From an uncultured Allobosea sp. (GTDB lineage: Bacteria; Pseudomonadota; Alphaproteobacteria; Rhizobiales; Beijerinckiaceae), in assembly GCF_945957345.1 (NCBI RefSeq), contig NZ_CAMFKW010000015.1, positions 1-64,000 of the forward strand: a DNA stretch of 64,000 nucleotides, in the 5' to 3' direction. The translations under genes and the position numbers were made by a program. The notes below the pieces were generated by a model. The model was given only the letters and a program-made list of their open reading frames with translations. It was not told the origin of the DNA and did not search any database. Positions 1-64,000 of this stretch are shown one piece after another; the stretch's first letter is position 1, and every line of letters begins with the position of its first letter.

Positions 1-290
1 AAGCGGCTTGCGCGGCCCGGTCGGCGGATGTGGTTTCGGCGATGTCGGCGAAACGGATGCGGTCTTAAAGCGGAAGACCGTGGCGAAAGTCAAGTTTCGC
101 GATGGTTTTCCTTGGCGCAGGCGCCCTTCGCACCACGACAGAAAGACATCTTCGGTCCATGACGGAGCTTCCGGCCAGGTTCGCCCGAGCCGTTCGATTC
201 AAGCTCTACACGAATTTGTGAGCCTTGGTCGCAGAACGGCCCTGATCTGGCGGCATCGCTGCGCGCCCGATTCGCGAGACATGCCGGCCC
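1..290. other. Left-edge stretch without a confident gene
   Basis: I see no convincing complete gene here. On the plus strand an open frame enters from the left edge and stops with TAA at 66-68, its last residues reading VVSAMSAKRMRS; it could be the C-terminus of a gene lying outside the window, but the piece is too short to judge. The rest, up to the lipoprotein start at 291, is probably leader and promoter DNA. No clear promoter or terminator was recognised. Confidence 0.3.
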
Positions 291-845
291 ATGAAACTGA
301 AAACCGCCTCGACCCTGCTGGCTCTCGCCCTTCTGCTCGCCGCCTGCGCCGGCGATCCAAGGCGCGAAGGCCCGCTCGATCCGCGCATGGTCGAGAAGGT
401 CGCGGCCGTCACGCTCGACCCCGCCCAGGCCGGGCGCATCCTCAACGCCTATCGCGCCAGCCAGGGCCTTGGCCCGGTCCGGCCCGATCCGCGCCTGATG
501 GCGATGGCACAGCGCCAGGCCGACGCGATGGTCAAGGCCAATGCGCTCTCGCATGATGCCGGCGGCGACTTCACCGCCCGCATCCACGCCGCCGGCATCG
601 ACAGCGCCCGTGCCGCGGAAAATCTCGGCGGCGGCTATTTCTCGACCGAGGAGGCTTTCGACGGCTGGCGCAAGTCGCCGGGCCACGACACCAACCTGCG
701 CATGAAGGAAGCCACCCGCTACGGCATCGCGCTCTCCAAGGATCCGCGCACCACGTATCGCGTCTGGTGGGCGCTGGTGATTGCGGCCGACCCCGAGCCG
801 CGCGTGCCCCTGGGTTACGGTGACAGGCCGCCGCAGCCTCGCTAA
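291..845 (+). CDS. CAP-domain (SCP/PR1-like) lipoprotein
   Basis: 184 aa. The N-terminus is a lipoprotein signal peptide: KLK, a hydrophobic run, then the lipobox LAAC with Cys19 as the likely lipidated residue, so the protein should be membrane anchored and face the periplasm. Residues ~45-165 form a CAP domain of the bacterial YkwD type: an Asn-Ala-Tyr-Arg opening helix, the histidine of LSHDAGG, the glutamate of AAENLGGG and the segment WRKSPGHDTNL. These are the usual cavity residues of the family. The biochemical role of bacterial CAP proteins is mostly unknown. It is the first of a short plus-strand series with the small secreted protein that follows 34 bp later. Confidence 0.85.
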   Translation: MKLKTASTLLALALLLAACAGDPRREGPLDPRMVEKVAAVTLDPAQAGRILNAYRASQGLGPVRPDPRLMAMAQRQADAMVKANALSHDAGGDFTARIHAAGIDSARAAENLGGGYFSTEEAFDGWRKSPGHDTNLRMKEATRYGIALSKDPRTTYRVWWALVIAADPEPRVPLGYGDRPPQPR

Positions 846-879
846 CCAGCGACATCCGTCACTCCCAGCGAGCGTTCAG

Positions 880-1305
880 ATGTCCATTCGTTCCTTTATT
901 CCTTTCATCATTGTCGCATCCGCCTCTTTCGCCGGCCTGAACGGCGCCCAGGCCCAGCCCTGCGCCACCAATTTCACCTCCTCCGGCGTCCCGATGGTCT
1001 CGCAGATCACCTACAAGACCTGGGAGCTGACCAGGAAATCGCCTGCCGCCGTGCTGCCGATCATCACCCGGGCGATCCAGGCCGATGGCGACTTCATGGA
1101 CATCCGCGCCGACAAGGCGAGCGGCACGATCACGGCCGTGCAGGAAGTCACGGGTTCCGGCCGTCCGCAGCTGCTGAAGGTGACGACCCGCAAGCAGCCC
1201 ACCGGCACGCGAATCGACATCGCCTTCACCGTCCAGCCCGGCCAGATGGCTCCCGAAGCCGCCGTTCGGAAGGCGCTCTGCGACTTCCTCAGCGGCGCGC
1301 TCTGA
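880..1305 (+). CDS. Small secreted protein of unknown function
   Basis: 141 aa from the ATG at 880, chosen because it opens a clear signal peptide (MSIRSF, hydrophobic core, cleavage after AQA near residue 26); the frame is open further upstream but that part overlaps the lipoprotein gene and looks non-coding. The mature part is about 115 aa with one cysteine right after the cleavage site and one near the C-terminus (ALCDFL), which could form a disulfide. I do not recognise a family. Predicted location: periplasm. Confidence 0.65.
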   Translation: MSIRSFIPFIIVASASFAGLNGAQAQPCATNFTSSGVPMVSQITYKTWELTRKSPAAVLPIITRAIQADGDFMDIRADKASGTITAVQEVTGSGRPQLLKVTTRKQPTGTRIDIAFTVQPGQMAPEAAVRKALCDFLSGAL

Positions 1306-1389
1306 ACTGGCCTCGAAGGGGGCAATTCGCCCCTTTACAAACACCCGCTTCTGGTGATGGCTCTCGTCTTTAACGGAGCCATCACGACC

Positions 1390-2016
1390 ATGACCTTCGA
1401 AGCCTGGATCGCCTTCACCGCCGCCACTGCGGTCCTTCTTGTGATCCCCGGACCGACCATCCTCCTCGTCATCTCCTATGCACTCGGCCAGGGCTGGCGC
1501 ACCGCGCTCCCGATCGCCGTCGGCGTCGCGCTCGGCGATTTCACGGCCATGACGCTGTCGATGCTCGGCGTCGGCGCGCTGCTCGCCACCTCCGCCTTGA
1601 TCTTCACGACGCTGAAATGGATCGGCGCGGCCTATCTGGTCTGGCTCGGCATCAAGCTCTTTCGCGCCGGCGGCACGCTCGACGCCAAGCCGCGCGAGGA
1701 TGCCGCTCCCGCCTGGAAGATGCTCGGCCATGCCTGGCTGGTGACGGCGCTGAACCCGAAGAGCATCACCTTCTTCGTCGCCTTCCTGCCCCAGTTCCTG
1801 GACACCAAGGGCGATTTCTGGACGCAGATGCTGATCTTCGAGGCGACCTTCATCACGCTCGCCTTCGCCAACGCCATGGGCTACGCGCTGATCGCCTCGC
1901 GGGCGCGGGCCGTGATCGGCAATCCCCGTGCGATCGGGCTCTTCAACAAGGCCGGCGGCACGCTGCTGATCGGCGCCGGTGTCGCGACCGTCGCTATCCG
2001 CTCTGGCAGCAACTGA
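1390..2016 (+). CDS. LysE/RhtB family amino-acid exporter
   Basis: 208 aa from ATG 1390 (MTFEAWIAF). An integral membrane protein with about six hydrophobic segments and the LysE/RhtB hallmarks: VIPGPTILLVI in the first helix and the GAAYLVWLGIKLFR block, followed by a loop and NPKSITFFVAFLPQF. Family members export amino acids or related metabolites such as homoserine, threonine or lysine; the substrate cannot be read from sequence. A second LysE protein lies at 31701-32318. The frame extends upstream to 1354, but ATG 1390 aligns with the family N-terminus. Confidence 0.88.
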   Translation: MTFEAWIAFTAATAVLLVIPGPTILLVISYALGQGWRTALPIAVGVALGDFTAMTLSMLGVGALLATSALIFTTLKWIGAAYLVWLGIKLFRAGGTLDAKPREDAAPAWKMLGHAWLVTALNPKSITFFVAFLPQFLDTKGDFWTQMLIFEATFITLAFANAMGYALIASRARAVIGNPRAIGLFNKAGGTLLIGAGVATVAIRSGSN

Positions 2017-2024
2017 CTCCGGCC

Positions 2025-2633
2025 ATGTCGAGCAAGGACGACCAGACGCTCGGCTTCTATGCCGAGGAAGCGAGCGCCTATGCCGGTCGCGACAGGCAGG
2101 CCGAGCACAGCCGCATCGATCCCTTCGTGGCGGGCCTCAAGCCCGGCGCGCGGATTCTCGAACTCGGCTGCGGCGGCGGGCAGGACAGCGAGGAGATGCT
2201 GCGGCGCGGCTTCGACGTCGTGCCGACGGACGGCTCACCGGAACTGGCGCGGCAAGCCGAGCTGCGCCTCGGCCGCCCGGTCGGCGTCCTGCTCTTCGAG
2301 GACCTGGAAGACGTATCGACCTATGACGGTGTCTGGGCGCATGCCTGCCTGCTGCACGCGCCGCGCCCGGCGCTGCCCGGCATCATCGACCGGATACACC
2401 GCGCCTTGCGCCCGGGTGGCATTCTCTATGCCAGCTTCAAGGCTGGCGAAGCAGAAGGGCGCGACGGTCTCGGCCGCTATTTCAACTATCTCTCGGCTGC
2501 CGAATTGCGCAGCGCCTTCGGTGAGGAACGACGCTGGCAGTCCCTGACGATCGATGAGGATACCGGCTCCGGCTACGACCGCCAGCCGACGCGCTGGCTT
2601 CACGCCCTGGCAATCAGATCGTCCGAGCCTTGA
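2025..2633 (+). CDS. Class I SAM-dependent methyltransferase
   Basis: 202 aa from ATG 2025, starting 8 bp after the LysE stop, so probably co-transcribed. The Rossmann-type SAM-binding motif I is ILELGCGGGQD (~residues 45-55), followed by the acidic motif II in VVPTDGSPELA and a motif near LRPGGILYASFK. This pattern is typical of the Methyltransf_11/25 group, acting on small molecules; the substrate is unknown. No signal peptide, so cytoplasmic. The long upstream open extension overlaps the LysE gene in another frame and is not coding. Confidence 0.82.
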   Translation: MSSKDDQTLGFYAEEASAYAGRDRQAEHSRIDPFVAGLKPGARILELGCGGGQDSEEMLRRGFDVVPTDGSPELARQAELRLGRPVGVLLFEDLEDVSTYDGVWAHACLLHAPRPALPGIIDRIHRALRPGGILYASFKAGEAEGRDGLGRYFNYLSAAELRSAFGEERRWQSLTIDEDTGSGYDRQPTRWLHALAIRSSEP

Positions 2634-2666
2634 CGCTGGGTCGTAGCGGCCTACCTCTTCTGGACG

Positions 2667-3725
2667 ATGACCCGCCGCAAACTCCTCTCCTTCGTCGGCC
2701 TCGGTGCATTGCTGGCCTCGACCGGCGCCGCCTGGGCAGCGATCACCCGCTCGCGCAATCCCTATTACCAGGGGCCCGTCAGCGACCATTTCAACGGCCT
2801 CGTCTTCAGCGACGGGCGCACGGTGAACAAGGGCCTCGCCGACGTGCTGCGCTGGCAGACCGGCAAGCGTGAGCGCGAGGCCTTTCCTCTCGCCTATCAG
2901 GCTCCGCCACAGGACAAGCCCCCGGCCCGCATCGAGGGAGCCCGGATCGTCCATCTCGGCCACGCCTCCTTCCTGTATCAGGTCGCCGGCCTCAACCTGC
3001 TGATCGACCCGGTCTATTCCCTGCGCGCCAGCCCCTTCTCCTTCATCGGCCCGAAGCGCGTGAACGCACCCGGCGTCGTCTTCGCCGATTTGCCGAAGAT
3101 CGACGCGGTTCTGGTCACGCATAACCACTACGACCATCTCGACATCGAAACGCTGGCTCTGCTGCACGAGCGCGACCGGCCGCGCATGATCATGCCGCTC
3201 GGCAACGACGCGATCGTCCGGGCCCGCATCCCCGATGCTCGCGCCGAAGCGCATGACTGGAACGACCGGCTCGCGCTCTCGGACAAGGTCGCGGTGACGC
3301 TGGTGCCGAGCTATCACTGGTCGGCGCGCGGCGCCTTCGACCGGCGCATGGCGCTCTGGTGCTCCTACATCCTGGAAACGCCGGCCACGAAGATCTTCCA
3401 TATCGGCGATACCGGCTACCATGACGGCTCGCTCTATCGGAATCTCGGCGGCAAGCACGGGCCGTTCGATCTCGCCGTGCTGCCGATCGGCGCCTATGAG
3501 CCGCGCTGGTTCATGTCGGACAACCACATGAACCCGGACGAGGCGGTGAAGGTCATGCTGGCGCTCGGGGCAAAGCAGGCGATCGGCCATCACTGGGGCA
3601 CGTTCCAGCTCACCGATGAAGGCGTCGAGCGCCCGCCCGAAGCGCTGAAGGCCGCGCTGGCTGAAGCCGGCTTGCCGGAAGAGCGCTTCAGGCCGATGCG
3701 GCCGGGTCTGAGCTGGAGCGCGTAA
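2667..3725 (+). CDS. Metallo-beta-lactamase-fold hydrolase (NAPE-PLD-like)
   Basis: 352 aa. Starts with MTRRKLLSFVGLGALLAST, which resembles a Tat-type or membrane-anchored signal. The metal-binding motif THNHYDHLD near residues 151-159 is the HxHxDH signature of the MBL superfamily. Later ligands are probably the histidine of SYHWSARG, the aspartate of HIGDTGYHDG and the histidine of GHHWGTF. The overall layout matches the NAPE-PLD/UlaG-like branch, found in many bacteria as putative phospholipid or lactone hydrolases. Substrate unknown. It stands alone, followed by a palindromic repeat at 3751. Confidence 0.82.
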   Translation: MTRRKLLSFVGLGALLASTGAAWAAITRSRNPYYQGPVSDHFNGLVFSDGRTVNKGLADVLRWQTGKREREAFPLAYQAPPQDKPPARIEGARIVHLGHASFLYQVAGLNLLIDPVYSLRASPFSFIGPKRVNAPGVVFADLPKIDAVLVTHNHYDHLDIETLALLHERDRPRMIMPLGNDAIVRARIPDARAEAHDWNDRLALSDKVAVTLVPSYHWSARGAFDRRMALWCSYILETPATKIFHIGDTGYHDGSLYRNLGGKHGPFDLAVLPIGAYEPRWFMSDNHMNPDEAVKVMLALGAKQAIGHHWGTFQLTDEGVERPPEALKAALAEAGLPEERFRPMRPGLSWSA

Positions 3726-3750
3726 GAAGGCCTTTCACCCGCACAAACGC

Positions 3751-3844
3751 TCGTCCTGGTCGGGCTTGTCCCGGCCATCCACGTCTTCACTGGCCGAACG
3801 CCGTGTTCAAGGCGTGGATGCTCGCCACAAGGGCGAGCATGACG
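3751..3844. repeat. Palindromic intergenic repeat, family 1, copy 1
   Basis: About 94 bp between the MBL hydrolase and the convergent GyrI-like gene. It starts GTCCTGGTCGGGCTTGTCCC and ends GGGCGAGCATGAC. A close relative lies at 13153-13245: both share GGCTTGTCCC, GTGTTCAA, GTGGATGCT and CCACAAGGGCG in the same order. It contains internal hairpins (GATGCTCGCC with GGCGAGCAT). Such elements are usually dispersed many times in Hyphomicrobiales genomes. Confidence 0.8.
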
Positions 3845-3854
3845 GTGGAACCAG

Positions 3855-4739
3855 CTACTTCGGCTGGACGTAGACGTTGATCTCGAGATTCGGATCGCCG
3901 GGATCCTTGAGATCGCTGACATATTCTTCGAGGAAGGCGTCCTTCACCGTGATGCTCTTGGCCTCGAGATAGGCCGTGATCGTCTCGTAGGTGGAATCGA
4001 TGTCGTCATAGGGCGCGACATGCAGGAAGCGCAGCGCCCTGCCCGTCGGCGAAGCGCTCAGCCTGACTCCCGGTCCAAAGGCCGGGGCCTGCCCTCCGGC
4101 TGGCGCCGCCACCGGCAGCATCGCATCGAAGCGGAAACCGTCATCCGTCGTCTCGACGAACAGCGAGAGGGGCCGCCCCGCGACCGTCAAGCCCGCCTTC
4201 TGTGCTTCCGCTCGCAGGACGTTGAAGGTTTCGGAGAGTTTCTGAAAGCCCTGATCCCAAGTCGCCTGCCCGGACAGCAGCAGCACCGGCTTCGCAACCA
4301 GAACGACCTCGTCGATATCGCTGGCATCGCCGCGCTTCCCGGCGAGCGTCGCGTTGGGGTCGGGCACGCCGGTCTGCTGCTGGGCGGGAGGCGGCGCAGG
4401 CTGCCCCGAAGGCGGCAGGGTCGGTGGCGGCTGCATCGGTTGCGGCTCGGCCGGTCCCGGCAAGGTCGGCGCGGGTTGCACCGGCTGCGGCACGACCGGG
4501 TTCGGCAGCGACGGAGCCGGCTGGACCGGCTGCGGCCCCGGCTGGGCATCGGGCACGGGCGCAGGCGGCGTCTGTGCCGGAGCAGACGGCATCTGGACGG
4601 GGCTGGTACCCGGCGGCGGCGCGAGAGGCGTGGTCTCCACCGCGGGTGGCGGCGCAACCCGCGTCTGTGCGACGGCCATTCCGCTCGACACACTCGCCAA
4701 GCCGGCAAGCGTCAGAACACAAATCCGGGAATACCGCAT
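3855..4739 (-). CDS. Secreted proline-rich protein with a C-terminal GyrI-like domain
   Basis: 294 aa from the ATG at 4739, chosen because it starts a good signal peptide (MRYSRICVLTLAG, cleavage after AVAQ); longer in-frame starts up to 4835 exist. After the signal comes a ~110-residue proline/glutamine-rich segment with short repeats of the type QPVQPAPTLP, probably disordered and suited to spanning the periplasm or peptidoglycan. The C-terminal ~140 residues resemble the GyrI-like/AraC effector-binding fold, including the typical end EEYVSDLKDPGDPNLEINVYV. GyrI-like domains normally bind small hydrophobic ligands in cytoplasmic regulators; an exported one is unusual. Function unknown. Confidence 0.7.
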   Translation of the reverse strand: MRYSRICVLTLAGLASVSSGMAVAQTRVAPPPAVETTPLAPPPGTSPVQMPSAPAQTPPAPVPDAQPGPQPVQPAPSLPNPVVPQPVQPAPTLPGPAEPQPMQPPPTLPPSGQPAPPPAQQQTGVPDPNATLAGKRGDASDIDEVVLVAKPVLLLSGQATWDQGFQKLSETFNVLRAEAQKAGLTVAGRPLSLFVETTDDGFRFDAMLPVAAPAGGQAPAFGPGVRLSASPTGRALRFLHVAPYDDIDSTYETITAYLEAKSITVKDAFLEEYVSDLKDPGDPNLEINVYVQPK

Positions 4740-4879
4740 CGTGACGGCCCTGAGTTTCACGCGATTCGCGCCCTTGCAGCGCAACATAGAATGTCCACCT
4801 TCTCTCAGGAACGGGGATGAGGGTGGCTTTTTCACGTCGCCTCCGTCATAGACCCACTATTCACGGGACGTGTGACCAA

Positions 4880-5764
4880 ATGAACGCTCTGGCCAATCGC
4901 CGGTTCCTGAAGATGAACGGGCTCGGCAACCAGATCACGGTGCTCGATCTGCGCGGCAGCAAGCATGTCGTCAGCGAAAGCGAGGCCCGCGCCATCGCCT
5001 CCGAGCCGCGCGCTCGTTTCGACCAGCTCATGGTCCTTCACGATGCCGCGACGCCCGGCACCGACGCCTTCGTGCGCATCTACAACACAGACGGCTCCGA
5101 AGCCGGTGCCTGCGGTAACGGCACGCGCTGCGTCGCCTGGGCGATGATCGCCGATCCGCAGATGGGCGATGCCGCCAAGAGCCGGCTTGCCCTCCAGACC
5201 AAGGCAGGCCTGCTGCCGGCGGTCCGCGAGGGCGAGACGCTTTTCACCGTCGACATGGGCGCACCCCGCCTCGCCTGGGACCAGATCCCGCTGGCCGAGC
5301 CCTTCGAGGACACCAGCCGTTTCGAGTTGCAGATCGGCCCGATCGACAACCCGATCCTGCACACGCCTTGCGCCGTCAACATGGGCAATCCGCACGCGGT
5401 CTTCTTCGTCGCGGACCCCTATGCCTACAATCTCGAACAGATCGGCCCGCTGCTCGAAAACCATCCGATCTTCCCGGATCGCGCCAATATCGAGCTCGCC
5501 GCGGTGAAGGCACCCGACCATATCGTGCTGCGCGTCTGGGAGCGCGGCGCCGGCATCACCCAGGCCTGCGGCTCGGGCGCCTGTGCGGCGCTGGTCGCGG
5601 GCGTGCGCCGCGAGCTCACCGCCCGCAAGGCGACCGTCAGCCTGCCCGGCGGGGACCTCGCTATCGAATGGCGCGAGCGCGACGGCCATGTCCTGATGAC
5701 CGGTCCGGTCGAGTTCGAATGGGAAGGCACGCTCGATCCGGCGTTGTTTTCGAGCGCCGCGTAA
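4880..5764 (+). CDS. dapF: Diaminopimelate epimerase
   Basis: 294 aa from ATG 4880 ([17 protein letters not shown]). Cofactor-independent epimerase that converts LL- to meso-diaminopimelate for lysine and peptidoglycan synthesis. The two catalytic cysteines are visible: Cys78 in GACGNGTRC and Cys230 in ACGSGACA, the thiol pair of the family. The N-terminal motif KMNGLGN and the second-half motif VNMGNPH are also present. Length is normal. It is followed by mtaB, an arrangement common in alphaproteobacteria, but here separated by a palindromic repeat. Confidence 0.96.
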
Positions 5765-5770
5765 TGGCCT

Positions 5771-5895
5771 CGGAGCATTTTCAAGCGAAGTGGTGCCGGT
5801 TCGCGTGAAGAACCAACGGTCCGCGTCAGCGAATATACGACCAAACAAGAACCCAGAGCATGTCCACGTTTCGGAGAAACGTGGACATGCTCTGG
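5771..5895. repeat. Palindromic repeat between dapF and mtaB, running into the mtaB frame
   Basis: Starts just after dapF with GGAGCATTTTCAAGCGAAGT and ...CGGTTCGCGTGAAGAA, sequence that resembles a dispersed Hyphomicrobiales repeat I recognise by eye. It ends in a perfect 19-bp stem, 5853-5871 pairing with 5877-5895, around the 5-nt loop CGGAG. The stem includes GAGCATGTCCACGTTT and its exact complement. It covers every in-frame start codon available to mtaB. Confidence 0.75.
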
Positions 5896-7157
5896 AGGTC
5901 GTCACCTTCGGCTGCCGCCTCAACATCGTCGAAAGCGAGGCGCTGCGGCTTCAGGCCGAAGCCGCCGGCCTGAAGGGTGCCGCGATCGTCAATTCCTGCG
6001 CCGTCACCGCCGAGGCGACCAGGCAGGCACGACAGGCCGTGCGCCGCCTCAAGCGCGAGCAGCCTAACCGGCCCGTAATCGTCACCGGCTGCGCCGCACA
6101 GATCGAGCCCGCGCGCTTCGCCGCCATGCCCGAGGTCGACCGCATCCTCGGCAATGATGAGAAGCTGCGGCCCGGGAGCTGGGCGGCGCTCGCCCGCTCC
6201 AACAGCCTCGGGCATCCCGACACAGCTGCCGCCGACAAGCTCGATGTCGGCGACATCATGACCCAGACCGCAATGCGCGCGCCGGTCACCGGCCGCTTTA
6301 CCAGCCATACGCGCGGCTTCGTCCAGGTCCAGAACGGCTGCGACCATCGCTGCACCTTCTGCGTCATCCCCTTCGGACGCGGCAATTCGCGCTCGCTAGC
6401 CATCGCCGACGTTGTCGCGCAATGCCGCACCCTGCAGGAAGCAGGCGCGCGCGAGATCGTGCTGACCGGCGTCGACCTCACCAGCTATGGCCGCGACCTG
6501 GCCGGAGAGGCGACCTTGGGCGCGCTTACCGGAGCGATCCTGCGCGCCCTGCCCGAATTGCCGCGCCTGCGCCTCTCGTCGATCGACGCCGTCGAGGTCG
6601 ACGATACCTTGCGCGACCTGCTCGCGACCGAGCCGCGCCTCATGCCGCATCTGCATCTCTCGTTGCAGGCCGGCGACGACCTCATCCTCAAACGCATGAA
6701 GCGCCGCCACGGCCGCGATGACGCCATCCGCTTCTGCGCAGAGATCCGAACCTTGCGCCCCGACATCGTCTTCGGCGCCGATCTCATCGCCGGTTTCCCG
6801 ACCGAGGACGAGGGGATGTTCACCCGCTCGCTCGAGCTCGTCGCGGAATGTGGGCTGAGCTTCGTCCATGTCTTCCCCTATTCGGCCCGCCCCGGCACAC
6901 CGGCCGCGCGGATGCCGCAGCTCTCGGGAGAGATTGTCTCGGAGCGGGCCGCAAGGCTGCGCGCTGCAGCAGGCGCCGCGCAGCAGCGGCATCTGGCCGC
7001 GCGTATCGGCCGCCCGCTCAGCGTCCTGACCGAACGCGGCAACACCGGCCGCGCCGAGGATTTCACGCTGGTCCGCTTCGCGAGAGACATCGCGCCGGGC
7101 GAGATCGTGCCGGTCACCGGTCACGCCGCCGACGGCAAGGCGCTTCTCGCGGCCTGA
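5790..7157 (+). CDS. mtaB: tRNA (ms2t6A37) methylthiotransferase MtaB
   Basis: Up to 455 aa. Radical-SAM enzyme that adds a methylthio group to t6A at position 37 of tRNA. The N-terminal UPF0004 domain has its cluster cysteines in TFGCRLN (Cys42), NSCAV and TGCAAQ. The radical SAM motif CxxxCxxC is Cys184, Cys188 and Cys191 in CDHRCTFC. A C-terminal TRAM-like segment follows. The conserved region begins only at residue ~36 (EVVTFGC). The first ~34 residues, including the possible GTG starts at 5790, 5793 and 5805, are encoded by the palindromic repeat, so the real start is uncertain; CTG at 5892 would be the nearest non-repeat choice. Confidence 0.9.
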   Translation: MVPVRVKNQRSASANIRPNKNPEHVHVSEKRGHALEVVTFGCRLNIVESEALRLQAEAAGLKGAAIVNSCAVTAEATRQARQAVRRLKREQPNRPVIVTGCAAQIEPARFAAMPEVDRILGNDEKLRPGSWAALARSNSLGHPDTAAADKLDVGDIMTQTAMRAPVTGRFTSHTRGFVQVQNGCDHRCTFCVIPFGRGNSRSLAIADVVAQCRTLQEAGAREIVLTGVDLTSYGRDLAGEATLGALTGAILRALPELPRLRLSSIDAVEVDDTLRDLLATEPRLMPHLHLSLQAGDDLILKRMKRRHGRDDAIRFCAEIRTLRPDIVFGADLIAGFPTEDEGMFTRSLELVAECGLSFVHVFPYSARPGTPAARMPQLSGEIVSERAARLRAAAGAAQQRHLAARIGRPLSVLTERGNTGRAEDFTLVRFARDIAPGEIVPVTGHAADGKALLAA

Positions 7158-7180
7158 ATTCGTTTTTCGGAGAGGAATAG

Positions 7181-7220
7181 CCGCCTCGGTCGCCGATGGG
7201 AGGAGGAGTGACCGAGGCGG
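7181..7220. terminator. Inverted repeat between convergent mtaB and the sulfite oxidase-like gene
   Basis: An 11-bp perfect stem, CCGCCTCGGTC at 7181-7191 and GACCGAGGCGG at 7210-7220, with an 18-nt loop. It lies between two convergent genes and could stop transcription from both sides, but no T-run follows, so an intrinsic terminator role is only suggested. Confidence 0.4.
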
Positions 7221-7286
7221 CAGAGCCATGCCCGGAATGGCAGACCCAGTCGTTAGACGCGGCAGCCCGCCAAAAGGTTCAAAACC

Positions 7287-8396
7287 TCACGCAACGACCG
7301 AGCCGCGCACCCGCTGGACCTGATTGTTGCAGTAGCCACGCGGGTTCCAGAGCGGCTCTAGCGGCTGGATATTACCTTCGGCATCGCGTGCCCGCGCCAT
7401 GACGACGAACGGGCCGGCTTGCTCGGTGGCAATCTCCGCCTCGAAGCGTCGCCAGGCAAAGCGCCCCTCGCCGGCCTGCAAGTCGACCTCGCTCCAGCTT
7501 TCGCCGCCATCGCTGGAGATCGCGACCGATTCCAGCGGAACGGCGCCACTCCAGGCGAAACCCGCGACCTTCAATCGCTCGCCCTGCTTCGCCACGAAGC
7601 CGTCGAGCGGCGCCGTAAGCAGCGATTTAACGGGCATGTCGGTGATGACGGCGAAATTCGCGGGGTCGAGCGGCTCGCCCGGGCGAACTGGGCGGATCGG
7701 CATTCGATAATCCGTCCCGCGCATCTTCTCGCCGTCATGCTCGACATCGCGGAGCGTGATCCGGTCCAGCCATTTCTGCCAGGCCGAGCCGGGATAGCCC
7801 GGCGCGACGATGCGCAGCGGCCCACCATGCAGGCGCGGCAGGGGTTCGCCGTTCATGGCGAAGGCGATCAGAGTTTCCGGAGCCACCGCCTTGGCCATCG
7901 GCAGGCCGCGCGAGAGCGCGGCTTTCTCGGGCTTGCCGATCTGGCGGTCCGGCGCGTGATGCGCGGTATAGACCGCGCCCGGCCTGGGGCCGGCATGTTC
8001 GAGCACGTCGGCCAGCCTGACCCCGGTCCAGCGCGCGCAACCAACGGCGCCGAGCCGCCATTGCAGCCCGTCCGTCGCTGGAGAGAACTGTGAGCGGCCA
8101 TTGCCGGCGCATTCCAGCACCGCGGTGACCGTGACGGTTTCGAAGCGCTGGCGCAGGCCCTCCACGCTCCAGACAGCCGGGCGCTCGACCTCACCGTCGA
8201 TCGTCAGCGTCCAATCGCTGTCCTCGTCGATCTCCGGCAGATGGCCGTTATTGCGGATGAAGAAGGAATCGACCGGGGTGATCGGCTCGTCGAGCAGTGC
8301 GAGCGCCGGCTCGGCATTCAGCGCCTCCTCCTCATAGACATGGAGGCCCGGCTTCAGGCGGCGCAGCAAGGGCAGTTCGACGAGGCGATGGGGCAA
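7287..8396 (-). CDS. Sulfite oxidase-like molybdopterin enzyme
   Basis: 369 aa. Molybdopterin-binding sulfite oxidase family: the Mo-ligand cysteine is Cys96 in LECAGNGR. The oxidoreductase domain (~residues 35-235) contains FFIRNNGHLP and the PGYPGSAWQKWLDRI block, and the C-terminal part (~245-369) is the Mo-co dimerisation domain (GFAWSGAVPLESVAISSDGG). No cytochrome b5 domain is fused and no Tat or Sec signal is visible, although many bacterial relatives are exported. The only start I find after an in-frame stop is TTG at 8396, with GGAG about 12 nt upstream. Electron acceptor and true substrate are unknown. Confidence 0.85.
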   Translation of the reverse strand: MPHRLVELPLLRRLKPGLHVYEEEALNAEPALALLDEPITPVDSFFIRNNGHLPEIDEDSDWTLTIDGEVERPAVWSVEGLRQRFETVTVTAVLECAGNGRSQFSPATDGLQWRLGAVGCARWTGVRLADVLEHAGPRPGAVYTAHHAPDRQIGKPEKAALSRGLPMAKAVAPETLIAFAMNGEPLPRLHGGPLRIVAPGYPGSAWQKWLDRITLRDVEHDGEKMRGTDYRMPIRPVRPGEPLDPANFAVITDMPVKSLLTAPLDGFVAKQGERLKVAGFAWSGAVPLESVAISSDGGESWSEVDLQAGEGRFAWRRFEAEIATEQAGPFVVMARARDAEGNIQPLEPLWNPRGYCNNQVQRVRGSVVA

Positions 8397-8494
8397 GCGG
8401 CGATGATCTCCGGCAGCGCAGGGCGGTCACCCGCCCCGCGAAAGCCGACAAGAGATGACATGCCGGTCGCCCACCTGTCGACCGTCGCCCTGCG

Positions 8495-10210
8495 TCAGCG
8501 CTTCGCGACGACCTCCTCGCGCAGCGCCCGGCGCAGCACTTTGCCGACATTGGTCTTCGGCAGGGTTTCGCGGAAGAATATCTGCTTGGGCACCTTGTAG
8601 CCCGTCAGGTTCTCCTTGCAGTAGGCGCGCAGCGCGTCCGCCGTCAGCGTCTGGTCCTTGCGCACGACGAAGGCCGTGACCGCTTCGCCGGAATGCTCGT
8701 CCGGCAGGCCGATCACCGCCGATTCCAGCACGCCGGGATGCGAGGCCAGCACATCCTCGACCTCGTTAGGATAGACGTTGAAGCCGGAGACCAGGACCAT
8801 GTCCTTCATCCGGTCAACGACCTTGATCTGCCCATCCGGCAGCATGACGCCGACATCGCCGCTGCGGAAATAGCCGTCCGCAGTCATCGCCTTGGCGGTC
8901 TCGTCCGGGCGGTTCCAGTAGCCGGCCATCACCTGCGGCCCGCGGATGCAGATCTCGCCGGCTTCGCCCAGCGGCATGTCGTTGCCCTCGGCATCGCGGA
9001 TCGCGATCTCGGTCGAGGGAATCGGATAGCCGATCGTGCCGCTGAACTCGGTCAGGTCCGGCCGGTTTATCGTGGCGATCGGCGAGGTCTCGGACAGGCC
9101 GTAACCCTCGATGATCGGGCGGCCGGTCACGGCCTTCCACTGCTTGGCGACGGCGGCCTGCGTCGCCATGCCGCCGGCGACCGCAAAGCGCATCTCGGAG
9201 AAATCGACTTCCTTGATCTCGGGATGGTTGGCGAGCGCGTTGTAGAGCGTGTTGACCCCGGAGAAGAGCGTGAAGCGGCTCGCCTTCAGCGTCTTGATGA
9301 AGCCGGGAATGTCGCGGGGATTGGCGATCAGCAGGCCCTTGGCACCGATGCGCAGCATGAACAGACAGCAGCAGGTCAGCGCGAAGATGTGGTAGAGCGG
9401 CAGCGCCGTGACCATGACATGCTGGTAGTCGTCGCGGCCGAGTGGCGGTTCCAGCACCCATTCGAGCCAGAAGCCGGCCTGCTGCACATTGGCGGCGACA
9501 TTGCGATGCGTCAGCGTCGCGCCCTTGGCGACGCCGGTCGTGCCGCCCGTGTACTGGAGGAAGGCGACATCCTCCGGCACGACCGTCACAGGCGCCATCC
9601 GAGCGCCGCCCTGCAGGATCTGCTGGAAACCGATCGAGCCCGGAAGGTCGAAAGGCTTCACCACCTTCTTGATCCGGCGCGCGACGAAATTGACGATCTT
9701 GCCCTTGAAGCCCATCAGGTCGCCGGCCGTGGCAATGACGATGGCATCGAGTTTCAGGTTCGGCTTCGCCTCCTCGACGACATGGGCGAAGTTCTCGATC
9801 ACCACGAGCACGCGCGCCCCGGCATCGTTGATCTGATGCGTCAGTTCGCGCGCCGTATAGAGCGGGTTGACGTTGACGACGGTGAAGCCGCCGAGCAGGA
9901 CACCGAAGATCGCCGCCGGATAGGCCAGGATGTTCGGCATCATCAGGGCGACACGATCGCCCTTCTTGAGCCCCTTCGCCTGCAGCCAACCGGCGAAGGC
10001 CTCGGCGGCGCGGCGCGTCTCGGCAAAGGTGATCGTCTTGCCGAAGCTCTCGAAAGCCGGGCGGTTGGGATAGGTCGAGCAGGCGGAGCCGATCAGGTCG
10101 GCCAGCGTGCCGATCTTCGCCTCGTCGAGTTCAGGCGGAACGGCCGGCGGATAATGTGCAAGCCAGGGGCGCGAGGCATTCCTGGCCTGCGTGGCGCCAG
10201 TCGCAGTCAT
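8495..10210 (-). CDS. Long-chain fatty acid-CoA ligase (FadD-like)
   Basis: 571 aa from ATG 10210, which has the ribosome site GGGAGGG six bases upstream; an upstream extension to 10267 lacks that support. AMP-forming acyl-CoA synthetase: the phosphate-binding motif is YTGGTTGVAKGA, the adenine-site motif is IEGYGLSETSP, and the C-terminal part has GYFRSGDVGVMLPDGQIKVV and the catalytic lysine region GYKVPKQIFF / LPKTNVGKVLRR. It activates fatty acids with ATP and CoA for beta-oxidation or lipid synthesis. Length is typical of FadD. The sulfite oxidase-like gene lies about 100 bp downstream on the same strand. Confidence 0.92.
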   Translation of the reverse strand: MTATGATQARNASRPWLAHYPPAVPPELDEAKIGTLADLIGSACSTYPNRPAFESFGKTITFAETRRAAEAFAGWLQAKGLKKGDRVALMMPNILAYPAAIFGVLLGGFTVVNVNPLYTARELTHQINDAGARVLVVIENFAHVVEEAKPNLKLDAIVIATAGDLMGFKGKIVNFVARRIKKVVKPFDLPGSIGFQQILQGGARMAPVTVVPEDVAFLQYTGGTTGVAKGATLTHRNVAANVQQAGFWLEWVLEPPLGRDDYQHVMVTALPLYHIFALTCCCLFMLRIGAKGLLIANPRDIPGFIKTLKASRFTLFSGVNTLYNALANHPEIKEVDFSEMRFAVAGGMATQAAVAKQWKAVTGRPIIEGYGLSETSPIATINRPDLTEFSGTIGYPIPSTEIAIRDAEGNDMPLGEAGEICIRGPQVMAGYWNRPDETAKAMTADGYFRSGDVGVMLPDGQIKVVDRMKDMVLVSGFNVYPNEVEDVLASHPGVLESAVIGLPDEHSGEAVTAFVVRKDQTLTADALRAYCKENLTGYKVPKQIFFRETLPKTNVGKVLRRALREEVVAKR

Positions 10211-10371
10211 ATTTCCCTCCCACTCGCCCGGTTTGCCACTCTGAAGCGGGTTCCGGTGCATTTTCATGGTCGTACAGTGCGGAACAGCGGCCGGCAGCGC
10301 AAGCGCCAGCCGCCATAACCGGCAGAATGTTCATATCTAAACAATCCGCTCGGCACTAAATCAAGCCCAAA

Positions 10372-10396
10372 CCGGGAGCCCGATAAGGGCTCCCGG
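10372..10396 (-). terminator. Hairpin terminator after the EF-G-like gene
   Basis: A 10-bp perfect stem, CCGGGAGCCC (10372-10381) and GGGCTCCCGG (10387-10396), around the loop GATAA. It lies just downstream of the minus-strand EF-G-like gene. The sequence after it on that strand is only mildly T-rich. Confidence 0.55.
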
Positions 10397-10426
10397 CGGG
10401 AGATAAGCCTGAATTTTGGGTTGGGA

Positions 10427-12511
10427 TCAGCGCCCTTGCGCGAGGGCCAGCGCCTGGGCGGAAACCACAGCCTCGGCCGGCTTGCCGGCGAGTTCCGCAA
10501 GATGGTCGAAGCGCGCGCTGAACGAGCCGACGCCGGATGTCGCCGAGCGCAGTTCGACGATCAGCCCGGTCATCTCCGCTTCCGGGACCAGCGCCTTGAT
10601 CTGGTCCCAGCCGCGCCAGCCGGGGCGGGTGTCATAGCCGAGAATCTGCCCGCGCCGGGCGGAAATCAGGGCGGAGGCCCGCGACATCGCCTCGGACGGG
10701 ATCACCACGTCGACCGAGAGGATCGGTTCGAGCAGCACCGGCTTGGCCTGCGGCATCGCCTCGCTCATGGCGAGCCGCGCCGCCTGCCGGAACGCCATGT
10801 CAGAGGAATCGACCGTGTGATAGGAGCCGTCCGTCAGCGTCACCGCCACATCGACGATCGGGAAGCCGAGCGGCCCCTTCTCGCAGAAATCGCGCATGCC
10901 GGCCTCGACCGAGCCGATATATTGGCGCGGCACGACGCCGCCGCTGATCCTGTCGACGAACTGGATACCTTCCCCGCGCGGCAGCGGCGCGACCTCGATC
11001 ACCACGTCGCCATACTGGCCATGGCCGCCGCTCTGCTTGCGATGCCGGCCGCGCGCCCCGGCCTGACCGCGGATGGTCTCGCGATAACCGACCTGCGGGG
11101 TCTTGTTCGTCACCGTGACGCCATAGCGGCCGGCGAGCTTTTCGAGCGCGACGCGCAGATGCATCTCGCCCTGGCCCGACAGGCGGGTCTCACCAAGTTC
11201 CGGCACCTGCGTCACCGCCAGCGCCATGTCCTCCTCGGTCAGGCGCTGCAGCGCCGCCGCCAGCCTGACATCGTCCTTGCGGTCCTTCACCGCGATGGCG
11301 AAGGCGTGGACCGCTTCGGGCGGCGCAACTGCGCTGACCACGCTCGCCCGTGTCTTGCCGAGCATGAAGGCCTCGCCGGTCGCGATGCCGTCGAGCTTGG
11401 CAAAGCCCGCGACCTCGCCCTCCTGCGCCGCGGGCTTCCGGCTCTGCTCCGAACCCTTGAGCGAGACGACGCCGGCGATGCGCGCCTCGACGCCGCCCGA
11501 TGAGGTCACGACATCGCCCTCCGCCAGCCGGCCGCGCATCACCCTGGCCAGCGAGAGCTTGCCACCCTGGCTCGAATGCCAGGTCTTCATTACCTGGGCG
11601 AGCGGCGGCCCCTCCGCGAGAAGGCCGGCCCGGCCACGGGTTTCCGCAAGCCCCGGCGCCTCGTGCCTGAGCGCCTTGAGCAGCCGCGTCACGCCGTTGC
11701 CGCGCTCGGCCGCGCCGATCAGCACCGGCACGACATGGCGATGCTGCAATTCGCGGGCGAGATCGTCGAAGACGCGGTCGCGCGGCGGCTCCATGTCGCC
11801 GAGCAGCTCCTCCATCAATTCGTCGTCGTAATCGGCCAGCCGCTCCAGCATCGAGAAGCGCGCCTCCTTCTCGCGGCCGGACTCGTCGACGGCCAATGGC
11901 ACGATCTCGCTCGGCGCATGCTCGCGATAGATGAAGGCCCGCTCCAAGGCGAGGTCGATGAAGCCGACGGCGATGCCGTTCTTCCAGATCGGAATCTGGC
12001 GCAGCAGCAGCGGCGTCCGCGAGGCGCGCTGCAGGATGCCGAGCGTCTCGCGCACCCGGCGCGAGGCCGTGTCGATCTTGTTCAGGAACAGGAAGCGCGG
12101 AATGTCGGCCTCCTCCAGCTCGCGCAGAACGAGCTCCAGTGCCGGCGCCTTGCGGTCATCCGCCTCGCAGACCACCACTGCGGCATCCACGGCCGGCAGC
12201 ACATGGCGCATCTCGTGCAGGAACTCGACCGAGCCGGGGCAATCGATGAAATGGAAGGTGTCGCCGAGGAAGTCGACCGTCGCGACCGTCGGCTCCGTGC
12301 TCATCTGGTGCACCCGCGCCTCGGGCGCCGCATCGCCGACCGTGTTGCCGCCCTTGACCGTGCCGGTACGCGTGAGCGCGCCGCATCGCATCAGGATGCT
12401 TTCGAGCAGCGTCGTCTTGCCGCTCTGGAAGGGGCCGACGATCGCGATGCATCGCGGCCCCGCGCTTCGGGTACCGGCTGCGGAGCCGCCGTTCTGTGCC
12501 GATGCGGGCAT
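10427..12511 (-). CDS. Elongation factor G-like GTPase (EF-G paralogue)
   Basis: 694 aa from ATG 12511, with GGAGGAAG seven bases upstream. Translational GTPase architecture: G1 motif GPFQSGKTTL (~residues 24-33), G3 motif DCPGS and G4 motif NKID, then domain II, EF-G domain III, and domains IV-V (PHTQVGYRETIRG-like block, then SYHTVDSSDMAFR and GQILGYDTRPGW). The P-loop starts GPFQSGKT instead of the GHVDHGKT usual in EF-G, and DCPGS replaces DTPGH. These are marks of the EF-G-like subfamily whose cellular role is not settled. The real fusA is probably elsewhere. Sits alone, divergent from a small helical gene. Confidence 0.88.
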   Translation of the reverse strand: MPASAQNGGSAAGTRSAGPRCIAIVGPFQSGKTTLLESILMRCGALTRTGTVKGGNTVGDAAPEARVHQMSTEPTVATVDFLGDTFHFIDCPGSVEFLHEMRHVLPAVDAAVVVCEADDRKAPALELVLRELEEADIPRFLFLNKIDTASRRVRETLGILQRASRTPLLLRQIPIWKNGIAVGFIDLALERAFIYREHAPSEIVPLAVDESGREKEARFSMLERLADYDDELMEELLGDMEPPRDRVFDDLARELQHRHVVPVLIGAAERGNGVTRLLKALRHEAPGLAETRGRAGLLAEGPPLAQVMKTWHSSQGGKLSLARVMRGRLAEGDVVTSSGGVEARIAGVVSLKGSEQSRKPAAQEGEVAGFAKLDGIATGEAFMLGKTRASVVSAVAPPEAVHAFAIAVKDRKDDVRLAAALQRLTEEDMALAVTQVPELGETRLSGQGEMHLRVALEKLAGRYGVTVTNKTPQVGYRETIRGQAGARGRHRKQSGGHGQYGDVVIEVAPLPRGEGIQFVDRISGGVVPRQYIGSVEAGMRDFCEKGPLGFPIVDVAVTLTDGSYHTVDSSDMAFRQAARLAMSEAMPQAKPVLLEPILSVDVVIPSEAMSRASALISARRGQILGYDTRPGWRGWDQIKALVPEAEMTGLIVELRSATSGVGSFSARFDHLAELAGKPAEAVVSAQALALAQGR

Positions 12512-12953
12512 GACTTCCTCCTTCAGGGCTGACCGCACTGGAGGAAAGGTCGCGACCTCGGCTCCGGCGCGGTGGGGACCCGGCGGGAACAGCGCATGCG
12601 CTCACGCCGGACGGGCGGCGGTCGCTCGGGCCCGACAGGGTCGGGCGGCCGTCGGAGAGGCAGGTCGCAAGAGGTTCGCGCCGAACGGAGGCGGACGCAA
12701 GCGCTTTGTCGGCCATGGCCGAGGCGAACGCAGGAAACCGGCTTTGCCGATACCGCTGCCTGCGTCGCCGGGACGGCTATCCGACCGTCGCGACCTGTGA
12801 TTTCATCGGGCTTCCGCTGGCTGCCACGCGCGACTGAGCAACGGCGAACTTGCGGCTCCCTGCCGCTCCGCGAGCGGGGAACCTCAGGCGTCGCCGGACA
12901 TTCTACGGAGCGGGCCGCCGACGCGGCGACGATGGAAGAGGGAGAACCGGCCG
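12512..12953. other. 440-bp divergent intergenic region
   Basis: Separates the EF-G-like gene from the 62-aa gene. Open frames across it have no recognisable protein content and I treat them as non-coding. A possible general-stress promoter for the right-hand gene is listed separately at 12878-12902. Otherwise I see only short GC-rich hairpins. Confidence 0.4.
12878..12902 (+). promoter_or_regulatory. Candidate EcfG-type (general stress sigma) promoter
   Basis: GGAAC at 12878-12882, a 16-bp spacer, then CATT at 12899-12902. The alphaproteobacterial EcfG consensus is GGAAC-N16/17-CGTT, so the -35 box matches and the -10 box differs at one base. It lies about 50 bp upstream of the 62-aa gene. 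One such match in GC-rich DNA can arise by chance. Confidence 0.3.
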
Positions 12954-13142
12954 ATGCCCGAGAACGCGTCGCAAATGGAACTCGACGAGCGCATCGCCCT
13001 CCTCAGGCGCAACATCGCCGAACTGATGGAACAGGCGACGGGTGCCTCCGGCGCCGCCGTGGAGGAAGCGCTCGCCAACCGCCTCGGCGAGCAGCAGGAC
13101 ATGCTCAACGAGCTGCTGAAGAAACGCGAGGCGATGGGGTAA
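12954..13142 (+). CDS. Small helical protein of unknown function
   Basis: 62 aa, highly charged and almost entirely helix-forming (MELDERIALLRRNIAEL then NELLKKREAMG), likely a short two-helix coiled coil. GAGGGAGAA lies about ten bases upstream of the ATG and is a good ribosome site. No signal peptide or cysteine. Many Hyphomicrobiales encode similar short helical proteins of unknown role, some stress-induced; a possible EcfG promoter upstream would fit that, but this is inference. Confidence 0.6.
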   Translation: MPENASQMELDERIALLRRNIAELMEQATGASGAAVEEALANRLGEQQDMLNELLKKREAMG

Positions 13143-13152
13143 AACCACCTCC

Positions 13153-13245
13153 CGTCATGGTCCGGCTTGTCCCGACCATCCGCGCCATCACGGATGAAGC
13201 GCAGTGTTCAAGACGTGGATGCTTGCCACAAGGGCGCGCATGACG
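13153..13245. repeat. Palindromic intergenic repeat, family 1, copy 2
   Basis: About 93 bp, starting CGTCATGGTCCGGCTTGTCC and ending GGGCGCGCATGACGA. It is clearly homologous to 3751-3844 along its whole length, in the same orientation. It sits directly after the 62-aa gene and before the convergent SDR gene. Confidence 0.8.
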
Positions 13246-13286
13246 AAGCGGGAGCGACGCCTCGGCTAGGAATTCCGCAGGCGCTC

Positions 13287-14075
13287 TCAAAGATTGCGCC
13301 GCTCACCCCGGAGCGTCGCAAGCCCGATGCCGGCCGCGTCGAAGCCGCCATCCACCGCCAGAACCTGCCCGGTGATATAGGTCGCCCGGTCGGAGCAGAG
13401 GAAGAAGATCGCCTCGGCCAGTTCCTCCTCCAGCCCATAGCGGCCGAGCGGCACGGCATCGCGGTAATCGGCCCGGATTTCCGGGCTGTGCACGGCCTTG
13501 GCCATCGCCGTCTCGACGGGCCCCGGCGCCACCGCATTGACGCGAATGCCAAGCCCCGCGAGCTCGACAGCCTGCTGCTTGGTGAGATGCGCCAGCGCCG
13601 CCTTCGACGTGCCGTAGGCGACCCGCAGCGTCGAGGCGCGCAGCCCCGAGATCGAGGTGATGTTGACGACGGCACCACCGCCATTGTCGGCCATGGCCCG
13701 CGCCGCGAACTGCGTCGCCAGGAACGGGCCGGTGAGATTCACCGCCATCACCCGCTGCCATTCGTCATGCGTGGTCTCCAGCAGCGGCTTGAACACCGCC
13801 GTGCCGGCATTGTTGACGAGGGCATCGAGCCGCCCGAAGCGCTTGGCCATGCCGGCGAAGGCCGATTCGAGCTGCGCGGGCATCGCTACGTCACAGGTCA
13901 GCACCAGCGTCCGCTCGGGCGTGGCGATCTCGGCCGCCGCGCGCTGAAGCCCCGCCCCATCGATGTCGAGCAGGCCGACCTGCCAGCCCTCGGCGAGGAA
14001 GCGCTTGGCGGTGGCAAGCCCGATGCCGCGCGCGGCGCCGGTGACGAGAGCGGTCTTCGGGGTGGCGTCGGTCAT
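13287..14075 (-). CDS. SDR family oxidoreductase
   Basis: 262 aa from ATG 14075 (MTDATPKTALVTGAARGIG). Classical short-chain dehydrogenase: cofactor motif TGAARGIG (~residues 12-19), NNAGTAVF (NNAG motif), catalytic Ser of ITSISGLR and the YGTSKAAL motif with catalytic Tyr and Lys, then the C-terminal IRVNAVAPGPVET and ITGQVLAVDGG blocks. The aspartate-containing LLDIDGAG after strand 2 suggests NAD(H) preference. Substrate unknown. Confidence 0.88.
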   Translation of the reverse strand: MTDATPKTALVTGAARGIGLATAKRFLAEGWQVGLLDIDGAGLQRAAAEIATPERTLVLTCDVAMPAQLESAFAGMAKRFGRLDALVNNAGTAVFKPLLETTHDEWQRVMAVNLTGPFLATQFAARAMADNGGGAVVNITSISGLRASTLRVAYGTSKAALAHLTKQQAVELAGLGIRVNAVAPGPVETAMAKAVHSPEIRADYRDAVPLGRYGLEEELAEAIFFLCSDRATYITGQVLAVDGGFDAAGIGLATLRGERRNL

Positions 14076-14251
14076 GGCATCTCGTCCGGTGGCGTGTCGC
14101 TTGCGCACAGGCTATGCATGCCGGCAGCGTGACCAACAAGCCGGGATTGCCGCTCGACAAATCCCGCGCGCTCCTGTAAGGCCCCGCACTCAACTGAAAA
14201 CAGCGAGCCGAAAGCCCGCGCTTCCGCGCGAATACGGCCATGGAGAGACCC

Positions 14252-14647
14252 ATGAACATCATCGAGCAGATCGATGCCGAGCAGATTGCCAAGCTGAGCG
14301 AAGGCCGCGAGATCCCGCAGTTCCAGCCCGGCGACACCGTGCAGGTCAACGTCAAGGTCAAGGAAGGCGAGCGCAGCCGCGTCCAGGCCTATGAAGGCGT
14401 CGTGATCGCCCGCAACGGCGGCGGCCTCAACCAGAGCTTCACCGTCCGCAAGATTTCCTACGGCGAGGGCGTCGAGCGCGTCTTCCCGCTGTTCTCGCCG
14501 AACCTCGATTCGATCAAGGTCATCCGCAAGGGCAAGGTGCGCCGCGCCAAGCTGTATTACCTGCGCGATCGTCGCGGCAAGTCGGCCCGTATCGCCGAGC
14601 GCGTCGATGCCAAGCCCGCCAAGGGCCAGAAGGGCGCCGGCAAGTAA
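14252..14647 (+). CDS. rplS: 50S ribosomal protein L19
   Basis: 131 aa from ATG 14252 ([11 protein letters not shown]); a start four codons upstream is possible but GGAGAG sits nine bases before the chosen one. Shows the L19 core: [60 protein letters not shown] and [21 protein letters not shown]. It has a short lysine-rich alphaproteobacterial C-terminal extension. Part of the large subunit at the subunit interface. It is monocistronic here, ended by a strong terminator; trmD and rimM, its usual partners, are not in the window. Confidence 0.97.
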
Positions 14648-14673
14648 GCCGAAGCCTCAAGGCGGAAAATTTG

Positions 14674-14704
14674 AAACGCGGTCCTTCGGGGCCGCGTTTT
14701 TTTG
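14674..14704 (+). terminator. Rho-independent terminator of rplS
   Basis: AAACGCGGTCC, TTCG loop, GGGCCGCGTTT followed by a run of T. The stem has one G-T pair and the loop is the stable TTCG tetraloop. It lies 27 bp after the rplS stop. Confidence 0.9.
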
Positions 14705-14737
14705 TTACCGCGCGCGCACCATAGCATTCCAAAAACG

Positions 14738-14780
14738 CATATCGGATTATCAAATTATCATTTGATATGCATTAAATGCA
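14738..14780. promoter_or_regulatory. AT-rich operator region of the marR-efflux operon
   Basis: A markedly AT-rich island in otherwise GC-rich DNA, ~45 bp before the marR start. It holds three nested or adjacent inverted repeats: CATATC/GATATG (14738-14743 with 14764-14769), ATCAAAT-tatc-ATTTGAT (14749-14766) and TGCATTAAATGCA (14768-14780, 6-1-6). Palindromes of this size are what MarR dimers bind, so autoregulation of the operon is likely. Confidence 0.6.
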
Positions 14781-14824
14781 CATATAAGTAAGGCAATCAT
14801 TAGCATGCTATTTATGTTGTTGCT

Positions 14825-15274
14825 ATGGACATCACCCAGCTTCAGGCCGCATTCACCGGCGAGCTTGCCGCCGTCAACCGCAAGCTGAGGACGCTCGTCG
14901 ACGACCGTGCGCGCGACATGGGGCTGACCTTGTCGCGGGCACGCCTGCTGATGGAGCTCGCTCGCGAGGACGGGCCGATCCAGTCCGACCTCGCCGGATT
15001 GCTCGACATCGAGCAGCCGACATTGGTTCGGCTTCTCGACGGGCTGGAACGCAACGGCATGATCGAGCGCCGCGCGGTCGAGGGCGACCGTCGCGCGCGC
15101 CGCGTCTTCCTGACCGAGAGCGCCCGCGCCCAGGCGCAGGACATCCTGGACTTCCTCACCGAGTTGCGCGCCGGTATCCTGCAGGGTATCGCCCCCGAAG
15201 AACTGGAGGCCGCGCTCGACGTGCTGCGCCGGACCTCGCGCAACATCGCCGCCGGCCGGAGCGCCGCCCCGTGA
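14825..15274 (+). CDS. MarR family transcriptional regulator
   Basis: 149 aa. Winged-helix protein of the MarR type: dimerisation helices at both ends, a recognition region ~45-75 (PIQSDLAGLLDIEQPTLVRLLDGLERNGMIE, the SlyA/MarR helix-turn-helix), and the wing RRAVEGDRRARRVFLTE. It probably represses the downstream MFS and HlyD-type genes and itself through the palindromes at 14738-14780, with release by a phenolic or drug-like ligand as is usual for the family. Its stop codon overlaps the start of the transporter gene (GTGA). Confidence 0.9.
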   Translation: MDITQLQAAFTGELAAVNRKLRTLVDDRARDMGLTLSRARLLMELAREDGPIQSDLAGLLDIEQPTLVRLLDGLERNGMIERRAVEGDRRARRVFLTESARAQAQDILDFLTELRAGILQGIAPEELEAALDVLRRTSRNIAAGRSAAP

Positions 15275-16905
15275 GCACGCCGGAAACATCCGCTGCCCCA
15301 GCCGCGCCGCCACCGGCGCCTGCCGGGCTGACGATGCCGCCGGCCCGCGCGCTGGCCTATATGCTGGCTTCGGTCACGCTGGCGATGACGCAGCAGATCG
15401 GCGCGAACCTGGTCAACACCAATATCTACCAGATCCAGGGCGAGCTCGGTGCCACCGTCGCCGAGACCAACTGGCTGATCGCCGCCTACATGGCGCCGAA
15501 CGTCTCGCTCTCGATCGCCCTGATCAAGATCCGGATGCAGTACGGCCTGCGCAATTTCGCCGAGATGAGCCTCGCGGGCTTCGTCCTCGCCGCCTTCCTG
15601 AACCTCGCCTTCGTCCACGACCTGCCATCGGCCGTGGTCGTGCGCTTCATGAGCGGCATGGCGGCGGCGCCAATGTCCTCGCTCGCTTTCTTCTACATGA
15701 TCGAGCCGCTCCCGCCGGAGAAGAAGCTCACCGTCGGCCTCTCGCTGGCGCTGACGAACACGACGCTCGGCATCCCCGTCACGCGCCTGATCTCGCCCTG
15801 GCTGCTCGATCTCGGCGGCTTCCACGGCCTGACCCTGTTCGAGGCGGGGCTCGCCATGGTGGCTTTCGGCTTCGTCTACGCGCTGCCGCTGACCACGCCG
15901 CCGCGCGTGAAGTGGATCGGCCCGCTCGACATCGTCAGCTATCTCCTGATCGCGATCGGTTTCGGTTCGATCGCGGTCGCGCTCAGCTTGGGGCGAATCT
16001 ACTGGTGGTTCGAGGCGCCATGGCTGGGCTGGCTCTTCGCCTGCGCCGTCATCTGCCTGACATTGGCCGTGATCACCGAACTGCATCGGAAGAGCCCGCT
16101 GATCGACATACGCTGGCTGACCAGCCCGGCGACGCTGCATTTCGCCGGCGCCATTCTCCTGCTGCGCGTCGTGCTGGCCGAACAGACGGTGGGCGCCTCC
16201 AATTTCTTCCAGGCGCTCGGCATTCAGAATGAGCAGACACTGCCGCTCTACGGCGTGATACTCTGCGCGATCGTGGCCGGCGGCGTGACCTGCGCGCTGC
16301 TGCTGCGGCCCGGTCGCGAGAACTGGTTCTATGGCACCGCGCTGGCTTGCGTCGCGCTCGGCGCCTGGCTGGACAGCGGCGCCACCAGCCAGACACGGCC
16401 GCACGACATCTGGCTGAGCCAGGCACTCGTCGCCTATGGCTCTGGCCTCTTTCTGCCCGCGGCGATGGCGCAAGGCATGGGCGGAGCCATCGCGCGTGGC
16501 CCGATCTACATCCTGAGCTTCATCACCGTCTTCCTGTTCACGCAGAGCATCGGCGGCCTGCTCGGCTCGGCCCTGTTCGGCAGCTTCATCACGCTGCGGA
16601 CCAGCTTCCATTACAATGCACTGGCAGAGCATTTCGTCATGTCTCAGCCGCTTTTCGCCCAGCGCATCAGTCAGTACGGCAACATCTACAGCCATGTCCT
16701 GAACGACCCGGCGCTGCTGCGGGCGGAAGGCGTGACGCTCCTCGCCCAGCGGGCGACGCAAGAGGCGATCGTGCTCGCCTATAACGACGCCTTCATGCTG
16801 ATCTCGGCCATAGCCGGCCTCGCCCTGATCGGCCTGCTCTCGCACCTCGCTTATCTGCAGCTACGCTCGCGCGTGGCGGCTCCCACCTTTCAACCCGCTC
16901 CCTGA
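15271..16905 (+). CDS. MFS efflux transporter, EmrB/DHA2-like
   Basis: 544 aa from GTG 15271, overlapping the marR stop. Polytopic membrane protein with ~12-14 hydrophobic segments. The N-terminal half shows the DHA2 pattern: NTNIYQIQGELGATVAETNWLIAAYMAPN, then RFMSGMAAAPMSSLAFFYM. It pairs with the HlyD-type adaptor next door, so it likely forms the inner membrane part of a tripartite drug or fatty-acid efflux pump, with an outer membrane channel encoded elsewhere. The DHA2 antiporter motif C is not obvious to me, so the energy coupling is assumed from the family. Confidence 0.87.
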   Translation: MSTPETSAAPAAPPPAPAGLTMPPARALAYMLASVTLAMTQQIGANLVNTNIYQIQGELGATVAETNWLIAAYMAPNVSLSIALIKIRMQYGLRNFAEMSLAGFVLAAFLNLAFVHDLPSAVVVRFMSGMAAAPMSSLAFFYMIEPLPPEKKLTVGLSLALTNTTLGIPVTRLISPWLLDLGGFHGLTLFEAGLAMVAFGFVYALPLTTPPRVKWIGPLDIVSYLLIAIGFGSIAVALSLGRIYWWFEAPWLGWLFACAVICLTLAVITELHRKSPLIDIRWLTSPATLHFAGAILLLRVVLAEQTVGASNFFQALGIQNEQTLPLYGVILCAIVAGGVTCALLLRPGRENWFYGTALACVALGAWLDSGATSQTRPHDIWLSQALVAYGSGLFLPAAMAQGMGGAIARGPIYILSFITVFLFTQSIGGLLGSALFGSFITLRTSFHYNALAEHFVMSQPLFAQRISQYGNIYSHVLNDPALLRAEGVTLLAQRATQEAIVLAYNDAFMLISAIAGLALIGLLSHLAYLQLRSRVAAPTFQPAP

Positions 16906-16918
16906 TCGCCCAGCCCCC

Positions 16919-17959
16919 ATGACCCGCATCTTCCGCTCCGTCTCGACCTATGTAGCGCTCGCCATCGGCCTCATCGGCCTCGGCATCATTCTCTACGCCT
17001 GGCGGCTGCCGCCCTTCACGAGCGCGATCGAGGTGACCGAGAACGCCTATGTCCGAGGCCAGGTCACTGTGATCGCACCGCAGCTTGCCGGCTATGTCGC
17101 GGAGGTGCCGGTGCAGGACTTCGCGACCGTGAAGCAGGGTGATCTGCTCCTGCGCATCGACGACCGCATCTATGCGCAGAAGCTAGAACAGGCCCGCGCC
17201 GGCTTGGCCGCCCAGCGCGCCGCGCTCGCCAATTCCGACCAGTCCCGCGCCGCCGCCGAAGCCCGGCTGCGCGCCGCCGTCGCCAATGTCGCCAGCGCCG
17301 AAGCCGCCTTGCGCACGGCCGAGGCGAACTGGGGCCGCATCGAGCCGCTACGCGAGCGCGGCGTCGTCAGCCAGACCTCGACCGACCAGAGCCAGCAGGC
17401 GCTCGATCAGGCGCGCGCTTCCATCACATCGACCAATGCCGCCGCCGAAGTCGCCCGCCAGGACATCCAGACCGCCATCGTCAACCGCCAGTCGCTCGTC
17501 GCGGCCGTCGAGGGTGCGGAAGCCGCCGTCCATCTCGCCGAGATCGATCTCAGCAACACGCGCGTCATCGCCCCGCAGGACGGGCGGCTGGGCGAAGTCT
17601 CGGCCCGGCTCGGCCAATACGTCTCGGCCGGCACGCAGTTGATGGCGCTGGTGCCGACCCAAGTCTGGGTCATCGCCAACTTCAAGGAGACACAGCTCGC
17701 CGGCATGCGCACCGGCCAACCGGTCAGCTTCACCGTCGATGCCCTGCGCCATGCCCGGCTCACCGGCAAGATCGAGCGGTTCTCGCCGGCGGCCGGCTCC
17801 GAGTTCAGCGTGATCAGGCCTGAGAACGCGACCGGCAATTTCATCAAGATCGCCCAGCGCGTGCCGGTCCGCATCATCGTCGATCCCGGACAGCCTCTCG
17901 CGAAGGAGCTGGCGCCCGGCATGTCGGTGGTGGTCAGCGTCGATACGGCGCAGCGCTGA
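16919..17959 (+). CDS. HlyD/EmrA family efflux adaptor
   Basis: 346 aa, starting 13 bp after the MFS gene. One N-terminal transmembrane helix (~residues 8-28), then a barrel-sandwich (biotinyl-lipoyl-like) half (AYVRGQVTVIAPQLAGYVAEVPV), an alanine-rich coiled-coil hairpin (~residues 85-195) and the second lipoyl half (STRVIAPQDGRLGEV-like, read here as NTRVIAPQDGRLGEVSARLG), ending in a beta-barrel domain. It bridges the MFS pump to an outer membrane channel. Same operon as marR and the MFS gene. Confidence 0.9.
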   Translation: MTRIFRSVSTYVALAIGLIGLGIILYAWRLPPFTSAIEVTENAYVRGQVTVIAPQLAGYVAEVPVQDFATVKQGDLLLRIDDRIYAQKLEQARAGLAAQRAALANSDQSRAAAEARLRAAVANVASAEAALRTAEANWGRIEPLRERGVVSQTSTDQSQQALDQARASITSTNAAAEVARQDIQTAIVNRQSLVAAVEGAEAAVHLAEIDLSNTRVIAPQDGRLGEVSARLGQYVSAGTQLMALVPTQVWVIANFKETQLAGMRTGQPVSFTVDALRHARLTGKIERFSPAAGSEFSVIRPENATGNFIKIAQRVPVRIIVDPGQPLAKELAPGMSVVVSVDTAQR

Positions 17960-19180
17960 TCAGGCCAGCGTCGCCAGCCGCTCCAGCAGAAGCCGCGTAT
18001 CCGTGGCATTCTGATAGAGCCCGAAACCGAGGCGCAGACGGTCTCCACGCAGATCGGTGACGATGCCGGCCTGCGCCAGCCTCTCATGCCAGACCGGGGC
18101 GTCGGCATGGCGGAAGGTCAGGAAATTGCCGCGCGCCGGATCCGAGGGCGGCACGACGAGGTTCTCGATCGCGAGCACGCCGCAAGGCCGGTGCGCGAGT
18201 CCTTCCGCAACGATGGCCTGCAAGGCATGGGCATGAGCATGGATCGCAGCCGCGTCGAGGCCCTTCGCACCGAGCCAGTCGAACACCGCACCCATGCGGT
18301 AGAGGCCGGATGGATCGAAGGTGGCGCCCATGAAGCGCCAGCCGCCTTCGGCATAGGCCACGCCTCCTTGCGGCCCCGAGAGCGCACCGAACGAGGCATA
18401 CCAGCCGGTATCGCGCGGCCGCATCGCGAAGCCGGGCGGGCAGTGCATGAAGCAGGCCCCCTCGCCCGCCATGGCGTATTTATAGCCGCCGGCGATGTAG
18501 AACACCTTGTCGGCGACGGCGGACAGATCGGTCGGCCGCGCCAGGAAGCCGTGATAGCCGTCGATGACGACGAGGCGCTCCGGTGCGGAGACGCCGGCGA
18601 CGAGCCCTTCCAGATCGGTCAGCGCGTAACCGGAATTGAACTGCACCTGGCTGACGAAGACCATGTCGGGATTGCCGGCCTCAGCAGCGGCGACCAGACG
18701 TTCGGTGAAATCAGCGAAGGGCTCGGCCGGCACGATGGTGAGCGCGATCAGCCCTTCCTCGGCCAGCCGCTCGATCTGTCGCCGGAAGGAGTGGAATTCG
18801 GCATCGCTGGTCAGGATGCGCGGCACCCGGTCCCGTGGCAGGCAGGAGAGAAGCCGGTTGACGAATTCATGGGTGTTGTTGGCGGGTACAAGCCCGCCGA
18901 TCCCCGGCAGATTGAGATGACGGGCGACACCTTGCGCGGCCTTCTGCCAGACCGGGCCGAGTACCTCCTCCCATTTGCCGTCGATAAGACGCGCTGCATC
19001 GTCCCAGCAGCGCAATTGCGCTTCGCGGGTGACATCCGGCCAGAAATGATGGCTGTGGGCGGCGAAATGCAGTTGTTCCGGCCAGTTCTGGCGGAACCGG
19101 GAGAACTCCGCCGCAAGATCGAGGGCCGCCCCGATGGCCTGGGCGGAAACGGTCGTCGCCTGGTCGCTCGCCATCGTCAT
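17960..19180 (-). CDS. PLP-dependent class V aminotransferase-fold enzyme, kynureninase-like
   Basis: 406 aa. Fold-type I PLP enzyme: the cofactor lysine is probably Lys234 in GGYKYAMAGEG, with Asp207 and His210 in VIDGYHG upstream. The layout (ANNTHEFVNRLL phosphate-binding region, then D..H, then YKY) parallels kynureninase. It is divergent from tryptophan 2,3-dioxygenase with only 87 bp between, which supports a role in kynurenine cleavage to anthranilate and alanine. The family match by itself does not settle the substrate; a related lyase or desulfurase-like activity is possible. No kynurenine formamidase gene is nearby. It converges with the EmrA-like gene with no gap. Confidence 0.75.
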   Translation of the reverse strand: MTMASDQATTVSAQAIGAALDLAAEFSRFRQNWPEQLHFAAHSHHFWPDVTREAQLRCWDDAARLIDGKWEEVLGPVWQKAAQGVARHLNLPGIGGLVPANNTHEFVNRLLSCLPRDRVPRILTSDAEFHSFRRQIERLAEEGLIALTIVPAEPFADFTERLVAAAEAGNPDMVFVSQVQFNSGYALTDLEGLVAGVSAPERLVVIDGYHGFLARPTDLSAVADKVFYIAGGYKYAMAGEGACFMHCPPGFAMRPRDTGWYASFGALSGPQGGVAYAEGGWRFMGATFDPSGLYRMGAVFDWLGAKGLDAAAIHAHAHALQAIVAEGLAHRPCGVLAIENLVVPPSDPARGNFLTFRHADAPVWHERLAQAGIVTDLRGDRLRLGFGLYQNATDTRLLLERLATLA

Positions 19181-19203
19181 GCCTTGCCCGCCCGCTAAAA
19201 TAC

Positions 19204-19215
19204 TTTAAACTTAAA
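19204..19215. promoter_or_regulatory. AT-rich palindrome in the kynureninase-like/kynA divergent promoter
   Basis: TTTAA-AC-TTAAA within the AT-rich stretch TACTTTAAACTTAAAATATA, centred between the two divergent starts. It contrasts with the surrounding GC-rich DNA and could be an operator shared by both genes. No regulator gene lies next to it. Confidence 0.4.
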
Positions 19216-19267
19216 ATATATCGCGCCTTCCTGTCGTCAAGGCGCGCCGCGAGCGAGGGCTTAAGCG

Positions 19268-20116
19268 ATGGCAACCGGCACGGGCGAGCAGCACAGCCGC
19301 ATCGAACCCGGCATGCAGACCGACTTCAAGGAGCGGATGGATTACGGCTCCTATCTTGGCCTCGACCTGCTGCTCGCGGCGCAGAAGCCGCTGAGCGACG
19401 CCCCCGACGAATTGCTCTTCATCACCATCCATCAGGTCCAGGAACTCTGGCTGAAGCTCGCCACGCACGAGCTCGATGGCGCCATCGCGGCGATCCGGGA
19501 CGACCAGTTGCAGCCCGCCTTCAAGTCGCTGGCGCGCGTCTCGCGCATCCAGTCACAGCTCGTCACCGCCTGGGACGTGCTCTCGACCATGACGCCGGCC
19601 GACTACCTCGCCTTCCGCGATGCGCTCGGCCAGTCCTCCGGCTTCCAGTCGTACCAGTATCGCGCGCTGGAATTCCGCCTCGGCGCCAAGGACCCGCGCA
19701 TGCTGGCGATGCACCGGCACCACCCCGAGAACCACGCCCATCTGCAAGAACTGCTGGAGGCCCCCAGCCTCTATGACGAGGCGCTGCGCCTGCTCGCCCG
19801 GCGCGGGCTGGCGATCCCGTCCGACTGCGTCGAGCGCGACTGGAGCGTGCCGCATGCCGTCAGCGACGCGGTGAAGGCGGCCTGGCTCTCGATCTATCGC
19901 GATACGCAAGCTCATTTCGATCTCTACGAGCTCGCCGAGGAGCTGGTCGATCTCGAAGACCAGTTCCAGCAATGGCGCTTCCGCCACATGAAGACGGTCG
20001 AGCGCATCATCGGCTTCAAGCCGGGCACCGGCGGCTCCAGCGGCGTCAAGTTCCTCAAGACCGCGCTGGAGCGCTCCTTCTTTCCCGAACTCTGGCAATT
20101 GCGCAGCGAATTGTGA
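19268..20116 (+). CDS. kynA: Tryptophan 2,3-dioxygenase
   Basis: 282 aa. Heme enzyme opening the indole ring of L-tryptophan to N-formylkynurenine. Conserved features: MDYGSYLGLDLLL, the heme/substrate region FITIHQVQELWLK, the arginine-rich RALEFRLG block and the C-terminal WRFRHMKTVERIIGFKPGTGGSSG. Length fits bacterial TDO. Divergent from the kynureninase-like gene, making a two-gene tryptophan catabolic unit. Confidence 0.95.
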   Translation: MATGTGEQHSRIEPGMQTDFKERMDYGSYLGLDLLLAAQKPLSDAPDELLFITIHQVQELWLKLATHELDGAIAAIRDDQLQPAFKSLARVSRIQSQLVTAWDVLSTMTPADYLAFRDALGQSSGFQSYQYRALEFRLGAKDPRMLAMHRHHPENHAHLQELLEAPSLYDEALRLLARRGLAIPSDCVERDWSVPHAVSDAVKAAWLSIYRDTQAHFDLYELAEELVDLEDQFQQWRFRHMKTVERIIGFKPGTGGSSGVKFLKTALERSFFPELWQLRSEL

Positions 20117-20198
20117 GGCCTGCGCCCTGCGTCGCCGCGATGACGCGGCTGCAACGGCATCGATTGTCCGGCTTGATTGGAACTGCTAAACAGTAGCC

Positions 20199-20372
20199 AT
20201 GTCGCCGTGTGAGCATCATTTGCAGCGCTTCTGCGCCGTGCAGGGAGAGGGCCATCTGCCGCCCCTGCCGACGACGCAGGACTTTGCCGCGCTGCATGAC
20301 CATGCCCGGCTGCCCTGGCGCTTTTTCGGCCGCTTCACCGCTTCGATTGCCGCAGGCCTTACCGGCGCCTGA
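20199..20372 (+). CDS. Possible 57-aa small protein
   Basis: An open frame from ATG 20199 to TGA 20372: MSPCEHHLQRFCAVQGEG at the start, then ...LPWRFFGRFTASIAAGLTGA. Codon third positions are GC-rich as in true genes here, and it fills the space between kynA and leuC. It has no clear ribosome site and no family I know, so it may be spurious. A short ACTG/CAGT hairpin precedes it. Confidence 0.25.
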   Translation: MSPCEHHLQRFCAVQGEGHLPPLPTTQDFAALHDHARLPWRFFGRFTASIAAGLTGA

Positions 20373-20374
20373 GA

Positions 20375-20396
20375 CCGGCCGCTTGCGCGCGGCCGG
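20375..20396. terminator. GC hairpin upstream of leuC
   Basis: Perfect 8-bp stem CCGGCCGC / GCGGCCGG with loop TTGCGC. No T-run follows; it could be a weak terminator or attenuator-like structure in the leuC leader. Confidence 0.3.
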
Positions 20397-20481
20397 CGAC
20401 AGGCGAAGCGTTTTGCGCGCTGGCCCGAAGCGAGCCGGCGCATGATCTCCAAAACCGATTTCAGAAGACCGAGACCAAGCC

Positions 20482-21900
20482 ATGACTGCGACCAAGGGTC
20501 CCCAGACGCTCTACGACAAGATCTTCGACGACCACGTCGTCGACCGGCAGGATGACGGCACCTGCCTGCTCTATATCGACCGCCACCTCGTCCACGAGGT
20601 CACGAGCCCGCAGGCCTTCGAGGGCCTGCGCATGACCGGCCGCAAGGTCCGCAGCCCTGAGAAGACGCTCGCCGTCGTCGACCACAACATCCCGACGACC
20701 GACCGCACCAAGGGCATCGCGGAAGAGGAAAGCCGCATCCAGGTCGAGGCGCTCGCCAAGAACGCCCGCGACTTCGGCGTCGAGTATTTCAACGAGCTCG
20801 ACAAGCGCCAGGGCATCGTCCACATCGTCGGCCCCGAGCAGGGCTTCACCCTGCCCGGCACCACGATCGTCTGCGGTGACTCGCACACCTCGACGCACGG
20901 CGCCTTCGGCGCACTCGCCCACGGCATCGGCACCTCGGAGGTCGAGCATGTGCTCGCCACCCAGACGCTGATCCAGAAGAAGGCGATGAACATGCTCGTC
21001 CAGGTGGACGGCACGCCTGCGCCCGGCGTCGGCGCCAAGGACATCACGCTGGCGATCATCGGCGAGATCGGCACTGCCGGGGGCACCGGCTCGGTGATCG
21101 AATATGCAGGCGAAGCGATCCGCGGCCTGACCATGGAAGGCCGCATGACGGTCTGCAACATGTCGATCGAGGGCGGTGCCCGCGCCGGCATGGTCGCGCC
21201 GGACGAGAAGGCTTTCAGCTATCTGAAGGGCCGCCCGAAAGCGCCACAGGGCGCCGCCTGGGATGCCGCCGTGCGCTACTGGGAGACGCTGCGCACCGAC
21301 GAGGGCGCGCATTTCGACCGCATCGTCCGCCTCGACGCCGCCAACCTGCCGCCGATCGTCTCCTGGGGCACCAGCCCCGAGGACGTGATCTCGGTCACCG
21401 GCGCGGTTCCGGACCCGGAGCTGATCGTCGACGAGGTCAAGCGCGCCTCGAAGAAGCGGGCGCTTGAGTATATGGGCCTGACCGCCGGCACCAAGATCAC
21501 CGACATCCCGCTCGACGTGATCTGGATCGGCTCCTGCACCAATGGCCGCATCGAGGACCTACGCACGGTCGCCAAGATCGTCGAGGGCAAGAAACTCCAT
21601 GAAAGCCTCGACTACGGCATGATCGTTCCCGGCTCCGGCCTGGTGAAGGAGCAGGCCGAGGCCGAGGGTCTCGACAAGATCTTCATCGCCGCCGGCTTCG
21701 AATGGCGCGAGCCCGGCTGCTCGATGTGCCTCGGCATGAACCCGGACCAGCTCAAGCCCGGCCAGCGCGCCGCCTCGACCTCGAACCGCAATTTCGAGGG
21801 TCGTCAGGGCTATCGCGGCCGCACCCACCTCGTCTCGCCGGCCATGGCGGCGGCGGCGGCCCTCACCGGCCGCTTCGTCGACGTTCGTACGCTGGGCTGA
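20482..21900 (+). CDS. leuC: 3-isopropylmalate dehydratase large subunit
   Basis: 472 aa. Aconitase-family large subunit that, with LeuD, isomerises 2- to 3-isopropylmalate in leucine synthesis. The 4Fe-4S ligands are the cysteine of IGSCTNGR (~residue 353) and the pair in [11 protein letters not shown] (~413-416). Also visible: [28 protein letters not shown] and [17 protein letters not shown]. Full length. leuD follows after two small genes on the same strand, so the whole set 20482-23246 may be one operon. Confidence 0.97.
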
Positions 21901-21922
21901 CGTGCACAGCGGGGAGCTGACC

Positions 21923-22168
21923 ATGTCCAACGATCCCCGCGAAGCCGCCCGCGCCGCCGAATCCAAGGCGGCGCTGGACCGGGTCAAGCGCGACAGCGAA
22001 AGCCTGCTCGGCTCCTCGATGGGCCGGGCGGCCGATCATTTCTCGGGCGCGGATGCACCCGAGGGCGACAAGGTCGAGCTCTGGGGCCGGCGCATCGGCC
22101 GCTCCCTCTCGCTCGTCGGCGTCATCGTGCTGGCCTGGTGGCTCGGCCACCAATTGAAGATCTGGTGA
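21923..22168 (+). CDS. Small single-pass membrane protein
   Basis: 81 aa from ATG 21923 with GGGGAGC upstream. A charged, alanine-rich cytoplasmic N-terminus (~60 residues) followed by one transmembrane helix at the very end (SLSLVGVIVLAWWLGHQL). Its stop overlaps the start of the metallopeptidase gene (TGATG), so translation of the two is probably coupled. Function unknown; similar tail-anchored proteins are often found between leuC and leuD in Hyphomicrobiales. Confidence 0.65.
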   Translation: MSNDPREAARAAESKAALDRVKRDSESLLGSSMGRAADHFSGADAPEGDKVELWGRRIGRSLSLVGVIVLAWWLGHQLKIW

Positions 22169-22614
22169 TGGGCAAGGCCGTGGACGCCAGGGTCACGACA
22201 ACAACAGAGATCGACTGGGACGGCGTCAAGGCGCCGTCGCAGGAGGCGTTCGAGGTTCTGGCGCAAGCCGCCTTCGACCGCCTGCCGGAGGAATTCCGCG
22301 CGCTCTGCTCCGACGTGATCTTCAACGTCACCGAGTTCCCCGAGGACGACGTGCTGAAGGAGCTGGAGGCGGAAAGCCCGTTCGACCTGCTCGGCCTGTT
22401 CAGCGGCGTCGGCCTGCCGCAGCAGGGCTTCAGTCCCCAGACCGGCCAGATGCCCAACACCATCCACCTCTATCGCCGTCCGATCCTCGACTACTGGGCC
22501 GAACATGACGAGAACCTCGGCTCGATCGTCACCCATGTCATGGTCCACGAGATCGGCCACCATTTCGGCTTCTCCGACGAGGACATGGAAGCCATCGAAC
22601 AGGCGGCCGGCTGA
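22168..22614 (+). CDS. Zincin-like metallopeptidase family protein
   Basis: 148 aa from ATG 22168, overlapping the previous stop. Contains the zinc-protease motif [14 protein letters not shown] (HExxH plus a downstream Asp), placed near the C-terminus as in the short metallopeptidase family once called DUF1025. No signal peptide, so cytoplasmic. The biological substrate of this family is not known. Position between leuC and leuD suggests co-transcription and not a shared pathway. Confidence 0.82.
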
Positions 22615-22643
22615 GCCCGGCCTTCAAGCAAGGACAAAAGACC

Positions 22644-23246
22644 ATGCAGCCCTTCACCACGCTGACCTCGACGCCCGCCCCCATGAAGGTGGTCAATGTC
22701 GACACCGACATGATCATCCCGAAGCAGTACCTGAAGACGATCAAGCGCACCGGCCTCGGCACCGCGCTGTTTTCGGAGATGCGCTACAAGGACGACGGCT
22801 CGGAGAACCCCGATTTCGTGCTGAACCAGCCGGCCTATCGCAAGGCGGAAATCCTCGTCGCCGGCGACAATTTCGGCTGCGGCTCGTCGCGCGAGCACGC
22901 GCCGTGGGCGCTGCTCGATTTCGGCATCCGCTGCGTGATCTCCACCAGCTTCGCCGACATCTTCTACAATAACTGCTTCAAGAACGGCATCCTGCCGATC
23001 AAGGTTACCCCGCAGCAGCTCGACATGCTGTTCGACGATGCCGAGCGCGGCTCCAACGCGACGCTGACGATCGACCTCGCGAACCAGACGATCAAGGGTC
23101 CGGATGGCGGCGAGATCACCTTCGAGATCGACCCGTTCCGCAAGCACTGCCTGCTCAACGGCCTCGACGACATCGGCCTGACCATGGAGAAGGGCACGAA
23201 GATCGACGCCTACGAGGAAAAGCTGAAGCAGCGCGCTTGGGCTTGA
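22644..23246 (+). CDS. leuD: 3-isopropylmalate dehydratase small subunit
   Basis: 200 aa. Swivel-domain partner of LeuC. Diagnostic segments: [21 protein letters not shown], the active-site loop [15 protein letters not shown] and [20 protein letters not shown]. Normal length. It ends 16 bp before a palindromic repeat associated with the GIY-YIG gene. Confidence 0.97.
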
Positions 23247-23257
23247 GCGACAGCGGA

Positions 23258-23629
23258 CTAGCAGCCCTCATCCTGAGGAGCCGTTCCGTCAGGAACGGCG
23301 TCTCGAAGGACGGGGGCTGCGGGTCGATTGCCGCGTTTTGAGAGCGTTCGAAGACGGTCAAACTGCCCGGCGACAAGAGCTTCTTTCTTTCGGCGAGACC
23401 AGCCCTTGATCCGACGTTCCATTGCAATCGCGTCGGTGATAACCGGGAAATGCTGGGCAAACACTAGCTCGACAGGAAGACGTGTCGCAGTGAACGAGTT
23501 CTCGTACCGCTTAGTGTTGTGCTCAGCGACACGCTTCTCCACAGCTTCGCGTGTCGAGCCGGTATAATAGGAATCGTCGGCGCAGCGAAGAATGTAGACC
23601 CAACACCCATCTGCGTCTTGCATTCCCAT
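23258..23629 (-). CDS. Small GIY-YIG nuclease
   Basis: 123 aa. Single GIY-YIG domain: VYIL (11-14), YYTG (21-24), an arginine around Arg33 in KRVAEHN, and the catalytic glutamate probably Glu71 in AMERRIKGWSRRKKEAL. This matches the short YhbQ/UPF0213-like class. Residues 104-123 (AAPVLRDAVPDGTAPQDEGC) are encoded by repeat copy A, so the tail is not part of the fold. ATG 23629 is listed; ATG 23623 has better spacing to the GGGGAG ribosome site. The gene fills the interval between two inverted family-2 palindromes and nothing else, inserted between the convergent leuD and DUF1501 genes. Role in repeat movement is inferred only. Confidence 0.88.
   Translation of the reverse strand: MGMQDADGCWVYILRCADDSYYTGSTREAVEKRVAEHNTKRYENSFTATRLPVELVFAQHFPVITDAIAMERRIKGWSRRKKEALVAGQFDRLRTLSKRGNRPAAPVLRDAVPDGTAPQDEGC
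23263..23312 (-). repeat. REP-like palindrome, family 2, copy A (type-2 end)
   Basis: Starts AGCCCTCATCCTGAGGAG, then the hairpin CCGTTCC-GTCA-GGAACGG, then CGTCTCGAAGGACG. It is the left member of an inverted pair with copy B (23666-23716) around the GIY-YIG gene and encodes the last 17-20 residues of that protein. Homologous to 57924-57967, which shares the AAGGACG inner end. Confidence 0.85.
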
Positions 23630-23665
23630 GCTCCCCAGATGCGTCGGTTTTGAGTGTCCCGCGTA

Positions 23666-23716
23666 CTCTGGACCATCCTTCGAGACGCCGCTTCGCGGCT
23701 CCTCAGGATGAGGGCT
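23666..23716 (-). repeat. REP-like palindrome, family 2, copy B (type-1 end)
   Basis: Read on the minus strand: AGCCCTCATCCTGAGGAG, hairpin GCCGC-GAA-GCGGC, GTCTCGAAGGAT, then GGTCCAGAG. It lies about 37 bp upstream of the GIY-YIG start and is inverted relative to copy A. Its inner end (AAGGAT..TCCAGAG) matches copy C in uvrC and not copy A, so the two ends of the element differ. Confidence 0.85.
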
Positions 23717-23734
23717 CTGCGTTCGAAAGCAATA

Positions 23735-24988
23735 TCAGACCACCAGCCCCTGCAAAGGCTTGAGCCCACCCGTCTCCGGAAACACCTTCTCGGCCAGAAC
23801 CGGCCCAGATAAGCCGAAGAGCTCCGAGACCACCCCCTTGGCCACGGCCCGGACATCCGTCGTCGGCTTGAGATCGCGGTTCTGGTAAAGCTGCTCGGGC
23901 TTCAGGCCGGGCCAATCGGCAACCACCCGACCGCCCTTCACGCCGCCTCCTATGAGGAAGGCGACCGTGCCGGTGCCATGATCGGTCCCGGTCGTGCCGT
24001 TGACCGCAGCGGTCCGGCCGAACTCAGTCGCGACCATCACAACCGTATCCTTCCAGACCGGTGCCAAGCCCTGCTCGAAGGCGGCGAAGGCGCCATCGAG
24101 CCCGCCGAGCAGATTGGCGAGCCTTCCCTTGGCCCCGCCTTCGTTCGCATGGGTATCCCAGCCTTCGAAGGCGAGCGCGGCGATGCGCGGCCCGTCATCG
24201 GCGCCGACCAGCCCCGCCGCGCCTTCGGCGATGCGGCGCATCCCGTCGGCCGTGTCAGGCCCGCCGCCACCCTTCTGCTCGCCGGCCATGCCGCGCCTTT
24301 GCGCGACCCCTTCCGTTTCGATCGCCTCTGCCAGCGCCCGCGCCAAAGCCGGATCGCGCTGGCCATAGAGATCGGCAAGCCGCATCGTCAGGTCGCTGCC
24401 GGCGCGCGCCATCCGCGGCGGCGCCCAGCCCAGCACGGGCGCGGCGCCGCGCACCACCAGCGGCGGCACGACGCCGACACCGAGTACGCCCTTGCGCGAG
24501 ACGCCGTCGCCAGCCGGCAGATTGGCGATAAGTCGGTTGAGCCAGCCGCTCTGCGTGTGTCCCGCGCCGGGCTGGCCGCTTTCCAGAACGTCCTGCCCGT
24601 CGAAATGCGAGCGCTCGCGATAGCCCGTCGCCGCGGCATGGACGATCGTCGCCTGCCCCTGCTTGTAGAGCCGCGCCAGGTTCGGCATCGCCGGATGCAG
24701 GTAGAAGAACCCGTCGAGCGGCAGCGCCGCCTCCGGCCCGTCCTTGGCGAGTGCGATGCCCTCGCGCAGGCCGGCATAATCGGGGTCGCCGATCGGCGGC
24801 ACGGCCGAGAGCCCATCGAGCGCGCCGCGCAGGATGACCAGCACGAAGCGCGGATCGCGCGCACCCGCCGCCGCATAGGCGAATTTCGGCACGAAGGACC
24901 AGGCGAAGAGGGCGCCGGCCGCACCGAGCACGGCGCGGCGCGACGGCGTCATCCGTTCGCAATCGTCATCGTCGTGAGGAGCCATCAT
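23735..24988 (-). CDS. DUF1501 protein, Tat-exported
   Basis: 417 aa. ATG 24988 is chosen because GGAGG lies 7 bases upstream; a GTG at 24994 would overlap that site. The N-terminus has a Tat-like motif (SRRAVLGAAGALFAW). The body fits DUF1501, a domain of the sulfatase/alkaline phosphatase-like superfamily: FVLVILRGALDGL, HPAMPNL, VATEFGRTAAVNGTTGTDHGTGTVAFLIGGGVKGG. Operon with the upstream DUF1800 gene (stop and start regions nearly touch). The two domains occur together widely in bacteria but their function is unknown. Confidence 0.88.
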   Translation of the reverse strand: MMAPHDDDDCERMTPSRRAVLGAAGALFAWSFVPKFAYAAAGARDPRFVLVILRGALDGLSAVPPIGDPDYAGLREGIALAKDGPEAALPLDGFFYLHPAMPNLARLYKQGQATIVHAAATGYRERSHFDGQDVLESGQPGAGHTQSGWLNRLIANLPAGDGVSRKGVLGVGVVPPLVVRGAAPVLGWAPPRMARAGSDLTMRLADLYGQRDPALARALAEAIETEGVAQRRGMAGEQKGGGGPDTADGMRRIAEGAAGLVGADDGPRIAALAFEGWDTHANEGGAKGRLANLLGGLDGAFAAFEQGLAPVWKDTVVMVATEFGRTAAVNGTTGTDHGTGTVAFLIGGGVKGGRVVADWPGLKPEQLYQNRDLKPTTDVRAVAKGVVSELFGLSGPVLAEKVFPETGGLKPLQGLVV

Positions 24989-24990
24989 CG

Positions 24991-26463
24991 TCACCTCCGC
25001 TGGAATTCTGGCGACATCAGCAAGAGCGCGATCGCCTGCGGCTTGCTCTCGGCCCGCGCCACCGCCTGCTTCGTCTCAGGCGAGAGGAGCGGTCCGAGGA
25101 TGTCGTCGGCGAGCACGCGCGGATCGGCAACCGTGCCCGCGGCCTGTCGCCCCCAGCCGGCAGCGACGTCGACCCGCGTCTTGAGCCCTTCGGCCGAACC
25201 CCAGGCGGCATTGCTGTCGGCGTATCCGTTCGGGCCGGAAGGCTGCCAGAATGGCTGGCCCATCACGCCGACCGGGCCGATGATCTGGCCGAAATCCGGC
25301 TTGCGGCCGAGCGCGCGATAGGAGGCCAGCATGAATTCCTGCGGCGACCGGATCTTTGTGGCCGGCGCCATCCACGCGGATTCGCTGCCGATCAATGCCT
25401 GGTAGACCGCCCTGAGGTCGCCGTCGCTGTCGCGGAAGGTCTTGGCCAGCGCTTCGACGAGAGGTGGCGGCGGGTCGTCTGCCACGAAATGCCGCACGAG
25501 CTTGGTCGCGATGAAATGCGCGGTCGCAGGCTGATGGGCGAGATCGGTCAGCGCCGCGACGCCTTGCGCCAGATCCGGCTGGGCATAATCCCGGCCAAGC
25601 AAGGGCGTCGCCCCCGGCTCATGCTGGCCGGGATTGAAGATGAAGGAGCCCGGGAAACCGAGCCGCCCATCACGCCCCGCCATCGTCCATCCCGTGAGGA
25701 TGCGCGCGAGGTTGGTGACGTCGGCCTGGCTGTAGCCGCCGGAGACGCCGAGCGTATGCAACTCCATGATCTCGCGCGCGAGATTCTCGTTGAGCCCACG
25801 GCCTTGCCGGCGGCCCGCGGGTGAATTCGGCCCGATCGACTGGCGGTTATCGAGAAAGTCGAGCATCGCCGGGTGGCTTTCCGCCGCGATCAGCATGTCC
25901 TCGAAGCGGCCGAAGACATGCGGGCGGATCGCCTCGCGCTCATAGGCACCTGCCATGATCCGCCCGATATTGCTCTTGGTCGCACCGATGCAGAAATGGT
26001 TCGACCAGAACATCACCAGCCGCTCACTGAGGCCGGTTTCGGCCGTAAGCGCGAGATCGACCCGCGCCTTCACCTCGTCGCGATAGGTCCGGTATGGCAG
26101 GGCCGGCTCGTTCGGAGGCTTCGCCGCAGCCATCTGGTTCTGCGGCCCGGCCGGTTGCGCCTGCGGTGCGGCGCCCGCCATCTCCATGGCCTGCGGCGAG
26201 CCCGGCGCAGGCCCCGCGGCAGCGATGCGGCGCGCCTCGCGCTCCCGCTTCTCCTGATCCTCGAAAGCGAAGAGAGCCTTGCCGATCTCGACGGTGCCGG
26301 AGAAGTGCACGCCCTGGGGCCGCGCGACGCCGCCGGCCGCGATCTCGGCCAGAAGCCTATCGCGGATCTGCGCCCGGAAGGCCTCGCCCTGGCCGGGCTT
26401 CGGTCCGAGACCGAAGCGCTGCAATGCCACCGCTCCCGCCGTCAGCTCGCCCGATCCTGCCAT
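24991..26463 (-). CDS. DUF1800 protein
   Basis: 490 aa. ATG 26463 has GGAG nine bases upstream; an in-frame TTG at 26469 is too close to it. Recognised by the DUF1800 pattern: LQRFGLGPKPG at the start, MFWSNHFCIG (~residue 150), LNENLAREIMELHTLGVSGGYSQADV and GWTM, then ATKLVRHFVADDPP. A ~70-residue low-complexity insert rich in Ala, Pro and Gln lies at ~75-120. No clear signal peptide of its own, unlike its DUF1501 partner; it may depend on that partner. Role unknown. Confidence 0.88.
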   Translation of the reverse strand: MAGSGELTAGAVALQRFGLGPKPGQGEAFRAQIRDRLLAEIAAGGVARPQGVHFSGTVEIGKALFAFEDQEKREREARRIAAAGPAPGSPQAMEMAGAAPQAQPAGPQNQMAAAKPPNEPALPYRTYRDEVKARVDLALTAETGLSERLVMFWSNHFCIGATKSNIGRIMAGAYEREAIRPHVFGRFEDMLIAAESHPAMLDFLDNRQSIGPNSPAGRRQGRGLNENLAREIMELHTLGVSGGYSQADVTNLARILTGWTMAGRDGRLGFPGSFIFNPGQHEPGATPLLGRDYAQPDLAQGVAALTDLAHQPATAHFIATKLVRHFVADDPPPPLVEALAKTFRDSDGDLRAVYQALIGSESAWMAPATKIRSPQEFMLASYRALGRKPDFGQIIGPVGVMGQPFWQPSGPNGYADSNAAWGSAEGLKTRVDVAAGWGRQAAGTVADPRVLADDILGPLLSPETKQAVARAESKPQAIALLLMSPEFQRR

Positions 26464-26563
26464 CTGCAAGGTCTCCGCTGGTCATGGGGAGAGGATCGGC
26501 GCCGACTATGGCAAAAAACCGTTGGGTTTCATGACAAATCGGCAATGTGGCAGGCGGGGCGTC

Positions 26564-26962
26564 TCAGCGCGGCTTCGAGCGCGCGGTATTGAGGGTGACC
26601 GCTTCGCGGATCAGGGCCTTGAAGGCGTCGGCGTCGATCGCCTCGCCCTCGCGGACATCGATCGCGCGGCGGGCATAGCCCTCCAGGCTCGAGTTGAACA
26701 GGCCAGCGGGATCGGCAAGCGAAGCGCCCTTCATGAAGGTCAGCTTGACCACACTCTTGTAGGTCTCGCCGGTGCAGATGATCCCGCCATGGGACCAGAC
26801 CGGCACGCCGCGCCACTTCACCTCCTCGATGACGTCGGAGTCGGCCTGATGGATCAAGGCACGCATACGCGCCAGCATCGCGCCCCGCCAGTCGGTCAGC
26901 GCCGCGATCTTCTCGTCGATCAGCCGGGAAGCAGCTTGGTCTTGAGCCTCGTCCTTCGCCAT
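26564..26962 (-). CDS. DUF1801 domain protein (YdhG-like)
   Basis: 132 aa. Shows the YdhG/DUF1801 fold pattern: IDEKIAALTDWRGAMLARMRALI, EEVKWRGVPVWSHGGIICTGETYKSVVKLTFMKG and the DFAKGALI-like end read here as IDADAFKALIREAV. Members are small single-domain proteins of unknown biochemical role. Cytoplasmic, probably monocistronic. Confidence 0.82.
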   Translation of the reverse strand: MAKDEAQDQAASRLIDEKIAALTDWRGAMLARMRALIHQADSDVIEEVKWRGVPVWSHGGIICTGETYKSVVKLTFMKGASLADPAGLFNSSLEGYARRAIDVREGEAIDADAFKALIREAVTLNTARSKPR

Positions 26963-26988
26963 GGCGACGTCCTTCCCTGCCGGAGTGC

Positions 26989-28080
26989 CTAGACCACGAC
27001 CGTAACCGTCTCGGCAGCGCGCGTCAGGCCGGTATAGAGCCAGCGGGCGCGGTGCTCCCGGAAGGCGAAGCTCTCGTCGAAGAGCACGACATCATCCCAT
27101 TGCGAACCCTGCGACTTATGCACGGTCAGCGCATAGCCGAAGGTGAATTCGTCCGTGTGCTTGCGCAGCTCCCACGGCACCTCGTCCTCGGTGCCGTCGA
27201 AGAAATTCGGCATCACCGAGACCTTCACCGCCTTGCCGCCGACATCGTCCTCGGGCGTGACGCGCATGGTGACGAGCCCCTTCTTCGAGGTCTTGATCTC
27301 CTGCACGATCCAGGAACCGCCATTGAGCAGCCCCTTGCTCTTGTCGTTGCGCAGGCAGACCAGCTTCTCTCCGGCGACGGGGCTGTTATCGGTGCGGCCC
27401 ATGAGCTGGCGGATGCGGGCATTGTAGTTGCGCCGCGTCTTGTTCATGCCGACCAGAACCTGATCTGCGCCCATGACGATCTCGGGGTTGATCTCGCCGC
27501 GCCGGATCACGCGGCTCGGACCGTATTCGCCGAGTTCGAGCTGCCCACCCTCGCGCACGATCATCGACATCCGCACGATCGGGTTGTCCGCCGCCTGCCG
27601 GTGGACCTCAGTCAGCATGACGTCCGGCTCCTGCTCGGTGAAGAAGCCGCCGCCCTTGACCGGGGGCAACTGCGCGGGATCGCCGAGCACCAGCACCGGC
27701 GTGCCGAAGGAGAGCAGATCCCGGCCGAGTTCCTCGTCGACCATCGAGCACTCGTCGATGATGATGAGCTTGGCCTTTGCTGCCGCGCTGTCGCGGTTGA
27801 GCGCGAAGATCGGGCTCTCCTCCTCGACGCCGCGCGAGCGGTAGATCAGCGAGTGGATGGTCTGCGCGCCATGGCAGCCCTTGTTGCGCAGCACGAGCGC
27901 GGCCTTGCCGGTATAGGCGGCGAAGACGACGTCGCCGTCGACGGCTTCCGCGATATGGCGCGCCAGCGTGGTCTTGCCCGTGCCGGCATAGCCGAACATG
28001 CGGAAGAGCTGCGGCTCGCCGGATTGCAGCCAGCGCGCCACGGCAGTCAAAGCCATATCCTGCTGGGGCGACCAGCTCAT
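26989..28080 (-). CDS. RecD2-like ATP-dependent DNA helicase
   Basis: 363 aa from ATG 28080 (MSWSPQQDMALTAVARWL); the longer open frame upstream is not family-like. Superfamily 1 helicase: Walker A GYAGTGKTTLARH (~residues 29-41), Walker B IIIDECSMVDEEL, motif III VLGDPAQLPPV, and the C-terminal UvrD_C2-like block TFGYALTVHKSQGSQWDDVVLFDE, ending LYTGLTRAAETVTVV. It lacks the long N-terminal region of full RecD2, resembling phage Dda-type or exonuclease V alpha-like helicases. No recB or recC nearby, so probably acts alone. Confidence 0.87.
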   Translation of the reverse strand: MSWSPQQDMALTAVARWLQSGEPQLFRMFGYAGTGKTTLARHIAEAVDGDVVFAAYTGKAALVLRNKGCHGAQTIHSLIYRSRGVEEESPIFALNRDSAAAKAKLIIIDECSMVDEELGRDLLSFGTPVLVLGDPAQLPPVKGGGFFTEQEPDVMLTEVHRQAADNPIVRMSMIVREGGQLELGEYGPSRVIRRGEINPEIVMGADQVLVGMNKTRRNYNARIRQLMGRTDNSPVAGEKLVCLRNDKSKGLLNGGSWIVQEIKTSKKGLVTMRVTPEDDVGGKAVKVSVMPNFFDGTEDEVPWELRKHTDEFTFGYALTVHKSQGSQWDDVVLFDESFAFREHRARWLYTGLTRAAETVTVVV

Positions 28081-28162
28081 CGCGCGACCATCGTCGAAAA
28101 GGGCATGCCGCAGATGGGGCCGAGTCGGGCCGCGAGGCAAGCCCGGCGATGCCCGAAACCGC

Positions 28163-29839
28163 TCAGGCAGCACGCAGCCTTTGGACGAAGGCGGTAGCTT
28201 CCGCCTGCAGGGCGTTGATCCGCTGATCGAGTTCCCTTGCGCTTGCCGCCCCGGTATCGGCCTGGCCGACGGTCTGGAGATTGGCCGCCGCAATCTCGCC
28301 CATCGCCAACGCAGCGGTGCCGGTCACGTCGGAGATGCGGGCTACGGTCTCGCCGAGCGAGCCCAGCAACTCGACATGCGAACCGACCATGGTCGCGATC
28401 TCGGTTCCTGTCTGCTCGACCGCCGCGACGCTGGCGCCGATCGCCGAAACGGCTTCCGCCGCATGGGACAAGGCCTCTTCAGCCTGCGCGATCCGGCTGA
28501 CGATCCGGCCGGCGGCCTCCGAAGCCTGGTTGGCAAGCGTTTTCACCTCGGCAGCAACCACCGCGAAGCCGCGGCCATGGCTTCCGGCGCGCGCGGCCTC
28601 GATCGTGGCGTTCAGCGCCAGCAGGTTGGTCTGGCGCGCCACGGCTTCGATGATCCCCACGACATCGCGAATCTGGGCGGCATTTTCGGTCAGACGCGTC
28701 ACCAGCGCATGGGTTCCCGCGGCCTCGCGGGTCGCCTCGGTCGCCATTTCCGATACGCGCCGGACTTCCATATTGATCTGGCCGACGACATGGTCGAGCC
28801 TCAGCGCGGCCTCACTGGTATGGCGCGCGTCGATCCCTGCGCCGTCCACGGAGGCAGCCGCCGTCTCGGTGCTCCGCGAAATCTGGTGAACACGCACTGC
28901 CGCGTCCTGCAATGCCATGCGCAGCACCTCGCTGGCCTGACCGATCTCGCCGAGCAGGACTCCAAGCCGCGCCTCGAACTCGTCGGCGATGCCCGCCAGC
29001 TCGGCATTGCGGAGCTGTTCCAGGCGCCGCGCATCATCGGCCTCGCTCTCGCGCGTCACCAGCGTCGCCCTGACTTCGCTGAACTGGCGCACGACACGGG
29101 CAAGCTGGCCGATCTCGTCGGCGCGGTCACGATGCGGCACGGCGATGACACGATCGGATTCTGCGGCCTGCCGGATCGCTTCCATCAGGTTGCACAGGGG
29201 TCGGGTCAACTGGCTGCGCAGCATCAGCAGGGCCAGGAGTCCGCCGCCGAGCGGCAGGAGGATGGCCAAAAGGATCGTCCGGAAGCGAACAGCCTCGGCT
29301 CGTTCAGCGGCACGCATGGAAGCCTCTCCTGCCCGCTTGGCGAGCTCGTCGCGCAGGGCAGCCGTCGTCGCGACGATCTCGTCGACATTGGCGCGTGCCT
29401 CGGCTGCGCCCGCCTCCAGCAAGGCGGCCTTGGCCGAGACGCGCTGGCCGATATCGACGATGCCGCGCTGGAAAGCGATGAAGGTCCTGATCCTGGCGTC
29501 TAGTGTCGGATTGGCCTCGCGCAGGCTGGCCGGCAGTGCGGAGAGCAGATGCGCCCGCGCCGCGTCGACCTGTTCGATCGCCGCATCGAGCCGGCCGAGC
29601 ATCGCCGCGATCTCCTCCGGGGAGCTGTCCGCCTCGACCCGGCTGAGCAGCGCGGCAGCAGCGATCCGGCTCGACAGCAACGAGGCGCTGCCGGCGAGGC
29701 GGATATCCGAGAAGGCGGCGGCATCGATGCGCCGCGCCTCATCGAAGCCGCGCAGGGCGCTGGCGAGGCCCAGCGCCCCGGCGAGACCCAGCAGCGCGAA
29801 GAAAATCATGATCTTCGCCGTCAGTCCCAGTCGCCGCAT
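28163..29839 (-). CDS. Methyl-accepting chemotaxis protein
   Basis: 558 aa from ATG 29839 (MRRLGLTAKIMIFFALLG). Transmembrane helix 1 at ~8-30, a helical periplasmic sensor of ~165 residues, helix 2 at ~195-215, a HAMP region (~216-270) and a cytoplasmic signalling domain with the tip sequence IIEAVARQTNLLALNATIEAARAGSHGRGFAVVA. The ligand domain is all-alpha (four-helix-bundle type) and its ligand is not readable. It should signal through CheA/CheW encoded elsewhere. No chemotaxis genes lie beside it. Confidence 0.92.
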   Translation of the reverse strand: MRRLGLTAKIMIFFALLGLAGALGLASALRGFDEARRIDAAAFSDIRLAGSASLLSSRIAAAALLSRVEADSSPEEIAAMLGRLDAAIEQVDAARAHLLSALPASLREANPTLDARIRTFIAFQRGIVDIGQRVSAKAALLEAGAAEARANVDEIVATTAALRDELAKRAGEASMRAAERAEAVRFRTILLAILLPLGGGLLALLMLRSQLTRPLCNLMEAIRQAAESDRVIAVPHRDRADEIGQLARVVRQFSEVRATLVTRESEADDARRLEQLRNAELAGIADEFEARLGVLLGEIGQASEVLRMALQDAAVRVHQISRSTETAAASVDGAGIDARHTSEAALRLDHVVGQINMEVRRVSEMATEATREAAGTHALVTRLTENAAQIRDVVGIIEAVARQTNLLALNATIEAARAGSHGRGFAVVAAEVKTLANQASEAAGRIVSRIAQAEEALSHAAEAVSAIGASVAAVEQTGTEIATMVGSHVELLGSLGETVARISDVTGTAALAMGEIAAANLQTVGQADTGAASARELDQRINALQAEATAFVQRLRAA

Positions 29840-30022
29840 CGTCGCCTCAGTCCCGTAACCCCCGCCCGTTTCGCAGATGCGAGCGAACACGAGGTTAACG
29901 CGAGGCATCATGACGCAGAGATATCAATAACTTAGCCGGATATCGAACCATACGTCGTGCAACCCTGAGAACGCCCCTCCGCCGCGATTGCTAGGGATCG
30001 ACGGGCAGCCTAGCTTCGCGTC

Positions 30023-31012
30023 ATGAGACGACGCGCCCGACGAATCTTCCTGCTCTGCCTCGGCCTCGCCTTCCTGGGCTACGCCGCTTTCGTGCTGTCG
30101 CCCTGGCCTTCGGCGTTGCTGACCCGTCTCGCCTTCGGCTACGGCGCCTCGAAGACCACCGCAGCGCTCGTTTCCCACGTCCCCGCCGGCATCCGGGAGC
30201 GGCGCGACATCGCTTACGGCAGCGCCGAGGACGAAAAGCTCGATATCTATCTCCCGCCAGACGGAGCCCAGACAGGCCGCCCGACCGTCGTCTGGATCCA
30301 TGGCGGTGCCTTCGTCGCGGGAGACCGCGCGGATGTCGCGCCTTATCTCAAGATCCTGGCTGGACGCGGCTTCGCCACCGTCGCAATCGGCTATACCCGC
30401 GCACCGACCGCCCGCTATCCCGGCCCCGTGCTGCAGACCAACGCGGCTCTGGGCTTCCTGCAGCGCGAAGGACAACGCCTCGGGATCGATCCGTCGCGGA
30501 TCGTGCTGGCAGGCGACTCGGCGGGCGCGCATATCGCGTCGCAGCTCGCAGCCGGCCTGACTGGAAAGGACTACGCGGAGCTGCTGGGCTTGAAACCGGC
30601 TGTCGGGCCGGAGAACCTGCGCGGCACGATCTTGTTCTGCGGCGCCTTCGATCCCACGGCTTTCGAGCTGACCGGTCCGTTCGGCGGCTTCGTCCGCTCG
30701 GTGCTCCTCGCCTATTTCGGCACCTCGAACCCGTTCGACAGCGAACGCATCACCGAGGCCGCCGTGCCGCGCTATGTCACGGAGGCCTTCCCGACGAGCT
30801 TCATCTCGGTCGGCAATGGCGACCCGCTGGCGCCGCAATCGGTGGTGATGGCGCAGGCCCTGCGCGATCGTGGTGTCAGGACCGACACCCTGTTCTTCCC
30901 GCTCGAGACCGAGCCCAAGCTGCCGCATGAATACCAGTTCGATCTCAATCGCCCGGAAGGGAAGCAGGCGCTCGACCGGCTGACGGTCTTCCTGAACGGA
31001 CTCTCGCGCTGA
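30023..31012 (+). CDS. Alpha/beta hydrolase (esterase, HSL/BD-FAE-like)
   Basis: 329 aa. A membrane-anchor or signal-like helix at residues 8-28, then an alpha/beta hydrolase domain: oxyanion-hole motif HGGAF (93-97), nucleophile elbow GDSAGAH with Ser166, acid near FISVGNGDPLAP and histidine in the PHEYQFD segment. This is the hormone-sensitive-lipase/carboxylesterase type. Likely periplasmic or membrane-facing. Substrate unknown. Confidence 0.85.
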   Translation: MRRRARRIFLLCLGLAFLGYAAFVLSPWPSALLTRLAFGYGASKTTAALVSHVPAGIRERRDIAYGSAEDEKLDIYLPPDGAQTGRPTVVWIHGGAFVAGDRADVAPYLKILAGRGFATVAIGYTRAPTARYPGPVLQTNAALGFLQREGQRLGIDPSRIVLAGDSAGAHIASQLAAGLTGKDYAELLGLKPAVGPENLRGTILFCGAFDPTAFELTGPFGGFVRSVLLAYFGTSNPFDSERITEAAVPRYVTEAFPTSFISVGNGDPLAPQSVVMAQALRDRGVRTDTLFFPLETEPKLPHEYQFDLNRPEGKQALDRLTVFLNGLSR

Positions 31013-31026
31013 CCGCCCCGCCCTGC

Positions 31027-31611
31027 CTACAGCACTAGCCTGAGCAATGGCCGACCCGGCTTCTGCCGGGCGACCTCCACGAATCCGGCGCGCAGGAGCG
31101 TACTCTCGGCCCCGACATAAAGCCCCTCCGCACTGCGCTTTTCCTCGTTGTCCATGGCAGCGGCTTCGATCAGTCGCGCACCGCTCTCCCGTGCAAAGGC
31201 AACGGCCCCCTCGATCAATGCGCCGGTGACGCCCCTCCCACGAAAGCCCCGGCGCACGAAGAAGCAGGACGCAGCCCAGTTGCGGGCATCCTCTGCAGGC
31301 GCATCCGGCAGCGGCGTCGAAGCCCGGTGCGGGTTGTTCCATTCGGGAACGTCCACGCGCGGGCCGACCTGCAGCCAACCGACGGCCTTGCCATCGGCAT
31401 AGGCGAGCACGCCGGGCGGCGGCCCCTTCTTCACCCGGTCCTCGAAAAGCTGCCGGGCGCCATCGCCAAGCAGAGGCTTGCGCAGCCGCTGCGGCATGCG
31501 GAAATGGTTGCACCAGCAGCCGTAGCAGGGCCCCTGCGGACCGAAGAGGTCCTCCAGATCGCTCCAGCGCTCAGGCGTGAGGGGCTTTACGTCAAAACCC
31601 GGCCGGTTCAT
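31027..31611 (-). CDS. GNAT family N-acetyltransferase
   Basis: 194 aa from ATG 31611, preceded by GGAGGTG; upstream frame to 31683 is not supported. Acetyl-CoA-binding motif A is RGFRGRGVTGALIEGAVAF (Q/RxxGxG/A), with AVGWLQVGPR forming the preceding strand. The N-terminal GPCYGCWCNHFRMP cluster with three cysteines is typical of a subgroup of uncharacterised GNATs. Convergent with the esterase gene. Confidence 0.85.
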   Translation of the reverse strand: MNRPGFDVKPLTPERWSDLEDLFGPQGPCYGCWCNHFRMPQRLRKPLLGDGARQLFEDRVKKGPPPGVLAYADGKAVGWLQVGPRVDVPEWNNPHRASTPLPDAPAEDARNWAASCFFVRRGFRGRGVTGALIEGAVAFARESGARLIEAAAMDNEEKRSAEGLYVGAESTLLRAGFVEVARQKPGRPLLRLVL

Positions 31612-31700
31612 CGCCACCTCCCCTTCCGCATCATGCGGAGCATCTGGACAAGGCAACAGGATCGGCAGATCACTACGCGACACCGCCGGAGCTCAGCGCC

Positions 31701-32318
31701 ATGTCGCTCGAAACCTATGCCGCCTATCTCCTCGCCTGCATCGTCATCATCATCGTTCCCGGGCCGACGGTCACGCTGATCGTCGCCAACAGCCTGAAGC
31801 ACGGTACCCGCGCCGGCCTCCTCAACGTGGCAGGAACCCAGCTCGGCCTCGGTATCATGGTCCTCGTCGCCGGCATCGGGCTGAGCTCGGTCATCGCAGC
31901 GCTCGGCCACTGGTTCGAGTGGGTACGGCTGGCCGGCGCGGCCTATCTCATCTGGCTGGGCTGGAAGATGTTCCGCTCGGCCGGCGCCGATCTCGACGGC
32001 TCGGCCCCGGCGAAGCCGCCGCGCGGCGGCTTCTTCCTGCAGGGCGTGCTGGTCGCCCTCAGCAACCCGAAGACGCTGCTGTTCTTCGGCGCCTTCTTCC
32101 CGCAATTCCTCGATCCGGCGCGCGACCATGCCACCCAGATCGCGATCATGGGGGCGACCGCGCTCGCCTTCGCGGCGCTCAGCGACGGCGCCTATGCCCT
32201 GCTCTCCGGCAAGGCCGGCCATTTGCTGTCGCGCAGCCGCGTGCGGCTGCTGTCGAAGCTCAGCGGCGGCTTCCTGGTCGGCGGCGGCCTCTGGCTCGCC
32301 TCGACGCGGGCGAGCTGA
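31701..32318 (+). CDS. LysE/RhtB family translocator
   Basis: 205 aa, six hydrophobic segments. Contains VPGPTVTLIVANSL, AGAAYLIWLGWKMFRS and NPKTLLFFGAFFPQFLDP, the LysE family pattern. It shares the same motifs as 1390-2016 but the two are not close duplicates. Probable amino-acid or metabolite exporter. Divergent from the GNAT gene. Confidence 0.88.
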   Translation: MSLETYAAYLLACIVIIIVPGPTVTLIVANSLKHGTRAGLLNVAGTQLGLGIMVLVAGIGLSSVIAALGHWFEWVRLAGAAYLIWLGWKMFRSAGADLDGSAPAKPPRGGFFLQGVLVALSNPKTLLFFGAFFPQFLDPARDHATQIAIMGATALAFAALSDGAYALLSGKAGHLLSRSRVRLLSKLSGGFLVGGGLWLASTRAS

Positions 32319-32330
32319 GGCCGTCTGCCC

Positions 32331-33026
32331 TCACCAGGCGATAGCCGCGCCGGTATAGTCGCGGAAGCTGTTGGTTTGCGCCATCCCGGAGGCGTCGATG
32401 GTGCGGATCAGCCCGCCCGCGCTCTGCGCCGGTGTGATGTCGGCGCCGCTGCCGCCCATGTCGGTCTGAACCCAGCCCGGATGGAACAGCATCACGCTGA
32501 CATTGCGGTCGCGCACGGCATTGCCGAACACGACCATCGCCATGTTCACCGCCGATTTCGACGAGCGGTAGATCAGCGCGTTGCCGGGATTGGCGCTGAT
32601 CGACCCCATCCGGCTCGTGATCGTCGCGATCTTGCGGGCCTGCCCGGCCTCGATATTCGGCAGGAAGGCCTGCGCCACCCGGATCGGCGCGTAGACATTC
32701 ACCTCGAAGACCTCGCGCCAGGCGTCGAAATCGACATCGAGCCCGGTCTGCCGGTCGCGCGGACCATAAAGCCCGGCATTGTTCAGGAGCACGTCGATCG
32801 GCTGCCCGGCGAGGGCCTCCTTGGCCGCCGCGACGCTGGCATCGGAGGTGACGTCAAGCTCCAGCGGGATCAACGCCGCCGGATGCTCGGCCGCAAGCTC
32901 GGCAAGCGCTCCGCCCAAGGGATTGCGCGCTGCCGCGATCACACGATCGCCCCGGCGCAGCAACTCGATGGTGACGGCAAGCCCGATGCCGCGATTGGCG
33001 CCAGTGATCATCCAGGTCTGGGGCAT
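32331..33026 (-). CDS. SDR family oxidoreductase
   Basis: 231 aa. Short-chain dehydrogenase of the C-factor-like/atypical class: ITGANRGIG cofactor motif (~6-14), NNAGLYG, catalytic serine in ITSRMGSIS and the tyrosine/lysine pair in YRSSKSAVNMAM. The end (PAQSAGGLIRTIDASGMAQTNSFRDYTGAAIAW) is characteristic of the CsgA/C-factor-like SDRs. Substrate unknown. Confidence 0.86.
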   Translation of the reverse strand: MPQTWMITGANRGIGLAVTIELLRRGDRVIAAARNPLGGALAELAAEHPAALIPLELDVTSDASVAAAKEALAGQPIDVLLNNAGLYGPRDRQTGLDVDFDAWREVFEVNVYAPIRVAQAFLPNIEAGQARKIATITSRMGSISANPGNALIYRSSKSAVNMAMVVFGNAVRDRNVSVMLFHPGWVQTDMGGSGADITPAQSAGGLIRTIDASGMAQTNSFRDYTGAAIAW

Positions 33027-33121
33027 GAGACTTCTCCGTGAGAGGGACTGGAGGTAGGGCGTTGCGGCCCTTATTTCCAGATCGTTCGTCCTATCTTGAA
33101 TAGTTGGAGAAGGCCGTCGTC

Positions 33122-33913
33122 ATGACCGAACAGCAGATCCGATTCAATGATGGCGCCGCCTATGAAGAGATGATGGGCAAGTGGAGCCGGCTTGCCGGGG
33201 ATGTCTTCCTCGACTGGCTCGCTGCGCCCGCAGGCCTGCGCTGGGCCGATATCGGCTGCGGCAACGGCGCTTCGACGCAATTGCTCTTCGATCGCTGCGC
33301 ACCGGCGGCCCTGAGCGGCATCGATCCGTCGCCGGGGCAGCTCGACTATGCCCGCAAACGCCCTGTCGCGGGCCTGGCGGAATTCACGTTGGGCGATGCC
33401 ATGGAGCTGCCTTATCCGGACCGGAGCTTCGACGCGGCGATCATGGCCCTGGTCATCTTCTTCGTGCCCGACCCGGCCAAGGGCGTGGCGGAGATGGTCC
33501 GGATCACACGGCCGGGCGGGCTCATCGCCGCCTATGCCTGGGACATGCCGGGCGGCGGCTTTCCGCTCGATCCCGTCCTGACCGAACTCAAGGCTCTCGG
33601 GATGACCCCGCCGCGCCCGCCGAGCGCGGATGTCTCGCGGCTAGAAAGCCTGGTCGCGCTCTGGACGCAGGCCGGGTTGCGCGATGTCGAAACGCACGAG
33701 ATCAGCGTGCGCCGCCATTTCGCCGATTTCGACGCGTTCTGGCATGCCTGCACGCTCGGCGCGACGGTGGCACCGGCCGTTGCAGCCCTATCTCCGGAGA
33801 ACCTCGCCCAGCTCAAGGACAAGGTCCGCGCGCGCATCGCCATCGCGGACGATGGCAGCGCGTCCTATGTCGCGCGCGCCAACGCCGTGAAAGGCCGGGT
33901 GCCCGCGGGCTGA
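33122..33913 (+). CDS. Class I SAM-dependent methyltransferase (UbiE/Methyltransf_11 type)
   Basis: 263 aa from ATG 33122; TTG 33104 is an alternative. Motif I is WADIGCGNGAST, motif II the acidic SGIDPSPGQLDYAR, motif IV DAMELPYPDRSFDAAIMALVIFFVPDP, and VRITRPGGLIAAYAWD follows. Cytoplasmic small-molecule methyltransferase; substrate unknown. Divergent from the SDR gene by ~95 bp. Confidence 0.86.
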   Translation: MTEQQIRFNDGAAYEEMMGKWSRLAGDVFLDWLAAPAGLRWADIGCGNGASTQLLFDRCAPAALSGIDPSPGQLDYARKRPVAGLAEFTLGDAMELPYPDRSFDAAIMALVIFFVPDPAKGVAEMVRITRPGGLIAAYAWDMPGGGFPLDPVLTELKALGMTPPRPPSADVSRLESLVALWTQAGLRDVETHEISVRRHFADFDAFWHACTLGATVAPAVAALSPENLAQLKDKVRARIAIADDGSASYVARANAVKGRVPAG

Positions 33914-33940
33914 GGTCACGCAGTCCCCAGCCCTCGGGTT

Positions 33941-36900
33941 TCAGCCCTTCACCTTGCCGTATCCGCCGGCCGTCGGGGTGATCACCGTCACCGCCTCGCC
34001 GGCTTGAAGCAGGGTCTGGTCGGAGGGCTTCAGCTCCTCGACCGCGCCGGAGAGCCTGCGTACCAGCGTCTTGCCGAGCTCGCCCGCCTCGCCGCCATCG
34101 ACGCCGAAAGGCCGGACCCGGCGATGCGAGGCGAGGATCGCGCAATCCATCGTCTCGCGGAAGCGGATGGTGCGCGAGGTGCCGTCGCCGGCCGACCATT
34201 CGCCCTTGCCGCCCGAGCCCTTGCGGATGTGGAAATCCTCCAGAACGACCGGGAAGCGCGTCTCCAGAATCTCCGGGTCGGTCAGGCGCGAATTGGTCAT
34301 GTGGACATGCACGCCCGACGTGCCGTTGAAGCCGGGGCCGGCCGGCGAGCCCGAGCAGATCGTCTCGTAATACTGATACTGGTCGTTGCCGAAGGTCAGG
34401 TTGTTCATCGTGCCTTGCGAGCACGACATCGCCTTGAGCGCGCCGAACAGCGTGTTGGTCACGGCCTGCGACACCTCGACATTGCCCGCGACGACCGCAG
34501 CCGGATAGCGCGGCGCCAGCATCGAGCCCTCCGGCACGATGATCCTAATCGGGCGCAGGCAGCCCGCATTCATCGGGATCGCGTCGTCGACCATCACGCG
34601 GAAGACATAGAGCACGGCGGCGCGGGTGACGGGCGCGGGCGCGTTGAAATTGTCCGGCCGCTGCTCGGAGGTGCCGGTGAAATCGACCGTCGCCTCGCGC
34701 TTCGCGCGATCAATGGTGATCTTCACCTTGATCGCGCAGCCCTGGTCCATCGGATAGGTGAACTCGGAATCGTGCAGCTTGGTGAGCAACCGCGCTACGC
34801 TCTCGGCCGCGTTGTCCTGGACATGACCCATATAGGCCTGCACGACATCGAGGCCGAAGGAGCCGATCATCTTCTTCAGCTCCGCCAGACCCTTCTCGTT
34901 GGCGGCGATCTGCGCCTTCAGGTCGTTGACGTTCTGCACGACGTTGCGGACGGGATAGCGCGCGCCGGTCAGGAGCTTGACCAGCTCCTCCTCGCAGAAG
35001 CGGCCCTGATCGACGATCTTGAAATTGTCGATATAGACGCCCTCTTCCTCAATATTGGTCGCCAGCGGCGACATCGAGCCCGGCGCGGTGCCGCCGACAT
35101 CGGCATGATGGCCGCGGCTCGCCACCCAGAACAGGATGCCTTTCTCCTCGGGGTCGAAGACCGGGGTGCAGACAGTGATATCCGGCAGATGCGTGCCGCC
35201 GTTATAGGGCGCGTTCAGGCAGTAGACGTCGCCCGGCCTGATCACCGGATTGTTGGCGATCACCGTCTCGACCGAGCGATCCATCGAGCCCAGATGCACC
35301 GGCATATGCGGGGCATTGGCGACGAGCGCGCCGGTCTGGTCGAACACCGCGCAGGAGAAGTCGAGCCGCTCCTTGATGTTCACGGAATAGGCGGTGTTCT
35401 GCAGCGTCACGCCCATCTGCTCGGCGATCGACATGAACAGGTTGTTGAAGATCTCGAGCATCACCGGATCGGCCTTGGTGCCGATCGCTGCCTGCTGGAC
35501 CAGCGCCTTCACACGGACGAGGACGAGATGGTCCTTGGCCGTGAGCTGCGCGCTCCAGCCTTCCTCGACGACGACGGTCTGGTTCGGCTCGATGATGATG
35601 GCGGGACCGGCGACGTTGTGCCCGGGCTTCATCGCCTCGCGGCGGACGATCGCCGCATCATGCCACTGTCCCTTCGCGAAGAAGCGCGTGCGTTCGGCAG
35701 CAATAGGCTCGCCCGCCTGCTCGGCCGCGGCGGCCTCCTCGAATTTCGCGCCGCCACCGACCGCCTCGACCTCGACCGCCTCGACGACCAGCGCCTTGGT
35801 CTCGTCCATGAAGCCGAAGCGCGCCTTATGCGCGGTCTGGAAGGCCGTCTGCATCTCGGAGCGCGTGCCTGCCGGCACAGCGATCGCGGTATCGGTACCG
35901 GCATAGCGGATATGGGCGCGTGTATGGATCGCGATATCGCCCTCGGCGACGCCCTGCCCCGCGACTTCCGCTTTCGTGTCGGCGGCGAGCTTCGCCGCCA
36001 CCGCCTCGATCGCCGCCTTTGCCTCGCCGTCAAGCGCAACGTCCAGCGCCGCGGTGCGGGTCGAGCGGATTTCGGCGAGTCCCATGCCGTAGGCCGAGAG
36101 CAGGCCCGAGAACGGGTGCAGCAATACGGTCTTGATGCCGAGCGCATCCGCCACGAGGCAGGCATGCTGCCCACCGGCGCCGCCGAAGGAATTCAGCGCA
36201 TAGCGGGTGATGTCGTAGCCGCGCTGCACCGAGATCTTCTTGATCGCCTCGGCCATGTTGGCGACGGCGATCTGGATGAAGCCATCAGCGACCTCCTCAG
36301 GCGTGCGCCCGTCGCCGACCTCGGCCGCTAGCACCGCGAACTTGTTGCGGACGATGCCGACATCGAGCGGCTCATCCTGCTTCGGTCCGAAGATCGCAGG
36401 GAAATAGGACGGGATCAGCTTGCCGACCATGACATTGGCGTCGGTCACCGCGAGCGGCCCGCCGCGACGATAGGCGGCCGGGCCCGGATTGGCGCCGGCC
36501 GAATCCGGGCCGACGCGGAAGCGCGCCCCGTCATAGTGAAGGATCGAGCCGCCGCCGGCCGCGACCGTATGGATCAGCATCATCGGCGCACGCATGCGCA
36601 CGCCGGCGACCTCGGTCTCGAAGGCGCGCTCATACTCGCCGTCGAAATGCGCGACGTCGGTCGAGGTACCGCCCATGTCGAAGCCGATCACCTTGTCGAA
36701 CCCGGCCGAGCGGCCGGTCTCGGCGAGGCCGACCACGCCTCCGGCCGGACCGGAGAGGATCGCGTCCTTGCCCTGGAACAATTCGGCGGCGGTGAGCCCG
36801 CCCGACGACATCATGAACATCAGGCGCGCGCCGGTGCGGGCGACGTCGAGCTCCTCGGAGACCTGCTGCACATAGCGGCCGAGAATAGGCGAGAGATAGG

Positions 36901-37540
36901 CATCGACCACGGCGGTATCGCCACGCCCGACCAGCTTCACCAGAGGCGAGACCTCATGACTGACCGAAACCTGCGGGAAGCCGATATCGCGCGCGATCCG
37001 GGCCGCGATCTGCTCATGCGCCGTGTAACGATAGCCATGCATGAAGACGATCGCGACGGCTCGGAAGCCCGCATCGTACTGCGCCTGCAGGGCGCTGCGG
37101 ATCGCTACCTCGTCGGGCGCACGCTCGACCGTGCCGTCGGCCAGCACGCGCTCCTCGATCTCCTCGACCGCTTCGTACAACGCCTCGGGCAAGATGATCT
37201 GCTTGGCGAAGATGTCGGGCCGGGCCTGGTAGCCGATGCGCAGCGCATCACGGAAACCCTTGGTCGTCACCAGCAGCGTGCGATCGCCCTTGCGCTCCAG
37301 CAGTGCGTTGGTCGCGACCGTCGTGCCCATGCGCACCTCGCCGATGGTCCCGGTCGGGATCGGCTCGCCTGCCCTCAGCCCGAGATGCTCGCGGATGCCC
37401 TGCACCGCCGCATCGCGATAGGCGCCGGGATTTTCGGAGAGCATCTTCCTGGCATGGAGATTGCCAGCCGGATCACGCCCGATCACGTCGGTGAAGGTGC
37501 CGCCGCGATCGATCCAGAAATCCCAATGGGCTGCCAACAT
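33941..37540 (-). CDS. ATP-hydrolysing 5-oxoprolinase / hydantoinase, HyuA-HyuB fusion
   Basis: 1199 aa. The N-terminal half (~1-690) is HyuA-like with an ASKHA fold: [11 protein letters not shown] at the start, DMGGTSTDV (~residue 294) and [16 protein letters not shown]. The C-terminal half (~705-1199) is HyuB-like: [51 protein letters not shown] and [13 protein letters not shown]. This two-in-one layout matches OPLAH-type enzymes that hydrolyse 5-oxoproline to glutamate with ATP; hydantoins are an alternative. A TRAP transporter is divergently encoded next to it, suggesting uptake of the substrate. Confidence 0.9.
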
Positions 37541-37586
37541 CAGACGCTCTCCCCTTCGTCAAGCCAGCCGTGATCTATGCTGACGT

Positions 37587-37598
37587 TTTATCGATAAA
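37587..37598. promoter_or_regulatory. Perfect 12-bp palindrome in the oxoprolinase/TRAP promoter region
   Basis: TTTATCGATAAA, a perfect AT-rich palindrome about 50 bp upstream of the oxoprolinase start and just upstream of the TRAP promoter. A partial second site, ATCGTCGATGA, follows. This is a likely operator controlling both divergent units. Confidence 0.5.
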
Positions 37599-37612
37599 TC
37601 GTCGATGAGTTA

Positions 37613-37640
37613 TTGACAAGGCGATTCCGCCGGCTACGAT
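37613..37640 (+). promoter_or_regulatory. Sigma70-type promoter of the TRAP operon
   Basis: TTGACA at 37613-37618, a 16-bp spacer, TACGAT at 37635-37640. It faces the TRAP genes and leaves a leader of about 115 nt before the ATG at 37763. Confidence 0.6.
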
Positions 37641-37762
37641 CCCAATTGTGGCTGGAACATGGCTGAGGGGCCAGGCCGGCAGAAAGCGGAGGATGCGACG
37701 ATGCGGGCAATCCTGGCAACCGGGCGCGCAGGCGCCTCCGTCCGATGGGAGCACCGCGCCCC

Positions 37763-38311
37763 ATGATCCGCCGTTCGCTCGATGCGCTCTATCTGCTCGC
37801 GGGCTATCTCGCCGGCTTTTTCCTCGTCGCGATCTTCGTCCTGATGATGCTCCTGTCCGTGGGGCGCGAGATCAATCTGAACGTGCCCTCGGGAGACGAT
37901 TTCGCCGGCTGGTCGCTCGTCGCGATGGCCTTCCTCGGCCTCGCCCATACCTTCAAGCGCGGCGAGATGATCCGGGTCGGCCTGCTGCTGGAGCGCCTGC
38001 ACGGCCGGACACGCCGCATCGCCGAGCTGGTTTCGCTGACGATCGCGGCCGCCTTCCTCGCCTATTTCACCTGGCAGGCCAGCCGCCTCGCCTATGATTC
38101 CTGGCGCTTCTTCGACATGTCGACCGGCGTCATCTCGGTGCCGCTCTGGATCCCGCAGCTCGGCATGGTCGCCGGCCTCGCAATCCTCCTGATCGCGGTC
38201 GCTGAGGAATGGGTCATCGTCGCGCGCGGCGGCAAGCCGACTTACGAGCCTGAGCCGCCGACGACGACGGAAGAACTGATCGAGCGCGTCGCGCAGGGCG
38301 GAGGCGTCTGA
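37763..38311 (+). CDS. TRAP transporter small permease (DctQ-like)
   Basis: 182 aa from ATG 37763 (MIRRSLDALYLLAG); the frame opens six codons earlier at 37745. Four predicted transmembrane helices and the DctQ pattern: GREINLNVPSGDDFAGWSLVAMAFLGLAHTFKRGEMIRVGLL. It joins the large permease DctM to form the membrane part of a Na+-coupled, binding-protein-dependent secondary transporter. First gene of the operon; DctM starts two bases after its stop. Confidence 0.9.
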   Translation: MIRRSLDALYLLAGYLAGFFLVAIFVLMMLLSVGREINLNVPSGDDFAGWSLVAMAFLGLAHTFKRGEMIRVGLLLERLHGRTRRIAELVSLTIAAAFLAYFTWQASRLAYDSWRFFDMSTGVISVPLWIPQLGMVAGLAILLIAVAEEWVIVARGGKPTYEPEPPTTTEELIERVAQGGGV

Positions 38312-38313
38312 CC

Positions 38314-39618
38314 ATGAGCCTCCCCATTCTTTCGATCGTCCTGCTCGGTTTCCTCGTCCTGATCCTCGCCAGCGGCGTCTGGATCGCGGTGGGCCTCGGC
38401 CTCGTCGGCCTGCTCGCCATGATGCTGGTCACCGACATCCCGATCGGCCAGGTCCTGGCAACCACCGTCTGGAGTGCCTCCGCGTCCTGGACGCTGGCCG
38501 CGCTCCCACTCTTCATCTGGATGGGCGAAATCCTGTTCCGGACGCGGCTTTCGGCGCAAATGTTCCAGGGCCTCTCGCCCTGGCTGCAATGGCTGCCCGG
38601 TCGCCTCGTCCACACCAATATCGTCGGCTGCGGCATCTTCGCCGCCGTCTCCGGCTCCTCGGCCGCCACTTGCGCCACCATTGGCAAGATCGCGCTGCCG
38701 GAGCTCAAGAAGCGCGGCTATGACGAGGGCATCAGCATCGGCACACTCGCCGGCTCCGGCACGCTCGGCCTGCTGATTCCGCCGTCCATCCCGATGGTGG
38801 TCTATGCCGTCACCGCCAATGTCTCTGTGCTGCAGGTCTTCCTCGGCGGCTTCCTGCCCGGTGCTCTCGTGATGGCGCTCTACATGGGCTACGTCATCGT
38901 CTGGTCCTGGCTGAACCCGGGCAAGATTCCGCCGCGCGATCCGCCGATGTCCTTCATGGCCAAGGTGCGCCAGTCGGCCAATCTTGCGCCCTGCCTGCTG
39001 CTGATCGCGGCCGTCTTCCTCTCGCTCGTGCTCGGCTTCGCGACGGCGACCGAATGCGCAGCCTGGGGCGTCACCGGCGCGCTGGTGCTGGCCTGGTGGA
39101 GCGGCACGCTGACCTGGCAGACCTTCTATGAAAGCGTGATGAGCGCGACGCGCCTGACCTGCATGATCATGCTGATCCTGGCGGGTGCGGCCTTCTGCAC
39201 CGCGGCAATGGCCTATACCGGCATCCCGGCGGCACTGGCCGATTGGGTCAAGGGCCAGTCGCTATCGCCGCATATGCTCGTGCTGGCGCTGACCTGCATG
39301 TACATCATCCTGGGCTGCCTCATCGACGGCATCTCGATGATCGTGCTGACTGCCGTCATCGTCCTCCCGATGGTCAAGGAAGCCGGCTTCGACCTCGTCT
39401 GGTTCGGCGTCTACCTCGTCATCCACGTCGAGATGGCGCAGATCACCCCGCCGGTCGGCTTCAACCTGTTCGTGCTGCAGAACATGAGCGGCAAGGACAC
39501 GATGACGATTGCGAAGGCAGCGTTTCCGTTCTTCATTCTGCTGAACGTGGCCGTCATCATCATCACGACCTTCCCGCAGATCGTGCTTTACCTGCCGAAG
39601 CTCGCCTTCCCGGACTGA
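38314..39618 (+). CDS. TRAP transporter large permease (DctM-like)
   Basis: 434 aa, about 11-12 hydrophobic segments. Typical DctM motifs: AALPLFIWMGEILFR, FAAVSGSSAATCATIGKIALPELKKRGYD, LAGSGTLGLLIPPSIPMVVYAV and the C-terminal HVEMAQITPPVGFNLFVLQ. It provides the ion-coupled translocation path. Immediately follows the DctQ gene and precedes the binding protein by ~40 bp. Confidence 0.94.
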   Translation: MSLPILSIVLLGFLVLILASGVWIAVGLGLVGLLAMMLVTDIPIGQVLATTVWSASASWTLAALPLFIWMGEILFRTRLSAQMFQGLSPWLQWLPGRLVHTNIVGCGIFAAVSGSSAATCATIGKIALPELKKRGYDEGISIGTLAGSGTLGLLIPPSIPMVVYAVTANVSVLQVFLGGFLPGALVMALYMGYVIVWSWLNPGKIPPRDPPMSFMAKVRQSANLAPCLLLIAAVFLSLVLGFATATECAAWGVTGALVLAWWSGTLTWQTFYESVMSATRLTCMIMLILAGAAFCTAAMAYTGIPAALADWVKGQSLSPHMLVLALTCMYIILGCLIDGISMIVLTAVIVLPMVKEAGFDLVWFGVYLVIHVEMAQITPPVGFNLFVLQNMSGKDTMTIAKAAFPFFILLNVAVIIITTFPQIVLYLPKLAFPD

Positions 39619-39658
39619 TCTTCGGCCCAATCACCACAAGCAACAGAGAGGGAATGAC

Positions 39659-40648
39659 ATGATCAACCGCAGACATCTTGCCGCTGCCGCCTTCGCTTTT
39701 GGCGTCAGCGCGCTCTCCTTCTCCATGCCGGCGGCAGCCCAGACCAAGTGGAACCTGCCTAACGCCTATCCCACGGACAATCCGCATACGGAGAATCTCG
39801 CCCTCTTCGCCAAAGACGTCGAGGCCGCGACCTCGGGCAAGCTCCTCATCACGGTCCACGCCAACGCCGCGCTGTTCAAGGCGCCCGAGATCAAACGCGC
39901 CGTCGCCTCCGGCCAGGCCCAGATGGGCGAGATTCTGATGTCGATCCACGAGAACGAGGATCCGATCTTCGGCGTCGACGTGGTGCCGTTCCTGGCGACC
40001 TCCTTTGCCGACTCGCGCAAGCTCTACACGGCCTCCAAGGCGGCGATCGAGAAGAAGCTCGACGCCCAGGGCATCAAGCTCCTCTTCATGGTCCCCTGGG
40101 CGCCGCAAGGCGTCTACGCCAAGAAGGACATCAACACGGTCGAGGACATGAAGGGGCTGAAATGGCGCTCCTACAATGTCGGCACCGCCCGCCTCGGCGA
40201 ATTGCTCGGCATGCAGTCGGTCACGATCCAGGCGGCGGAGCTGCCGCAGGCGCTGGCGACCGGCGTGGTCAATTCCTTCATGTCGTCGGGCGGCACGGGC
40301 TATGATTCCAAGGTCTGGGAATCCCTCGACCATTTCTATGACGTGCAGGCCTGGATCCCGAAGGATGCGACCTTCGTGAACAAGGCCGCCTTCAACGCCC
40401 TCGACAAGGCGACGCAGGACGCGATCCTCAAGGCCGCAGCGACGGCCGAAGAGCGCGGCTGGAAGATGTGGCAGGACAAGGCCGGCTGGTATCTCGACCA
40501 GCTCAAGGCCAAGGGCATGAAGGTGCAGCCCCCGTCACCCGAGCTCTCCGCCGGCTTCAAGAAGGCGGGCGAGCAGCTCACCGCCGACTGGCTGAAGAAG
40601 GCCGGCGCCGAGGGCCAGGCCATCGTCGACGCCTACAAGAAGATGTGA
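39659..40648 (+). CDS. TRAP transporter substrate-binding protein (DctP-like)
   Basis: 329 aa with a Sec signal peptide (cleavage near AAAQ at ~residue 23-24) and the DctP family segments: VEAATSGKLLITVHANAALFK, GQAQMGEIL, MKGLKWRSYNVGTARLGELLGMQ and the WGMPSGTY-like stretch replaced here by FMSSGGTGYDSKVWESLDHFYDV. The arginine of WRS is the usual carboxylate-binding residue, which fits a carboxylate ligand such as 5-oxoproline, but the ligand is not proven. Good ribosome site GAGAGGGAA upstream. Confidence 0.92.
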   Translation: MINRRHLAAAAFAFGVSALSFSMPAAAQTKWNLPNAYPTDNPHTENLALFAKDVEAATSGKLLITVHANAALFKAPEIKRAVASGQAQMGEILMSIHENEDPIFGVDVVPFLATSFADSRKLYTASKAAIEKKLDAQGIKLLFMVPWAPQGVYAKKDINTVEDMKGLKWRSYNVGTARLGELLGMQSVTIQAAELPQALATGVVNSFMSSGGTGYDSKVWESLDHFYDVQAWIPKDATFVNKAAFNALDKATQDAILKAAATAEERGWKMWQDKAGWYLDQLKAKGMKVQPPSPELSAGFKKAGEQLTADWLKKAGAEGQAIVDAYKKM

Positions 40649-40684
40649 AGCGGGCACTCCGCCACGCTTCGCATCAAGAATGCA

Positions 40685-40783
40685 GTCATCCCGGGCGACC
40701 GGAGGGAGGCCCGGGATCCATACCGAAGCGGTTCAGGCATGGATCCCGGCTCGGCGCCACCGAAGCGGTTTGTCCGGGATGAC
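40685..40783. repeat. Palindromic repeat doublet, family 3
   Basis: 99 bp with arms in inverted orientation: GTCATCCCGGGCGACCGGAG at the left and CGGTTTGTCCGGGATGAC at the right, both also containing a CGGGATCCAT unit. The centre GAAGCGGTTCAG separates them. It lies between the TRAP operon and the winged-helix gene and could act as a transcription barrier. Confidence 0.75.
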
Positions 40784-40814
40784 GTGTTGCTTCTATTCAG
40801 GATGATTGAGCGCG

Positions 40815-41339
40815 ATGACCTCTCCCGCCCCTGACAATCTCGGCCCGATCGTCTCCTCCGGCCATCTCGCCGCCGGGGCTCTTCCCGCGCTCTCGGAGTT
40901 CGAGTTCGCGCTTAGCATGACGGTCCATGCCTTTCACCGCTGGATCGTGCGCGGAATGGCGGCCGCCGGCATGCCCGATCTCTCGCCGCTCGACGTGCTC
41001 GTGCTGCACAACGTCAATCACCGCGGCAAGGCCAAGCGGCTCGCCGATATCTGCCTCGTCCTCAATATCGAGGACACGCATCTGGTGAACTATTCGCTGA
41101 AGAAGCTCGAGCGGCTGAAGCTGCTCAAGGGCGGCCGCAAGGGCAAGGAGAAGACCGTCGAGGTCACGCCGGCCGGCGAGGAAGCCTGCCGGCGCTATGC
41201 CCAGATCCGCGAGCAGCTTCTGGTCAAATCGGTCCGCGCCACCGGCGCCGACCCGGCGCGGCTCTCCGAGATCGCCGCCGCGATGCGCTCGCTCTCCGGC
41301 CAGTACGACCAGGCGGCACGTGCGGCGGCGAGCCTCTGA
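40815..41339 (+). CDS. MarR-type winged-helix regulator, TRAP-linked
   Basis: 174 aa from ATG 40815. A winged-helix domain at ~60-120 (LSPLDVLVLHNVNHRGKAKRLADICLVLN then SLKKLERLKLLKGGRKGKEKTVEVTPAGEE) places it among MarR-like predicted transcription factors. It lies directly after the TRAP operon, so control of that transporter and the oxoprolinase, perhaps at the 37587 palindrome, is a reasonable guess. The helix-turn-helix is not of the GntR or IclR type often seen with TRAP systems. Confidence 0.78.
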   Translation: MTSPAPDNLGPIVSSGHLAAGALPALSEFEFALSMTVHAFHRWIVRGMAAAGMPDLSPLDVLVLHNVNHRGKAKRLADICLVLNIEDTHLVNYSLKKLERLKLLKGGRKGKEKTVEVTPAGEEACRRYAQIREQLLVKSVRATGADPARLSEIAAAMRSLSGQYDQAARAAASL

Positions 41340-41352
41340 TCGGCCTCGCCCG

Positions 41353-41907
41353 TCAGCCCTTGCCCGGCTCGGGCAGGTCCGCATAACGCGCAGCGTATTC
41401 CGCATCGAGCGCCTTGAACCGCGACCAGAATCCGCGCGGCTTGCTGCCGGCGAGCTGATCCTCCAGCAGGTCCAGGTGCATGTGCCAGCCGCCGGAGACG
41501 CTGGTCATCTCCGCCTTGCTGGTGAGCTTGCGATGCGTCAGCACCAGCAAGACCTTCTCGCCCTTCGGCACCAGCTCGAACTCGACCTCGGATTCCGGCT
41601 CACCGTCACCGCCCCAGGTGAAGGCGATGATCCGCGGCGGCTCGCAGCGCGTGATCGTTCCGGTCGAGCGCACGCCGTTTTCATGCACCTCGCGATAGGC
41701 TTCCGGCGGCGTCTCGTCGGTGATCTCGGAATGCTTGAACAGCATTTCCGTCCGGCCGCCGACTCTCAGGTCGAAGACGCCGGACGCCAGCCAGCGTCCG
41801 CGCTTCTCCGACTCGGTGAGATAGGACCAGACCCGCTCGATGGGCCCCGGCAGCAGGCGCTCGAAGCGCACCGCGCCGCTTTCCAGCACGACTCCATAGG
41901 CGTTCAT
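41353..41907 (-). CDS. SRPBCC (AHSA1-like) protein
   Basis: 184 aa. START-like/SRPBCC fold of the AHSA1 group: VRFERLLPGPIERVWSYLTESEKRGRWLASG at the start and GGWHMHLDLLEDQLAG near the end, the standard markers. Its start overlaps the stop of the ArsR-type gene by four bases (ATGA), so the two are translationally coupled. Such ArsR-AHSA1 pairs are common; the hydrophobic pocket ligand is unknown. Confidence 0.88.
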   Translation of the reverse strand: MNAYGVVLESGAVRFERLLPGPIERVWSYLTESEKRGRWLASGVFDLRVGGRTEMLFKHSEITDETPPEAYREVHENGVRSTGTITRCEPPRIIAFTWGGDGEPESEVEFELVPKGEKVLLVLTHRKLTSKAEMTSVSGGWHMHLDLLEDQLAGSKPRGFWSRFKALDAEYAARYADLPEPGKG

Positions 41908-42227
41908 CGGTTGTCTCCCTCGCCCGTTTCGGGCTTTGCGAGTTCCTGTTCGAGGACATCGAGATGGCGGCTCCAGAAGCGCCTGACCTTGATGATCCAG
42001 GCATCGAAAGCCTCGAGCCCCGCCGGATCGAGCCTGTAGATCCGCTGCTGGCCGCGAGCCTCGACGCTCACCAGCCCGGCCTGCCTGAGCACCTTCAGAT
42101 GCTGCGAGATCGCCGGCGCGCTGGCACTGAAGTGGGCGCCGATCTCCCCGGCCGAGAGGGCCCGCTCCCCCAGCATCTCCATGATGCTGCGGCGTGTCGG
42201 GTCGGCAAGGGCGGCAAAACGATCCAT
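41904..42227 (-). CDS. ArsR family winged-helix regulator
   Basis: 107 aa from ATG 42227 (MDRFAALADPTRRSIMEML); TTG 42233 is an alternative. ArsR/SmtB-type fold: ALADPTRR, then the recognition helix region FSASAPAISQHLKVLRQAGLVSVEARGQQRIYRL. No metal-binding cysteines are visible, so it belongs to the non-metal subgroup that pairs with AHSA1 proteins. It likely represses its own two-gene operon through the palindrome upstream. Confidence 0.9.
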   Translation of the reverse strand: MDRFAALADPTRRSIMEMLGERALSAGEIGAHFSASAPAISQHLKVLRQAGLVSVEARGQQRIYRLDPAGLEAFDAWIIKVRRFWSRHLDVLEQELAKPETGEGDNR

Positions 42228-42241
42228 GGCCAATGATTTCG

Positions 42242-42269
42242 ATTATACTTAATTAAGTCAACACTTAAT
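42242..42269 (-). promoter_or_regulatory. Promoter and operator of the arsR-AHSA1 operon
   Basis: On the minus strand a TATAAT -10 box is at 42247-42242. It touches the perfect palindrome ACTTAATTAAGT at 42247-42258, and a further half-site ACTTAAT lies at 42263-42269. The overlap of -10 and palindrome fits ArsR-type repression. I see no good -35 box at the right distance. Confidence 0.5.
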
Positions 42270-42363
42270 ATCAGGAGATCATGCAGGCATGCGGCGAGGC
42301 GGATTGCCACGCGCGCTGGACTCGGCCAGTTGAAGCGCGCCTTTGGGACCCCTTTCGCCTGAC

Positions 42364-43266
42364 ATGACCACCCGCAACGCCTCTGTCACCGGCATCGCCA
42401 TGATGCTGATCGGCATCCTGCTGTTTTCGCTGAACGACGTGATGGGCAAATGGCTGGTCGCGACGTACACGGTCGGCCAGCTCCTGCTGATCCGCAGCCT
42501 GGCGGCGCTGGTCGTGATCCTGCCTTTCGTCTTCAAGCAAGGCGTGCAGCGGACATTGCGGCCGGAGAAGCCCGGGCTGCAGGCCTTGCGCGTTCTGTTC
42601 AGCTCGGGCGAGGTCGCGCTGTTCTATCTCGCCGTGACCTACTTGCCGCTCGCCGACGCGATGACGATCTGGCTCGCGGCTCCCGTCTGGGTCGTGATCC
42701 TCGCCGCGCTGCTGCTCGGCGAGCGCATCGACAGCCGGCGCTGGCTCGCCATCGCGCTGGGCTTCGCTGGCGTCGCGGTCTCGCTCAATCCGAGCGGCGC
42801 CAGCTTCTCGATGCCCGCGCTGATCGCGCTGCTCGGCAGCTTCCTGTTCGCCGCGATGATGATCGCGGGCCGCCGGCTGCGCGGCACGCCGGATGTCACG
42901 TTGGTCGCCTGGCAGACGTTCGGCGCCCTGTTGATGGGCCTCGCGCTCCTGCCCTTCGGCTGGGTGACGCCGAGCCTGAAGGACACCGCCCTCCTCGCCT
43001 TGCTCGGCATCGTCGCGATGGGCGCCCATATCTGCGTCACCCGCTCGCTCAAGCTGGCGGAGGCCTCCGTGGTCGTGCCCTATCAGTACACGCTGATCGT
43101 CTGGGCGCTGGTCTTCGGCTGGTTCGTCTTCGGCGACTGGCCGACGCCGGCCATGCTCTGCGGCGCGGCCCTGATCGTTGCGGCGGGGCTCGTCCTGCTC
43201 ATTCTCGAACGCCGGGCTTCATCGGCGCCGGCGGTGCTCGAAGCGACAGGCGCCGGCGCACCCTGA
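42364..43266 (+). CDS. DMT superfamily (EamA) transporter
   Basis: 300 aa from ATG 42364. Ten hydrophobic segments with two EamA repeats; first repeat starts TGIAMMLIGILLFSLNDVMGKWL, and the family loop YLPLADAMTIWLAAPVWVVILAALLLGERI precedes helix 5. The second half begins at ~150 (PALIALLGSFLFAAMMIAGRRL). Likely exports a small metabolite. An earlier in-frame start at 42343 is not supported. Confidence 0.88.
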   Translation: MTTRNASVTGIAMMLIGILLFSLNDVMGKWLVATYTVGQLLLIRSLAALVVILPFVFKQGVQRTLRPEKPGLQALRVLFSSGEVALFYLAVTYLPLADAMTIWLAAPVWVVILAALLLGERIDSRRWLAIALGFAGVAVSLNPSGASFSMPALIALLGSFLFAAMMIAGRRLRGTPDVTLVAWQTFGALLMGLALLPFGWVTPSLKDTALLALLGIVAMGAHICVTRSLKLAEASVVVPYQYTLIVWALVFGWFVFGDWPTPAMLCGAALIVAAGLVLLILERRASSAPAVLEATGAGAP

Positions 43267-43276
43267 CGATCCCGCC

Positions 43277-43912
43277 TCAGTAAAGGCGCAGGCGGTAGGC
43301 TTCCTCGAGATTGCGATCAGCCTCGTCGCCGTCGACTGCCTTGGTCTGGTCGGCGATGATGCGGCCGAGCGTCGGAAAGGAGTGGCGCGGCACCTGTGTC
43401 GCAGGGTCCCACAGCTTCGAGCGGATCAGCGCCTTGCCGCAATGGAAATAGGCTTCCTCGACCGCGACGATGAGGCCGGTTACCGGCGCACGCTCCTGCA
43501 TGACGGAAGGAGCCAGCAGGGCGGCATCGCGCGTCGCATGCGCTTTGCCGTTGACGCGCAGAGTCTCGGGGATGCCCGGCACCATGAAGACGAGCCCGAC
43601 ACCCGGCGACGATAGGATATTGCCGAAGGAATCGACCCGGTTGTTGCCGCGCCTGTCGGGGATCAGCAGGGTCGTGTCATCGAGCACGCGCACGAAGCCC
43701 GGCCCGTCGCCACGCGGGCTCGCATCGGCATTGCCTTGCGCATCGCAGCTCGCGAGCACGAGGAAGGGCGAGAGCGCGATGAAGTCCCGGCAGAACTGGT
43801 CGAGCCGGCGCAGCACCTTGCCGGTCGCCAAGGGCGAGACCGGGCCGATATGCCCGCGCAGCGCGTCCGCATCCTCGATACGCGCCGCCGGATCGTCGAA
43901 GCAGTCCGTCAT
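43277..43912 (-). CDS. Pyridoxamine 5'-phosphate oxidase-fold FMN protein
   Basis: 211 aa from ATG 43912 (MTDCFDDPAAR) with GGGGAAA upstream. Split-barrel flavin-binding fold: FIALSPFLVLASCDAQGNADASPRGDGPGFVRVLDD is the N-terminal FMN region, followed by LLIPDRRGNNRVDSFGNIL and VGLVFMVPGIPETLRVNGKAHAT. This matches the PPOX-class group related to DR2398/MSMEG_1061. Redox substrate unknown. Convergent with the DMT transporter. Confidence 0.84.
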   Translation of the reverse strand: MTDCFDDPAARIEDADALRGHIGPVSPLATGKVLRRLDQFCRDFIALSPFLVLASCDAQGNADASPRGDGPGFVRVLDDTTLLIPDRRGNNRVDSFGNILSSPGVGLVFMVPGIPETLRVNGKAHATRDAALLAPSVMQERAPVTGLIVAVEEAYFHCGKALIRSKLWDPATQVPRHSFPTLGRIIADQTKAVDGDEADRNLEEAYRLRLY

Positions 43913-44094
43913 ATCGTTTCCCCGTTTTTCTCCGCTCAATCTGTCCGATTGCCGTCCTTGGCGCCAGCGCGGGCGGCTCGTGCCTGCCAGCCTTTCCCCG
44001 CATGGCGCCCTCCGGCCTTCTGCGGCCTTGACCGGTGACCGGCGCATCGCCATCGTGCGCCTTAGTTTCGCCCTCCCGTACGAGGCCTGATTCG

Positions 44095-44553
44095 ATGCGC
44101 CGCGCCCTGCTGCGAACCGCCCTTGTCTCCTTCGCCTGCTTCACGGCCTTTGCCGCCGGCGCGGCGAATGGCCGTTTCGTCAACCCCGCCGACCGGGCCG
44201 AGAACCGGACCTTCCCGATGAGCGGTGACCTTCCAGGCTGCGACGATCCGGCTGTGCTCGGCAAAGTCACAAGCCACTTCAACTCGCGCGAGGACACCTA
44301 TTGGGGTCCGCTCCAGGCCTTGTCCTATGATCGCATCGCGCAGATCGGCTATCGCAGCTGGGGCGCGGACTTCATCCCGCGGCGTTTCTGCAGCGGTCGT
44401 GTCCTGCTCAACGACGGCAAATTCCGCCGGGTCGACTACTCCGTGCGCGAAAGCCTGGGCCTCTTCGGCATGACCTGGAACGTCAACTGGTGCGTAAACG
44501 GCCTCGATCGTGAGCGCACCTACGCGCCCGATTGCAAGATGGCACGCCCCTGA
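44095..44553 (+). CDS. Secreted cysteine-containing protein of unknown function
   Basis: 152 aa from ATG 44095 with a signal peptide (MRRALLRTALVSFACFTAFAAGA). The mature part has four cysteines (LPGCDDP, RRFCSGR, NWCVNG, PDCKM) that could form two disulfides in the periplasm. I have seen similar proteins only as hypotheticals in Hyphomicrobiales. It ends 13 bp before the RNase T2 gene and is probably in the same operon. Confidence 0.72.
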   Translation: MRRALLRTALVSFACFTAFAAGAANGRFVNPADRAENRTFPMSGDLPGCDDPAVLGKVTSHFNSREDTYWGPLQALSYDRIAQIGYRSWGADFIPRRFCSGRVLLNDGKFRRVDYSVRESLGLFGMTWNVNWCVNGLDRERTYAPDCKMARP

Positions 44554-44566
44554 CGCAGGTCGACCG

Positions 44567-45232
44567 ATGAAGAAGTGGCTGGCGATCGCGGCCCTGACGC
44601 TGCTCGGCTTCTCCACAGCCGGGCATGCGCAGGGCTTCGGCCAGCGCAGCAGCGCGCCCGGCGATTTCGACTTCTACGTTCTGGCCCTGTCCTGGTCGCC
44701 GGGCTTCTGCGAGCTCGACGGCGACCGTTCGCGCAATCGCGAGCAATGCGGCGAAGGCGCCGGCCTGCGCTTCGTGGTGCATGGCCTCTGGCCGCAGAAC
44801 GAGCGCGGCTATCCCAGCGATTGCGGCCCCGCCGGCCGCTCGCCCTCGCGCATCGCGCTGGAACAGGCCGAAGGCGTGTTCCCGACCGAGAACCTCGCCC
44901 GCTACGAGTGGCGCAAGCATGGCACCTGCACGGGTTCGAGCCCCAGCGACTATTTCCGCGATGTCCGCCGCGCCCGCGACAAGATCGCGATCCCGCCTGC
45001 CCTGGCCAAGGCTGATCGCGACCAGACCTGGACCGCGATCGATCTCGAGCGCGCCTTCGCCGCGGCCAATCCAGGCCTGCGTACGGACATGATGTCTGTC
45101 ACCTGCAAGCGCGGCGTGCTGCAGGAAGTCCGCATCTGCCTCACCAAGGATCTCCGCGATTTCCGGACGTGCCAGCAGATCGACCGTTCCGGCTGCCGCG
45201 CGCGCGATTTCACCGTGGTCGCGCCGCGTTGA
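44567..45232 (+). CDS. Ribonuclease T2 family protein
   Basis: 221 aa from ATG 44567 with a signal peptide ending near HAQ (residue 22). Both active-site blocks are intact: CAS I VHGLWP with His72 and CAS II EWRKHGTC with Glu114, Lys117 and His118. Cysteines at 48, 61, 86 and 121 match the RNase T2 disulfide framework. It should cleave RNA in the periplasm, for example for nutrient scavenging. RNase T2 is well known in gammaproteobacteria and eukaryotes, and patchy in alphaproteobacteria. Confidence 0.92.
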   Translation: MKKWLAIAALTLLGFSTAGHAQGFGQRSSAPGDFDFYVLALSWSPGFCELDGDRSRNREQCGEGAGLRFVVHGLWPQNERGYPSDCGPAGRSPSRIALEQAEGVFPTENLARYEWRKHGTCTGSSPSDYFRDVRRARDKIAIPPALAKADRDQTWTAIDLERAFAAANPGLRTDMMSVTCKRGVLQEVRICLTKDLRDFRTCQQIDRSGCRARDFTVVAPR

Positions 45233-45295
45233 AAGCCTGAGACGGCCGGACTTTGCCGCTTCCGGTCGGCAGCAGCTTCCTCTACCAACGGCGTC

Positions 45296-46147
45296 ATGAA
45301 CTATCGCCATGGCTTCCACGCCGGAAATTTCGCCGATGTGCTGAAGCACGTCGTGCTGACGCGCATCCTGCTGCATCTCAACGCCAAACCGGCGGCCTAC
45401 CGCATCATCGACACCCATGCCGGCAGCGGCCGCTATGACCTCGATTCGGAAGAGGCGCTCAGGACGCATGAATGGAAGGACGGCATCGCGCGCATCGACC
45501 GCTCGCCTCTGTCTCCCGCAGTCGAGGCTTTGCTCGTTCCCTATCGTGCCGCTCTGGCGGGCGCCCGCGCGCTCTATGGCGCCGGTGCCTACCCCGGCTC
45601 GCCCTGGCTCTGCCGCCATGTAATGCGGCCGGACGACCGGCTGGTCGCTGCCGAGCTCCATCCCCCGACCTACAGGAAGCTCGTCGAATCGATCGGCAAG
45701 GACAAGCGCTGCAAGCCGCTCGCCATCGACGGCTGGACGGCATTGCGGGCCAACGTCCCGCCGAAGGAGCGCCGTGGCCTCGTCCTGATCGACCCGCCTT
45801 TCGAGGATAAGGACGAGTTCGCCACCCTCGCCGACCAGTTCATCGCGGCGCATCGCAAATGGCCGACCGGGACCTACGCGCTCTGGTATCCGATCAAGGG
45901 CAGCAGCGGCGTCGAATCCCTGATGGGCGCGGTGCTCGATGCCGGAATCGGCCGGCTCCTGCGCCTCGAGATCGATGTCGACCGCCCTGAAGCGGCCGGC
46001 GGACTCAGCGCCACTGGCCTCCTCGTCGTCAACCCGCCCTGGCGCCTGGCGGAGGAAGCCGAAGCACTGCTGCCAGCCTTGACCGAGCGGCTCGCCCAGG
46101 GACCGCGACCGCGCTATCACTGCGAGGCGATCCGCCCCGACGGCTGA
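45296..46147 (+). CDS. rlmJ: 23S rRNA (adenine2030-N6)-methyltransferase
   Basis: 283 aa. Starts MNYRHGFHAGNFADVLKHVVL, the diagnostic RlmJ N-terminus. It has IIDTHAGSGRYDL as the SAM-binding motif and the catalytic DPPFE (variant of DPPY) at ~165 (LIDPPFEDKDEF). Methylates A2030 of 23S rRNA on free RNA. Monocistronic, 37 bp before a GST gene. Confidence 0.95.
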   Translation: MNYRHGFHAGNFADVLKHVVLTRILLHLNAKPAAYRIIDTHAGSGRYDLDSEEALRTHEWKDGIARIDRSPLSPAVEALLVPYRAALAGARALYGAGAYPGSPWLCRHVMRPDDRLVAAELHPPTYRKLVESIGKDKRCKPLAIDGWTALRANVPPKERRGLVLIDPPFEDKDEFATLADQFIAAHRKWPTGTYALWYPIKGSSGVESLMGAVLDAGIGRLLRLEIDVDRPEAAGGLSATGLLVVNPPWRLAEEAEALLPALTERLAQGPRPRYHCEAIRPDG

Positions 46148-46183
46148 TCGATCTCTTTTCGCCTCGCATCAAGGATATCGCCG

Positions 46184-46786
46184 ATGCTCGTCCTGCGCTC
46201 CTCCCCCGCCTCCCCGTTCGGCCGAAAGGTCAAAATGGCGGCCATCGAACTCGGGCTGATGGACCGGATCGAGATCGTCGCCGCCGATACGAACGACCCG
46301 TCCGAAGTCCTGCGCCAGCAGAACCCGCTCGGCAAGATCCCGACGCTGGTGCTGGAGGACGGCACGACGCTGTTCGATTCCCGCGTCATCGTCGACTATC
46401 TCGACCATCTCAGCGGCGGGAAGCTGATCCCGGCCGGCGAGGCGCGCTTCGCCCAATTGCGGCTCCAGGCGCTGGCCGACGGCATCTGCGACGCGGCATT
46501 GCTCAAGGTCTATGAAGGGCGCTTCCGGCCGGAGGAAGCCCGCAATGCCAACTGGGTCGCGCATCAGGACGGCAAGGTCGCCCGCGGATTGGCGGCCCTC
46601 GAAGCCGCTCCGCCCGCCTTCGCGAATCGCCCGCATATCGGCGAGATCGCTCTGGCCTGCGCGCTCGGCTATCTCGACCTGCGCTTCGAAGGAAAATGGC
46701 GCGCCGAACATCCGAAGCTTGTCGCCTGGCTCGACGATTTCGCCGCCCGAGTCCCCGCCTTCGAGACGACCCGCTTCAAGGGCTGA
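46184..46786 (+). CDS. Glutathione S-transferase family protein
   Basis: 200 aa. N-terminal thioredoxin-like domain (LRSSPASPFGRKVKMAAIELGL, then NPLGKIPTLVLEDGTTLFDSRVIVDYLD with the cis-proline and the glutathione-binding DSR) and an all-alpha C-terminal domain from ~85 (AQLRLQALADGICDAAL). The Ser near SPASPFG may be the catalytic residue. Substrate unknown. Ended by a strong terminator. Confidence 0.9.
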   Translation: MLVLRSSPASPFGRKVKMAAIELGLMDRIEIVAADTNDPSEVLRQQNPLGKIPTLVLEDGTTLFDSRVIVDYLDHLSGGKLIPAGEARFAQLRLQALADGICDAALLKVYEGRFRPEEARNANWVAHQDGKVARGLAALEAAPPAFANRPHIGEIALACALGYLDLRFEGKWRAEHPKLVAWLDDFAARVPAFETTRFKG

Positions 46787-46822
46787 CGGAGGCGGCCGCA
46801 GCCGAAACCGCGCTCGAACGGC

Positions 46823-46853
46823 AAAGCCGGCGCCCGAAGTCGCCGGCTTTTTT
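46823..46853 (+). terminator. Rho-independent terminator after the GST gene
   Basis: AAAGCCGGCG and CGCCGGCTTT form a 10-bp perfect stem around CCCGAAGT, with T's continuing to 46853. It follows the GST stop by ~36 bp. Confidence 0.9.
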
Positions 46854-46891
46854 CACGTCTCGCCCTCATACGCGACCGGCACCTAGGCAAC

Positions 46892-46920
46892 AAAAAACCC
46901 GGTGGCCGAAGCCACCGGGT
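46892..46920 (-). terminator. Rho-independent terminator of the outer membrane barrel gene
   Basis: On the minus strand: ACCCGGTGGC, loop TTCG, GCCACCGGGT, followed by TTTTTT (the A-run at 46892-46897). It begins 25 bp after the barrel gene stop. Strong, TTCG-capped. Confidence 0.92.
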
Positions 46921-46945
46921 CCGTTCTGTCTCCGGAAGGAGAGGA

Positions 46946-47602
46946 TCAGAACTTGTAGCTGAGGCGGGCGCGGACGACCGAGAAGTCGGTGCCGATCTTG
47001 GTGCCCGTGTTCAGGATGCGCTTGTCGCCCAGGTCGACGTAGAGGTACTCGACGCCGGCGATCAGGTTGTTGGTGACAGCGTACTCGAGACCGCCGCCGA
47101 GAGCCCAGCCGCTGGTGTGGCTGGCATCCGACGAGAAGCCGAGAGCCGGGATCGAGGTCTTCACGTTGCCGTAGGCCCAACCACCGGTCACGTAGGGCAT
47201 GAACCGGTCGAAGGCGACGCCGACGCGGGCACGGACGGTGCCGAAGTAGTCGGTCTTGACGCGCACGCCGGCGAAGGTGTTGCCGGTGCTGAGGTCAGCC
47301 GCCTGGATGTCGGCTTCCAGGCCGACGACGAACTGGCCCATCTGGTAGTTGTAGCCGACCTGACCACCGCCGACGAAGCCGTCGAGGTCACCGGTGTTGG
47401 TCACCGTGAAACCGTTGGTGTTCACGTTGCCCCAGCCATAGCCGGCGTTGGCGCCGACGTAGAAGCCGGTCCAGGTGAACGCCGGCGGCATGTAGACGGG
47501 GGCAGCGACCGGGCCCTTGCGGGACGGCAGGTCAGCAGCCGAAGCGGCGCCAGCGGCGACGAGACCGAGCGCGGCAACGCTCGCAAGCAGATACTTCTTC
47601 AT
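46946..47602 (-). CDS. Outer membrane beta-barrel protein (Omp25/RopB-like)
   Basis: 218 aa with a Sec signal peptide (cleavage AASAADLP near residue 23). The sequence FTWTGFYVGANAGYGWG at ~43 and the C-terminal barrel signature ending in phenylalanine (VRARLSYKF) are typical of the eight-stranded Omp25/31/RopB family abundant in Hyphomicrobiales. Strong ribosome site AAGGAG seven bases before ATG. Probably highly expressed, consistent with its strong terminator. Confidence 0.93.
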   Translation of the reverse strand: MKKYLLASVAALGLVAAGAASAADLPSRKGPVAAPVYMPPAFTWTGFYVGANAGYGWGNVNTNGFTVTNTGDLDGFVGGGQVGYNYQMGQFVVGLEADIQAADLSTGNTFAGVRVKTDYFGTVRARVGVAFDRFMPYVTGGWAYGNVKTSIPALGFSSDASHTSGWALGGGLEYAVTNNLIAGVEYLYVDLGDKRILNTGTKIGTDFSVVRARLSYKF

Positions 47603-47937
47603 GACAAACTCCTTAGTCGTCGCTGTCGCCGGAAAACCCGGCGGTTGATTTCGATGAACCCGTTATAAGACCGGGAGCCGGCTTTGTCTGTTGCATCGGA
47701 AGCACATCTGCCTTGCAGACCGCGGCAGAAATGCGGCACGAATGCGATAACTGGACGCAAATAGGTAAAACCGAGTTAACCAACCACAGACTAGCCAGCA
47801 TGGTAAATCGAATACTAACAGAGCTATGAAGCCCCACTGGCATAGGAACATGGCCCGGCCTACAAACGCCGGAGATTTATCAAGGTTCCCACGTAGATTG
47901 CGGCTTTTTTGGCCTATCTTGCCGCTCCCGTGCGAGC
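47603..47937. other. 335-bp promoter region between the barrel gene and the glycosyltransferase
   Basis: The AT-richer of the intergenic regions. For the minus-strand barrel gene a TATAAC -10 box lies at 47667-47662 with a weak AGACAA -35. A GCCGG/CCGGC hairpin lies in the leader just before the ribosome site. No gene-like frame. Promoter of the glycosyltransferase is not clear. Confidence 0.45.
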
Positions 47938-48792
47938 GTGCTTAAGCCTAGAGACAAGCAGGAAACCAAGAAGACAGTGCCGCCTCTTTCGATTTTCATC
48001 ATCGCCCAGAATGAGGCAGACCGGATCGGCCGCACGATCGAAGCCGCGCGCGGGCTGAGCGATGACGTCATCGTCGTCGATTCCGGCTCGACCGACGGCA
48101 CGCAGGCCGTGGCCGAGTCGCGCGGCGCCCGTGTCATCTTCAATGCTTGGCCGGGCTATGGCCAGCAGAAGCGCTTCGCCGAGGAGCAATGCCGTCACGA
48201 CTGGCTGCTCAATCTCGATGCCGACGAAGTAATTCCGCCCGATCTTGCCGCGGAGATCACCGCACTCTTCGCCAGCGGACTACCGCCGAAGGATGCCTAC
48301 AAGCTGCGAATCGCCGAGATCTTTCCGGGTGAAGGCGCCCCGCATCGTTTTGCCTACGCGCTCGCACCCGTGCGCCTCTATCGCAAGAGCAAGGGCCGCT
48401 ATTCCTCTTCCCCTGTGCATGACCGCGTCGATCTCGCGCCTGATGCGCGTGTCGGACGCCTGCGCGGGACGATCCATCACTTCTCCGTCCGCTCGCTCGG
48501 CGAGCAGATGGAAAAGCTCAACGCCTATAGCGATGCGCAGGCCGACGACCTCGACGCCCGTGGCGGGACGCTTTCAGTCTTCCGACTGGTCGCCGAATTT
48601 CCTGCCAATTTCCTCAAGGCTTATATCGGGCGCCGTCACGCGCTGCGCGGCATCTATGGTTTCATGACCGCGATGAACTTCGCCTTCTACCGCTATCTGC
48701 GCGCCGCCAAGCACTGGGAGCGCCGCCTGCAGCGGCGTGCCTCGGTTAAGAACGCCGCGCCTCCCGCGAATTACGATGGCCGCGATGACTGA
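47938..48792 (+). CDS. Family 2 glycosyltransferase (WaaE/KdtX-like)
   Basis: 284 aa from GTG 47938; GTG 47977 (MPPLSIFIIAQNEADRI) is equally possible and fits the conserved start. GT-A fold: LSIFIIAQNEADRIGRTIEAA, VVDSGSTDGTQAVAES and the metal-binding LNLDADEVIPPDL (DxD-like). This matches the family that includes WaaE/KdtX and LgtF-type enzymes adding sugars to the LPS inner core. Its stop overlaps the next SDR gene. Confidence 0.85.
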   Translation: MLKPRDKQETKKTVPPLSIFIIAQNEADRIGRTIEAARGLSDDVIVVDSGSTDGTQAVAESRGARVIFNAWPGYGQQKRFAEEQCRHDWLLNLDADEVIPPDLAAEITALFASGLPPKDAYKLRIAEIFPGEGAPHRFAYALAPVRLYRKSKGRYSSSPVHDRVDLAPDARVGRLRGTIHHFSVRSLGEQMEKLNAYSDAQADDLDARGGTLSVFRLVAEFPANFLKAYIGRRHALRGIYGFMTAMNFAFYRYLRAAKHWERRLQRRASVKNAAPPANYDGRDD

Positions 48793-49531
48793 GGTCGCGC
48801 TGGTCACGGGCGGCGCCAGACGAATCGGCCGCGCCATCGTCGAGAAGCTGGCTGACGCCGGCTACGCGATCGCGATCCATCACGGCGGCAGCCGCGAAGA
48901 GGCCGAGGTCCTGTCCCGAAAACTCGAAGCAGGCGGCACGAAGACCTGCCTTCTCGGCGCCGATCTCGTCGACCCCGCACAGGTCGCGACCTTGATTCCC
49001 GCGGCGGAGGAAGCGCTCGGCCCGGTCACGCTCCTGGTCAACAATGCCGCGAGCTTCGTTGCCGACGATGTTCGCTCGCTCGACATCGCCACCTGGAACC
49101 GCCAGTTCTCGATCAACCTGCGCGCGCCGTCGCAGTTGATCGGAATCATGGCCGAACGTCTCCCGGCCGATGCGAAGGGTGCCGTCGTCAACATCGTCGA
49201 TCAGCGCGTCTGGAAGCTGACGCCGCAATATTATTCCTACACCCTGACCAAGACGGCCTTGCTCACCGCGACCCAGACACTGGCCCAGGCGCTGGCCCCG
49301 CGCATCCGCGTCAACGCGGTCGGCCCCGGCCCGACCTTCCCCAACACTTATGACGGGCTGGACCGGCTGCAGCAGGAAGCTGCGGGAACCTTGCTCGGGC
49401 ATCGGATCTCGCCCGACGAGATCGCCGAGGCCGTACTCTATCTCGCCCGCGCCAGCTCCGTGACCGGCCAGATGATCGCCGTCGATGCCGGCCAGCATCT
49501 CGGCTGGCGCACGCCCGACATCATCGGCTGA
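48785..49531 (+). CDS. SDR family oxidoreductase, FolM/pteridine reductase-like
   Basis: 248 aa from ATG 48785, overlapping the glycosyltransferase stop; ATG 48776 is an alternative. Cofactor motif VTGGARRIG (arginine-rich, NADPH type), NNAASF, a QRVWKLTPQYYSYTLTKTAL block holding Tyr and Lys, then RVNAVGPGPTFPN. The absence of a normal SDR serine and the RRIG motif resemble pteridine reductase/FolM-like enzymes, so a pterin or folate substrate is possible. Coupled to the upstream gene by overlap only. Confidence 0.85.
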   Translation: MTEVALVTGGARRIGRAIVEKLADAGYAIAIHHGGSREEAEVLSRKLEAGGTKTCLLGADLVDPAQVATLIPAAEEALGPVTLLVNNAASFVADDVRSLDIATWNRQFSINLRAPSQLIGIMAERLPADAKGAVVNIVDQRVWKLTPQYYSYTLTKTALLTATQTLAQALAPRIRVNAVGPGPTFPNTYDGLDRLQQEAAGTLLGHRISPDEIAEAVLYLARASSVTGQMIAVDAGQHLGWRTPDIIG

Positions 49532-49548
49532 ATCGCTAAGGCGGCGCC

Positions 49549-49833
49549 TCAGGCCGCCTTGTTCTTCACCGCTCCGATGATCGCGGTCAGGATCGCGCCA
49601 CCGGCACCACCCGAGATCAGGTTGGTCAGGACACCGCCGACGCTGAGATTGCCGCCCTGCGCCGCTGCGCTGATCGCCGGCAGCAGGATCGGGATCAGTT
49701 GCCCGAGCACGCCACCGCCGACGAGCCCCGCGATCGTATTGCCGAGCGTGCCGAGATCGAAGCTCGGACTGGCCTTGCCCGCCGCATTGCCGCCGATCGC
49801 ACCGGCGATCAGGTTCATCAGGATCTGTTCCAT
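49549..49833 (-). CDS. Small glycine-rich hydrophobic protein
   Basis: 94 aa from ATG 49833 (MEQILMNLIAGAIGGNAAG), chosen as the first start with protein-like sequence after it; the frame is open to 49950. Repetitive Gly/Ala/Leu/Ile composition with segments like NTIAGLVGGGVLGQLIPILLPAISAAA and LISGGAGGAILTAIIGAVKNKAA. Could be a peripheral membrane or bacteriocin-like amphipathic protein. No known function; similar short proteins occur as hypotheticals in related genera. Confidence 0.62.
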   Translation of the reverse strand: MEQILMNLIAGAIGGNAAGKASPSFDLGTLGNTIAGLVGGGVLGQLIPILLPAISAAAQGGNLSVGGVLTNLISGGAGGAILTAIIGAVKNKAA

Positions 49834-49972
49834 CCCGGCCCCCTGCATCTCGATGCATCGCCCGAAGAACATGGGCCTGGAGGAAGCGATGCGTTCCCCG
49901 CGGCAGCGGGAACGATGCTCCAGTTGAAGCGGTGCGACAAGTCGCCGCACCGTCTCGTCAACCGCTATCTGC

Positions 49973-50737
49973 TCAATCGAGCACGATTGCCGCGATCAGG
50001 CGGCCGTAATCAGGCTCGCCGCGATGCGTGGTGCGCCGATAGCTGAAGAAGCGCTTTTCGTCGCCATAGGTGCACAGGCCCATGTCGACGAAGCGGCCGA
50101 TCCCTGCCTCCTGCGCCTTGAGTCCGATAAAGGCCGGCAGATCGAACATCGCGCGGGCCGGGCGTTCGGACGGAACGAAGAAGCGCGAATAGGTCCGGTT
50201 CTCGGCCTTGAAGCGCTCGATGAATTCCGGCCCGACCTCATAGGCCTTGGCGCTGATCGTCGGACCAAGCACGGCCGTGATGCGCTCGCGCCGCGCGCCG
50301 AGCTTCTCCATCGCCGTCACCGTCGCGCCGACGATGCCGGTGAAAGCACCCTTCCAGCCGGAATGGGCGGCGCCGATCACCCGCGCCTCGCCATCGGCGA
50401 AGAGAATCGGCCCGCAATCGGCGGTGGAGACGCCGAGCGCCACATGCGAGGCCGTCGTCACCATCGCATCGGCCTTGGGCCGCTCGCCCGGCCAAGGCCC
50501 CGTCACCACTTCGACATCCGCGGAATGGACCTGGTAGAGGCTGATCAGGTTCTCCGGCGTGACGCTGAGATGACGCGCCATCCGCGCCCGGTTCTCGGTG
50601 ATCGCCGCCGGATCGTCGGAAGAGCCGAGCCCGCCGTTCAGCGAAGCGTAGATCCCCTTTGAAGCCCCGCCTTCGCGCGTGAAGAAGGCGTGGCGTATTC
50701 CGGCTTCTCCGGCGAGTTCGCGGGCGGTGATGAACAT
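49973..50737 (-). CDS. pgeF: Peptidoglycan editing factor PgeF (laccase-domain, YfiH family)
   Basis: 254 aa. Multicopper-oxidase-like fold of the YfiH/PgeF family: FFTREGGASKGIYASLNGG, ISLYQVHSADVEVV with metal-site histidine, TADCGPILFAD with cysteine, and GAAHSGWKGAFTGI with histidine. PgeF-type proteins limit incorporation of wrong amino acids in peptidoglycan precursors; a polyphenol oxidase activity has also been proposed. It lies just downstream of the MidA-type and lgt genes on the same strand, a frequent order in alphaproteobacteria. Confidence 0.93.
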   Translation of the reverse strand: MFITARELAGEAGIRHAFFTREGGASKGIYASLNGGLGSSDDPAAITENRARMARHLSVTPENLISLYQVHSADVEVVTGPWPGERPKADAMVTTASHVALGVSTADCGPILFADGEARVIGAAHSGWKGAFTGIVGATVTAMEKLGARRERITAVLGPTISAKAYEVGPEFIERFKAENRTYSRFFVPSERPARAMFDLPAFIGLKAQEAGIGRFVDMGLCTYGDEKRFFSYRRTTHRGEPDYGRLIAAIVLD

Positions 50738-50782
50738 GGGAGCAGGTCCAGTTGCGCAGCGCCGCGAGCGGCTCCGCTGAGT

Positions 50783-51874
50783 TCAGCCCCGATCTGGCAG
50801 CCGATGAAGGTCAAATCCAGGCAGAGGCGGCAGGTTCCGCTGCGATAGCGCGAGAACCTTGAACAAATCCCCCATGCCGGCCTCGCCCGGCGCGATCAGG
50901 CGGTCGAACGCATCGGAGATCGCGTCGCGCTGCCGCGCATTCGCCTTGAGCGACAAGGCCTGCGCCCGCTGCGGGAGGCCTAGAGCGAGCAGGAAATCCC
51001 GCTGGGTCGCCGGCCCGTGCAGGGCAGTTCCAGCTTTGAGCGCTGCCTGCCCCATCCGCTCGAAATCGACATGGACGGTGAGATCGGCATCGCCGGGCTC
51101 TGCCAGCGGATCGACGAATTCATGCCGCTTCATCCCTTGCAGCGTGTCGCCGAAGCCCGAACGTATCGAGCCGTAATCGATCAGCAGCGCCGCCCCACCT
51201 GCCGAGGCCAGATGGCCCGCAAGCTGCGTGACGATATCGAGCGCGATGGCAGGCTGCTCGAACACCGCGCCGGCCGCAGCCGCGATTCGCAGCGCATCTT
51301 CGCTTGCCGCGGCAAGGCCGAAGGCGAGCGCGCCTGCATCGTCGAGCCCGACCAGCCGCTCGTGCCAGCCCTCCGGCATCATCACGAACTGGTCGAGCGG
51401 CAGCGCGTCGAGGAATTCGTTGGCGACCGCGATCACCGGGCCTTCGAGCGCGCCGGCAACGGTATCGTGCCAGATCGGGTCGTATCCCTTCAGCGTCGCC
51501 GCCTGCCGGGCGCGCAGCACCGGGCTGGTCTCGACGAGATGGACGGAGAGCGCCGCATGGAAGCCCGGCACGATCCGCGTCGCCCGGAGCATATCGGCCA
51601 TCAGCGTGCCCCGGCCCGGCCCGAGCTCGACAAGCCGAAACCGCGCCGGCGCGCCCATCGCCTGCCAGGCATGGGCCGCCCAGAGCCCGATCAATTCGCC
51701 GAACATCTGGCTGATCTCGGGCGACGTGGTGAAATCGCCCTCGGCCCCCAGCGGATCGCGGGTCATGTAGTAGCCATGGCGGGGATGGCCGAGCGCCAGC
51801 GCCATGTAGCGGCCGATACCGATCGGGCCTTCCTGCCGGATCAGGTCGATGATCTCGGCCTTGAGCGCGGTCAC
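50783..51874 (-). CDS. SAM-dependent methyltransferase, MidA/NDUFAF7 family
   Basis: 363 aa from GTG 51874, overlapping the lgt stop by four bases. Motifs: IGIGRYMALALGHPRHGYYMTRDPLGAEGDFTTSPEISQMFGELIGLW, then LVELGPGRGTLMADMLRA (SAM motif I) and ANEFLDALPLDQFV. Mitochondrial NDUFAF7 methylates an arginine of complex I subunit NDUFS2; the bacterial role is less clear. Between lgt and pgeF on the same strand. Confidence 0.92.
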   Translation of the reverse strand: MTALKAEIIDLIRQEGPIGIGRYMALALGHPRHGYYMTRDPLGAEGDFTTSPEISQMFGELIGLWAAHAWQAMGAPARFRLVELGPGRGTLMADMLRATRIVPGFHAALSVHLVETSPVLRARQAATLKGYDPIWHDTVAGALEGPVIAVANEFLDALPLDQFVMMPEGWHERLVGLDDAGALAFGLAAASEDALRIAAAAGAVFEQPAIALDIVTQLAGHLASAGGAALLIDYGSIRSGFGDTLQGMKRHEFVDPLAEPGDADLTVHVDFERMGQAALKAGTALHGPATQRDFLLALGLPQRAQALSLKANARQRDAISDAFDRLIAPGEAGMGDLFKVLALSQRNLPPLPGFDLHRLPDRG

Positions 51875-52725
51875 GCCCGCGCCCCGCCGGGCATCCCCCG
51901 CCGGCTGCGCAGCACCAGCCACAGGCCGGCGAAGAACACCGGCAGCGAAAGCAGCATGCCCATGGTGATGCCGCCCGAAAGCGCGTCGACCGACGTGCCG
52001 AACAGGAAGCCGAGTTGCGGATCAGGCTCACGGAAGAACTCGCAGACGATCCGGGCGACAGCATAGCCCATGCCGAAGACGCCGGCGACGAGGCCCGGCC
52101 GCCGGAAGCCGCCGAAGCGGACGAACAGATTGACCAGCACGAAAAGCAGAAGCCCCTCGGCGAAGGCCTCGTAGAGCTGGCTCGGATGGCGCGGCAACGG
52201 CCCGCCATTCGGGAAGATCATCGCATAGGGGAAATCGGGGGCCGGCCGGCCCCAGAGCTCGCCATTGATGAAATTGGCGATGCGCCCGAGCATGAGTCCG
52301 ATCGGTACCACCGCGGCTGCGAGATCGAACACCGACAGCGCCGGATAATTTCGCCGTTTGGCGAAGAACCACAGCCCCAGCGTCGCGCCGATCAACCCGC
52401 CATGGAAGGACATACCGCCCTGCCAGATCGCGAAGATGTCCTGCGGGCGGGCGAGATAACGCGGCAGGTCGTAGAACAGCACGAAGCCGATGCGCCCGCC
52501 CAGCACGACGCCGAAGGCGACGAAGAGCAGCATGTCGTCGAGCTCGACGGCTTGAGGCCGCGCCCTACCGCCCCACAGCCTGTCGGAGGCGACGAGCCTG
52601 CGCGCATACCACCAGCCGCCGAGCAGCCCGACGACATAGGCGAGCCCGTACCATTTGATCGCCAAGGGCCCGAGCTGCACCGCGACGGGGTCGATCATCG
52701 GGAAGGGAATGGCGAAGACGGGCAT
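51871..52725 (-). CDS. lgt: Prolipoprotein diacylglyceryl transferase
   Basis: 284 aa from ATG 52725 (MPVFAIPFPMIDPVAVQLG). Polytopic inner membrane enzyme transferring diacylglycerol from phosphatidylglycerol to the lipobox cysteine. The Lgt signature GRIANFINGELWGRP is present with the essential arginine and asparagine, plus FHGGLIGA and RHPSQLYEA. Seven transmembrane segments. First gene of the lgt-midA-pgeF series. Confidence 0.96.
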   Translation of the reverse strand: MPVFAIPFPMIDPVAVQLGPLAIKWYGLAYVVGLLGGWWYARRLVASDRLWGGRARPQAVELDDMLLFVAFGVVLGGRIGFVLFYDLPRYLARPQDIFAIWQGGMSFHGGLIGATLGLWFFAKRRNYPALSVFDLAAAVVPIGLMLGRIANFINGELWGRPAPDFPYAMIFPNGGPLPRHPSQLYEAFAEGLLLFVLVNLFVRFGGFRRPGLVAGVFGMGYAVARIVCEFFREPDPQLGFLFGTSVDALSGGITMGMLLSLPVFFAGLWLVLRSRRGMPGGARA

Positions 52726-52809
52726 GGGAAGTTCCGATGGCGGGCGCCGCGAGATGGCCGCGCGCCCGCTCAATGGTCAAGGAAAAAGGCTTGTCCGTGG
52801 CAGCCTGCC

Positions 52810-53829
52810 TCAGAGCTTGACGATCAACTTGCCGAAATTCTTGCCCTCCAGCAGGCCGATGAAGGCTTCCGGCGCGTTCGCCAGTCCGGTCACGATATCT
52901 TCCTTGTACTTCACCGTGCCCTCAGCGATCCAGCGCGCCATGTCCTCGCGGAAGGTGGGTCCCTGTGCGGCAACGAATTCGCGTTGGATGAAGCCGCGGA
53001 TCGTCAGGCTCTTCGACAGCACCTGCCGCATCATCCCCGGCAGCCGGTCCGGTCCCGGAAATTCGCCGCTCGCATTGTACTGCGCGACGAGGCCGCAGAC
53101 CGGAATGCGCGCGAAGGTGTTGAGCAGCGGAAAGACCGCATCCCAGACATGGCCGCCGACATTCTCGAAATAGACGTCGATACCATCCGGGCAGGCGGCG
53201 GCGAGCTTGGCCGCCATCTCGGGATCGCGATGGTCGATGACGGCATCGAAGCCGAAGGTATCGCGCACGAAGGCGCATTTCTCGGGGCCGCCGGCAATGC
53301 CGACCGCCCGCGCGCCCTTGATCCGGGCGATCTGCCCGACCGCAGAACCGACCGGCCCGCTTGCCGCCGCGACCACGACCGTCTCGCCGGGCTTGGGCTG
53401 GCCGATGGTCAGCAGGCCCGCATAGGCGGTGAAGCCGGGCATGCCGAGCACGCCCAGCGCCGTCGTCACCGCCGCGCTCTTCGGATCGAGCTTCCGCAAT
53501 TGCGCGCCGTCGGCCACGGCATGGGACTGCCAACCGGAATAGGACAGCACGATATCGCCGGGCCTGAAGGCCGGATCGCGGCTTTCCATGACTTCGGCGA
53601 CGGTTCCGCCTTCCATCACCTGCCCGATCTCGGTCGCGGCGGCATAGGATTTCGCCGCGCTCATCCGCCCGCGCATATAGGGATCGAGCGAGAGATAGAG
53701 GATCTTGAGCAGCACCTGTCCCTCGGCGGGCGCCGGAGTGGCCACGTGCTCCAGCCGGAAATTCTGCGGGCTCGGGCGGCCATCGGGGCGGGAGGCCAAA
53801 GTGATGCGCAGATTATCGGTCCGAATCAT
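52810..53829 (-). CDS. NADP-dependent MDR oxidoreductase (CurA/LTB4DH-like)
   Basis: 339 aa. Zinc-independent medium-chain reductase: SLDPYMRGRMS, AGLLTIGQPKPGETVVVAAASGPVGSAVGQIARIKGA with the NADP-binding GxxGxxxG-like loop, and DVYFENVGGHVWDAVFPLLN. This is the pattern of leukotriene B4 12-hydroxydehydrogenase/curcumin reductase CurA, which reduces alpha,beta-unsaturated carbonyls. Probably detoxifies enones; substrate not determined. Confidence 0.93.
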   Translation of the reverse strand: MIRTDNLRITLASRPDGRPSPQNFRLEHVATPAPAEGQVLLKILYLSLDPYMRGRMSAAKSYAAATEIGQVMEGGTVAEVMESRDPAFRPGDIVLSYSGWQSHAVADGAQLRKLDPKSAAVTTALGVLGMPGFTAYAGLLTIGQPKPGETVVVAAASGPVGSAVGQIARIKGARAVGIAGGPEKCAFVRDTFGFDAVIDHRDPEMAAKLAAACPDGIDVYFENVGGHVWDAVFPLLNTFARIPVCGLVAQYNASGEFPGPDRLPGMMRQVLSKSLTIRGFIQREFVAAQGPTFREDMARWIAEGTVKYKEDIVTGLANAPEAFIGLLEGKNFGKLIVKL

Positions 53830-53959
53830 GTTCGCATGTCCTGTTGGAGCCCGATGCTTCGGTCACGCCCGTAGCGTTCACCATCGCAACCGCGCGCGTT
53901 TCGACTAGGCTAAATTAGAAAGCCCCCGCCCACCCATTATTCAAGGCTATCGCAGCACG

Positions 53960-54358
53960 ATGATGAAACGAGAGATCATCCGCGTCGAACCGCTATCGAC
54001 ATGGCTCGAGCGTTGGAAGGCGCCGACCTCGGCGATGACGCGTCATGGCGACACGCTGTATGTTTCGGGTTTTCCGCCTTTCGATCCAGCAACAGGCGAA
54101 ATCCTCGCCCATGCATCCATCGAGCGTCAGACCGAGATCGTTCTGGAGCAGATGAAGCTCTGCCTGGAGACCGCGGGTTCGTCACTGGACAACGTTCTGA
54201 AATGCAATGTCTACTGCACCTCGGTCGACAGCTTTCCCGTAGTGAACGCAGTTTATGCGCGCTATTTTCCGAAGGACCCGCCTGCGCGCATCTTTATATG
54301 CGTTCCGGCATGGCCAGGGCCGTTCGACATCGAGATCGACTGCGTCGCAGCGGCCTGA
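53960..54358 (+). CDS. RidA family protein
   Basis: 132 aa. YjgF/RidA trimeric fold: DTLYVSGFPPFDPATGEI, QTEIVLEQMKLCLETAGSSLDNVLKCNVYCTSV, and the C-terminal ARIFICVPAWPGPFDIEIDCVA. The arginine near the end (PPARIFI) corresponds to the carboxylate-binding arginine of true imine deaminases, so it may hydrolyse 2-aminoacrylate or a related imine. MMKR at 53960 or ATG 53963 are both possible starts. Confidence 0.9.
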   Translation: MMKREIIRVEPLSTWLERWKAPTSAMTRHGDTLYVSGFPPFDPATGEILAHASIERQTEIVLEQMKLCLETAGSSLDNVLKCNVYCTSVDSFPVVNAVYARYFPKDPPARIFICVPAWPGPFDIEIDCVAAA

Positions 54359-54381
54359 CCGCTCGCCACACCAGACAGCGC

Positions 54382-54960
54382 TCAGCCCCGGTCGCGACGC
54401 TCGCGCAGCCGTTCAAAGGCCGTGGAGTTCGAGCGCGCGTGCCATGCGGCGATCACCGCGTCGGCATTGATCTTCCGATCCTGCATCGCATCGACCTCGA
54501 TATCGTAGAGGCAATAGGAATGAATGCGGTGGAAGTCGCGTCGGGCGTCGCCGATCGGCCTGTCGCCACGTTCGCGCTCGCGCCTCTCCAGTTCTTCCAG
54601 CGCGCAATGCACGCCGATGAAGAACACGTCATGACCGGCAAGCGTGTCCGCAAGGCGCAGCAGCCAGGCCTCGCTCTCCATGATGTGTTCGACGATGAGG
54701 TCGTTGCCGGCCTCGACATAGGCGAGCAGCGAGCGTTCGAAACCGAGGAAGAACGCCTCGCGCATCAGCCGCCAGTCGAATTCGCCGCTCCTGATCCGCG
54801 CCGTCGGGAGTACGCCGGAATCGCGGAGATGGTCGATCGAGATATGCCAGAACGGCGTATCGATCCGGCTCTGAATAGCGCGGGCCAGTGAAGACTTGCC
54901 ACTGCTCGACGCGCCGTTGAGCAGGATGATCCGGCCGGGCCCCGGAGAGGAATCGGTCAT
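54382..54960 (-). CDS. Chloramphenicol phosphotransferase-like kinase (CPT family)
   Basis: 192 aa. P-loop NTPase: Walker A GASSSGKSS (16-24), then HISIDHLRD (the aspartate of the family active site), NDLIVEHIM and VHCALEELERRERERGDR. This matches the CPT-like family, of which only a few members phosphorylate chloramphenicol; most have unknown substrates. So resistance must not be assumed. Convergent with the RidA gene. Confidence 0.85.
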   Translation of the reverse strand: MTDSSPGPGRIILLNGASSSGKSSLARAIQSRIDTPFWHISIDHLRDSGVLPTARIRSGEFDWRLMREAFFLGFERSLLAYVEAGNDLIVEHIMESEAWLLRLADTLAGHDVFFIGVHCALEELERRERERGDRPIGDARRDFHRIHSYCLYDIEVDAMQDRKINADAVIAAWHARSNSTAFERLRERRDRG

Positions 54961-55008
54961 TGCGCGCTCCTCTGCCGGACACAGACCGCCCCAGCCAAAA
55001 TGCGAACA

Positions 55009-55031
55009 GGCGGCCCATCCAGATGGCCGCC
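55009..55031 (-). terminator. Hairpin terminator after the small coiled-coil gene
   Basis: GGCGGCCCAT / ATGGCCGCC around CCAG, with one bulged base; strong stem. The sequence beyond it on the minus strand reads TGTTCGCATTTTGG, a short T-rich run. It lies ~30 bp after the 86-aa gene. Confidence 0.5.
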
Positions 55032-55059
55032 CGTCCGAAACATCGTCAAGGGAAGAGCT

Positions 55060-55320
55060 TCAGAGCGACTTCGCGGCAGCCCGGCTCGGACGTTTCGCAG
55101 CCGCCTTGCTGATCGAGGCAGCCGCCTTTGCGGCGGCCTCCTCGGCATCCCGCGCGAGGCGCAGGGCGCGCAGCTTCTCGGTCTTGAGGCGGGCCTGGTT
55201 GGCCTCATCCTCGAGCGCCTGCCAAGCGTCGAGAGAATCCTGGCGGCGCTGCTCGGTCTTCGCAAGGGCCTCCTGCGCCCGGGCAGCGATCTCGTCCAGC
55301 TTCATGTTGCGGCTCGACAT
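55060..55320 (-). CDS. Small alanine-rich coiled-coil protein
   Basis: 86 aa, highly charged and helical (IAARAQEALAKTEQRRQDSLDAWQALEDEANQARLKTEKLRALRLARDAEEAAAKAAA split over the whole length), with a basic Lys/Arg-rich tail (KRPSRAAAK). It may bind nucleic acid. It lies 43 bp after rpsU on the same strand and resembles other short proteins co-encoded with rpsU or cspA in Hyphomicrobiales (possibly DUF6481-like). Function unknown. Confidence 0.6.
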   Translation of the reverse strand: MSSRNMKLDEIAARAQEALAKTEQRRQDSLDAWQALEDEANQARLKTEKLRALRLARDAEEAAAKAAASISKAAAKRPSRAAAKSL

Positions 55321-55362
55321 GCGAAACTCCTTACGCGACAGGCGTTGATCGGTCTGCGCCGG

Positions 55363-55653
55363 TCAGACGGAAGGCGGACGCGGCGCCCCGGCTCCCGGCC
55401 CGGCGCCTGGGCGGCCCTTGCCGACCGGCAGCTTGCGCTTCGGCGCCGGCAACAAGCCTTCACGCTGCGCTTGCTTGCGGGCGGCCTTCTTGGCGCGCCG
55501 CACGGCTTCCGCCTTTTCACGGGCGCGGCGCTCTGACGGCTTCTCGAATTCGCGGCGCTGCTTCATCTCGCGGAACACGCCTTCGCGCTGCAGCTTCTTC
55601 TTGAGAACGCGGAGCGCCTGCTCGACATTGTTGTCCCGAACGAGAACTTGCAT
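55363..55653 (-). CDS. rpsU: 30S ribosomal protein S21
   Basis: 96 aa from ATG 55653 ([25 protein letters not shown]). Matches S21: [42 protein letters not shown]. It carries an extra ~25-residue Pro/Gly/Lys-rich C-terminal tail beyond the usual ~70 residues, common in this order. Preceded by AAAGGA; ATG 55659 would overlap that site. Together with the cold-shock gene upstream it forms an RNA-binding cluster. Confidence 0.95.
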
Positions 55654-55790
55654 GGTCATCCTTTCCAGAAAGCACAAAGGGCCGGGCTTGTAGTCCCGAC
55701 CCTCCATCAACCGCTTGTGCGAAACGTCGTGTCGTGGCGCCGGTACATCCGTGGTCGCCTCAAAGCGTCGTCGTTCCGCCTCCAGGCGGC

Positions 55791-56000
55791 TTATTCGGCC
55801 CGCAGGTTATCGGCCGAGCTCTTGCCCGAGCGCTTGTCCTGGACGATCTCGTAGGAGATCTTCTGGCCGTCGCGCAGATCGCGCATGCCGGCGCGCTCGA
55901 CAGCGCTGATATGGACGAACACGTCCTGCCCGCCATCATCAGGCTGAATGAAACCGAAACCCTTGGTGGCGTTGAACCACTTGACCGTACCAGAAGCCAT
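55791..56000 (-). CDS. Cold-shock domain protein
   Basis: 69 aa from ATG 56000 with GGGAGG upstream. Single cold-shock domain: [38 protein letters not shown] covers RNP1 (KGFGFI, 13-18) and RNP2 (VFVHI, 27-31). Single-stranded RNA/DNA binding protein; may be a cold or stationary-phase type. It precedes rpsU on the same strand by ~140 bp. Confidence 0.95.
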
Positions 56001-56349
56001 CTGCGCCTCCCGCAAACATGCTTATCCAAGCCCCATGGAAAACATGCGGCAGCGAATTCGATTAGAGGAAGAAAATCGTCAGCATGTCGCGCTCAAAAGG
56101 CACGAATGGCCAAGTCATCAGGCCTAAATCGAGATCAAGAGATAGGGAGCATCCGGACCGATGTCAAATCGACAACGAAGATGCCGCTCCGGGAAAACGA
56201 AAATCTGCGGCCTGAACGACCGGAAACAACCGTCAAAAACGATCGCCCCTCTCAGTTCCACATTGTTTCTATCGGATGGGACACGACCGTTCATGTGACC
56301 CAGGAAACCGCGCCTCTCCTGACATGACGAAGCGGCTGCGGCATCCTAC
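56001..56349. other. 349-bp divergent region between the cold-shock gene and uvrC
   Basis: Contains the long cold-shock leader, as is usual for csp genes, and the promoter of uvrC. Moderately AT-rich around 56040-56260. Open frames across it have no family resemblance. I could not assign a clear -35/-10 pair. Confidence 0.4.
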
Positions 56350-58473
56350 ATGGAGACCATGAATCGCGAGCGCCAGGACGACCTGCCCCAGGACGAGTTC
56401 GAGGACGAGGAGGACGCCCTCCCCGCCGAACCCGCGCTCGCCATCGCCGAGACCGCGCCCGGCGCGCTCAACGCCGGCATCGAGGTCATCCAGCAATTCG
56501 CCAAGCATCTGCCCAACAGGCCCGGCGTCTACCGGATGTTCGATCGCGCCGGCGAGGTGCTCTATGTCGGCAAGGCCAAGAGCCTGAAGAACCGCGTGAC
56601 TTCCTATGCCCGCGGCATGGCGCATACCAACGCCGTCGCCCGGATGATCGCCGAGACGGCGAACATGGAGTTCGTCACCACCGGCACCGAGACCGAGGCG
56701 CTGCTGCTCGAGTCGAACCTGATCAAGCAGCTCCGCCCGCGCTACAACGTGCTGCTGCGCGACGACAAGTCGTTTCCCTATATCCTGCTGACCGGCGACC
56801 ATGACGCGCCGGCGATCCTGAAGCATCGCGGCTCGCGCCAGCGCAAGGGCGACTATTTCGGCCCCTTCGCCTCGGTCTGGGCGGTGACGCGCACCATCGA
56901 TGCGCTGCAGAAGGCCTTCCTGATCCGCACCTGCTCCGATTCTTTCTACGAGAACCGTACCCGCCCCTGCCTGCTCTTCCAGATCAAGCGCTGCTCCGGG
57001 CCCTGCACCGGCGAGGTCTCGATCCCCGAATACCAGGCGCTCGCAAGTCAGGCGCGCGACTTCCTTTCGGGCCGCTCCTCTGCGGTGAAGCAGCTCCTCT
57101 CCGCCCGGATGCAGGCGGCGGCGGAAGAGCTCGAATTCGAGAAGGCCGCGCGCTATCGCGACCGCCTCGCCGCGCTCTCGGCTGTGCAGGCCGGCCAGGA
57201 TATCAACACGCAAGGGGTCGAGGAGGCGGACGTCTTCGCCATCGACGAGCAGGCCGGGCAGTTCTGCGTCGAGATCTTCTTCTTCCGCAACCACCAGAAC
57301 TGGGGCAACCGCGCCCTCTTCCCGCGCGCCGACCGCTCATTGGCGCCGGCCGAAGTGCTCGCCTCCGTCGTCGCCCAGTTCTATGACGACAAGCCACCGC
57401 CGCGCCTCGTCCTGCTCTCGCACCCGGTCGAGGAAATCGAGCTGATCGGCCAGGCCTTGTCCGCCCGCGCCGGCCGCAAGGTCGAAGTCGCCCATCCCAA
57501 GCGCGGCGAGCGGGCCGACCTGATGGCCCATGCGGTCAAGAACGCCCGCGAGGCGCTCTCCCGCAAGCTCGCCGAGAATGCCGGGCAGCAATCGCTGCTC
57601 GCAGCACTCGGCGCCGCCTTCGGCATGGAGAGCGCCCCCCGCCGGGTCGAGGTCTACGACAACTCGCATATCATGGGCACGAACGCGGTCGGCGGCATGA
57701 TCGTCGCGGGCTCGGACGGCTTCGTGAAGAACCAGTACCGCACCTTCAACATCTCGACCGACACCATCGCCGGAGACGATTTCGGCATGATGCGCGAGGT
57801 GCTGACGCGGAGATTCGCGAAGCTGGCGAAGGAGAGCGGCGTCGACCTCAGCCCTCATCCCGAGGAGGCCGCGTCAGCGGCCGTCTCGAAGGATACTCCA
57901 GAGGGCTCGGGTGCCTCCTTGAACGTCCTTCGAGACGCCGCTGACGCGGCTCCTCAGGATGAGGGCTCGCGCGGGAAAGGCCGCAAGGCGCCGAAGCCGC
58001 GCAAGGACGAGGACGGCTTCCCCTCCCGCCCCGACCTCGTCATCGTCGACGGCGGCAAGGGCCAGTTCACCGCCGCGCTCAAGATCATGAAGGAGCTCGG
58101 TGCGGCCGACATCCCGCTCGTCGCCATCGCCAAGGGGGAAGACCGCAATGCCATGCGCGAGACCTTTCACATGGAGGGCCGGGAGCCCTTCAAGCTGCAG
58201 CCGCGCGATCCGGCTCTCTATTTCATCCAGCGCCTGCGCGACGAGGCCCACCGCTTCGCCATCGGCACCCATCGCGCGAAGCGCAAGCGCGAGACGATGA
58301 AGAACCCGCTCGACGAGATCCCCGGCATCGGCCCCTCACGCAAGCGGGCGTTGCTGCTGCATTTCGGCACGGTGAAGGCGATCCAGCGCGCCAAGCTCGA
58401 CGACCTCATGCGGACGCCGGGCGTGAATGCCGCGACGGCGAAGGCCGTGCATGATTTCTTTCACGATGCTTGA
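56350..58473 (+). CDS. uvrC: Excinuclease ABC subunit C
   Basis: 707 aa, longer than the usual ~610-650. It makes both incisions in nucleotide excision repair. N-terminal GIY-YIG domain (GVYRMFD at 59, [12 protein letters not shown] at 72), UVR domain ~235-275 ([17 protein letters not shown]), RNase H-like domain ([19 protein letters not shown], then [17 protein letters not shown]) and C-terminal HhH pair ([18 protein letters not shown]). Residues ~501-540 ([20 protein letters not shown]... to ...APQDEGS) are encoded by a pair of inverted repeat elements inserted in frame into the linker of the RNase H domain. The catalytic parts on both sides look intact. Confidence 0.95.
57850..57903 (+). 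repeat. REP-like palindrome, family 2, copy C (type-1 end), inside uvrC
   Basis: AGCCCTCATCCCGAGGAG, hairpin GCCGC-GTCA-GCGGC, CGTCTCGAAGGAT, then ACTCCAGAG. Its inner end matches copy B at the GIY-YIG locus. Paired with the inverted copy D 20 bp further on. Confidence 0.85.
57924..57967 (-). repeat. REP-like palindrome, family 2, copy D (type-2 end), inside uvrC
   Basis: On the minus strand AGCCCTCATCCTGAGGAG, hairpin CCGC-GTCA-GCGG, GTCTCGAAGGACG. Its inner end matches copy A of the GIY-YIG locus. With copy C it makes a 118-bp inverted doublet (57850-57967) that is translated as part of UvrC. Confidence 0.85.
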
Positions 58474-58539
58474 AAGTTCTGCCACATTCACGTCCTTGCA
58501 TGTTGACGCTGCGATGGCCGGATTGCTTTGGTGCTCGAC

Positions 58540-59151
58540 GTGACGATTCTTCCAGACGCCATCAGGCGGCGCGGCCCCTGGTCGCTGCCCAACCTCCTCA
58601 CCTACGGGCGGATCCTGGCGATCCCGGCCCTGGTGGCGATCTTGTTCTGGCCGCGTGACGACTGGATGCGCTGGATCGCGCTGGGCATCTACACCGCCGC
58701 CGCCATCACCGATTATCTCGACGGCTACATTGCCCGCGCCTGGAGCCAGCAATCCGCGATCGGCCGCATGCTCGATCCGATTGCCGACAAGCTGCTCGTC
58801 GCCGCCCTGCTGCTGATGCTCGTCTATACCGGCCAGATCCACGGCTGGACGCTCTGGGCGGCGATCGTGATCCTCTGCCGCGAGATCCTGGTCTCGGGTC
58901 TGCGCGAATTCCTCGCCGACCTGAAGGTCAGCGTCCCCGTCAGCAAGGTCGCCAAGTGGAAGACGACGGCGCAGCTCTTCGCGCTCGGCTTCCTTGTCGT
59001 CGGCCCGGCCGGCGACAAGGTGCTCCCCGGCAACACCATGATCGGCATCGTCCTGCTCTGGGCCGCCGCCGGTCTGACGATCTACACCGGATGGGACTAT
59101 TTCAACGCCGGCATCCGCTATCTCGTCGAAGAGGACGAGCGCACGCCATGA
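58540..59151 (+). CDS. pgsA: CDP-diacylglycerol-glycerol-3-phosphate 3-phosphatidyltransferase
   Basis: 203 aa from GTG 58540; TTG 58528 and GTG 58531 are also open. It makes phosphatidylglycerol phosphate in the inner membrane. The CDP-alcohol phosphotransferase signature is complete: DYLDGYIARAWSQQSAIGRMLDPIADK (DxxDGxxARx8GxxxDxxxD). Five to six transmembrane segments. uvrC upstream and moaD-moaE downstream with overlapping stops is a conserved alphaproteobacterial order. Confidence 0.94.
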   Translation: MTILPDAIRRRGPWSLPNLLTYGRILAIPALVAILFWPRDDWMRWIALGIYTAAAITDYLDGYIARAWSQQSAIGRMLDPIADKLLVAALLLMLVYTGQIHGWTLWAAIVILCREILVSGLREFLADLKVSVPVSKVAKWKTTAQLFALGFLVVGPAGDKVLPGNTMIGIVLLWAAAGLTIYTGWDYFNAGIRYLVEEDERTP

Positions 59152-59441
59152 GCACCGCAACAGCGACCGCAGCGGCGGGCACACGCACCGTCCGCATCGT
59201 CTATTTCGCTTGGGTACGCGAGCGCGTCGGCCTGCCCGAGGAGACGCTCGACATCCCCACCGATCTCGCCACCGTCAGCGATCTCGTGCGCTGGCTGAAG
59301 GCGCGCGGCGAGGGCTATGAGGCTGCCTTCGCCGACGAGAAAATCGTGCGTGCCGCGCTCGACCATGTCCATGCCAAGCCTCACGCCCGCCTTGGGAACG
59401 CCCGCGAGATCGCCTTCTTCCCGCCGATGACGGGCGGCTGA
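59148..59441 (+). CDS. moaD: Molybdopterin synthase small subunit
   Basis: 97 aa from ATG 59148, overlapping the pgsA stop (ATGA). Ubiquitin-like fold ending in the essential Gly-Gly (FFPPMTGG), which is thiocarboxylated and donates sulfur to precursor Z. The core YFAWVRERVGLPEETLDIP and SDLVRWLKARG is standard. Its N-terminus carries an ~14-residue Ala/Thr-rich extension. Forms the synthase with the adjacent moaE product. Confidence 0.94.
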   Translation: MSTATATAAAGTRTVRIVYFAWVRERVGLPEETLDIPTDLATVSDLVRWLKARGEGYEAAFADEKIVRAALDHVHAKPHARLGNAREIAFFPPMTGG

Positions 59442-59445
59442 GGCC

Positions 59446-59913
59446 GTGATCTCTCCCCTCGTCCGCATCCAGCGGGAAGATTTCGCGCTTCAGGACGAGA
59501 TCGACGCGCTCTTGGCCGGCCGTGCCGATATCGGCGCCGTCGTTTCCTTCACGGGCCTGTGCCGTGACGAGGCCGGCACGCTCGCCGCACTCGAACTCGA
59601 GCATTATCCCGGCATGGCCGAAGCCGAGATCGCGCGCGTCGCTGCTGGGGCCGCCGCTCGCTGGCCGCTGCTCGGCCTCGTCGCGATCCACCGCTACGGG
59701 CTGATCAGGCCGGGCGAGCAGATCGTGCTGATGCTGGCGGCCTCCGCCCATCGCCGCGCCGCCTTCGAGGCCGCAGATTTCATGATGGACTACCTCAAGA
59801 CCCGCGCCCCGTTCTGGAAGCGCGAGCACCGCGCCGACGGCACGCTCGGCGGCTGGGTCGAAGCCAAGACGGATGACGACGATGCGGCGAAACGCTGGGA
59901 ACAGGCTCCCTGA
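59446..59913 (+). CDS. moaE: Molybdopterin synthase large subunit
   Basis: 155 aa, GTG start at 59446. Binds precursor Z and, with MoaD, makes the dithiolene of molybdopterin. Key parts: GAVVSFTGLCRDE (substrate loop), LELEHYPGMAEAEI, VAIHRYGLIRPGEQIVLMLAASAHRRAAFEAADFMMDYLKTRAPFWKRE with the active-site lysine. Directly after moaD. The sulfite oxidase-like enzyme at 7287 is a possible user of this cofactor in the same window. Confidence 0.95.
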   Translation: MISPLVRIQREDFALQDEIDALLAGRADIGAVVSFTGLCRDEAGTLAALELEHYPGMAEAEIARVAAGAAARWPLLGLVAIHRYGLIRPGEQIVLMLAASAHRRAAFEAADFMMDYLKTRAPFWKREHRADGTLGGWVEAKTDDDDAAKRWEQAP

Positions 59914-60952
59914 CAGTTTGAGAAGCGCGGCATTCGCCGCGGGCTTTGCCACGCTCCCGGCGCTTGCATTCGCCGCTGCGCCGGAGCCGAAGACATTCCG
60001 CGACTGGATGGCCGGCTGCGACAACATCAAGACCTGCACGGCCCTCTCCCTGCCAGCAGAGGCAGCCGATCCGGTCGCCTATCTGCGCCTCGAACGTCCC
60101 GCCGGTCCGGAAGGGACGGCAAGCCTCGTGCTGCGGCTGCGCGGCGACTGGAAGACCCCGCCGCGCACGGTCCAGCTCAAGCTCGACGGCATCGCCTTCC
60201 CGGCAGGCGGCAAGCCGCTTCCCGTTACGGTCGATGGCGATCTGGCGACACTGACCTTTTCCGGCGAAGACATGGCCGCTCTGATCGAGGCCGCGCGCAA
60301 GGCGACGAAGCTGACCGTCTCGGCGCCCGGCCTCACCGGCAGCGTCTCGCTCGCCGGCTCGGTCGCGGCGATGCTCTGGATCGACGAGCAGCAGGGGCGC
60401 CTCAGCACCGCCACAGCATTGGTTCGCAAGGGCACGACCGCAGCCGCGCCACCGGCTTCGCCCCTTCCCGTGATCGCGGCGGTTCCGGCGCCGCCGATGC
60501 TCGACATGAAGGCGGGCAAGCAACAGGCCGCAAGCCTGCGCGCCGAGTTGAAGAAGAAGGACCCCGATTCCTGCGAGGACGACGCCGCCCTGCTTGAACA
60601 GGACGAAGCCTGGACGCTCGGAAACAAGCGGATATTGGTCGCGCTTGCCTGCTCGCGCGGCGCCTACAACCTGTCATCCTCGTTCTTCATCATGCCCGAG
60701 AATGAGCCCGCCAAGGCGACGCCGCTCAGCTTCGCCGGCGGCGGCAACGATCTGACCAATGCCAGCTTCGATCCGCGCACCGGCCACGTCTCGTTCTTCG
60801 ACAAGGGGCGCGGCATCGGCGATTGCGGTGCGACCGGCGGCTATGCCTGGACCGGCAGCACCTTCGTCCAGACCGAGTTCAGCATGATGGGCGAATGCCG
60901 CGGCATCTCGTCCGAGGACTGGATCACGCTCTATCGCAGCAAGGGGAAGTGA
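59882..60952 (+). CDS. DUF1176 secreted protein
   Basis: 356 aa from ATG 59882; ATG 59873 three codons earlier is equally possible. Start region overlaps the end of moaE by ~30 bp. Signal peptide (cleavage near AFAAA, residue ~33). The mature protein fits DUF1176: FRDWMAGCDNIKTCTALSL, then LLEQDEAWTLGNKRILVALACSRGAYN, LTNASFDPRTGHVSFFDKGRGIGDCGATGGYAWTG and FVQTEFSMMGECRGISSEDW. Several cysteines suggest disulfides in the periplasm. Function unknown; invasion-associated locus B-like proteins share parts of the N-terminal look. Confidence 0.87.
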   Translation: MRRNAGNRLPDSLRSAAFAAGFATLPALAFAAAPEPKTFRDWMAGCDNIKTCTALSLPAEAADPVAYLRLERPAGPEGTASLVLRLRGDWKTPPRTVQLKLDGIAFPAGGKPLPVTVDGDLATLTFSGEDMAALIEAARKATKLTVSAPGLTGSVSLAGSVAAMLWIDEQQGRLSTATALVRKGTTAAAPPASPLPVIAAVPAPPMLDMKAGKQQAASLRAELKKKDPDSCEDDAALLEQDEAWTLGNKRILVALACSRGAYNLSSSFFIMPENEPAKATPLSFAGGGNDLTNASFDPRTGHVSFFDKGRGIGDCGATGGYAWTGSTFVQTEFSMMGECRGISSEDWITLYRSKGK

Positions 60953-60958
60953 ACAGCG

Positions 60959-61144
60959 TCATTCTCGGGCGGAGCAAGGCCCCGGTCCGAGAATCGCGTT
61001 CAGAGCCCCTTCGTCATTCCGGGGCTTCGCGTCAGCGAAGAACCCGGAACCCACGACGGGGCAAATCGGCCAGCAACCGCGGCATCGGCTGTCTCACCCG
61101 GTCGTGGGTTCCGGGTTCGCGCCTGCGGCGCGCCCCGGAATGAC
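60959..61144. repeat. Long inverted-repeat element, family 4
   Basis: Main part 61013-61144: left arm GTCATTCCGGGGC...GAACCCGGAACCCACGAC (61013-61057) and a near-exact inverted right arm (61101-61144), 43-bp spacer. Each arm has an inner hairpin, CTTCGC-GTCA-GCGAAG (61025-61040) and CGCGCC-TGC-GGCGCG (61118-61132). Before it, 60962-60995 is a shorter palindrome ATTCTCGG / CCGAGAAT. It lies between the convergent DUF1176 gene and ilvE. Confidence 0.82.
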
Positions 61145-61170
61145 AACGGTGGACAAGACCTGGCGAATGA

Positions 61171-62058
61171 TCACGCCGCCTTCGACTGCGAGCGCACCGC
61201 GGCCGAATAGTCTTCCATCACCACCTTGCCCATGTTGCCGGTGATGAAGTTGTAGGGGCCGATCTCGGAGACAAGCGTCACCTCGGCGGCGGAGCCGGTG
61301 ATGAAGCACTCGTTGAAGCCTTCGAGCTCCTCCGGGCGGATACGCCGCTCCACCACTTCGAAGCCGCGCTGGCGGCACAGGTCGATCACCGACTGGCGGG
61401 TGATGCCGTTCAGGAAGCGATCGGCCAGCGGGGTGTGGATCACGCCGTCCTTGATGAAGAAGATGTTGGCGCCGGTGCATTCGGCGACATTGCCTTCCCA
61501 GTCGAGCATCATCGCATCGGCATAGCCGGCGCGCTCGGCCTTATGCTTGGACAGCGAGCAGATCATGTACAGGCCCGCGGCCTTGGCATGAACCGGCGCG
61601 CAGGCCGGGTCCGGCCGACGGTAATCGGCGACGTCGAGGCGGATGCCCTTCAGCTTCGCCGCCATGTCGAACATGCTCGGCCATTCCCACACGGCGATCG
61701 CGGTGTGAATCTTGTTATTCATGCCGGAGACCGCCATCATCTCCGAGCCGCGCCAGGCGACCGGGCGCAGGTAGGCGTCCTTCAGGCCGTTCTCCTTCAG
61801 GCAGAGATACTTGGCCTCGTCGAGCTCGGCGACCGAATAGGGGATCGTGAAATCCATGATCTCGGCCGACTTGTGGAAGCGCTGCGAATGCTCGGTGCTC
61901 TTGTAGATCACGCCGTCATAGGAGCGCTCGCCCTCGAAGATGCACGAGCCGTAGTGCAGCCCATGGGTCAGTACGTGAATCTTCGCGTCCTTCCACGGCA
62001 CGAGCTTGCCGTCGAACCAGATGACGCCATCGCGCTGGTCGAAAGGAATGACTGACAT
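61171..62058 (-). CDS. ilvE: Branched-chain amino acid aminotransferase
   Basis: 295 aa from ATG 62058, preceded by GGAGAAGG. Fold-type IV PLP enzyme that makes leucine, isoleucine and valine from their keto acids. Conserved blocks: DGVIWFDGKLVPWKDAKIHVLTHGLHYGSCIFEGER, LRPVAWRG, CSLSKHKAERAGYADAMMLDWEGNVAECTGANIFFIKDG and GITRQSVIDL. The catalytic lysine is in the LSKHKAER region. Divergent from the MarR-like regulator of the petPR-like system. Confidence 0.95.
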   Translation of the reverse strand: MSVIPFDQRDGVIWFDGKLVPWKDAKIHVLTHGLHYGSCIFEGERSYDGVIYKSTEHSQRFHKSAEIMDFTIPYSVAELDEAKYLCLKENGLKDAYLRPVAWRGSEMMAVSGMNNKIHTAIAVWEWPSMFDMAAKLKGIRLDVADYRRPDPACAPVHAKAAGLYMICSLSKHKAERAGYADAMMLDWEGNVAECTGANIFFIKDGVIHTPLADRFLNGITRQSVIDLCRQRGFEVVERRIRPEELEGFNECFITGSAAEVTLVSEIGPYNFITGNMGKVVMEDYSAAVRSQSKAA

Positions 62059-62202
62059 GGACCTTCTCCTGGGTGCTTGTTTCCGGAACTCGGACACAGC
62101 CGTTTTCGGAACGCAAGCGCGGGTCTAAAGCTGCGTTGCAGCGGCACGCTTTGAAATAATCGTTCGCTCAACGCCCTTGACCGGTAATCTTCCGTCTGAG
62201 AT

Positions 62203-62745
62203 ATGTCAATAAGGCTGACCCAAATTTTTGGAAGGCACGTTTTGGCCCCATCCCCGTCCGACGCAGAAGATCTGCCGCTCAGGCCTTCCTCCGAGGCGGT
62301 GCCGCATGACTTGATCGAGCTGCTGTTCTTCGCCTATCGCGACTTCGTCGGAGACCCGGACCGCATCCTCGCCGATTACGGTTTCGGCCGCGCCCATCAC
62401 CGCGTCCTGCACTTCGTCCAGCGCCGGCCTGGCCTCACCATCGCCGAATTGCTCGACATCCTCCAGATCACCAAGCAGAGCCTGAACCGCGTGCTCAAGG
62501 AGCTGGTCGAGAAGGGCTATATCGAGCAGCGCACCGGCCGGCAGGACAAGCGCCAGCGCCATCTCCACACCACGCCCTCGGGCCAGGATCTGGCACTGCG
62601 CCTCGTCCGCCTCCAGGCGAAGCGCATCAACCGGGCGCTCGAAGGCGCCAGCCCCGAGACCGCAGCCATCGCCGCGCGCTATCTCGCCGCCTTGATCGAC
62701 CCGGCCGAGCGGCCGAAGGTGGAGCGCCTTCTCGACAAGGCTTAG
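62203..62745 (+). CDS. petP: MarR family regulator (PetP-like)
   Basis: 180 aa. Winged helix: DYGFGRAHHRVLHFVQRRPGLTIAELLDILQITKQSLNRVLKELVEKGYIEQRTGRQDKRQRHLH covers recognition helix and wing (~60-125). The N-terminus has ~35 extra residues; start ATG 62203, or a later TTG, is uncertain. It precedes an OmpR-type regulator and a histidine kinase, and follows ilvE divergently, the same order known for petP-petR in Rhodobacter and kin. Name by synteny and family, not by close identity. Confidence 0.8.
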   Translation: MSIRLTQIFGRHVLAPSPSDAEDLPLRPSSEAVPHDLIELLFFAYRDFVGDPDRILADYGFGRAHHRVLHFVQRRPGLTIAELLDILQITKQSLNRVLKELVEKGYIEQRTGRQDKRQRHLHTTPSGQDLALRLVRLQAKRINRALEGASPETAAIAARYLAALIDPAERPKVERLLDKA

Positions 62746-62840
62746 AGTCTCCTCGGCGGCGACCGGCTCCGCACGTTATGCTATGGGAGCCCTGCACCGC
62801 GGCGCGCCGGCCCAAGACCGGCGCAGGAGAAAGGCGCGAG

Positions 62841-63584
62841 ATGATCGCAACCGAGACCTTGGCGAAGCCGGCCCACAAACCTCTGCCCGACGAGGCTCCA
62901 CATGTCCTCGTCGTCGATGACGACCGGCGCCTGCGCGAGTTGCTCGCCCGCTTCCTCGGCGATCACGGCTACCGGGTGACGACCGCGGCTAACGCGGCAG
63001 AAGCCGATACCCGGCTCGACAATCTCGTCTTCGATGCGATCGTGCTCGACGTGATGATGCCTGGCGAGAACGGCTTCGACTTCGCCCGCCGCTTCCGCGG
63101 CGGCTCCGCCGTGCCGATCCTGATGCTGACCGCCCGCGCCGACGGCAAGGACCGCATCAACGGCCTCGAGATCGGCGTCGACGATTATCTCTCGAAGCCC
63201 TTCGAACCGCGTGAATTGCTGCTCAGGCTCGGCAATATCCTGAAGCGCACGCTGGTCGTCGAAGCCGCGCAATCCGGGACGCGGCCGGATTTCGTCCGTT
63301 TCGGCCCCTTCATCTACGGGCTGGCGCGCGGCGAACTGCGCAAGGGCGAGGAGACCATCCGCCTGACCGAGCGCGAGCGCGAAATCCTGACGGCGCTCGC
63401 CGAACGTGCCGGCGAGGTCGTGCCACGCGAGGAATTGGCCGCGCAGGGCTCCGCCGCCAATGACCGCACCGTCGATGTTCAGATGAACCGCCTGCGCCGC
63501 AAGGTCGAGCGCGACCAGACCGACCCGCTTTATCTTCAGACCGTGCGCGGCGTCGGCTACAGGCTGGTGACGGACCGGACGTGA
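62841..63584 (+). CDS. petR: OmpR-type response regulator (PetR-like)
   Basis: 247 aa from ATG 62841 with AGGAGAAAGG upstream. Receiver domain at ~22-140: VLVVDDDRRLRELL, phosphoacceptor Asp in VLDVMMPGENG, LMLTARADGKDRINGLEIGVDDYLSKPFEPREL. Winged-helix output domain at ~155-245 (LTEREREILTALAERAGEVVPREEL ... DVQMNRLRRKVE ... VRGVGYRLV). PetR of Rhodobacter was found with cytochrome bc1 expression; the regulon here is unknown. Stop overlaps the kinase start (GTGA). Confidence 0.88.
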   Translation: MIATETLAKPAHKPLPDEAPHVLVVDDDRRLRELLARFLGDHGYRVTTAANAAEADTRLDNLVFDAIVLDVMMPGENGFDFARRFRGGSAVPILMLTARADGKDRINGLEIGVDDYLSKPFEPRELLLRLGNILKRTLVVEAAQSGTRPDFVRFGPFIYGLARGELRKGEETIRLTEREREILTALAERAGEVVPREELAAQGSAANDRTVDVQMNRLRRKVERDQTDPLYLQTVRGVGYRLVTDRT

Positions 63585-64000
63585 CACCGCTGCAACCCGG
63601 CAGGAAAGGCCCATCCGCGCTGCGCTCCGCCGCACGCGTGGTGACGCGCGCCGTTGCCGGTGTGGAACGGGCGCTGGAAAATCTCGGCCAGGCGGTCCGA
63701 CCGGTCTTCAAACGCATCGGCCGGCCGTTGCAACTCATCGCGCGCTATATGCCCAAGGGGCTCTATCCGCGCGCGCTCGTCATCGTCATCGCGCCGGTCG
63801 TGCTGCTGCAATCGGTCATCGCCTATGTCTTCATGGAGCGGCACTGGCAAACGGTGACGCAGCGCCTCTCCTCGGCCGTCTCGGCCGACATCGCCATGCT
63901 GATCGATGTCTATGAGAGCTATCCGCAGGATGCCGACCTTACGACGCTGTCGCGCATCGCGGCCGAGCGGCTCGGCATGGATCTCGACATCATCCCCGAT
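63581..64000 (+). CDS. Sensor histidine kinase, N-terminal part (cut by window end)
   Basis: First 140 codons from GTG 63581, frame open to the right edge. A ~60-residue cytoplasmic basic N-terminus is followed by a transmembrane helix (ALVIVIAPVVLLQSVIAYVFM, ~62-82) and the start of the periplasmic sensor (ERHWQTVTQRLSSAVSADIAMLIDVYES). This pattern is that of EnvZ-like kinases linked to OmpR-type regulators in alphaproteobacteria. HAMP and kinase domains lie beyond the window. Confidence 0.85.
   Translation, partial: MTPLQPGRKGPSALRSAARVVTRAVAGVERALENLGQAVRPVFKRIGRPLQLIARYMPKGLYPRALVIVIAPVVLLQSVIAYVFMERHWQTVTQRLSSAVSADIAMLIDVYESYPQDADLTTLSRIAAERLGMDLDIIPD

Follow-up and report, generated by a model that had tools for sequence, protein, structure and literature searches.

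A GIY-YIG nuclease gene between inverted REP hairpins: a candidate REP-plus-nuclease module in Alphaproteobacteria

REP repeats are a common component of bacterial chromosomes, and those bearing the GTAG tag have a known partner enzyme, RAYT. On the RAYT side, in part as given in passages of two papers (PMC3733652, PMC8266576), the gene is framed by REPs, gene-less inverted dimers with a fixed spacing are abundant, and the gene copy number is low. The CGTC-tagged REP superfamily is characterised, in sections of a 2013 survey (Di Nocera et al. 2013; PMC3733652), by an outer tag CGTC, TGTC or CCTC, a stem of 8-9 bp, a loop of 4-5 bp and an arrangement mostly in head-to-head dimers, TT being rare; these repeats show insertions in repair genes and an alphaproteobacterial bias. 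According to the same sections, CGTC REPs seem to be without a dedicated transposase, a question that the survey left open, and its intragenic set excluded hypothetical proteins shorter than 120 aa (PMC3733652). Term searches of PMC3733652, PMC6006769 and PMC8266576 returned no occurrence of GIY, and among the papers listed by a PMC literature search, no title or opening of an abstract links GIY-YIG proteins with REPs.

Here we analysed a window, the whole stretch of 64,000 nucleotides from the draft genome of an uncultured Allobosea sp., in which a GIY-YIG nuclease gene of a clade hereafter called T1 lies between two hairpins. The features concerned are the following:

22644-23246, plus strand: leuD, the left neighbour (open reading frame; name from the earlier note)
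23258-23629, minus strand: T1 GIY-YIG nuclease gene, 123 aa (PF01541, 54.6 bits; domain at about 23384-23605)
about 23261-23320, plus strand: REP copy A, a complete hairpin with a TGAG/TCGA core, which encodes the C-terminus of the nuclease (motif match, fold)
about 23667-23716, minus strand: REP copy B, with a TGAG/TCGA core and the inner end ATGGTCCAG (motif match)
23735-24994, minus strand: the convergent right neighbour, a DUF1501 gene (open reading frame; name from the earlier note)
56350-58473, plus strand: uvrC, the gene in which the pair C/D lies (open reading frame, PF01541 match)
57850-57967, no strand given: gene-less inverted REP pair C + D, an in-frame insert in uvrC (sequence comparison, fold)

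An earlier note on this DNA had described A and B as inverted copies with a common outer end, enclosing a single gene for a 123-aa GIY-YIG nuclease whose last ~20 residues lie within copy A, the whole placed between leuD and the gene that converges on it. This description holds in each respect: CCTCATCCTGAGGAGC is present exactly in both copies, the reading frame on the minus strand is the only gene enclosed and matches PF01541, and the coordinates place both the C-terminal residues and the module where they had been put. When up to two mismatches were allowed, CCTCATCCTGAGGAGC matched four times in the window against a mean of 0.12 expected, and four matches were reached in none of 100 shuffles. 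The outer end reads CCTCAT in the window, CCTC being common to A, B, C and D. As single-stranded DNA, copy A folds better than 200 of 200 shuffles (z -4.2); for copy B the fold is not exceptional (z -1.3, 19 of 200 shuffles equally good). The inner end of copy B, ATGGTCCAG, resembles the inner ends of gene-less pairs. The inner ends of the pair in uvrC are also as previously given, AAGGATACTCCAGAG for C and AAGGACG for D. However, the proposal that two end types are the rule was rejected, as seven of the nine gene-less pairs of the window genome have TCCAG-like sequences at both inner ends (by eye).

The window protein has PF01541 as its sole Pfam domain, and the draft genome contains three matches to this family: the gene at the leuD site, uvrC and a truncated gene on contig C92. 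Residues invariant among 34 aligned T1 proteins (alignment A1) include Y12, Y22, G24, R33, E71 and K81, those of active-site type being presumably catalytic. The AlphaFold model of the nuclease (pLDDT 86.9) has UPF0213 1zg2 as its nearest fold (E 2e-5), followed weakly by Slx1 (E 0.009 and 0.03); the PDB relatives 1zg2 and 1ywl thus precede Slx1, with TM-scores by query of 0.43-0.48. By alignment and predicted structure, T1 possesses a GIY-YIG fold with conserved residues of active-site type, as in UPF0213/Slx1-like nucleases, and small GIY-YIG proteins of the UPF0213 kind and Slx1 would share its fold. Slx1 is a eukaryotic protein that works with Slx4, as the titles of PDB entries also say. 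The literature searched yielded no description of an association of UPF0213- or Slx1-type proteins with REPs. The T1 gene is under purifying selection: dN/dS is 0.12 between the window gene and the T1 gene of locus L034, and among ten T1 pairs, most of them saturated or nearly so at synonymous sites, six close pairs gave 0.07-0.14 and one distant pair 0.32, two being saturated and one identical. The overlap of coding end and repeat seen in the window recurs, as the stop codon lies in or past the downstream hairpin in 29 of the 57 T1 loci that have both hairpins.

The repeat is dispersed in the genome. In the window genome (a draft of 110 contigs), 14 copies with the exact core occupy ten sites; by eye, all ten are inverted pairs, one of them (contig C4) with a truncated partner, and the leuD site alone has a gene inside the pair. 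These and the other genome counts rest on exact string patterns, by which diverged copies are missed. In four related genomes we listed 139 copies (all from G012 and G036, the first 39 each from G037 and G006), and among the 48 adjacent copies less than 200 bp apart, 47 formed outward (head-to-head) pairs, one was a same-strand pair and none was inward. The spacer of these pairs was exactly 24 or 34 bp in 39 of the 47 cases, a difference of about one helical turn, and 25, 31, 33, 36 or 37 bp in the remaining eight. Gene-less pairs, which the earlier note had expected to be abundant, are therefore common and have a fixed geometry. Folded with default RNA parameters, which are indicative only, the pair L107 adopts a cloverleaf whose central hairpin is accompanied by two at the sides, and the pair C/D of uvrC folds back into one long hairpin. 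The majority letters of 146 hairpins flanking T1 genes are CTCATCC-TGAG...TCGAA-GGA, TGAG and TCGAA being fixed by the detector, and the gap from TGAG to TCGA measures 4 bases in 64 of them, 5 in 4, and at least 13, as in the window, in 78. A search against Rfam returned no family at the thresholds used, its sole match being mir-351, far below the gathering score; PHROGs, PADLOC and NCBIfam likewise returned no family at the thresholds used. With the CCTC outer tag of A to D and the predominance of head-to-head dimers (47/48), the T1 hairpins resemble, to judge from tag and description, the CCTC-tagged members of the CGTC REP superfamily. In a Dehalococcoidia record, a tandem array of short TGAG/TCGA-type repeats lies beside a T1 gene (L052:3340-3927) and gives the translation a 14-residue period.

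Is the framing of the gene by hairpins a general character of these nucleases? The flanks of relatives were surveyed at 60 loci from GTDB records and at loci of genus and order relatives; one of the six patterns used in the GTDB locus search was a REP-encoded peptide, so that framed loci could have been favoured. With a first detector only 9 of 90 loci showed hairpins on both sides, a weaker result that we attribute to the overlap of the downstream hairpin with the coding end. The detector was then loosened (boundaries, stem threshold, CGTC rule); the GTDB and genus loci served for this tuning, and a class sample was examined afterwards. The core-motif test was run without L001, L002 and L004 (window or uvrC), L003 (no hit), and L090 and L091 (whose match is confined to the REP-coded tail). 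Among the 50 loci scoring at least 70 bits, a set that contains the loci of three genomes twice, outward hairpins were present on both sides in 31 and on one side in 12, five having inward hairpins only and two none, whereas shifted controls gave both sides in 0 of 304 and any hairpin in 11 of 304. Below 70 bits (n=37), one locus had them on both sides, seven on one side and one inward only. By a motif-free measure, inverted flank similarity of at least 16 was found at 27 of 74 loci versus 1 of 315 shifted controls (this set skips 14 minus-strand matches, two short flanks, L003, which had no hit, L001 and L002). Among the loci framed on both sides are some from records titled Alpha- and Betaproteobacteria, Winogradskyella (Bacteroidota), Dehalococcoidia bacterium and Humibacter (Actinomycetota).

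The class sample comprised 387 Alphaproteobacteria genomes, in which a profile search scored up to 12 candidates for each genome; it used no REP peptide, but its profile derived from alignment A1, itself built from such loci. With a cut-off of 86 bits, set at a gap in the list from 86.6 to 79.6, T1 was present in 41 of the 387 genomes. The search gave 52 T1 hits, of which 50 were tested for flanks (without G124, at a contig end, and G289): including the window's own locus, 25 had outward hairpins on both sides, 16 on one side, two inward hairpins only and seven none, compared with 2 of 217 single 400-bp control windows with a TGAG/TCGA hairpin. After pooling and de-duplication, 96 distinct T1 genes were obtained, 52 with outward hairpins on both sides, 27 on one side and 17 without an outward one, and at some of these 17 (L045, L049, L074) the flanks are inverted but escape the motif; with the detector used, 16 of 103 T1 loci had an outward hairpin of neither type. 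GIY-YIG genes between outward hairpins thus occur in many taxa, as the earlier note had anticipated. The converse scan, over 1.20 Mb made up mostly of 8-kb loci chosen for T1, found 26 outward pairs of gene size, 23 of which enclose T1; of the three others, one holds a REP tandem array and one a small other ORF. A pair of outward hairpins around a small lipoprotein-like ORF, with no nuclease, was observed at L056:4459-4784.

On contig C92 of the window genome (L003), inverted hairpins of the GTCATCCCG type surround a truncated GIY-YIG gene of another type, T2, at ~1388-1442 and ~1648-1700 (by eye). As the hairpins of this T2-type case are different, the two clades were tested against the two repeat families. 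T2 proteins have the consensus WVYILASxxNGTLYVGVT, and the repeats flanking their genes were detected by GTCAT. Sixty weaker hits of the class sample, taken from the next 62 by rank (G461 and G298, with one hit each at contig starts, were skipped), were examined as T2 loci: CGTC-type hairpins stood on both sides in 13, on one side in 5 and inward only in 4, that is, in 22 of 60 in any arrangement, compared with any TGAG/TCGA hairpin in 2 of 60 and with 3 (CGTC) and 2 (TGAG) of 217 control windows. More than half of the 60 show neither hairpin type. At the genome level (192 genomes; T2 cut-off 89 bits, at a list gap from 89.6 to 65.8; CGTC REPs counted as CCC-stem copies, at least five per genome), CGTC REPs were found in 22 of 56 T2-positive versus 6 of 136 T2-negative genomes (p 5e-9), the T2 clade not being defined independently of its repeats because the 26 loci behind its profile A2 are CGTC-framed and in part belong to tested genomes. 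In the same 192 genomes T1 predicts TGAG repeats (13/21 vs 5/171) and is no significant predictor of CGTC REPs (5/21 vs 23/171, p 0.20), and T2 is no significant predictor of TGAG repeats (8/56 vs 10/136, p 0.17). A nuclease tree of 194 tips, 119 of them labelled, required three changes of repeat type versus a mean of 24.5 and a minimum of 18 in 200 shuffles, on a topology of few columns, with many unresolved forks and some near-copies. These data demonstrate that each nuclease clade is paired with its own REP family; the framing of T2 nucleases by GTCAT-type REPs is a further likeness to the CGTC superfamily.

The number of repeats also follows the nuclease. At least 20 copies of CCTGAGN{2,30}TCGAAGG were counted in 31 of the 41 T1-positive genomes of the class sample versus 16 of the 346 T1-negative ones (odds ratio 64, p 1.8e-25), reversed-pattern controls giving 0-6 per strand. 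Within the GTDB families that contain both kinds of genome, the T1-positive median was higher in 18 of 20, with a mean ratio of 5.7 (permutation p 2e-5), and two families (f120 and f44) had the opposite direction. The expectation that palindromes rise and fall with the nuclease is thus borne out across Alphaproteobacteria and within families. Among the exceptions, ten of the 41 T1-positive genomes have fewer than 20 cores, five of these fewer than 10, and one of the 16 repeat-rich T1-negative genomes (G095) holds broken pieces of a T1-like gene. The earlier note had also held that palindromes abundant in genomes without the nuclease would speak against its proposal, and part of this was found in the window's genus, where a strong T1 hit is present in 8 of 61 genomes and 11 of the 53 others carry at least 60 copies, up to 164. 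This genus is Bosea: in its domain, the G050 nuclease is identical to the one in the record Bosea sp. WAO. The median in this genus is 46 with a strong T1 and 20 in the others, with a one-sided p of only 0.041. When 15 genomes of the genus that lack T1 were searched with a profile, no match exceeded 73 bits (fragments below 36 bits were left out and one 41-bit fragment was included), and TGAG hairpins stood beside the match in none of the 30 loci fetched. A recent loss of T1 after repeat expansion could account for these repeat-rich genomes.

Comparison with close relatives revealed empty sites, as had been predicted. At uvrC (30 loci compared), the insert is absent from G043 and G016, where the compared segment measures 114 bp versus 219 bp in the window, and many near relatives retain an eroded in-frame copy of it. 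G012 and G027 have a REP pair that is missing in the window genome and in eight of nine other aligned relatives, the ninth (G042) holding another sequence; by eye, a 6-7 bp direct repeat, CTCAGA(G), is seen at the ends of this single site (L339, ~15066), possibly a target duplication. At the leuD site (30 loci), the full module is found in G000, the window genome, and in G047, where the nuclease match is in two pieces; G038 has hairpin A alone with the same inner end and neither the gene nor copy B; CGTC-type pairs occupy the site in G018, G050, G007 and G058, and neither type is present at most other loci. The intergenic site itself (window 23247-23734; L314, L332, L333, L336) thus holds TGAG-type repeats, CGTC-type repeats or none, depending on the relative, and is perhaps a shared insertion hot spot. 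In the uvrC linker of relatives (e.g. L293, L299, L304, L306), other in-frame inserts of palindromic appearance, of the CTCCCC...GGGGAG type, were observed, and on this ground the linker may be a place where small repeats of various kinds tend to insert.

In nine multi-copy genomes the T1 copies are only 72-78% identical to each other, so that no recent burst of the gene-bearing form has occurred there; near-identical gene-bearing copies, as in a classical insertion sequence, were not found in these nine genomes, and recent nuclease bursts were set aside as a source of the exact ends. By eye, two loci from different GTDB families (L146 and L163) apparently have a common insertion site, as judged from the flanking coding sequence. 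The T1 nuclease looks mostly inherited, as RAYTs likewise mostly are.

How does this module compare with the REPtron (RAYT/TnpA-REP with GTAG REPs/REPINs)? As in the latter, the T1 gene is framed by hairpins of a family scattered in the genome, and gene-less inverted dimers with fixed spacing are abundant whereas the gene copy number is low. The enzymes differ, T1 being a GIY-YIG protein with PF01541 only and the REPtron enzyme a HuH/Y1 protein (PF01797), and so do the hairpins, with a TGAG/TCGA core and a CCTC-like outer end in the window versus a GTAG tag. A search of the window genome for PF01797, the Y1/RAYT-type transposase domain, gave no match. We therefore file the T1 module as REPtron-like in its working but without the enzyme that defines a REPtron: a REP-plus-enzyme system whose enzyme is unrelated.

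We explain the architecture of the loci, the pairing of clades with REPs, the co-occurrence within families, the fixed dimer geometry and the empty sites by a REP-plus-nuclease module, a reading that we consider probable. The T1 nuclease would be the dedicated partner of REPs with a stem-TGAG-loop-TCGA-stem core, its own gene framed by two outward copies, and the gene-less inverted pairs would be scattered non-autonomous derivatives of the module. The REP pair may extrude as a cruciform, or may take a branched form by folding in single-stranded DNA; the nuclease would recognise the hairpin core and nick it, and repair of the break would copy, insert or preserve the pair. We infer both that the hairpins are recognised and cut by the nuclease and that cutting drives their spread. 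Recognition of an extruded hairpin or cloverleaf is favoured here because the title of PDB entry 6seh places Slx1-Slx4 on branched DNA. To our knowledge, strand-transfer activity is known for no GIY-YIG enzyme, and insertion at new sites would therefore need host repair.

Other explanations place the nuclease differently. It might be a host-domesticated, structure-specific endonuclease that resolves REP cruciforms and is kept by REP-rich genomes, the REPs spreading otherwise. The purifying selection on the gene, the old divergence of its copies, the insertion site apparently common to two GTDB families and the presence among the nearest folds of Slx1, a branched-DNA nuclease by entry title, are all consistent with such a maintenance role, but it leaves unexplained why the gene itself sits between two REPs in so many genomes, as well as the REP-rich genomes without T1 in the window's genus, and we regard it as rather unlikely. 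Less likely still, the REPs could be targets rather than products, a free-standing homing endonuclease targeting the pair and its gene copying into the middle. I-TevI-like GIY-YIG homing endonucleases are likewise encoded by small, mobile genes that lie close to the target of the enzyme; unlike them, the window protein is tied to a dispersed repeat family and has no further Pfam domain. The gene does occupy the spacer position of a gene-less pair, end B retaining the spacer start ATGGTCCAG, and nuclease presence is patchy within the window's genus; however, homing alone would not raise REP numbers in T1-positive genomes, and the apparent long retention at one site also argues against it.

That terminator-like REPs would by chance or general habit frame any small intergenic gene appears very improbable. 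REPs do lie between convergent genes, as at the window locus, and the outward pair at L056:4459-4784 encloses a different small ORF, but only 3 of the 26 gene-size outward pairs in 1.20 Mb enclose non-T1 content, and the specificity of clade for repeat would not be expected. Chance flanking was set aside on the shifted and far-window controls, mostly unmatched for intergenic position, and on the scan of gene-size pairs. Hardly any weight is given to the spread of these hairpins by RAYT (HuH Y1) transposases, with the nuclease a bystander: PF01797 occurs in 80 of the 387 genomes, in 14 of 47 with at least 20 cores versus 66 of 340 others (counted by eye), but is without a match in five T1-positive genomes with 11-165 cores (G000, G338, G083, G123 and G108), and for the window genome, which is one of them, RAYT was set aside as the driver on that ground.

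On the REP-plus-nuclease reading, a common family of bacterial repeats may have its missing handling or spreading enzyme in the T1-type nuclease, and GIY-YIG nucleases are strong candidates for the enzymes of these REPs. The clade-specific pairing provides a named candidate for CGTC REPs, for which the 2013 survey, in the sections cited above, reported none (PMC3733652). We give about even chances to the broader proposal of a second, non-HuH class of REP-spreading enzymes, in which at least two GIY-YIG clades would recognise their own hairpins, generate the REP dimers of Alphaproteobacteria and other phyla, and move CGTC REPs. If the nuclease drives the spread, this would be a propagation of DNA without a strand-joining enzyme.
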